DNA of 24,088 nucleotides from a virus: IMG/VR virus record IMGVR_UViG_3300043570_002193, positions 1 through 24,088 of that record; one strand, written 5' to 3'. Under the pieces are notes generated by a model. It was not told where the DNA came from. It ran no database searches and worked only from the letters and a program-made list of their open reading frames with translations. Within the stretch, counting starts at the first letter, position 1, and every line of letters starts with the position of its first letter. Positions 1-24,088 of this stretch are shown in pieces. The translations under genes were made by a program, and so were the position numbers.

Positions 1-61
1 TGCAGAACTCTTGAGCCAGTGCATTGGTTGCTTTTTGCCAAGCGGCTAGTTTCTTATTCAT
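1..61 (-). CDS. Hypothetical phage protein, N-terminal fragment
   Basis: Only the first 20 codons lie in the window; the gene runs off the left edge. The visible N-terminus reads MNKKLAAWQKATNALAQEFC. The ATG lies at 59-61 and is preceded by GAGGGCGATG, a good ribosome binding site inside the end of the upstream gene, with which it overlaps by eight bases. This tight overlap fits translational coupling in the minus-strand early operon. No family can be recognised from this fragment. Confidence 0.6.
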   Translation of the reverse strand, partial: MNKKLAAWQKATNALAQEFC

Positions 62-236
62 CATCGCCCTCGTCAATTGTTAAATTACCTTTAAAACTAA
101 ACCCAGAAGCTCTTAAACAATTTTCAATCATTGAAAGCATGTCTTCTAAATTAGGAGCCTCTCTTGTAATTGCAGCCTCTCCAAAAGCATCCTTAATTGT
201 GATTGTGGTTTTATTCCTTAGCTCTGCCTCATTCAT
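54..236 (-). CDS. Hypothetical small acidic phage protein
   Basis: A 60-residue protein starting MNEAELRNK and ending in an acidic tail (DEGDDE). The start at 236 is chosen over an in-frame ATG at 251 because AGAGGG lies four bases upstream of it and because its ATGA overlaps the stop of the preceding gene. It overlaps the next gene downstream by eight bases. No domain is recognised; the protein is soluble with no membrane segment. It belongs to the run of small genes at the distal end of the early operon. Confidence 0.6.
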   Translation of the reverse strand: MNEAELRNKTTITIKDAFGEAAITREAPNLEDMLSMIENCLRASGFSFKGNLTIDEGDDE

Positions 237-400
237 GACACCCTCTTCCATTCATCACTAAGTTTCTTAGCATCTAGTTTTTTCTCACTGACCACATGCT
301 TTACTGGCTTACCCTCAATCTCATATTGAGCATTCGCAGTGAAGTAATGAACTGTTATTTTACGGCCTAGGTTGTCGATGTATTTCTCTGTTTTTTCCAT
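233..400 (-). CDS. Hypothetical 55-residue phage protein
   Basis: Starts MEKTEKYIDNLGRK at 400 and ends DEWKRVS, with the stop TGA sharing four bases (ATGA) with the next start. The protein is charged, lysine-rich and probably soluble. It is the first gene after the hairpin that follows ssb, so it is either read through from ssb or has its own promoter in 401-432, where no clear one is seen. Its function is unknown. The perfect coupling to the next gene is the main evidence that it is real. Confidence 0.6.
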   Translation of the reverse strand: MEKTEKYIDNLGRKITVHYFTANAQYEIEGKPVKHVVSEKKLDAKKLSDEWKRVS

Positions 401-432
401 AAATTATTTTACTTTAAAATAAACCCCAAGGA

Positions 433-463
433 AAACCCTAGATTCATCTCAATCTTAGGGTTT
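433..463 (-). terminator. Hairpin downstream of ssb, possible terminator
   Basis: On the minus strand AAACCCTA, a bulged A, then GATT pairs with AATC and TAGGGTTT around a six-base loop, giving 12 base pairs. A short T run (TTTT, then CCTTGGGGTTTATTTT) follows. It sits between the end of ssb and the next gene. The T run is interrupted, so termination may be partial. The stem is symmetrical enough to act on either strand. Confidence 0.45.
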
Positions 464-494
464 ATCCGAGGGTTTGGGCTTTGGAGCCTACGGG

Positions 495-923
495 CTAAAA
501 GGGCGGAGATTCTCCGTCATCTTCCTCAACATGATTAGACTCTGGCGCAAAACCGTTTCCTTTGTCTTGAGCATGTTGCGAGATTCCTTCTTCTCTTTCC
601 TTACCCTTAATAATATCAATCACGCTGGCAACAATCTTAACGCTAGGAACTTCAACACCTTCTTTGTTCTTGTAAGTGCCATATTCAAGCTCACCTTCTA
701 AATATACCTTACTTCCCTTGTCTAGGTATTGGCAAACTTTAACCAATGAACCCCAGCAAGAAATATTATGCCAAGATGTTTTTTCTTGCTTCTCACCGTT
801 GGCGTCTTTCCATTTCTTACTTGTGGCAAGTGAAAAATTGGCATAGTCTTTGCCGTTTTGAGTTTGACCAATAGCTGGCGCTTTTCCCAAAGTTCCCACT
901 AGAATTGTTTTTGATACTGACAC
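495..923 (-). CDS. ssb: Single-stranded DNA-binding protein (SSB)
   Basis: A 142-residue OB-fold SSB that coats single-stranded DNA during phage replication and recombination. The N-terminus MSVSKTILVGTLGKAP and the later FSLATSKKW, SWHNISCWG and GSKVYLEGELEYGTYKNKEG stretches are the classic strand order of bacterial SSBs. After about residue 110 comes a low-complexity linker. The last eight residues, DDGESPPF, form the acidic tip ending in PF that docks partner proteins. Length is typical for a phage SSB. It lies three bases downstream of ninB and in the same operon as an annealing protein and a helicase, which fits a recombination-dependent replication module. Confidence 0.93.
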   Translation of the reverse strand: MSVSKTILVGTLGKAPAIGQTQNGKDYANFSLATSKKWKDANGEKQEKTSWHNISCWGSLVKVCQYLDKGSKVYLEGELEYGTYKNKEGVEVPSVKIVASVIDIIKGKEREEGISQHAQDKGNGFAPESNHVEEDDGESPPF

Positions 924-926
924 TTC

Positions 927-1358
927 TTACTCCTTGAAATAATTGTTAATCTCTTGCAACTCATACGGCACTAGCTCATAATCCTCTAGTCCATAGAAAT
1001 TGCACATAAAATAAAGCTTCTCAATCAAAAGGTTCATGTCCTCTTGGCTGATAGTCTTTAAACTCTTTGGCAATAAACTTGTCTTGGTTTTAACGCAATA
1101 TCCCGCGCTAATCTTAGCCAAGTCACTCACCATTTCTTTATCAAATATCTCTCCATAACTCTTGCGAACATGCGGCACAAGCAAAGTGCAAAGCCTCCAA
1201 TAACCATTAAGGCTAGCCTGTGATTTACCTTTCTTTTCTTCTTTAAACTCCACCGAGAAATCCTTACCCATAGCCAGCATTGAGCAAAGAGTGTCGCTTA
1301 GTTGCTTTTGAAGCTGACCAAAGGTAGATTTGTTTTGGAAGTTGAAGAGGAGTTTCAT
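927..1358 (-). CDS. ninB: NinB-like recombination protein
   Basis: A 143-residue protein resembling lambda NinB (Orf), a recombination mediator that binds single-stranded DNA and helps load annealing protein onto SSB-coated DNA. Supporting features are the N-terminal region on a basic/aromatic pattern, the motif SLNGYWRLCTLLVPHVRKSYG around residues 50-70, and length close to lambda NinB. The start overlaps the stop of the preceding gene by four bases (ATGA), and ssb follows immediately. Its first 25 coding bases recur at 2084-2108 inside a chimeric ORF. The family call rests on remembered sequence pattern, not a search. Confidence 0.75.
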   Translation of the reverse strand: MKLLFNFQNKSTFGQLQKQLSDTLCSMLAMGKDFSVEFKEEKKGKSQASLNGYWRLCTLLVPHVRKSYGEIFDKEMVSDLAKISAGYCVKTKTSLLPKSLKTISQEDMNLLIEKLYFMCNFYGLEDYELVPYELQEINNYFKE

Positions 1359-1525
1359 TTTCTTAAATCTGTCAAAACAATAACTTTTCTATTTTTATCA
1401 AAAGAAAGCTTATCCTCTTTAACGCCTCTCAGATAGTAATAATCTTTGTCCATTTCTTCTTTAAACATAACCTCTATCTCCCCATCAAACTCTTGTAGCT
1501 TGGCTATTAGTTCTTTAACTTTCAT
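1355..1525 (-). CDS. Hypothetical 56-residue conserved-type phage protein
   Basis: Encodes MKVKELIAKLQEFDGEIEVM and onward, ending VIVLTDLRK. Short phage proteins of the type MKVKELIEKLQ-FDPD-EV are common; they have a helix then a beta hairpin and no assigned function. Both ends share four-base ATGA overlaps with neighbours, so it is translationally coupled to ninB downstream. Probably cytoplasmic. The reading frame and coupling are clear; the function is not. Confidence 0.7.
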   Translation of the reverse strand: MKVKELIAKLQEFDGEIEVMFKEEMDKDYYYLRGVKEDKLSFDKNRKVIVLTDLRK

Positions 1526-1695
1526 TTTTTCAATTCCTCTAATTGTCTAATTCTAGCTTGCAGTTCTTTAATTAATTTTATCGAATCGTTGGCATGTATT
1601 CTCCAAGCACCAATAAAATCAGAAAATTGATTACTTTTATCGTTTAGCGAATCATTTGTTTCTAATTCCTCGTTTATTCTTTCTTCTAATGTCAT
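1522..1695 (-). CDS. Hypothetical 57-residue protein with C-terminal coiled coil
   Basis: Starts MTLEERINEELETNDS at 1695, directly after the TAG stop of the upstream gene, with GGGGGAG of that gene's end acting as its ribosome binding site. The C-terminal half (IKLIKELQARIRQLEELKK) shows a heptad pattern typical of a short coiled coil. Its first five codons (MTLEE) are identical to those of the genes starting at 1818 and 2149, part of a repeated junction sequence. Function unknown. Confidence 0.65.
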   Translation of the reverse strand: MTLEERINEELETNDSLNDKSNQFSDFIGAWRIHANDSIKLIKELQARIRQLEELKK

Positions 1696-1818
1696 CTACT
1701 CCCCCTTTGTTAATTGTTCTAAAGCAGTTTCGGCAATCGCCCTAATTCTACCCTCTGACCACTCGGCAATTTCTACTAAAGCCTCCGTAGCTATTCTTAA
1801 TTTTTCTTCTAATGTCAT
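1696..1818 (-). CDS. Hypothetical 40-residue protein of a repeated junction module
   Basis: Encodes MTLEEKLRIATEALVEIAEW and ends EQLTKGE. It is preceded by AAGGGGGAGTAA, which is both the end of the upstream gene and its ribosome binding site. Its first 41 bases recur exactly at 2109-2149. The C-terminal TKGE is shared with the upstream DUF551-like gene (ending at 1819) and the annealing-protein gene (ending at 2150). The predicted protein is a single amphipathic helix. No function can be given. Confidence 0.6.
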   Translation of the reverse strand: MTLEEKLRIATEALVEIAEWSEGRIRAIAETALEQLTKGE

Positions 1819-2037
1819 TTACTCCCCCTTTGTTGTTGGTAATTCTGGTAATGGCATCCAATAAGTTGGGCAGATAATTTCGCTGTCTGATCTACACAAA
1901 AATACACACCAAGAGCCTTGACCATTCCAAGTTACCCAAGGACTTATGCTCCAGAAAGCTATTTTTATATTTAAACCGTCTGTGCATAAAATATCAGTTC
2001 CATCTTTCGGAGCTGTTTCAATTGGTTTCCATTTCAT
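1819..2037 (-). CDS. DUF551-like small phage protein
   Basis: A 72-residue protein with the N-terminal signature MKWKPIETAPKDGTDIL and a C-terminal YWMPLPELP, the two hallmark ends of the DUF551-like small proteins common in phages of Gram-negative bacteria; the function is unknown. Four tryptophans and four cysteines lie between. It is preceded by GGAGAAATAGT at 2038-2048, a plausible ribosome binding site. It ends with TKGE and a stop directly abutting the next ATG. Confidence 0.7.
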   Translation of the reverse strand: MKWKPIETAPKDGTDILCTDGLNIKIAFWSISPWVTWNGQGSWCVFLCRSDSEIICPTYWMPLPELPTTKGE

Positions 2038-2053
2038 ACTATTTCTCCGTACC

Positions 2054-2149
2054 TTATTTTTTAATTTCTAAAATAATTAAGTGGATTTGTTTTGGAAGTT
2101 GAAGAGGAAAAGCCTCCGTAGCTATTCTTAATTTTTCTTCTAATGTCAT
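2054..2149 (-). pseudogene. Chimeric 31-codon ORF made from two neighbouring gene starts
   Basis: The ORF reads MTLEEKLRIATEAFPLQLPK and then about 11 more residues. Its first 41 bases (2109-2149) equal the start of the 40-residue gene (1778-1818). The next 25 (2084-2108) equal the 5-prime end of ninB (1327-1351), read in a different frame from ninB. The two copies abut without extra bases. It follows the annealing-protein gene with the same stop-ATG junction as at 1696/1695. I read it as a recombination remnant, probably not functional, though it retains a ribosome binding site and could still be translated. Confidence 0.7.
2084..2149. repeat. Adjacent duplicated segments of ninB and of the 40-residue gene
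   Basis: Bases 2084-2108 repeat 1327-1351 exactly (25 bases) and 2109-2149 repeat 1778-1818 exactly (41 bases), both in the same orientation as their sources. The order in the copy is reversed relative to simple tandem duplication: the two source segments lie 426 bases apart, with two complete genes between them. Confidence 0.85.
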
Positions 2150-2914
2150 CTACTCCCCTTTTGTTAATTCCGCCTTCATCGCATCCTTAGCTTGAATCAG
2201 CAAGTCATGCAATGTTGGTTCGTATTTTTTAAGTTTGTTTACAATAGCCACGTTCTTTTTATCCAGCCAAGCAGCTTGCAGCTCTTCAATGCCTCCACAG
2301 TTCTCAATGATGGTTTTAAGGCCTGCAAAGTCGTCTTGATTCATTTTCTTTTGCATCTCTTTCATGTCTTCACCGTTGGCAAGGTCTCCGTCTGGCGAGA
2401 ATCCAAAAGAACCTTTAGCTTTTTTAGGCTTTTCAACTTCTTCACCTTCTGGCAAATCTTCGCCAGCATAAATGTAAAGCCCAATTCCAAACATGGCTAT
2501 GTTCTTCACTAAGCAACGCATGATTGTTTTATTGATGTCAAACATTGTGGCGGCTTCAACAGTCTTTTTGGTTGGTGGGGCATCATTCCAGCCTTTAACG
2601 AAATATTCTTGCACTACATCTTTCATTGCTTTGTTTGATCCATCCATTACTGGCAACCACATTCTTTTGGTTTTGAAGCCAGCTCTAATTTCTGTCCAAA
2701 CTAAATAGCCAGTGTTTGGGTCAAACTGATATGGCAAACCGTTAAATTCTAGAATATTGTACTCCCATTCTGGGTAAGCCTTTTCCATTTCCGAAACAGC
2801 AAAAGCCCAGCTCAAGTAAGTTAATTCAGTTTTCCCTGATTTTTTTTTCTCTACTTTATCATTTACGTTTAATTTCAGTAATTCTTCAAACTTACTTATC
2901 TTTTCTTTTGTCAT
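2150..2914 (-). CDS. Probable single-strand annealing protein (Sak3/DUF1071 type)
   Basis: A 254-residue protein. Residues 27-60 (TELTYLSWAFAVSEMEKAYP, then EWEYNI) match the opening of DUF1071/Sak3 annealing proteins, followed by a beta-rich region with GYLVWTEIRAGFKTKRMWLPVMDGSNKAM and the helix DINKTIMRCLVKNIAMFGIGLYIYAGEDLP at about 128-157. These proteins anneal complementary single strands coated by SSB. The C-terminal 90 residues are a charged linker and helical tail. Its place in one operon with ninB and ssb supports a recombination role. No partner exonuclease is seen in the window. It ends with TKGE and TAG directly before the chimeric ORF. Confidence 0.65.
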   Translation of the reverse strand: MTKEKISKFEELLKLNVNDKVEKKKSGKTELTYLSWAFAVSEMEKAYPEWEYNILEFNGLPYQFDPNTGYLVWTEIRAGFKTKRMWLPVMDGSNKAMKDVVQEYFVKGWNDAPPTKKTVEAATMFDINKTIMRCLVKNIAMFGIGLYIYAGEDLPEGEEVEKPKKAKGSFGFSPDGDLANGEDMKEMQKKMNQDDFAGLKTIIENCGGIEELQAAWLDKKNVAIVNKLKKYEPTLHDLLIQAKDAMKAELTKGE

Positions 2915-2917
2915 GTT

Positions 2918-2977
2918 TTACCTATTCATTAATTTGACTTGCCCAATACCAATAATATTCCCGTGAATCTCTCTCAT
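2918..2977 (-). CDS. Possible 19-residue coupled peptide
   Basis: ATG at 2977 overlaps the stop of the preceding gene (ATGA) and encodes MREIHGNIIGIGQVKLMNR, ending two bases before the annealing-protein start. A second ATG at 2981 opens another frame of equal length (MDERDSREYYWYWASQINE). The spacing suggests that translation of one of them carries ribosomes to the annealing-protein gene. Too short to be sure it is a protein. Confidence 0.25.
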   Translation of the reverse strand: MREIHGNIIGIGQVKLMNR

Positions 2978-3156
2978 CCATGCACAACCTCCGCTCTAAA
3001 TTTAACCTTATCGTCCTTATTCCATCTAAGCTCACTATCATCACCTCTTAAAAGCCTGATTGCATTTGTTTTAGCTTCTAGGTCGGTTTCTGCCTTAACC
3101 TCCACAACTTCGTAGTGTTCGGTGATTTTAGTAACTAGGATTTTATACTTTGGCAT
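2974..3156 (-). CDS. Hypothetical 60-residue phage protein
   Basis: Encodes MPKYKILVTKITEHYEVVEV and ends AEVVHG. The alternating hydrophobic pattern of the first 20 residues and the following AETDLEAKTNAIRLL helix suggest a small beta-alpha-beta fold, as in many short phage proteins of unknown role. It begins three bases after the upstream stop. No catalytic or metal-binding motif is visible. Confidence 0.65.
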   Translation of the reverse strand: MPKYKILVTKITEHYEVVEVKAETDLEAKTNAIRLLRGDDSELRWNKDDKVKFRAEVVHG

Positions 3157-3159
3157 TTT

Positions 3160-3420
3160 TTACCCTGCGTTATAAGAAGCTAAAATAACTCCCTTTTTTT
3201 GATTAATATTTGCTTGCCCTATTTCTTCGACCTTTACAAATTCAGGAGAGCTAGCCCAAGATCCTCGATCCTGTTCCCAATAATATTGACTATGATTACG
3301 GCCCCACGATGTCTGAGGGTGAATACTCTTGGCCTCCTCTGAATCTTCCGCGCATACAATTGCCGAATCGAAAGTATCATAATTATTATTCTGAGCTTGG
3401 GATATTAAAAATAATCTCAT
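3160..3420 (-). CDS. Conserved hypothetical phage protein ending in ASYNAG
   Basis: An 86-residue protein with the pattern MRLFLISQAQNNNYDTFDSA, a helix AEDSEEAKSIHP, a tryptophan-rich WGRNHSQYYWEQDRGSWAS and the C-terminus KGVILASYNAG. This overall pattern (start on LISQ-NNYDT-DSA, W in the middle, end on VI-ASFNAG) recurs in a widespread phage family of unknown function. The start shares one base with the upstream stop (TAATG), indicating coupling. Confidence 0.7.
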   Translation of the reverse strand: MRLFLISQAQNNNYDTFDSAIVCAEDSEEAKSIHPQTSWGRNHSQYYWEQDRGSWASSPEFVKVEEIGQANINQKKGVILASYNAG

Positions 3421-3629
3421 TAATCCCTCGCTAATTCTCTTGCAGAAACTCCGCTATCAAAGCTATCTGCTAATTTTTCAGCATTATTGGCAATTTCTTC
3501 CTGAGCTTCGTCATCAAAATCATTTATGTATTCTCTAAGTTCTGAAGCAGCTTCTGAAAAATCTTGAGCTGATTCTTTAAGGTAAAGTGCTTTGATTTGT
3601 GCTTTTATGTTTGCGATTTCTGTTTTCAT
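3420..3629 (-). CDS. Hypothetical acidic helical protein
   Basis: A 69-residue protein starting MKTEIANIKAQIKALYLKES. I chose the ATG at 3629 because GAGGGG lies five bases upstream; the longer frame to 3662 lacks such a site. The protein is strongly acidic and almost entirely predicted helix (SEAASELREYINDFDDEAQEEIANNAEKLADSF). The character resembles small DNA mimics or regulators, but no family is recognised. Confidence 0.6.
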   Translation of the reverse strand: MKTEIANIKAQIKALYLKESAQDFSEAASELREYINDFDDEAQEEIANNAEKLADSFDSGVSARELARD

Positions 3630-3695
3630 TTTTCCCCTCGTTTGTTGTTGTTCGATAGACACACTTTAAACACACGTTTTATAATACGCAATAGC

Positions 3696-3872
3696 CTATT
3701 TAACATTTATTTTACGAATCAGCCAATGCAAGCCGTTGTAGTCGTAACAGGTGAATTCAATCTTAAAAATGCCGTAATCTTTAATTTCTTTTGAGATTAA
3801 TTTTCCGAAGAGTTTTAGTTTTAGCTTTTTGAGGAAGGGTGTGTTTACAATGTATATACTTTGTGCATTCAT
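3696..3872 (-). CDS. Hypothetical basic 58-residue protein
   Basis: Encodes MNAQSIYIVNTPFLKKLKLK and ends WLIRKINVK. It is lysine-rich with a likely mixed beta/alpha fold. The start at 3872 shares ATGA with the stop of the zinc-ribbon gene, the usual junction in this operon. A gap of 66 bases separates it from the next gene and includes GTTTAAAGTGTGTCTATCG on the minus strand, with no clear promoter. Function unknown. Confidence 0.6.
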   Translation of the reverse strand: MNAQSIYIVNTPFLKKLKLKLFGKLISKEIKDYGIFKIEFTCYDYNGLHWLIRKINVK

Positions 3873-4066
3873 AGTATGTTTTGCCCTGTTTTAATTACTT
3901 TCCCAATTTCGCCACACTTACATTCCATTTTCTTCATTAAGGCACTGACTGGATAAACCCCAATCCACCTATTAAAGCAGGAAAGGCATATTAACTCACT
4001 AACTTCGTGCGGTTGATTAGCTTCTCTTTCTTCTAATATTTTGGTGAAGTCGATTACTTCTGACAT
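3869..4066 (-). CDS. Small zinc-ribbon-like protein
   Basis: A 65-residue protein with two cysteine pairs, CLSC at about 27-30 and CKCG at about 49-52, spaced by 18 residues as in zinc ribbons. The rest is short helix (MSEVIDFTKILEEREANQPH) and a beta end. The cysteine pairs suggest one bound zinc and possibly nucleic-acid or protein contact. It overlaps the phosphoesterase gene by 13 bases, so it may act with it. No specific family is recognised. Confidence 0.65.
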   Translation of the reverse strand: MSEVIDFTKILEEREANQPHEVSELICLSCFNRWIGVYPVSALMKKMECKCGEIGKVIKTGQNIL

Positions 4067-4545
4067 AGTTTTTGTAATTCTTCATAAGCAACAGGCGTTA
4101 AATTGCACTGCTCTGCCGAAACATTAATATAGCGATTATCCTCTAATTTCTTGGAATGTAAATGACCGTGAATATTATGAGTGTAGCGCTTTTCTAATTG
4201 TGAAGGATGAACTGGAATATGGCTTAGAATTTTACCATCAAACTCAACCACTCCACAAACCCTAGTAAAATATTTAAGATAATCTGCCGCTGGATACATA
4301 TCATGGTTGCCAAGCACTAATCGCTTAGTTCCATTTAACCTAGCAGCCAGTTCTAAATTACTCTTACCAAAGCAAAAATCACCAAGCACCCAAACTGAAT
4401 CCTTCTTGGTCACGGCATTATTCCACCGCTTTATGATTTCCTCGTTATGCTCTTCAATAGTCGCAAAAGGACGATGCTCTTTTTCAAACTCAATCACCTT
4501 CTTGTGACCTAAGTGCAGGTCAGAAATAAAAAATGTATGGCTCAT
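4054..4545 (-). CDS. Calcineurin-like metallophosphoesterase
   Basis: A 163-residue single-domain phosphoesterase. All metal-site motifs are present in order: DLHLGH (D9, H11), GDF (D56), GNHD (79-82), SHIPVHP (H109) and GHLH (127-130). It is therefore expected to bind two metal ions and hydrolyse a phosphoester. Family members of this size act on nucleotides, nucleic acids or small phosphates, and the substrate cannot be read from the sequence. It is coupled at both ends in the early operon (ATGA with the gene upstream, 13-base overlap downstream), so it is probably expressed early, perhaps for nucleotide metabolism or to counter a host signal. Confidence 0.9.
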   Translation of the reverse strand: MSHTFFISDLHLGHKKVIEFEKEHRPFATIEEHNEEIIKRWNNAVTKKDSVWVLGDFCFGKSNLELAARLNGTKRLVLGNHDMYPAADYLKYFTRVCGVVEFDGKILSHIPVHPSQLEKRYTHNIHGHLHSKKLEDNRYINVSAEQCNLTPVAYEELQKLCQK

Positions 4546-4721
4546 TCCTTCCCCTCCTTAATAATTAACTCCATTTTCTCAAAATTCCCCGCCAGTATCA
4601 AAGCCTCATATTGCTCAAGGCTATCAAAATAGCGTAGGAAAATGTCTCGGTTAGTTCGGTAGAATTTAGCTTTGCTTGCTCGCTCTACTGTGCGGTCTAG
4701 TAGATCTTTAATGTGTATCAT
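4542..4721 (-). CDS. Hypothetical 59-residue helical protein
   Basis: Encodes MIHIKDLLDRTVERASKAKF and ends ELIIKEGKE. The end of the gene carries AAGGAGGGGAAGGA, a very strong ribosome binding site for the phosphoesterase whose ATG overlaps its stop. It is predicted to be two or three helices. It may mainly couple translation to the phosphoesterase. No known family. Confidence 0.65.
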   Translation of the reverse strand: MIHIKDLLDRTVERASKAKFYRTNRDIFLRYFDSLEQYEALILAGNFEKMELIIKEGKE

Positions 4722-4722
4722 C

Positions 4723-5184
4723 TTATCTAAAATTTAAAGTTTTTGAAAGCTCATAATCAATTACCTTTGGATTCCAAACAAATTCACCGTCAAGCACATA
4801 GCTAAATAGCTCATTACCACCACCCAAATACTCTAAAAACTTATCTTGCTCTGCTTGCCTTTTAAGTTGTTTGTATTTTTTCCACTTAAAGCAGCCACCA
4901 GCAATATTCGTAGCATGAAGTCCGCAATATCCTATTTGCTCTGGTGATTTTATGAATTTTTGAAACTCTTTTGGAATTAGAATTCTTTTGGTTAGGATGG
5001 AGCAGAAAGCATGTTTGTTAATCTGCCCATAAAAGCCACCTCTCAAGTGAATTCCAGTAATTAGGCCTTTATCAGTTTTAAAACCTCTAAATCTTGCCTC
5101 GTTGCCTTGAATAAAACCGCCATGCTTCTCGTAAATATCTTGGATTTCTTTTGAAACGTAAGCAAATTCAATATCGTAAGCCAT
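4723..5184 (-). CDS. Hypothetical 153-residue phage protein
   Basis: Not recognised. It starts MAYDIEFAYVSKEIQDIYEK and contains glycine-rich and aromatic stretches (GGFIQGNEARFRGF, GIHLRGGFYGQINKHAF, GYCGLHATNIAGGCFKW). Such Gly/aromatic-rich central regions suggest a compact beta-rich fold. No transmembrane segment or signal peptide is seen. The start shares TAATG with the stop of the gene upstream, and the two unknown proteins are probably co-translated and may function together. Confidence 0.7.
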   Translation of the reverse strand: MAYDIEFAYVSKEIQDIYEKHGGFIQGNEARFRGFKTDKGLITGIHLRGGFYGQINKHAFCSILTKRILIPKEFQKFIKSPEQIGYCGLHATNIAGGCFKWKKYKQLKRQAEQDKFLEYLGGGNELFSYVLDGEFVWNPKVIDYELSKTLNFR

Positions 5185-5594
5185 TATTTCCCCTCCAATT
5201 CATCAACCCAATTTAAAAAACCCAAAATAAATGGGGTTCTGTTGCATCCATCTGCCCAGTCGCAAAATCCAACAAAATTATTCTTGTAATTAAAAGAAAC
5301 CCCCTCTCTATCAGAAAAGTAGGAGCCAGAAACTCTAAGAAATATTCCATCCTTATTTTTCTTGATCTTGTCTTTAACTTTTAGCCGACCAACCATTGAA
5401 TAACTTTCATCAGCAAGAAGCTTATCAATCTCCTTTTGGATTAAAGCTGACAATCTTTCAAAATTAGAAATTGGCATTTTTGAAAATAGAAAATCGTCTC
5501 CAACATAACTTCTGCACAAACTAGAGGCAATAGATTCATGCGATCTACTAATGATCTCCTCTCTTCTTGGTCTTAATTCATTTGTTATAAACAT
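5184..5594 (-). CDS. Hypothetical 136-residue phage protein
   Basis: Not recognised. The N-terminus MFITNELRPRREEIISRSHE is basic and helical; the middle (KEIDKLLADESYSMVGRLKVKDKIKK) is charged; the C-terminus is rich in Phe, Asn and Trp (FNYKNNFVGFCDWADGCNRT). A GGAGGGAG site lies just upstream of the start. It lies immediately downstream of the helicase gene, so a link with replication is possible but unproven. Confidence 0.7.
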   Translation of the reverse strand: MFITNELRPRREEIISRSHESIASSLCRSYVGDDFLFSKMPISNFERLSALIQKEIDKLLADESYSMVGRLKVKDKIKKNKDGIFLRVSGSYFSDREGVSFNYKNNFVGFCDWADGCNRTPFILGFLNWVDELEGK

Positions 5595-5610
5595 TCTCCC
5601 TCCTTAAAAA

Positions 5611-6930
5611 TTAAATTTCAGTAAATCTTCCAAACTCAGATTCAAACCTGAATTTGACCTCGCCAATCTTACCATTCCGATTCTTCTGAATGATTAGATC
5701 AGCTTTCCCCTTAGAAGCCTCGTAAAGCCCAAGCCATTCTTGATAGTGCTTGCTATGCTCTGGCTCTCTTTCTCTCTCCAAGTAATACTCGTCACGGTGA
5801 ATAAAGGCCACAACATCCGCAGCTTGCTCAAGACTTCCTGAATCTCTTAAATCTGAAAGCATTGGTTTTTTATTATCTCTTGAATCCGAAGCTCTTGATA
5901 ACTGAGAAAGTGCCATCACCACAATATTGAATTCCTTAGCAATTTCTTTTAATCCAATCGCAATCTTTGCAATCTGCTGCTCTCTTGAGAAATCCTTTCC
6001 CTCCGGCTTCATTAGCTGTAAATAATCAATTACAATTAATTTGATTGGGTATTTGTTCATTAATCTTTTAAGACGAGAAGTAATTTTACTTAATGTAAGT
6101 CCAGATGAATCATCAATGATAAGCTTGTATTTTTCCAAACGCTCCATGCTTGGAATGAGACTTGAGGTTTCGTTTTGGTTCAAATCACCAGTTCTAAGTC
6201 TGTAAGAATTCACCGAAGCATCTTCAACAATGATTTTTGAAGCGATTTGATCCTCGTTTACCTCAACCGAGAAGAATAAAACATGCTCTCTTTTAGAAAC
6301 ACTCTTGGCGAAGTTAAGGCAAGCAGTGGTTTTTCCACTTGAAGACTTACCCGCAATAATAACAAAACTTCCTAATTCTAAACCACCTAACATTTTATCC
6401 ATTTCTGAAAAACCAAAGTTAAGTAATTCGCGAGTCTTGTTTGCTGACTTTTTTAGAACCTCCTGAGCTATTTTCGAGATATGTCTTGGCTCTTTACCCA
6501 AAGCAAAGCTTAAATCCGAAATTTGAGCGTCTAAATCGTTTTTAATATCTCCAAAGTTTCCCTCTAGTTTCTGAGAGGTTTCTTTTAAAATTCTTTCCAG
6601 CTCTCTTTTCTGCCAGAGCTGCACTAGTACTAAAGCGCAGTCTTTAATGTCTATAAATGAGGTTGCTTCTGACAACAATTTGCTTATGTAAAGCGCTCCT
6701 CCAGCGTCCTTTGTAGAAAAATTTGTTTCAAAAAAATTCTTCAAAGTCACTTGGTTAGCAGCCATTTCTTTAGTTACTTCAGAAATTCTAGTCCAGATTG
6801 CTTGATGAGCAGTAAAATAAAAATGCTTCTCTTCTAGGAATTCAGCTACTTTTGAAAGATAAGCGTTGTTTAGAATAATCGTGCCAAGAATCGCTTGTTC
6901 AGCCTGTTCGTTGGTGAATTTACTTTGCAT
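5611..6930 (-). CDS. dnaB: DnaB-type replicative helicase
   Basis: A 439-residue hexameric replicative helicase that unwinds DNA ahead of the phage fork. The N-terminal helical domain (about 1-105) begins NEQAEQAILGTIILNN, the usual DnaB opening. The RecA-like motor carries Walker A GKSSSGKT (194-201), the HVLFFSVEV strand (E223), Walker B LIVIDYLQLM (298-307), the SQLSR sensor (342-346), DLRDSGSLEQAADVV (360-374) and the C-terminal QKNRNGKIG. Length is slightly below host DnaB (about 470). The start overlaps the end of the DUF1376 gene by 11 bases, consistent with an initiator/loader-helicase pair. Confidence 0.95.
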   Translation of the reverse strand: MQSKFTNEQAEQAILGTIILNNAYLSKVAEFLEEKHFYFTAHQAIWTRISEVTKEMAANQVTLKNFFETNFSTKDAGGALYISKLLSEATSFIDIKDCALVLVQLWQKRELERILKETSQKLEGNFGDIKNDLDAQISDLSFALGKEPRHISKIAQEVLKKSANKTRELLNFGFSEMDKMLGGLELGSFVIIAGKSSSGKTTACLNFAKSVSKREHVLFFSVEVNEDQIASKIIVEDASVNSYRLRTGDLNQNETSSLIPSMERLEKYKLIIDDSSGLTLSKITSRLKRLMNKYPIKLIVIDYLQLMKPEGKDFSREQQIAKIAIGLKEIAKEFNIVVMALSQLSRASDSRDNKKPMLSDLRDSGSLEQAADVVAFIHRDEYYLEREREPEHSKHYQEWLGLYEASKGKADLIIQKNRNGKIGEVKFRFESEFGRFTEI

Positions 6931-7621
6931 TTTGTGGCTTTAAATGTGAATAGGCAGAGAATTTAGAATCTCCAGAAACCGTTGCTGTTGAGTTAAAGCT
7001 ATTTCCTTCCCAAGTTCTTACAGCAGCTTTCCAATCTTTCATTGCGTTCTTTCCTACTTTCCAACCATTCGATTGATAGTGATCCATCCACTTCTGAGGA
7101 TTGACCGAGTTTTTTCTTTCTTGGCAATAATCTTGAACTTCTTGGAGAGTTGGACGAACAAAACCTTTAGGTTTAAACTCCGTCTCTGTTTCTTTCTTTA
7201 TTTCTTTTTCTGTTTCTGTTTCTGTTTCTGTATGGCACTCCTCAAGCATTGCTTGTTGTATGCTTGGAGCATTACTTGAAGCATTATCCTTTGACCACCT
7301 TTCTTTAGCGGCTTTAGAGGCTTTTTCTCTGCTTTTTTCCCTGATTTTCTTCTGACTTTTGATAATTTCTAGGCCAACTCTAAGCACCTCATCTTTTACT
7401 GAAGAAAGAGCAAGTTGTTCTTCTTCTCCAAAAGCTCCGGCTTTACGAAATAGTTTAGTTGGTTCTTCAGGAATTTGACCATCCTCGGAAAGATAAACGC
7501 AAAGCAAAGCGATGAAGGCACCTTTCTCAAGAAAAGAATAGCCAGCAAGAAGCCCTTGGTATTGGTTTATGTAGAATGGAAAGTGTATTAGGGGATCTTT
7601 ATTTGTTGCAGTTGGTTTCAT
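6920..7621 (-). CDS. DUF1376 replication protein (probable initiator/helicase loader)
   Basis: A 233-residue protein. Residues 8-75 (LIHFPFYINQYQGLLAGYSF, followed by LEKGAFIALLCVYLSEDGQIP) match DUF1376, a winged-helix-like domain at the N-terminus of phage replication proteins. A basic linker with KSREKASKAAKERW follows, then a short repeat TETETETEKEIKKETETE, and a C-terminal module (VQDYCQERKNSVNPQKWMDH, then GWKVGKNAMKDWKAAVRTWE) seen in phage O-like proteins and thought to contact the helicase. The order matches the common phage arrangement of initiator followed directly by DnaB. The Thr-Glu repeat is encoded by a hexamer-like DNA repeat (7197-7235) that may vary in length. Confidence 0.8.
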   Translation of the reverse strand: MKPTATNKDPLIHFPFYINQYQGLLAGYSFLEKGAFIALLCVYLSEDGQIPEEPTKLFRKAGAFGEEEQLALSSVKDEVLRVGLEIIKSQKKIREKSREKASKAAKERWSKDNASSNAPSIQQAMLEECHTETETETEKEIKKETETEFKPKGFVRPTLQEVQDYCQERKNSVNPQKWMDHYQSNGWKVGKNAMKDWKAAVRTWEGNSFNSTATVSGDSKFSAYSHLKPQNAK

Positions 7622-7802
7622 TGTTTGACTGTGCTTGAATTAACTTTTGGTTTAGATTTTCTTTGAATGTCCAAAGAATTTTTTTAATACTTTGACGCTG
7701 CGAGTCATTTGCTTGCATAGCCTCCAAAACTGGCATAATATAGCCAACCAGCTTTTTAGTTTCTTCTGTTAAAATTTCTTCGTTGATTATATTTAAGACC
7801 AT
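7599..7802 (-). CDS. Hypothetical 67-residue helical protein
   Basis: Starts MVLNIINEEILTEETKKLVG and ends QSNNETNCNK. It is predicted almost wholly helical and overlaps both neighbours (10 bases upstream, 23 bases downstream), so translation is coupled to the DUF1376 gene. Its position directly ahead of the replication pair suggests an accessory role in initiation, but nothing in the sequence shows this. Confidence 0.6.
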   Translation of the reverse strand: MVLNIINEEILTEETKKLVGYIMPVLEAMQANDSQRQSIKKILWTFKENLNQKLIQAQSNNETNCNK

Positions 7803-8113
7803 TTTCCCTCTTCAATTGTTTTGCGGGCAGTTACTCTAGCCTCTTCAATAGTTTTTGTTCTTCTGGAATCTGCAATGTTTCTTAGACCTATTCGCATAGT
7901 GCTGAATTTGGAGAGATATTTATCAACATACTCAGAAAAATGATTCTCACTAATTGTGATTTTCAATTGTAGCTCATAGATAACTAAAAGAGCTTCTTTT
8001 AAATGCATTGGAGAAATAATTGAACCTTCTTCAAGTTTATGCTTAAGAAAGGCAATTCTTGAGTTTATAAGATCAGATTTAAGGGTTGTGATTGTTTTTT
8101 GCTCTTCGGTCAT
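7793..8113 (-). CDS. Hypothetical 106-residue protein, first gene after the structured RNA region
   Basis: Encodes MTEEQKTITTLKSDLINSRI and ends RKTIEEGKWS. Long helices, including LKHKLEEGSI and MHLKEALLVIYELQLKI, dominate; the C-terminal third is basic. No clear ribosome binding site is visible (AAATCAAAGTAAAAAT precedes the ATG), unlike most genes here. It is the first gene downstream of the 915-base non-coding stretch and heads a sub-operon leading to the helicase. Not recognised. Confidence 0.6.
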   Translation of the reverse strand: MTEEQKTITTLKSDLINSRIAFLKHKLEEGSIISPMHLKEALLVIYELQLKITISENHFSEYVDKYLSKFSTMRIGLRNIADSRRTKTIEEARVTARKTIEEGKWS

Positions 8114-8410
8114 ATTTTTACTTTGATTTGATTAACTTTACTTTGTAACACTCTCAACCCCTATTCCTAAGAATCAAGAATTATTTGCCTTTTTACAGAA
8201 GGCTAACTGTCATGCTGGCTTGCAATAAACCAGTTTGCCGAGCTGACATCGCGTATTGCTACGATTGCAAATCACTCATGCCTTCATCTCTACCTAGGCT
8301 AGGTTTTTGGTCGCGCTGCAAACTTTGGATCCGTTCACTCATGCTACTTCACCCTTGCTAGCAAGGTTTTTCACACTTCGCCTAACTTCATAGGCCGCGC
8401 GATAAAAAAA

Positions 8411-8484
8411 TGGTTCCGCCCCGCCAGATTGATTACTGACCTCTCCACCTATGCGATGGCGTCCTAGTTATAGACGAGGGGCGA
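8411..8484 (-). ncRNA. tRNA-like cloverleaf ending in CCA
   Basis: On the minus strand: acceptor TCGCCCC/GGGGCGG (7 bp, 8478-8484 with 8416-8422), linker TC, D-like arm GTCT/GGAC with a 7-base loop, one base, anticodon-like arm CCAT/GTGG with loop CGCATAG, a 4-base variable region, T-like arm GTCAG/CTGGC with an 8-base loop, then AACCA. Lengths sum to 69 plus the tail, close to a tRNA. Each arm has a U-G pair that would be an A-C mismatch on the plus strand. It lacks the T-loop TTCGA, the D-loop GG and the U before the anticodon, so it is probably not a working elongator tRNA. The CAT in the loop is where an anticodon would be. Confidence 0.55.
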
Positions 8485-8550
8485 TATAAATGCATTTCTG
8501 CGCTTCTCTATGCACGTTTTTAGACATGTGTAGAAATACGAAGAAAAACC

Positions 8551-8623
8551 TCCCGCTCGGGATGTTTCACTAATTTTAACCCTTAAAATCAGCCAAAAAA
8601 TAACAAATCATCCCGCTCGGGAT
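8551..8623. repeat. Two identical self-complementary hairpins 60 bases apart
   Basis: TCCCGCTCGGGAT occurs at 8551-8563 and again at 8611-8623. Each copy can fold alone (TCCC/GGGA) and each can also pair with the other. They lie inside the structured non-coding region. On the minus strand the lower-coordinate copy is followed by GGTTTTTC, so it could also act as a weak terminator. Confidence 0.75.
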
Positions 8624-8940
8624 CTTAATTTGATATAATAAAGCTGGTGGGCGTTGCTCGAGACTACCCACCCGCCGACTAACCCGTTGCAACAGGCTTC
8701 GTCCCAGCTCCATCATCCACAAGGGAGAGAGGAATCGCTGGTTTTATTCTAAAAGCCCCCGCTACGCAGTGACCTAAGCTATTTCAGCTCTACAAGTTCC
8801 AGTGAATATCTCCAAAATAATAAAGTGAGGGAGTCGCTGGAACCAGTAGAATTGAATTTCAACTTAGCTGATTATCCCTCTTTTTTTAATTCAAGCTTAA
8901 AAAATTCGATGCACCGAAGGATAATCAACAAAATGGAAAT

Positions 8941-8996
8941 GTCAGCGCAGCAGGGATTCGAACCGCTGGCCCCCGAAGGGTGAGGACTACGCTGAC
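8941..8996 (-). ncRNA. 56-base tRNA-like fold without a D arm
   Basis: On the minus strand a perfect 7-bp stem GTCAGCG/CGCTGAC (8990-8996 with 8941-8947) encloses TA, a 6-bp hairpin GTCCTC/GGGGGC with a 7-base loop ACCCTTC, and directly after it a T-like arm CAGC-GG/CC-(CT)-GCTG with the canonical T-loop TTCGAAT. Elements abut without spare bases. The GGTTCGAATCC block is the standard tRNA T-arm motif. There is no D arm and no encoded CCA. Alternatives are a tRNA 3-prime half kept as a phage attachment site, or an arm of the large RNA. Confidence 0.5.
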
Positions 8997-9028
8997 GTGC
9001 GGGAATGAAAGAACCGCTCCTCAATTAT

Positions 9029-9244
9029 TTAGTCAAACTTTGGAGCTGTCAAGTATTTTGTAGGATCTTCAAACTCATTTGACCAAGTGCTTTCAATCGA
9101 AGCATGAAAAGGGTTTTTGTCAATTGCTTCTTCAACATAATAGTTAATTATCTTTCTTTCTTCCTTATTCTCTTCATAATCAATCCACCAGATAAAAAGC
9201 CCTAGACAGATCCAAACCAATACCATCACAATTTTGTCTTTCAT
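9029..9244 (-). CDS. Small membrane-anchored hypothetical protein
   Basis: A 71-residue protein with one N-terminal membrane segment (IVMVLVWICLGLFIWWI, residues 5-21) flanked by KDK on the N side and an acidic DYEENKEERK on the C side, so the C-terminal 45 residues may be cytoplasmic or periplasmic. No lipobox or cleavage site is obvious. It is separated from the next gene upstream by no spacer (start at 9244, previous stop at 9245). It is unlikely to be a holin by position; role unknown. Confidence 0.65.
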   Translation of the reverse strand: MKDKIVMVLVWICLGLFIWWIDYEENKEERKIINYYVEEAIDKNPFHASIESTWSNEFEDPTKYLTAPKFD

Positions 9245-9442
9245 TTAGATTTCCTCCATTTGTTTTTTAACTGCTAAAAGCTTATCCTCTAAAATCTTCA
9301 AAGGCTTTTTAACAAGTGCAACCCCTTTTCTTCTGACTTTGTTTCTCTTCTCAACCAGTTCTGCAATTTCCTCTTTTATAATTTGCTCCTCATGTTGAAG
9401 GCGGCGCATTTCTGTTTCGTATTTCTTGCCTGTTAGTTTCAT
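9245..9442 (-). CDS. Hypothetical coiled-coil protein
   Basis: A 65-residue, highly charged protein starting MKLTGKKYETEMRRLQHEEQ, almost certainly one long helical hairpin or coiled coil: heptads run through EEQIIKEEIAELVEKRNKV and again through LKILEDKLLAVKKQMEEI. A ribosome binding site CGAGGAAAAA precedes the start. Nothing indicates a specific function; dimerisation is likely. Confidence 0.65.
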   Translation of the reverse strand: MKLTGKKYETEMRRLQHEEQIIKEEIAELVEKRNKVRRKGVALVKKPLKILEDKLLAVKKQMEEI

Positions 9443-9453
9443 TTTTTCCTCGT

Positions 9454-10005
9454 TTAATATTTATGTGGCAATCCTTTCACTTTTAAAGCGCCAGTGCTTG
9501 CAAGCGAAAGAACCTCTGGAACTGATAGACTCAGCCCAAATTTTTCATTGATTGGAGCTACCGCGTCAAACTTGAACTTAAAAGTTCTTTTAACGTAGTA
9601 GTTCTCAGCAAAGAATCTCTGAATGTTTGTAAGCATAGGTTCACCAATCCAAAAGGGCATTAAAGCTCTCGGATTATCCCTTTTCTTGTATTTGTAGTGC
9701 TGGATCGGAGTTAATTTCATAAACTCTTTTAGATCTCTATTCAAACAAGAATCACAATTGCCAAGCTCTTCTAAAACATTCTGAGATTTGTAAGTTTTCT
9801 TGCATCTAGTGCATTTCGCCTCAACAAAGTTTAGCTCTGGCTGTGGTTTGTTATTCTCAAAACTAGAGATTCTCGGCTCAAGTTTTTCTCTGAAGTGATA
9901 ATTGAACTGGAGAAGATAATCGCTTTTTCTATAATTACGCATCGCAATCAAAGATTGAATCTCTGCTTTGCACATCTCGATCCCTTTTTCAAATTGTATA
10001 TCCAT
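9454..10005 (-). CDS. Hypothetical protein with a four-cysteine zinc ribbon
   Basis: A 183-residue protein. I start at MDIQFEKGIE (10005) because GAGGGG lies just upstream; a longer frame to 10026 overlaps the previous gene and lacks a site. Cysteines in CTRC and CDSC, about 20 residues apart, form a zinc ribbon in the first half (KCTRCKKTYKSQNVLEELGNCDSC). The C-terminal half has a basic KYKKRDNPRALMPFWIGEPM and ends LKVKGLPHKY. A zinc ribbon plus basic region suggests nucleic-acid contact, but no family is recognised. Confidence 0.65.
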   Translation of the reverse strand: MDIQFEKGIEMCKAEIQSLIAMRNYRKSDYLLQFNYHFREKLEPRISSFENNKPQPELNFVEAKCTRCKKTYKSQNVLEELGNCDSCLNRDLKEFMKLTPIQHYKYKKRDNPRALMPFWIGEPMLTNIQRFFAENYYVKRTFKFKFDAVAPINEKFGLSLSVPEVLSLASTGALKVKGLPHKY

Positions 10006-10016
10006 TTTCCCCTCAT

Positions 10017-10160
10017 TTAATAACATTGAACAAAAGCCTTAGCCAACCAAGCGAAAGCCCATAAAAACCCTAGCGTGGCAATCACTGCGATCACCAGCAA
10101 AAGTTTATTTTGATAAATTGTTTCTTCGCATTTGTCGCACCATTTAATAAACTTTCTCAT
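10017..10160 (-). CDS. Small single-pass membrane protein
   Basis: A 47-residue protein starting MRKFIKWCDKCEETIYQNKL and then LLVIAVIATLGFLWAFAWLA, a clear membrane helix at about 20-41, with a CxxC pair before it and CY at the end. The start at 10160 shares one base with the upstream stop (TAATG). The N-terminus with its positive charges probably stays in the cytoplasm. Function unknown. Confidence 0.65.
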   Translation of the reverse strand: MRKFIKWCDKCEETIYQNKLLLVIAVIATLGFLWAFAWLAKAFVQCY

Positions 10161-10357
10161 TAAACCCCCATTTTTAATTGATTTAAACGCTCTTCGATTC
10201 TTTCGTGCATTTCTGGTTCACAAGAAACCAACTCATCGCTCTCGGTCAAAAAAACAGGCTTTCCATCTATTCTAATTATGTTAGTTGGTGTTAGCTTTCC
10301 AATATTAAGCGAGCCATAGATTTGCTCGCCATTTAATTTTGTGACGTGGATTCTCAT
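10160..10357 (-). CDS. Hypothetical 65-residue phage protein
   Basis: I place the start at the ATG at 10357 (MRIHVTKLNGEQIYGSLNIG), which overlaps the preceding stop as ATGA and has GGGGGATTGGG upstream; a TTG start two codons earlier is possible. The first 40 residues have an Sm-like or short beta-barrel rhythm (EQIYGSLNIGKLTPTNIIRI), and the end is a helix EMHERIEERLNQLKMGV. No confident family. Confidence 0.6.
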   Translation of the reverse strand: MRIHVTKLNGEQIYGSLNIGKLTPTNIIRIDGKPVFLTESDELVSCEPEMHERIEERLNQLKMGV

Positions 10358-10587
10358 TCCCAATCCCCCGAAGAATCGTAAACAAAACCTTCTGGCGGCT
10401 CACAGCTTGCTTTTCCAATTAATCTTTTTTCCACCACATACCAAACGCCGCAAATTTTTTCAGCTACTAGAACTGGCCTGCCCGACAAAATAACTTCTTC
10501 GTAAGCTTCTCTAAAAGCTTTCGCTGCTAGTGCAGGAATTTCATCTTCTAACTTTACCATCTCCGCTTCTGTCAATCGCTTGCTCAT
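10354..10587 (-). CDS. Hypothetical 77-residue phage protein
   Basis: Encodes MSKRLTEAEMVKLEDEIPAL and ends VYDSSGDWE. A helical first half containing AFREAYEEVILSGRPVLVAE is followed by a short beta segment (ICGVWYVVEKRLIG). The start shares a base with the stop of the upstream gene (10587) and the stop overlaps the next start by four bases. A GGGGGGAG site precedes it. Unknown function. Confidence 0.65.
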   Translation of the reverse strand: MSKRLTEAEMVKLEDEIPALAAKAFREAYEEVILSGRPVLVAEKICGVWYVVEKRLIGKASCEPPEGFVYDSSGDWE

Positions 10588-10790
10588 TACTCCCCCCTTA
10601 GTTTAAATTGAGCCACTTTGGCCTTTCTCCCTGATTTAACGCGGTGCATTTTCAAGCCATTGTCTTTGCAGTATTTCGCAAGATGATAGCGCAAGCCTTG
10701 GTGAGTTAGTTTTGGAGTTAGCATTGATGCTAGTTGTGCGTTAGTTAGGTTTTCCTTAACTTTCTTTTCGTAGAGTTGTTTGATGTTCAT
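10587..10790 (-). CDS. Small basic protein, possible helix-turn-helix DNA binder
   Basis: A 67-residue basic protein: MNIKQLYEKKVKENLTNAQL, then ASMLTPKLTHQGLRYHLAKY. The segment LTNAQLASMLTPKLTHQGLRYHLAKYC (residues 15-41) has the spacing of a helix-turn-helix with an alanine at the turn region and a basic second helix, followed by a basic tail (KSGRKAKVAQFKLRGE). It could regulate phage transcription. The HTH is a visual judgement. Confidence 0.55.
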   Translation of the reverse strand: MNIKQLYEKKVKENLTNAQLASMLTPKLTHQGLRYHLAKYCKDNGLKMHRVKSGRKAKVAQFKLRGE

Positions 10791-10794
10791 AAGA

Positions 10795-11328
10795 TTAAAT
10801 TTTGGATTGATCCCAGATTTCTAGGGGCAGGTATTTTCTGCAAATGTCGGCTGTTAATTTTTGATTTTGCTTGCGCGCAGCAGCATAAGCAGCAGCAGCA
10901 GCAGCATCAGCAGCATAAGCAGCAGCATAAGCAGCAGCAGCAGCAGCATAAGCAGCATAAGCAGCAGCAGCAGCAGCATCAGCAGCATAAGCAGCAGCAG
11001 CAGCAGCATCAGCAGCAGCAGCATCAGCAGCATAAGCAGCATCTTTTAATTCGTTTTCACTCGCCCTATTCTCACCAAATGCGATAGCAATATCAACGGC
11101 CTTAATACTTCTTTCATCTCTCATCAAGTGCCTCACTGTATTAGCGCAATGAGCTTTTGCCAAAGTTAGCTGACGAAAAGATTTTGAATTAGTTCTTTTA
11201 AAGAGCCATAAAATCCAGTCACCACGCTCACAAGTATTTAGAAACTGCTCAAGGGTTAAATCTTTTGCAAAGCCAAAGCCGCTTCTGCAAGCATCATGTT
11301 TTTCTAAAAATGTTTTCAGTGTTTTCAT
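10795..11328 (-). CDS. Alanine-repeat protein, similar to phage 'putative immunity protein' repeats
   Basis: A 177-residue protein. Residues 1-95 are an ordinary helical domain (LTLEQFLNTCERGDWILWLF, RQLTLAKAHCANTVRHLMRD, KAVDIAIAFGENRASENELK). Residues 97-151 are almost pure alanine with Tyr or Asp at intervals (units such as AAYAADAAAAA). The tail (KLTADICRKYLPLEIWD) is helical. The layout (GDW-LWL, a helix ending in A-FGEN, an Ala/Tyr/Asp repeat, then a tail on IC-KYL) resembles Imm-5-like 'putative immunity' proteins found in phages and bacteria; this is from memory. The repeat would form a long alanine-rich helix. Biological role unknown. Confidence 0.7.
   Translation of the reverse strand: MKTLKTFLEKHDACRSGFGFAKDLTLEQFLNTCERGDWILWLFKRTNSKSFRQLTLAKAHCANTVRHLMRDERSIKAVDIAIAFGENRASENELKDAAYAADAAAADAAAAAAYAADAAAAAAYAAYAAAAAAYAAAYAADAAAAAAYAAARKQNQKLTADICRKYLPLEIWDQSKI
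10877..11042. repeat. Trinucleotide (GCA/TGC) satellite inside the alanine-repeat gene
   Basis: About 165 bases made of GCA triplets broken at intervals by TAA or TCA (as read on plus), giving higher-order units of roughly 15-24 bases such as AGCAGCATAAGCAGCAGC. On the minus strand these read Ala with Tyr and Asp. The repeat is also open in other frames on both strands, which produces spurious poly-Gln, poly-Ser and poly-Leu frames. Such arrays change length by slippage. Confidence 0.9.
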
Positions 11329-11340
11329 TTTGTTAAAATA

Positions 11341-11475
11341 TTAAAGTTGAATAAAAGTAAACCAACCAACCATCACAACTGCACCAACAACCGTGATTAG
11401 AATTGATTTTAGAAGCTCGCGGACATCGTTAGAGTCTTTTGCGAATATTTGGTCGATGAATTGGAAGGGTGACAT
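11341..11475 (-). CDS. Small single-pass membrane protein
   Basis: A 44-residue protein MSPFQFIDQIFAKDSNDVRE then LLKSILITVVGAVVMVGWFT, ending FIQL, with a C-terminal membrane helix at about 24-43. GGAGAAATAAACC precedes the start. It lies between the YopX-like gene and the alanine-repeat gene. The C-terminal anchor suggests a tail-anchored topology with the N-terminus in the cytoplasm. Function unknown. Confidence 0.6.
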   Translation of the reverse strand: MSPFQFIDQIFAKDSNDVRELLKSILITVVGAVVMVGWFTFIQL

Positions 11476-11478
11476 GGT

Positions 11479-11913
11479 TTATTTCTCCAATAATTCAGGG
11501 TTTTCAAAACAGTTTCCTACAATTTCAAGGCCGCCCCACCGTTTCCAAAGATTAAGCCTTTCGCTTAGGTTTTGGTGGTTAGCAATATAAAAGCAGCCTC
11601 TCTCAAAAAAGACTTCGTGGCAATTTTCTTTGTGAAAGCCATAAGTCCCGCAAATATTTCCCCCACCTTCTGCTCTTTTGTCTGATTTGAAGCTAAGAAT
11701 ATCGCCTTCGTAAATTTCATTTCCGTTTTTGTCTTTTAAACCAGTGAATTGTTGAATTATGAAATCTCTATTTTTTTCGTCAGGATAACCATTATTTATT
11801 ATAAAGATCTGTCCTTCCTCGTTAAATCCAGCCATAAAATCTGAATCCTCTCTAAGGTTTGCAAAAGATCCCCAGTTTTTATGCCAAGCCCTAAACTTTA
11901 TTTCTCTAGTCAT
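11479..11913 (-). CDS. YopX-family protein
   Basis: A 144-residue protein with the YopX signature: N-terminal MTREIKFRAWHKNW and the central FTGLKDKNGNEIYEGDILSF (about residues 56-75), followed by a beta-rich C-terminal half (YIANHQNLSERL, GGLEIVGNCFENPELL). YopX proteins are frequent in phages and prophages; their fold is known but the function is not. The start overlaps the end of the upstream gene by eight bases, so the two are coupled near the head of the early operon. Confidence 0.9.
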   Translation of the reverse strand: MTREIKFRAWHKNWGSFANLREDSDFMAGFNEEGQIFIINNGYPDEKNRDFIIQQFTGLKDKNGNEIYEGDILSFKSDKRAEGGGNICGTYGFHKENCHEVFFERGCFYIANHQNLSERLNLWKRWGGLEIVGNCFENPELLEK

Positions 11914-12316
11914 TCTCTACCTCTGGCATAAAAAATTGTTTGTTATCTCGCATGATTATTTTAGGTCGTGCTTGATTTGGCGTTGTTTGCATTTCTTCAT
12001 TTTCATAGGCCCAATATTTCCCGCCGTAAAAACATAAGTCTTGAGAATGCAAATTTTTTTCAATTCCTTTGTCCGCCGTTTTTGGATCAAAAATAGGCTC
12101 GCTGATTCTCGCCACAATATAGCGATTATGAAATTTTCCTTCAGTAGTATCATCTTGGCTAAATTCAATTTCTCTTACTATCTCAACAAAAGAAACATCG
12201 CATAACTCCATTTTTGTTGAATGGATTGTTGGGTAAAGCCATTGTTTGAAATTAACCCCAAATTCTTTAGACATGTAAGCCGCTTTAATCGGGCAAGTGT
12301 AATAAAGTCTAGTCAT
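11906..12316 (-). CDS. Hypothetical 136-residue phage protein
   Basis: Not recognised. Starts MTRLYYTCPIKAAYMSKEFG. Beta-rich, aromatic composition with FVEIVREIEFSQDD, a central NRYIVARISEPIFDP and a tail PKIIMRDNKQFFMPEVEND. No cysteine clusters or membrane segments. Second gene of the early operon, 16 bases after the first; a position typical of host-takeover or regulatory factors, which is the only hint to its role. Confidence 0.65.
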   Translation of the reverse strand: MTRLYYTCPIKAAYMSKEFGVNFKQWLYPTIHSTKMELCDVSFVEIVREIEFSQDDTTEGKFHNRYIVARISEPIFDPKTADKGIEKNLHSQDLCFYGGKYWAYENEEMQTTPNQARPKIIMRDNKQFFMPEVEND

Positions 12317-12332
12317 TTTTTTTAAATTTAAG

Positions 12333-12776
12333 TTAAATGTAATTATTTAATTCAGCCTCAAGAGATTGCTTATCTAAACTAGGAGTTTCGCTTAAAACTG
12401 TTGATAGAGCGTCTTGATAATTATGGTCGCTATCCATCAATTTTAGGACTTTGGCACAAGGGCTTGATTTAAATTTAGCTTGCTCAACTACAATAAAGTT
12501 TTCAGCTAGAAAATTCTTGTTGGTGATCGCTGAATTATGCAACTCAACCAGCTTTTTCTCAGTCAATCTTACTTTTCCGTGGTCGATGAATCTTGTTTTG
12601 AAATCAAAAGCGGTTTGACGCGATGTTTCGGATATTTTTTTCCAAACTTGGAAAGTAGTTGCTACATTGCCGCCATATCTTTTCATTGTTAAAACTTCAA
12701 GGATTAAGCCGTTGCCTAATTCGAATTCGCTAATTGCTTGTTTGCCGTAGAATGATTGTTCGATTTTCATTTTCAT
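12333..12776 (-). CDS. First early gene, hypothetical 147-residue protein
   Basis: Not recognised. I place the start at 12776 (MKMKIEQSFYGKQAISEFEL) because the promoter minus-10 lies at 12817-12822, so earlier in-frame ATGs (12818, 12869) fall in or before the promoter; GAGGG lies just upstream. An ATG at 12770 is a close alternative. The protein has a beta-rich N-terminal half and helices in the C-terminal half (EKKLVELHNSAITNKNFLAE, ALSTVLSETPSLDKQSLEAE). As the promoter-proximal early gene it is a candidate host-takeover or regulatory protein. Confidence 0.65.
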   Translation of the reverse strand: MKMKIEQSFYGKQAISEFELGNGLILEVLTMKRYGGNVATTFQVWKKISETSRQTAFDFKTRFIDHGKVRLTEKKLVELHNSAITNKNFLAENFIVVEQAKFKSSPCAKVLKLMDSDHNYQDALSTVLSETPSLDKQSLEAELNNYI

Positions 12777-12805
12777 TGCCCTCATTTGTTTTTGATTTGC
12801 TGTTT

Positions 12806-12831
12806 GGTGTGAACTCATTATGCAACACACC
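12806..12831. promoter_or_regulatory. Inverted-repeat operator over the early promoter
   Basis: GGTGTG at 12806-12811 and CACACC at 12826-12831 form a perfect 6-bp inverted repeat with a 14-base spacer. The repeat straddles the minus-10 element of the early promoter, so a dimeric protein bound there would block RNA polymerase. The binding protein is not identified. Confidence 0.5.
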
Positions 12832-12845
12832 TTTTTATTGTGCAA
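12817..12845 (-). promoter_or_regulatory. Early leftward sigma70-type promoter
   Basis: On the minus strand, TTGCAC (12840-12845), a 17-base spacer and CATAAT (12817-12822). The minus-10 is five of six to consensus and the spacing is ideal; the minus-35 is weak (three of six). Transcription would begin near 12810, about 34 bases before the first early gene. The whole minus-strand block can be driven from here. Confidence 0.6.
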
Positions 12846-12920
12846 GCGATTATTTAAAAGAATGTGCAAATAAATTAGAGACTAGAGCCAGAAGGGTTGG
12901 TGAAGTTTATGGGGCAACTT

Positions 12921-13063
12921 AGGCGTAAAAAGGTGTAAAAAGGTTTGAGATTGTTTTGGGTGCTAAATAGGCAAAATGTATGTACTAAGTAAATGTAGTG
13001 TAAATACTTTAGGTACTAGAGAGAAAAGGGTTGAAGAATAAAATTGTGTGGGTATTGTGTGGG
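12921..13063. promoter_or_regulatory. Repeat-rich divergent control region
   Basis: The stretch between early and late blocks (12777-13101) has no supported gene. It holds a tandem 10-bp repeat (AGGCGTAAAA then AGGTGTAAAA, 12921-12940, with AGG following), an imperfect inverted repeat GTACTAAGTA / TACTTTAGGTAC (12982-12991 and 13005-13016), and a tandem ATTGTGTGGG (13043-13052 and 13054-13063). These look like protein-binding sites controlling the rightward late genes. I do not see a convincing rightward sigma70 promoter, so late expression may need an activator. Confidence 0.5.
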
Positions 13064-13101
13064 GGTTAGTAATTCAATTATTTGTCCGTAAAGTAGTTCT
13101 A

Positions 13102-13359
13102 ATGAAAAAAATCAACATTGAAAAATATCTCTTAAAGAAAGAGCAATCTTCCGTAGAGGATAAGGATCAATTGAAAATTATTGTTGAAAATAGTTTCTCT
13201 AAAATTTCCGAATTAGAGCAAAAGGTTCATAATTTACGTTATGAGATTGGCTTGTTAAATAAAAAGAATAATAACTTGAACAAAGAAAATAAATTTTTAA
13301 AGAAAATTGCTGTTAAGCAAGGAAAAGATAAAATGCTACAATCGGGGGGTGTTAAATGA
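13102..13359 (+). CDS. Hypothetical coiled-coil protein upstream of terminase
   Basis: An 85-residue, lysine/glutamate-rich protein. The start at ATG 13102 (MKKINIEKYLLKKEQSSVED) is preferred; a GTG at 13048 would add 18 residues over the tandem repeat. Residues 35-70 (ISELEQKVHNLRYEIGLLNK and on) form a heptad coiled coil. The last bases overlap the small-terminase start by four bases. First gene of the late block; it may be a regulator or an accessory to packaging, but nothing proves either. Confidence 0.6.
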   Translation: MKKINIEKYLLKKEQSSVEDKDQLKIIVENSFSKISELEQKVHNLRYEIGLLNKKNNNLNKENKFLKKIAVKQGKDKMLQSGGVK

Positions 13360-13763
13360 AAGACAAAAAGAAGCCAAAGACTCAGAAGGAAATCCTAATC
13401 GAGAACGCCGAAGAGATTATTGCAATGCTTGGGGATGCAAAGAGTTATGATGATATCCAAGAGAGGTTTTTGGTTAGGAGGGAGAATATTAGTTGGTTTA
13501 TAGCTGAGTCGGACTATTCCGTGCGCGCGAAACAAGCACAAAAAGACAGCGCCGAATCTTACTTTGCAAAAGCCGAAAAAGCTATTCTTGAGATTGAATC
13601 AGCTGACACCAATGCAAAAGTGACGAGACAAAAAGAGTTAGCGAGCCATTACCGCTGGGCTGCAAGGGTAAAAAATCCATCAAGGTTTGGCGATTCAACA
13701 ACACTGCGAGGAGATTCAGAAGCTCCATTGAATCCGAGCGTGAATGTGATTTTAAATAAATAG
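13356..13763 (+). CDS. terS: Terminase small subunit
   Basis: A 135-residue DNA-recognition subunit of the packaging motor. Residues 10-65 carry a helix-turn-helix-like region (KEILIENAEEIIAMLGDAKS, with ERFLVRRENISWFIAESDY), a central helical hairpin follows (YFAKAEKAILEIESADTNAK), and the basic C-terminal SHYRWAARVKNPSRFGD matches the KWVAAKL-PKKYGD pattern of Sf6-type small terminases. Length agrees with Sf6 gp1 (about 140). Its position, one small gene before the large terminase, supports the call. The overlap ATGA with the preceding gene shows coupling. Confidence 0.85.
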   Translation: MKDKKKPKTQKEILIENAEEIIAMLGDAKSYDDIQERFLVRRENISWFIAESDYSVRAKQAQKDSAESYFAKAEKAILEIESADTNAKVTRQKELASHYRWAARVKNPSRFGDSTTLRGDSEAPLNPSVNVILNK

Positions 13764-13976
13764 TAGGGAGTCTGCTTTCTTTTTTTCTAGAAATTCTTCG
13801 TACTCTTTCTTCTTTAAGAGCCGAATTTGTTTACGGAGCTTAGCTTTGTTCTTGTGGAAGCGATTGAATTCACCAACACTTTTGAACTTTTTTGAGTCTG
13901 ACATAAGAGATTTTGAGTTTAACCCACGTTGCCGGTATCGCGAAATGTCAAGATATTTATCTTTAATTGCAAGCAC
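13752..13976 (-). CDS. Reverse-strand ORF inside the late block, basic hypothetical protein
   Basis: An ORF of 74 codons opposite to all late genes, filling the 217-base gap between the small terminase and the next gene and overlapping the terminase end by 12 bases. It would start at a GTG (13976) or at MSDSKKFKSVGEFNRFHKNK (13904). The product is very basic, ending AKLRKQIRLLKKKEYEEFLE and then KKKADSLLFI. No good ribosome binding site is visible. The well-formed charged helix argues for coding, but the plus strand carries no annotated gene here either. It may be a transplanted small gene or the tail of a lost one. Confidence 0.45.
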   Translation of the reverse strand: MLAIKDKYLDISRYRQRGLNSKSLMSDSKKFKSVGEFNRFHKNKAKLRKQIRLLKKKEYEEFLEKKKADSLLFI

Positions 13977-13980
13977 TAAT

Positions 13981-14328
13981 ATGAATAAAAAAGAATTTAT
14001 TTGTGGTCAAACCTGCGATTGCTTAGACACTGAGTGCAAAGGCAATCCAGACGCAAAACTTGTAAAAGAATTTAAACAACTGCAGAATTTTGACGAGGCT
14101 ATTGTAAGTGATATGCTTCAGAAGCTTTCTCAATTAGAAATCTGGACTAGAGAATCAATTAGTAATTGCATTGGAAAGCTCGATAATAAGATTGGGGCAA
14201 GTCTTAATGTTTCGCTGACTGGAAAAGCTAGTAATCCAGTGCCTTTGTTTGATTGCATTGAAATTCTTGGGAAAGACATTGTTTCGGCAAGGTTAGCGAA
14301 TCCAACACGATTGATGCTTAATGATTAA
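13981..14328 (+). CDS. Cysteine-bearing hypothetical protein between the terminase subunits
   Basis: A 115-residue protein starting MNKKEFICGQTCDCLDTECK, with four cysteines in the first 20 residues (C-x3-C-x-C-x4-C) that could bind a metal. The remainder is helical (KLVKEFKQLQNFDEAIVSDM, then LQKLSQLEIWTRESI) with a beta end. The start at 13981 is the first ATG clear of the reverse-strand ORF. It overlaps the large terminase start by eight bases, suggesting a packaging-related role, but no family is recognised. Confidence 0.65.
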   Translation: MNKKEFICGQTCDCLDTECKGNPDAKLVKEFKQLQNFDEAIVSDMLQKLSQLEIWTRESISNCIGKLDNKIGASLNVSLTGKASNPVPLFDCIEILGKDIVSARLANPTRLMLND

Positions 14329-15778
14329 TCTAGAACTCCACCCCAGACAATCTGCTTGCTTCCTAAGTCCCGCAACTGAAATACTTTATGGTGGCGCAGC
14401 AGGAGGTGGGAAGTCTCACACAATGCGAGTAATCGCAATTATTCTCGCTCTCGACATTCCCAATACTCAAATCTATCTCTTCAGAAGAGTATTTGCTGAC
14501 TTAGCTAAAAACCACATTGAAGGAGCTTCTGGTTTTGCTGCTTTACTTGCCCCACTTATTCAATCGAAGTTTGTCCGCCTATCTGACAGCGAGATAACTT
14601 TCAAGAATGGATCAAAGATTTACCTCTGTCACTGCCAGCATGAAAAAGATGTGATTAAATACCAAGGGGCTGAGATTAATGTGCTGCTAATTGATGAGCT
14701 TACTCACTTCTCAGAGAAGATTTACAAGTTCCTTCGCGGCCGTTGTCGTATTGGCTCACTTACCGTGCCTGAGAAATACAAAGCAAAGTTGCCATTGATT
14801 ATATGCGGCTCAAATCCCGGGGGAATTGGACACCAATTCGTGAAAGAAACCTTCATTGATAATTGCTCGCCAATGGAAGTGCGGCAAATGGAGCCTGAAG
14901 AAGGCGGGATGCTAAGGCAGTTTATCCCTGCTAAGTTACAAGACAACCCAACGATGATGCTAAACGATCCACTTTATGCCAATAAACTAATTGGACTTGG
15001 TGGAGCATTGGCAAAGGCAATGTTGGATGGTGACTGGGATGCTATTGAAGGCGCTTATTTCGATCAGTTTAATAAAGATATTCATGTAATCGAGCCTTTC
15101 TTGATTCCTGCTGATTGGGCGAGAATAAGGAGTTTCGATTGGGGTTATTCCAAACCTTTTTCTACGCATTGGTCAGCAGTCAGCGACGGCTCCTCTGTTA
15201 TGTGCGGAGGGATTAAACGAAGCTTCCCGCGTGGTTCGTTAATCTTTTATCGTGAATATTATGGCTGCACTGGCAAAGCAAATGAAGGTTTAAAGTTAAG
15301 CAATAAGGAAATCGCATTGGAAACAATGAGGCTGCAAGAAGGCGAAAAAATGTCTGACATGGTAGCAGATCCAGCAATCTTTGACGTTTCTCGTGGTAAG
15401 TCTATTGCGGAGGAGTTGGCAGATTATGGTTGCTATTATCGCGAGGCTGACAATAAAAGGATCAATGGTTGGCAACAAATCAGAGGTAGGTTAATTGGAG
15501 AAGAAGGAAAGCCTTTAATTTACTTTACTAAAGATTGTAAAAACTTAATTCGCACCTTGCCTATTATGCAGTATGATCCAAGTAAGCCTGAAGATTTAGA
15601 CTCAGACCTAGAGGATCACGCAGTTGATGAGGTTCGCTATAATTGCATGAGCCGCCCGATTGTGGTAAACATTACCCCAACGCCACTCGAAATTGGTGAG
15701 CAATGGTGGAAAGATTTTAACCCTCACAACGTGAGAAAGAACGCCTTTAAAAAGAAAATGAATGAAAGTTATGAGTGA
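14321..15778 (+). CDS. terL: Terminase large subunit (packaging ATPase/nuclease)
   Basis: A 485-residue motor that cuts concatemeric DNA and pumps it into the head. The ATPase domain has Walker A GGAAGGGKS (24-32), Walker B VLLIDE (121-126) and the coupling motif GSNPGG (163-168). The RNase H-like nuclease starts at SFDWGYS (D273), with further acidic residues in MVADPAIFD (D350) and LEDHAVDEVRY (D432, D436). Length is standard. The gene lies directly after the Cys-rich gene (8-base overlap) and leads to portal, scaffold and coat genes in the usual order. Confidence 0.96.
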   Translation: MINLELHPRQSACFLSPATEILYGGAAGGGKSHTMRVIAIILALDIPNTQIYLFRRVFADLAKNHIEGASGFAALLAPLIQSKFVRLSDSEITFKNGSKIYLCHCQHEKDVIKYQGAEINVLLIDELTHFSEKIYKFLRGRCRIGSLTVPEKYKAKLPLIICGSNPGGIGHQFVKETFIDNCSPMEVRQMEPEEGGMLRQFIPAKLQDNPTMMLNDPLYANKLIGLGGALAKAMLDGDWDAIEGAYFDQFNKDIHVIEPFLIPADWARIRSFDWGYSKPFSTHWSAVSDGSSVMCGGIKRSFPRGSLIFYREYYGCTGKANEGLKLSNKEIALETMRLQEGEKMSDMVADPAIFDVSRGKSIAEELADYGCYYREADNKRINGWQQIRGRLIGEEGKPLIYFTKDCKNLIRTLPIMQYDPSKPEDLDSDLEDHAVDEVRYNCMSRPIVVNITPTPLEIGEQWWKDFNPHNVRKNAFKKKMNESYE

Positions 15779-16049
15779 TTTTAAATTTAAGGACTTCAAG
15801 CGATATGCAAAATCTCTTTTCGATCAAAAAGGCGTGTGGGCTTTATACCTACATGGCACTAAGACTTGCCCAAAATTCGAATCTTATTTGTTTAGGCGTG
15901 AAGTAGTAGCTAATCATTGGTCGCTAGCACCCGAAATTTTTATAGATGAGAAGGCTTTAAAAAATAATTTCCGCAGGAAGAAGTACAGAATACAGAAATT
16001 CTTGAAAAAGAACTCGATAGAAAAGCAATTGAGGGAGAGTCATGAATAA
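15771..16049 (+). CDS. Hypothetical 92-residue basic protein
   Basis: I start at ATG 15771 (MSDFKFKDFKRYAKSLFDQK); an ATG three codons earlier (15762) is equally open. The product is strongly basic and ends in a helix KKNSIEKQLRESHE. It overlaps the terminase end by eight bases and the next gene by eight bases. It contains HGTKTCPKFESYLFRREVVA but no known motif. Its place between terminase and portal is often taken by small virion or packaging accessories. Not recognised. Confidence 0.65.
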   Translation: MSDFKFKDFKRYAKSLFDQKGVWALYLHGTKTCPKFESYLFRREVVANHWSLAPEIFIDEKALKNNFRRKKYRIQKFLKKNSIEKQLRESHE

Positions 16050-16308
16050 AGACCCTTGGACAACTCCTACTGCTGAAATGATGGATGAATTCGATGAAAA
16101 TAAGATTAAATACATGTTCGTCCCAGAGAGTCACCCACACGTCAGAATTATGGCATTTTCTGATTCTCACAATGGCAAGGAGTTCTGGGCTTCAATAGTC
16201 CTAACAGAAAAGCAAATCAAATCACAAGATATTAGGGCTTATTGCAAGAGAAGAATCTCAGAGGCTAAGGATAGAATATTAGAATATAAAAAGAACTTGA
16301 CACAATAA
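16042..16308 (+). CDS. Hypothetical 88-residue protein
   Basis: Starts MNKDPWTTPTAEMMDEFDEN and ends DRILEYKKNLTQ. Aromatic N-terminal half, then a beta-like region (VRIMAFSDSHNGKEFWASIV) and a long C-terminal helix. A GGGAGAG site lies upstream inside the preceding gene. No family recognised. A consensus minus-35 hexamer overlaps its last codons. Confidence 0.6.
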   Translation: MNKDPWTTPTAEMMDEFDENKIKYMFVPESHPHVRIMAFSDSHNGKEFWASIVLTEKQIKSQDIRAYCKRRISEAKDRILEYKKNLTQ

Positions 16309-16328
16309 AAGAAACAAAAGAGTATAAT
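16297..16328 (+). promoter_or_regulatory. Candidate promoter before the portal gene, 20-base spacer
   Basis: TTGACA (16297-16302) and TATAAT (16323-16328) are both perfect sigma70 hexamers, but the spacer is 20 bases rather than 16-18. A 60-base leader up to the portal ATG contains GAGGCTTGCAAAGCGTC, a possible small hairpin. It may be weak, activator-dependent or a chance pair. Confidence 0.4.
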
Positions 16329-16388
16329 ACCCGAGGCTTGCAAAGCGTCTTTAGTTCTAAATAAATGTGAAAACCAACTAAAAGACAA

Positions 16389-18533
16389 ATGCAAGCCGAC
16401 CAAGTTGAAACCAAGAAAGATTTAGCACTATCTGGCGGCAATGCTGGCTTAGTTGAAATATGGACTAAAGAGCTTGAAAATGCCAATAACTACGAACAGA
16501 AGTGGCGCGATGAAGCTGACAAATACTTCAAGATTTATAAAGACGAATTCAATAACGATGGCACTGATTCCAAACGCTACAACGTGTTCTGGGCAAATAC
16601 TCAAACCCTTCGCCCTCTAGTCTTCTCTAAGCTACCAAAACCAAACATTACTCAACGCTTTCTAGATGAAGACGAAGTTGCTAAAATAGCCTCTGAAATG
16701 ATGGAAAGAGTTGTTGATTTGTATTTGAACGATGCAGATGCAGAAGATGTAATTGGCAAGTGCCGTGATGATTATTTAGTTGGTGGCCGTGGCGTTGCTC
16801 GTGTTTGCTACGACCCAGAGGAAGTAATTGAAATGGAAGATGGCACAGAAGAATTTGATCCGACCGATAAGAAATGCCGCATTGAATACTGGCCGTGGGA
16901 AGACTTCAGGATGTCTACTGAAAAAGAATGGACTAAGGTTAGATGGGTCGCTTTTAGGCATTATAAGACTCGCAAAGAATTAGTGGAAGATTTTGGCGCT
17001 AAGGTTAAAGCTGTTGCTTTAAACAAAACTCGCCTTGATTCATTAGATAAGCCAAACGAAAGCGAATTATTTAAAATGGCTGAAGTCTGGGAGATTTGGG
17101 ATAAAGAAGCTGAAGAAGTAATCTTTGCAACTCTTGGCGGTGATGGTGTTTTATTGTCAAGAGAGGAAGATCCCTACAAGCTGAGAGCTTTCTTTCCAAT
17201 GCCCGCACCTCTTGGCTGTAAATCTGATCCTTGTTCACTCCTACCAATTCCTCTTTATCGTTATTACAAATCACAAGCAGAAGAACTAAACCAAGTTGAT
17301 GCGAGGATTAAATCACTAATCCAGCAATGCAAAGCAACAGGCATTTACAACTCAGTTGCTGAAGGCTCAGATATCGAAGCCTTGTTTAATGGTGAAGATG
17401 GAACTTTCACCCCACTTAAAGGAACTGGTGGCTTACAGAAAGCCTCTGACATGGTCCTATTTAAGCCTCTGAATGAAATTATCCTGACAATCAGAGAATT
17501 GCAACAGCATAAGATCGAAATCATTAATGCCATTAGAGACATTACCGGCATTTCTGACATTGTGCGCGGTGTTTCGATGGCTTCTGAAACTGCGACTGCT
17601 CAACAACTTAAGGGCAACTTTGCAATCTCTCGTATCCAGCCACTACAAAAAGAAATTGAATTCTGGTCAAGAGATTTGATTCGCATGTTAATTGAAATGA
17701 CTGTTGAGAACTACAGCATCCAAGAACTTGTTGAAATGACTGGTTTGAAGATTGTCGATATTAACACAATCGCAGCGCAAGCAAGAGACCGCCTGAAAGT
17801 CTTAATGATGGAAGCTCAAAGACAAATTGACCCAAATGATCCACAAGCTCAAGAAAAAATGGACATGCTTAAACAGCAAGCAGAAAAGGGCTTCAAAGAG
17901 ACTATGAAGGAGCCTTTGGAAGTTTTAAAGGGTTACGCTGCAACTCCTGAGCAACTACAAGAAATCGAATCTCTTATCAAGAATGACAAGATGCGTACTT
18001 TTGCGATTGATGTTGAAACTGATTCTACAATTAGAGTTGACCAACAACAGGAAAAACAAGACCGTGTTGAGTATATCACTGCAATCAGTAACTTCACTTC
18101 CGCTTTCTTCCCGTTAGTTCAAGCTCAGATTATAACTCCTGAAGCTTTCCAACAATTCCTAATGTTTGTCAGCAAGCCGTTTAAAGTTGGGCGCAACGTA
18201 GAAGAAGCTTTAAGCACTAAAGACCAACAACCAGAAGAGAAACAACCTTCTGCTGAGGAAATGCTAGCCCAAGCTCAGATTCAATTGGAGCAACAAAGGC
18301 TTCAATTAGATGCTCAAAAAATGCAATCTGATGCTCAATTAAGACAACAAGAAATTGACATTAAAAAGGCCGAAGGCTTGTTCAAACTTGAGGAACACCA
18401 AGATAAAATGGAATTCGAAGACGTAAACCGCGAAGCGGACAGAAAGGCAAAACGCCTTGATCTGATTGTAAAAGCTCGCACTGAAGTTTTAAACGATACT
18501 ATCCGCGAGGCTAATAAACCAACGGTAATCTAA
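16389..18533 (+). CDS. P22-like portal protein
   Basis: A 714-residue portal, near the size of P22 gp1 (725). It forms the dodecameric ring at one vertex through which DNA enters and leaves. Typical elements are an N-terminal ENANNYEQKWRDEADKYFKI helix, SKRYNVFWANTQTLRPLVFS, a WPWEDFRMS segment, the crown/stem region with QIDPNDPQAQEKMD, and EIINAIRDITGISDIVRGVS then SETATAQQLKGNFAI at about 390-425, the most conserved part of the family. A long glutamine/charged barrel-like helix at the C-terminus (AQAQIQLEQQRLQLDAQKMQ) matches P22-type barrels. Confidence 0.93.
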   Translation: MQADQVETKKDLALSGGNAGLVEIWTKELENANNYEQKWRDEADKYFKIYKDEFNNDGTDSKRYNVFWANTQTLRPLVFSKLPKPNITQRFLDEDEVAKIASEMMERVVDLYLNDADAEDVIGKCRDDYLVGGRGVARVCYDPEEVIEMEDGTEEFDPTDKKCRIEYWPWEDFRMSTEKEWTKVRWVAFRHYKTRKELVEDFGAKVKAVALNKTRLDSLDKPNESELFKMAEVWEIWDKEAEEVIFATLGGDGVLLSREEDPYKLRAFFPMPAPLGCKSDPCSLLPIPLYRYYKSQAEELNQVDARIKSLIQQCKATGIYNSVAEGSDIEALFNGEDGTFTPLKGTGGLQKASDMVLFKPLNEIILTIRELQQHKIEIINAIRDITGISDIVRGVSMASETATAQQLKGNFAISRIQPLQKEIEFWSRDLIRMLIEMTVENYSIQELVEMTGLKIVDINTIAAQARDRLKVLMMEAQRQIDPNDPQAQEKMDMLKQQAEKGFKETMKEPLEVLKGYAATPEQLQEIESLIKNDKMRTFAIDVETDSTIRVDQQQEKQDRVEYITAISNFTSAFFPLVQAQIITPEAFQQFLMFVSKPFKVGRNVEEALSTKDQQPEEKQPSAEEMLAQAQIQLEQQRLQLDAQKMQSDAQLRQQEIDIKKAEGLFKLEEHQDKMEFEDVNREADRKAKRLDLIVKARTEVLNDTIREANKPTVI

Positions 18534-18754
18534 TGATCAAGAAATTAGTTAAAAACGAAAATGGTGGTTATGATTGGGTCGATGTTGACTCAATGACAGC
18601 TAAGCACGTTGAAGGAAAGGAAGACCTAACGGTTGACGGCTATATTAACAAGCATGGCGGTATTTTTAGCCATGCTGACAGTAAAATGCATTATTCTAAA
18701 CGCTCTTACATGGACGGAATAAAAGCGGCTGGTTGCCACATTAAAGACTATTAA
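18533..18754 (+). CDS. Hypothetical 73-residue protein after portal
   Basis: Starts MIKKLVKNENGGYDWVDVDS one base into the portal stop (TAATG). The C-terminal half (HADSKMHYSKRSYMDGIKAA, GCHIKDY) resembles the short conserved ending S-K--Y---LK--GC found in small proteins near phage portal genes; function unknown. The coupling implies it is made with the portal. Confidence 0.65.
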   Translation: MIKKLVKNENGGYDWVDVDSMTAKHVEGKEDLTVDGYINKHGGIFSHADSKMHYSKRSYMDGIKAAGCHIKDY

Positions 18755-18759
18755 AGTAT

Positions 18760-18787
18760 TTGACAAAGAATTATCTGGAAATACAAA
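18760..18787 (+). promoter_or_regulatory. Candidate promoter before scaffold/coat genes
   Basis: TTGACA (18760-18765), 16-base spacer, TACAAA (18782-18787, four of six). It lies in a 77-base gap before the scaffold gene. Like the element before the portal it pairs a perfect minus-35 with a less certain downstream half. It would raise expression of scaffold and coat, the most abundant products. Confidence 0.35.
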
Positions 18788-18831
18788 GTACGCGGAAAGT
18801 GTATACAAAATAATAACTCTAAACTAAAAAC

Positions 18832-19827
18832 ATGATTCAAGACAAAAGTTCTAATGAAGTTTTATCTGAGCAATTAAATGAATTCTTCCCTGAAGAAGTA
18901 AATGAGGTAAAAGAAGAACCCAAAGAAATAGTAGAGCCTAAAAAGGCCATTCCCAACCCAATGCTGGAAGAGTTTGAGGATGAATTAGAAGAAGAGGAGT
19001 CAGAAGAGGCTTCCGAAGTAGAAGAAAAGAATCCTGAAGTTGAGGAGCAGAAGGAACTTGATAGGAAGCTTTCAGGGCAACCTAAAGAGTTCAAAGATCT
19101 CGTCAAATCGGTACAAGATAAAGAGCTACAAACTAAGATTTTGGATGCAGGGAAAATAGTCCGTGCCAGAGAAGACAGACTTAGTCTTGAACTCGGAAAT
19201 CTTAAAAAAGAATACGGCTCAACGAAGGAACTGATCCAATTTATTGATCGTGACCCATTGGCCGCACTAAAACATATCGCCAAAATCACTAAAATTGATT
19301 TGGGCAGTCTCGTTGATGCACCTGTTCAGAATGAGGACGATTATGATTATCGCACCCCTGAAGAGATTAAAAGAGACAAAGAGCTAGAAGATATTAAGCG
19401 CGAATTACAGAATTTAAAAGGTCAAAAATCACAAGACGAGCTATCAACTATCGAGCAAGAGATTGATTCTTTTGCGGATAGTCTAAATGAAGAAGGGGAA
19501 CTAAAATACCCTCATTTCGAGAAACTACAAGATTCGATCTTTGATATTTTGGGAATTGAAAAGCAAAGACTTGGATCTCCTAAAAATGCGGCAGAACGCC
19601 AACAAAGATTGTTAAAGGCTTATCAGAAAGCAATTCTGCTTGATGATGACCTAGTAGCCGAAAGAGATGAGCAACTTTTAGAAAGAGCAAAAGCAAAAAG
19701 AGCTGCCGAAATTGAAAAAGCTAAGAAGCTTAAGAAGTTTACAGGTCGCTCTCCATCTGCTGGCGTTAAACCCGCCTCATCAAGAGACGCAATGTCTGAT
19801 ATTTATGACCAATTTTTCGGTAATTAA
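18832..19827 (+). CDS. Probable scaffolding protein
   Basis: A 331-residue protein directly upstream of the coat gene. The first 90 residues are strongly acidic and low complexity (FEDELEEEESEEASEVEEKN), followed by helical and coiled-coil regions (ELEDIKRELQNLKGQ) and a basic C-terminal end (RAKAKRAAEIEKAKKLKKFT and onward). This charge layout and position between portal and coat are those of phage scaffolding proteins, where a basic C-terminus binds the coat. The sequence identity to a named scaffold is not visible, so the call rests on composition and synteny. No protease motif is seen. Confidence 0.75.
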   Translation: MIQDKSSNEVLSEQLNEFFPEEVNEVKEEPKEIVEPKKAIPNPMLEEFEDELEEEESEEASEVEEKNPEVEEQKELDRKLSGQPKEFKDLVKSVQDKELQTKILDAGKIVRAREDRLSLELGNLKKEYGSTKELIQFIDRDPLAALKHIAKITKIDLGSLVDAPVQNEDDYDYRTPEEIKRDKELEDIKRELQNLKGQKSQDELSTIEQEIDSFADSLNEEGELKYPHFEKLQDSIFDILGIEKQRLGSPKNAAERQQRLLKAYQKAILLDDDLVAERDEQLLERAKAKRAAEIEKAKKLKKFTGRSPSAGVKPASSRDAMSDIYDQFFGN

Positions 19828-19866
19828 GCTTCAATATCTATTTAAACAATTAAATAGAGAATTAAA

Positions 19867-20826
19867 ATGGCTAATCCAAATGACGTAGGTCAAGCACTAA
19901 CTACCACGCTGAATAATTACAAACCAGAAATTATCAGCAATATCATCGACAACCACCCGTTGTTGAATCGCTTAAAAGCTAAAGGCAATATCGTTAAAGC
20001 CTCTGGTGGTGTGAACTTCCAAGAAAAAATCTCGTACGCTGAGAATGGAACTGTTCAATCACAAGGCGAATATGATATCTTCAACACTACCCCTCAAGAC
20101 GTTCTTGCGACTGCGACCTTCGCTCAAAAAATCATCACTGGCACTATGACCATGACTGATTTGGAAATGAAGCAAAACAGCGGCAAAGAAGCTTTCATCA
20201 ACCTTGCTGAAGCTAAGAAAAAAGTCCTTATCGAATCTTTGAAAAACTATCTTGGTTCTCAAATTTACGCTGACGGAACTGGATCTGGCGGAAAAGAAAT
20301 TGGTGGCTTGCAACTTTTGATCGCTGACGCTCCTACTACTGGAACCGTTGGTGCTATCAACCGTGCTAACTACTCAGTATGGCAAAACAAGTTGTATGAC
20401 TTCTCAGTTGAATCTGTAACTGCGTCTTCTTCAACTATCCAAGCTGCATTTAACAAATTATGGACTCGTTGCCAAGCTCAAGCTGGTGAACTACCTGATT
20501 TGATCGCTGCTGACTCTGTGTATTTCGAATACTTCGAGTCTTCTTTGCAATCAATTCAACGTATCACTGACCCAGCAATTGGCGCTTTAGGCTTCTCAAG
20601 CTACAAGTACAAAAATGCTGACGTGTTCTATGATCCTGAATGCCCTGCTTCACATGCTTACTTTATCAACACAAATCACGTCTTCTTGAAATACTTAGGA
20701 AAAGATTTGCTTGAAGTTGGTGAAACTATGCGCCCAGTAAATCAAAATGCTTATGTAACTCCAATCGTTTTCACTGGCAACATGACCATTGATAATGCAA
20801 GAGTACACGGTGTTATGCACGCTTAA
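19867..20826 (+). CDS. Major capsid protein (HK97-type fold)
   Basis: A 319-residue coat protein. Diagnostic features are the N-terminal arm (MANPNDVGQALTTTLNNYKP), an E-loop-like GGVNFQEKISYAENGTVQS, the segment IGGLQLLIADAPTTGTVGAI with NRANYSVWQNK (about 140-180), typical of one HK97-type coat family, and the final HVFLKYLGKDLLEVGETMRP. It follows the scaffold and precedes a decoration-like gene. Alanine/threonine-rich, high use of common codons as expected for the most abundant product. Confidence 0.9.
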   Translation: MANPNDVGQALTTTLNNYKPEIISNIIDNHPLLNRLKAKGNIVKASGGVNFQEKISYAENGTVQSQGEYDIFNTTPQDVLATATFAQKIITGTMTMTDLEMKQNSGKEAFINLAEAKKKVLIESLKNYLGSQIYADGTGSGGKEIGGLQLLIADAPTTGTVGAINRANYSVWQNKLYDFSVESVTASSSTIQAAFNKLWTRCQAQAGELPDLIAADSVYFEYFESSLQSIQRITDPAIGALGFSSYKYKNADVFYDPECPASHAYFINTNHVFLKYLGKDLLEVGETMRPVNQNAYVTPIVFTGNMTIDNARVHGVMHA

Positions 20827-20852
20827 TTAACTTAATTTAAAGGATTTAAAAC

Positions 20853-21356
20853 ATGTCTAAATTTGTTCCTGTTAATAGCTTAGTGATTCCACAAGCTATT
20901 GATGAAACTTCTACAGTTCAACTTTTGCCACTAGGCACTAGAGTTAGAGCTTATGATGTCGCCTCTACCGCTTACGGTGAAGGTGAGTTCATCTACTTGA
21001 AAGGTGTTGCTTCTACCGTTCTTGGTAGCGTTGTGACCTTCTCTCAAGACGACAACTCAACTGCTCTATTGGCTGCTAACGCAATCGATCCAGTAGCTTT
21101 GTCAATGTCAATCAACGTAGCTTCTAGCTATGGCTGGTATCAAATTTGGGGTAAAGGTGTTGCTAAAGTTCTAGCTGCCTTTGCTGATAATGCGAACTGC
21201 TATGCTACTGCAACCGCTGGTTCAATCGACGATGCCGTTGTGGCTGGTGACAGAGTAAAATGCATGAAAGGTGCATCTGCTATTGACACTCCTGCAACTG
21301 GCTTAGCCGAAGTTGAATTGCGATACCCTTACATGGATGATGGCTTAGCTGCTTAA
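20853..21356 (+). CDS. Possible capsid decoration/stabilising protein
   Basis: A 167-residue, beta-rich protein (MSKFVPVNSLVIPQAIDETS, GEFIYLKGVASTVLGSVVTF, YGWYQIWGKGVAKVL) with small residues throughout and no helices of note. Proteins of this size and composition directly after the coat gene are commonly cement or decoration proteins that trimerise on the shell. A GGATTT site precedes the start and a strong hairpin follows the stop. Assigned by composition and position only. Confidence 0.6.
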   Translation: MSKFVPVNSLVIPQAIDETSTVQLLPLGTRVRAYDVASTAYGEGEFIYLKGVASTVLGSVVTFSQDDNSTALLAANAIDPVALSMSINVASSYGWYQIWGKGVAKVLAAFADNANCYATATAGSIDDAVVAGDRVKCMKGASAIDTPATGLAEVELRYPYMDDGLAA

Positions 21357-21370
21357 TCTTTGTAAAAAAG

Positions 21371-21392
21371 GAGGGGGCCTAAAAACCCCCTC
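21371..21392 (+). terminator. Intrinsic terminator-like hairpin after the decoration gene
   Basis: GAGGGGG (21371-21377) pairs with CCCCCTC (21386-21392) around an eight-base loop CCTAAAAA, followed by TAATTATTAATT. The GC-rich stem stands out sharply from the AT-rich surroundings. The trailing tract is AT-rich rather than a pure T run, so it probably reduces transcription to the tail genes, keeping coat and decoration products highest; it could also protect the mRNA 3-prime end. Confidence 0.7.
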
Positions 21393-21418
21393 TAATTATT
21401 AATTAAAAAAACAAAAAA

Positions 21419-21892
21419 ATGACTAACTTAGTTTTAGATGTTAAACCTTCGCAATTAGTTCTTAGTAAAAATGGCGCTCTTAAAGTAGCCTTCTTTGACA
21501 AAATGTGCAAAGTTAATGTAAAACGCGATGATAAAGACCGCATCCTTAGCTCTGATGAAGTTGCTAAATTATTCATCCATATTGAAATCCCTTCTGATTC
21601 AACAACTGTAGTTATTAGGCCAGTAAAAGAAGTCAGAATTACTGACGGCGATGATGTTCGTTGGCTTTCTGAAACCGAATTATACACAAGAGCTTATGAC
21701 AAGTATTTAGCTCTAAAAAATGCCGTGGTTTATAATCCAGAGGCTGAAAATGAAGAGCTTAAGAAGAAATTGGCAGAAGCTGAAGCTAAACTTGCGGTTA
21801 AGGCACAAGATATCGCTGAGCTTGAAAATGCCCCTAAAAAAGGCCGCAAACCAGCAGTAAAAGAGGAAGCTAAAGAAGAGGTGACTGAATAA
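21419..21892 (+). CDS. Hypothetical 157-residue protein with charged coiled-coil tail
   Basis: Starts MTNLVLDVKPSQLVLSKNGA. Residues 1-100 are a compact mixed fold; residues 105-140 form a coiled coil (ENEELKKKLAEAEAKLAVKA, QDIAELENA), and the tail is a Lys/Glu low-complexity segment (PKKGRKPAVKEEAKEEVTE). It lies between the decoration and the gp4-like gene, where short virion or assembly proteins often sit. The stop overlaps the next start by one base. Not recognised. Confidence 0.65.
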   Translation: MTNLVLDVKPSQLVLSKNGALKVAFFDKMCKVNVKRDDKDRILSSDEVAKLFIHIEIPSDSTTVVIRPVKEVRITDGDDVRWLSETELYTRAYDKYLALKNAVVYNPEAENEELKKKLAEAEAKLAVKAQDIAELENAPKKGRKPAVKEEAKEEVTE

Positions 21893-22593
21893 TGACACTT
21901 TTAACCATTGCACAATCAGTCCTAAAAGAAACTAAAAACAGCAGCATCCCAACGAATATCATTGGAAATACACAAGATGTTGCCATGCAGATTCTCGAAG
22001 TCTTGAAAGTGTCAATGGTTGAACTCGCTCGCTCTTACGACTGGCAGGAGCTTCAAAAGGAAAAAACTTTCTCTTCTGTTGCTTCTACCGAGGGCTACAA
22101 CTTACCCACTGACTTTGACCGATTCGTAAACGAAACCTTTTGGAATACTAGCGAGATGTGGCCTGTAAAAGGACCAATGACTCCTGAAGAATGGAGAATC
22201 TTAAAAAACTCTACTATCTCAGGGGGCGCTACAACTGAATATTTCCGAATTCGTCAAGGCCAGACCTTGCTTTTTCCAATTCCTACTTCATCGACAGACT
22301 CTTATATTTACGAGTACATCACCAACCAAATTATCAATAGCTCTGGTGGCTCTGGTCAAACGGCTTGGCTTGCAGATACTGACGTTCCAGTAATTGATGA
22401 GTACATTGTGCGCCTAGATGCTACTTGGAGATGGCTAGAAAAGAATGGTCGCCCTTACTCCGAAGAACAAAGAACGGCAAATAATGCTATTGCTGAACGC
22501 GTTAGAGTAAACGGAGCGAGACGCAAGGTAAGACATAACTACAGCAATTTTGACGTTAAAATTGGATTTCCACAATTAATTGTAGCTCCATAA
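21892..22593 (+). CDS. P22 gp4-like tail accessory (head completion) protein
   Basis: A 233-residue adaptor that would bind beneath the portal after packaging and start tail assembly. The N-terminal helices (TIAQSVLKETKNSSIPTNII, then QILEVLKVSMVELARSYDWQ with ELQ), the FDRFVNETFWN region, the WPVKGPMTPEEWRILKN motif and the C-terminal AERVRVNGARRKVRHNYS fit the P22 gp4 tail-accessory family (P22 gp4 is about 166 residues, others near 200-240). Position between coat and gp10-like gene agrees with P22-type synteny. Confidence 0.8.
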   Translation: MTLLTIAQSVLKETKNSSIPTNIIGNTQDVAMQILEVLKVSMVELARSYDWQELQKEKTFSSVASTEGYNLPTDFDRFVNETFWNTSEMWPVKGPMTPEEWRILKNSTISGGATTEYFRIRQGQTLLFPIPTSSTDSYIYEYITNQIINSSGGSGQTAWLADTDVPVIDEYIVRLDATWRWLEKNGRPYSEEQRTANNAIAERVRVNGARRKVRHNYSNFDVKIGFPQLIVAP

Positions 22594-24088
22594 TGCCTTT
22601 AAATATCATCAAAAGTGCAAGACTTACAAGTGAGTCAAACCAGAATTCAAACTATCTTGGCCTAAATCAGGAAAGAAGTGGCTCTGCTTTGCGCTCAAAT
22701 GTTCCTGCGCCTACTGGTGGATTGAATACAAGAGATGCAGAAAGCACAATGGAGCCAACTGATGCAGTGATTATGGAAAACTGGTTTCCGTCTCAAGGAT
22801 CAGTTTCTACGCGCAAAGGATTTACCGAATATGCTACTGGTTTAGACAGCTACGTTGAAACTCTGATCGAATATAATGCCGGAACAATTCGTAAGTTTAT
22901 TTGCTGCAATAACGATGAAATCAATGATATTTCCAACCCTACAAGTGTGGTAAGTCTTGGCACTGGGTTTTCTAATGCAAGATGGCAATGGGCTAACTTC
23001 AACGCCTATGTCTTGATGGTAAACGGGGCAGATACTCCCCAAACGTTTGACGGTACTACTTTAGCAGCAAGCACCATTTCAGGCAGTGGGTTGACCGTCA
23101 CCCAATTAAACGGGATAAATGTTCATAAAAACCGTGTTTACGTCTGGGATTCAAACGCTCAGGATGTTTGGTACGGTGCAACAAACGCAATCGGTGGCAC
23201 TTTCACCAAATTCCAACTTTCTCGTGTAGCTCCTTTTGGAGGCAACTTAATTTCAATGATGACTTGGAACTTAGACGGTGGCAATGGTGTAGATGATTAT
23301 GCTGTTTTCTTAATGTCTTCTGGCGATGTCCTTCTCTACCAAGGATCAGACCCTTCTTCTTGGTCTTTGCTTGGAACTTATAAAATAGGCCGTCCAATCG
23401 CAATAAGAGGCGCCAAGAAGGTTGCGGGTGACATTGTGATGATTACTGACCAAGACTTCGTTTTCTTCTCAGAAGTGTTTAAAAACGATGGTGCAGTAAC
23501 TCAAAGAGGTAAGCTTTCAGGAGCTGCTATTAGCGCTGTTAATTCTTACGCTTCAAATTACGGCTGGGAAGTGGCTTTATACCCTCAAGGAGGCTGGCTT
23601 TTATTCAACGTGCCAGTAGCAACAAATGCGACTTACCATCAATACATAATTAACACGATTACGGGCGCTGCAACTAAATTTACAGGCATGAACGCTTGCA
23701 CTTGGGGCAATTACAACAACAACCTTTATTTTGGTGGCAATGGAAAGGTTTTTAAAGCTGATGATGGCTTTAGTGATAATGGCGAATTTATCGTATGTGA
23801 TACGCAAGCTGCTTACTCAAACCTTGGAAGCCCTCAAGAAAAGACAGTAAATGCCTTTAGAAATATCATCAAAGCCGATGGAAGCGTAGCAATTAACACA
23901 ATAGTAAATTTCGACTACGGTAAAGAAAATACAAGCCAAAGCGTGAATTCATCTGCTTCAAGCGGATCTTTCTGGGATGTCAGCTTCTGGGATGTAGCCT
24001 TATGGAGTCCTGAAGGATTAACAAGAAACGAATTAGTGATCGCGTCTGGTCAAGGTGTTGATGTCGGAATGAGACTCAAGACTAGCTT
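22593..24088 (+). CDS. P22 gp10-like packaged DNA stabilisation protein, 3-prime truncated by the window
   Basis: Open from the ATG at 22593, which shares one base with the preceding stop, to the window end: 498 codons with no stop. After a 35-residue N-terminal segment, the GGLNTRDAESTMEPTDAVIM and ENWFPSQGSVSTRKGF stretch (about 45-80) is the characteristic opening of phage stabilisation/gp10-type and related tail hub proteins. The rest is beta-rich with propeller-like WGNYNNNLYFGGNGKV repeats. In P22, gp10 forms a ring under gp4 that keeps DNA inside. The following tail genes lie outside the window. Confidence 0.8.
   Translation, partial: MPLNIIKSARLTSESNQNSNYLGLNQERSGSALRSNVPAPTGGLNTRDAESTMEPTDAVIMENWFPSQGSVSTRKGFTEYATGLDSYVETLIEYNAGTIRKFICCNNDEINDISNPTSVVSLGTGFSNARWQWANFNAYVLMVNGADTPQTFDGTTLAASTISGSGLTVTQLNGINVHKNRVYVWDSNAQDVWYGATNAIGGTFTKFQLSRVAPFGGNLISMMTWNLDGGNGVDDYAVFLMSSGDVLLYQGSDPSSWSLLGTYKIGRPIAIRGAKKVAGDIVMITDQDFVFFSEVFKNDGAVTQRGKLSGAAISAVNSYASNYGWEVALYPQGGWLLFNVPVATNATYHQYIINTITGAATKFTGMNACTWGNYNNNLYFGGNGKVFKADDGFSDNGEFIVCDTQAAYSNLGSPQEKTVNAFRNIIKADGSVAINTIVNFDYGKENTSQSVNSSASSGSFWDVSFWDVALWSPEGLTRNELVIASGQGVDVGMRLKTS

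Follow-up and report, generated by a model that had tools for sequence, protein, structure and literature searches.

The window analysed here is a viral DNA stretch of 24,088 nucleotides, and its positions 8114-9028 form an island of non-coding sequence. A preliminary description of this DNA had claimed a 915-base gap without a supported gene within the early operon, and both points hold. The flanking ORFs abut the gap at 9029 and 8113, which confirms its coordinates, and the only ORFs inside it are short, unsupported frames of 48-58 aa. The genes on both sides are minus-strand genes of the replication region and encode DnaB-like helicase, primosomal, single-strand-binding and Sak-like annealing proteins, and the head genes (terminase, portal and major head protein) lie to the right of the island on the plus strand. 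The minus strand also encodes, at 10795-11328, a protein with a long low-complexity Ala stretch plus Asp/Tyr; another phage of the set, L124, encodes Gly/Asn/Asp/His-rich repeat proteins. A predicted promoter lies at the 5′ edge of the island, partly within the end of ORF 9029-9244, and the structured RNA begins just there. This promoter-like site, predicted from its consensus match, is identical in the nearest relative, L128, and nearly so in L109. No intrinsic terminator was found at the 3′ end of the island. The elements are listed in the 5′ to 3′ direction of the minus strand.

9024..9052, minus strand: predicted sigma-70-like promoter TTGACA-N17-AATAAT, 11 of 12 consensus positions, consensus match only
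8999..9017, minus strand: 5′ stem-loop GCGGTTCTTTCATTCCCGC near the predicted transcript start, from the fold; conserved in L128 and L109
8941..8996, minus strand: tRNA-like element 1, from the fold; stem GTCAGCG/CGCTGAC, T-loop GGTTCGAATCC
8868..8928, minus strand: long hairpin H1; z −4.0 for 8862-8931; unchanged in L128
8781..8861, minus strand: long hairpin H2; z −3.0 for 8764-8863; nearly unchanged in L128
8753..8775, minus strand: tip hairpin C1 (ACTGCGTAGCGGGGG); core recurs in about ten other loci
8634..8718, minus strand: branched module with GGTGGGC/GCCCACC pairing; z only −0.9 for the fold of 8630-8738; conserved in L128
8551..8623, minus strand: palindrome ATCCCGAGCGGGA(T) in two copies, 8623-8610 and 8563-8551; z −4.6 for the pair (8540-8630)
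8488..8547, minus strand: hairpin H3 ending in GCGCAGAAATGC; z −4.1 for 8488-8550; homologues in about ten loci
8417..8483, minus strand: tRNA-like element 2, a cloverleaf; z −3.1 for 8410-8487; block at 97% in L088, also in L003 and L128
8311..8402, minus strand: structured body closed by CGCGC/GCGCG; z only −0.8 (8305-8414); L006 block at 95%
8280..8304, minus strand: start pseudoknot [ACCU]A[GCCU][AGGU]AGAGAUGA[AGGC]; covariation in 17 sequences and a test without pairing filter on relatives
8210..8279, minus strand: cassette body of 70 nt; 98% block including the start pseudoknot in L100/L096; z −0.2 alone (8205-8285)
8186..8209, minus strand: end pseudoknot PK-A [CAG]UUA[GCCUU][CUG]UAAA[AAGGC]; motif exact in 27 viral stretches
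8152..8177, minus strand: hairpin B, CTTGATTC...GGGTTGAG; z −4.8 for 8146-8182; motif in 14 viral stretches

The minus strand of 8114-9028 folds at −304.3 kcal/mol, compared with −260.7 ± 6.5 for shuffled sequences, which gives a z value of −6.8 from only 20 dinucleotide shuffles. The plus strand folds more weakly (z −2.1), and a plus-strand RNA was rejected because all of the strand evidence is also opposed to it. Hairpin H1, the palindrome pair, hairpin H3, the cloverleaf and hairpin B each beat their shuffled versions as single elements. The branched module and the two bodies do not do so when taken alone (z −0.2 to −0.9). The folding program is pseudoknot-free, so the pseudoknots receive no score in any of these values.

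Relatives were gathered first via the neighbouring primosomal protein, which led to loci with short island matches; the DnaB protein, used as a query for relatives, gave no matches. The two short motifs of the 3′ part, PK-A and hairpin B, lie in their 27 and 14 viral stretches nearly always in non-coding islands of ~0.3-2 kb. Several of these related islands adjoin tRNA genes, so the nearness to tRNAs raised in the preliminary description is seen in this set. On the much larger phage contig L094 (174.8 kb), an end pseudoknot at ~456 on the minus strand also lies between tRNA-Met and tRNA-Gly in a tRNA array.

Compared with these relatives, the window island is a mosaic. Counted from its 5′ end, with island position 1 at window 9028, block 542-617 matches L088 at 97%, 641-750 matches L006 at 95.5%, 724-819 matches L100 at 98% and 819-883 matches L104 at 97%. 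The blocks are thus 95-98% identical to different uncultured phages, and the block ends coincide with the module edges. L128 has the 5′ modules in common with the window and then carries insertions of about 430, 35 and 200 nt, the 35-nt one at the palindrome region 8551..8623, and modules inside these insertions recur at other loci. It is without the 3′ cassette bearing PK-A and gains other modules, and L109 has only short blocks in common with the window island. Modules therefore appear, vanish and recombine independently across the relatives, and the modular organization of the island, taken alone, is very probable. Between the window and L128 the island part is 98.8% identical and the next ORF 78.7%; purifying selection on the island, read from this difference, was dropped, since region 1-1525 is also 98.8% identical and recent recombination explains the identity of the island equally well.

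No Rfam family matches the window at the gathering score, and GOLLD (RF01998 group), ROOL and OLE are absent up to E = 10. With permissive filters over 8000-9150 nothing credible appeared, and sub-threshold microRNA and leader matches were judged to be chance. ARAGORN, also with introns allowed, found neither a tRNA nor a tmRNA in the window, Rfam gave no tmRNA match there, and Rfam on 13 related loci returned tRNAs only. Since no Rfam family matches, the island is not GOLLD, ROOL, OLE or tmRNA, and the membership in the first three that had been considered earlier falls away. Searches of cultured phages gave no match to the window island or to the L100 island, and ordinary tRNA genes were the sole matches of the L121 island in cultured phages and plasmids. 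Such islands are not described in the literature searched, which lay mostly outside subscription journals.

The island shares with GOLLD and ROOL the character of a large structured non-coding phage RNA locus, and those loci are likewise often near tRNA islands and rich in pseudoknots (PMC12286853); ROOL assembles into a homo-octameric cage (PMC12286853). A single large ornate RNA, similar in kind to these, that folds or assembles as a whole and exchanges its outer domains would account for a whole-island z value more extreme than that of any single module, and its size and tRNA nearness would resemble those of ROOL and GOLLD (PMC12286853). Against this, the modules are exchanged singly and no conserved core was found, as the loss and gain of cassettes in L128 and the short blocks of L109 illustrate, and homologues give no support to the long-range pairing in the fold of the single sequence. 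We consider one such molecule highly improbable. The earlier proposal of a conserved large folded RNA therefore stands in part: a separate structured phage RNA locus outside the known classes remains, built from local helices that recur in relatives, and the single GOLLD-/ROOL-like molecule with its long-range helices gives way to exchanged modules.

Two elements of the island are tRNA-like. The first (8941-8996) combines an acceptor-like stem with a canonical T-loop, and is without an anticodon arm and CCA. Its stem is kept in L109 by a two-sided change, although the three sequences are too few for statistics, and its mascRNA-like Rfam score of 19.4 bits is weak and not significant. The second (8417-8483) has a D-like arm, a 5-nt loop at the anticodon place and a non-canonical 8-nt T-loop, and is also without CCA. 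Judged by a 7-nt anticodon loop, a canonical T-loop and recognition by ARAGORN or RF00005, nothing in the window was recognized as a tRNA. The relatives extend this theme. First, L085, L103, L108, L122, L124 and L125 share a constant tRNA-like frame, GGCTAGTGTTG...CAACACTAGCT, with a D-arm and a T-arm (consensus GGCTAGTGTTG...CAA(C/G)(A/G)CTAGCT). The inserts in this frame replace the anticodon arm and, one pair excepted, are alike barely above the level of shuffled sequence. Second, L121, L127 and L104 carry tRNA-like genes with an encoded CCA and inserts of tens to ~100 nt at the place of the anticodon arm, for example at 11529-11640 on the minus strand of L127. The island and its relatives thus resemble tmRNA and phage tRNA arrays in the tRNA-like acceptor stem and T-arm, the pseudoknots and the tRNA genes beside several related islands, whereas the elements of the window have no normal anticodon arm or CCA and are not recognized as tmRNA. 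The layout of PK-A presumably recalls pseudoknot 1 of tmRNA, which we treat as a lead only.

The unit that recurs in these islands opens with a start pseudoknot, continues with a variable body of 67-437 nt and closes with an end pseudoknot. This order is found at 23 of 35 end pseudoknots, where the distance back to the start pseudoknot is 67-437 nt. Twelve families account for the 23 bodies, and members of one of them occur with three different start pseudoknots. Elsewhere the start pseudoknot reads [ACUC]G[GCAC][GGGU]AAAGAUGA[GUGC] or [AGUC]G[GCAC][GGCU]AAAGAUUA[GUGC], so that both crossing stems change together. Among 17 distinct sequences two-sided changes occur in six of eight pairs, and the covariation score was reached by none of 500 shuffles and not by slid versions of the motif. 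Some of the 17 sequences had come through a pairing filter; because part of the covariation set was gathered in this way, a test without the filter was run on every AAAGA[AT]NA loop located no more than 450 nt upstream of an end pseudoknot. Both stems form in 22 of 31 loops upstream of PK-A versus 8 of 1741 elsewhere, a large contrast, although the count treats related sequences as independent and its p value is too small. The start element is thus an H-type pseudoknot, with two crossing stems kept by compensatory changes. The evidence for PK-A is modest, with two pairs showing two-sided change. One body family of the relatives has a conserved structure in which 15 of 43 pairs are changed on both sides. 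The covariation that the preliminary description had proposed as a check is accordingly present in the start pseudoknot and in this one cassette body.

Among bacterial and archaeal genomes, the end-pseudoknot motif occurs only on contigs of two Rickettsiales MAGs, and a search of 344 Rickettsiales genomes returned the same two. Phage genes for replication and recombination are present on one of these contigs, and a fragment of the same MAG has a portal gene 44% identical to that of the window. The motif contigs, the phage genes and the portal match make Rickettsiales the likely hosts of these phages, with mis-binned phage contigs as the other possible source of the signal. Cultured phages of Rickettsiales are, to our knowledge, very scarce, and the islands would give a rare view into such phages.

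A Rickettsiales host also bears on whether the island is a tolerant stretch of non-coding DNA in which selfish palindromic mobile elements, similar to the Rickettsia palindromic elements, have accumulated. The core of hairpin C1 caps different flanking stems in different phages, at about ten other loci, and close relatives differ by insertions at hairpin tips, as such elements would produce. In L119 (7316-7329), C1 stands in place of a hairpin loop within a different cassette's body, as would result from insertion at the hairpin tip. The fixed start-body-end order would be unexpected for selfish elements, as would sites that all lie on the sense strand, covarying crossing pairs in pseudoknots and cloverleaf folds, and we regard this origin as distinctly improbable.

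The strand bias of the motif sites is complete. All but one of the 47 sites are outside ORFs, and in 44 of 44 cases the next ORF downstream has the same orientation. Eleven of the 44 lie 23-28 nt before a start codon, and other sites are separated from the next ORF by as much as 1.1 kb. This cluster before start codons points to an additional cis role of some end pseudoknots for the gene that follows. In L005 (5010-5095), L006 (4330-4415) and L104 (~7090-7180), the loop of a hairpin (GTAGTCCCCTG) is able to base-pair with the AGGGGA that precedes the start codon, and in L002 (5935-6000) the same pair of loop and AGGGGA position is kept with other letters. From its sequence, this pairing is possibly a pseudoknot that covers the Shine-Dalgarno site ahead of the next ORF. 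The whole island might be a long 5′ or intercistronic leader in which pseudoknots control the translation or stability of the next gene; the pseudoknot 3′ strand over the Shine-Dalgarno-like AGGGGA, read directly in L005, L006 and L104, and the missing 3′ terminator of the island are both consistent with this. A leader has no use for tRNA-like elements, tRNAs and exchanged bodies of 12 families, other motif sites are as much as 1.1 kb away from the next ORF, and the downstream genes are not the same from phage to phage. We regard such a cis-acting leader as unlikely.

Several related islands also contain protein genes of counter-defence type. Acb2/Tad1 hairpin proteins come from a family of phage proteins that sponge up defence signals (PMC12043709). 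They were found in 6 of 42 records, with five of seven hits within ~0.5 kb of PK-A and none in the window. In L121 (2812-3550), L086, L088, L120 and L095, the genes of these proteins (PF24729) lie between the RNA modules or next to them.

We tentatively favour, at somewhat less than even confidence, an early minus-strand array of modular RNA cassettes that are exchanged by recombination and whose bodies are decoys or inhibitors acting in trans on host factors. Transcription would be early and would start at the predicted promoter (9052-9024). Each cassette would consist of a body that varies between phages, enclosed by small H-type pseudoknots or by a tRNA-like frame, and the shared blocks point to exchange between phages by recombination at the module edges. 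RNAs would be cut from the early transcript, with the pseudoknots and tRNA-like frames perhaps marking their ends and shielding them, and the bodies subject to exchange would then act on host factors, plausibly those of host defence. Action in trans is favoured because of the early location, the exchangeable bodies, the tRNA mimicry and the nearby counter-defence genes. Considered by itself, the decoy mechanism is rather doubtful; the absence of Acb2 from the window island, its presence in so few records and the 11 sites near start codons count against it. More doubtful still is the broader idea of a phage lineage with a form of RNA display, in which constant frames present interchangeable bodies that are shuffled among phages and act as RNA counter-defence; it would be the RNA counterpart of anti-defence gene islands.

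A precedent for a phage decoy RNA is pseudo-ToxI, which mimics the antitoxin RNA of a type III toxin-antitoxin system and proves that such RNA mimicry can serve anti-defence (PMC3475682). Like ToxI and pseudo-ToxI, the island presents small H-type pseudoknots in a phage (PMC3475682). Unlike them, it has unlike bodies between its pseudoknots, no Rfam match and no toxin gene in view, and the ToxI-type tandem array of ~36-nt pseudoknot repeats is absent, with one weak 14-nt repeat only. ToxN was found in none of 105 genomes of the order, in a search that was silent in controls as well. The phage anti-defence gene islands (Acb2 and others) are similar in being mosaics of exchanged early-region cassettes, and some related islands contain Acb2/Tad1 within them; the cassettes here are RNA and not protein genes, and their anti-defence action is putative. 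As far as sequence comparison tells, RNA cassettes whose ends stay constant while their bodies are exchanged, and which recombine at module borders, match no Rfam family, and we found no paper on them. If the bodies are decoys, phages would evolve anti-defence RNAs by cassette exchange in the same manner as genes, and the constant pseudoknots would help to locate such RNAs in metagenomes. The island of L121 additionally codes for a crAss001_48-related protein (PF21825) among its RNA modules.
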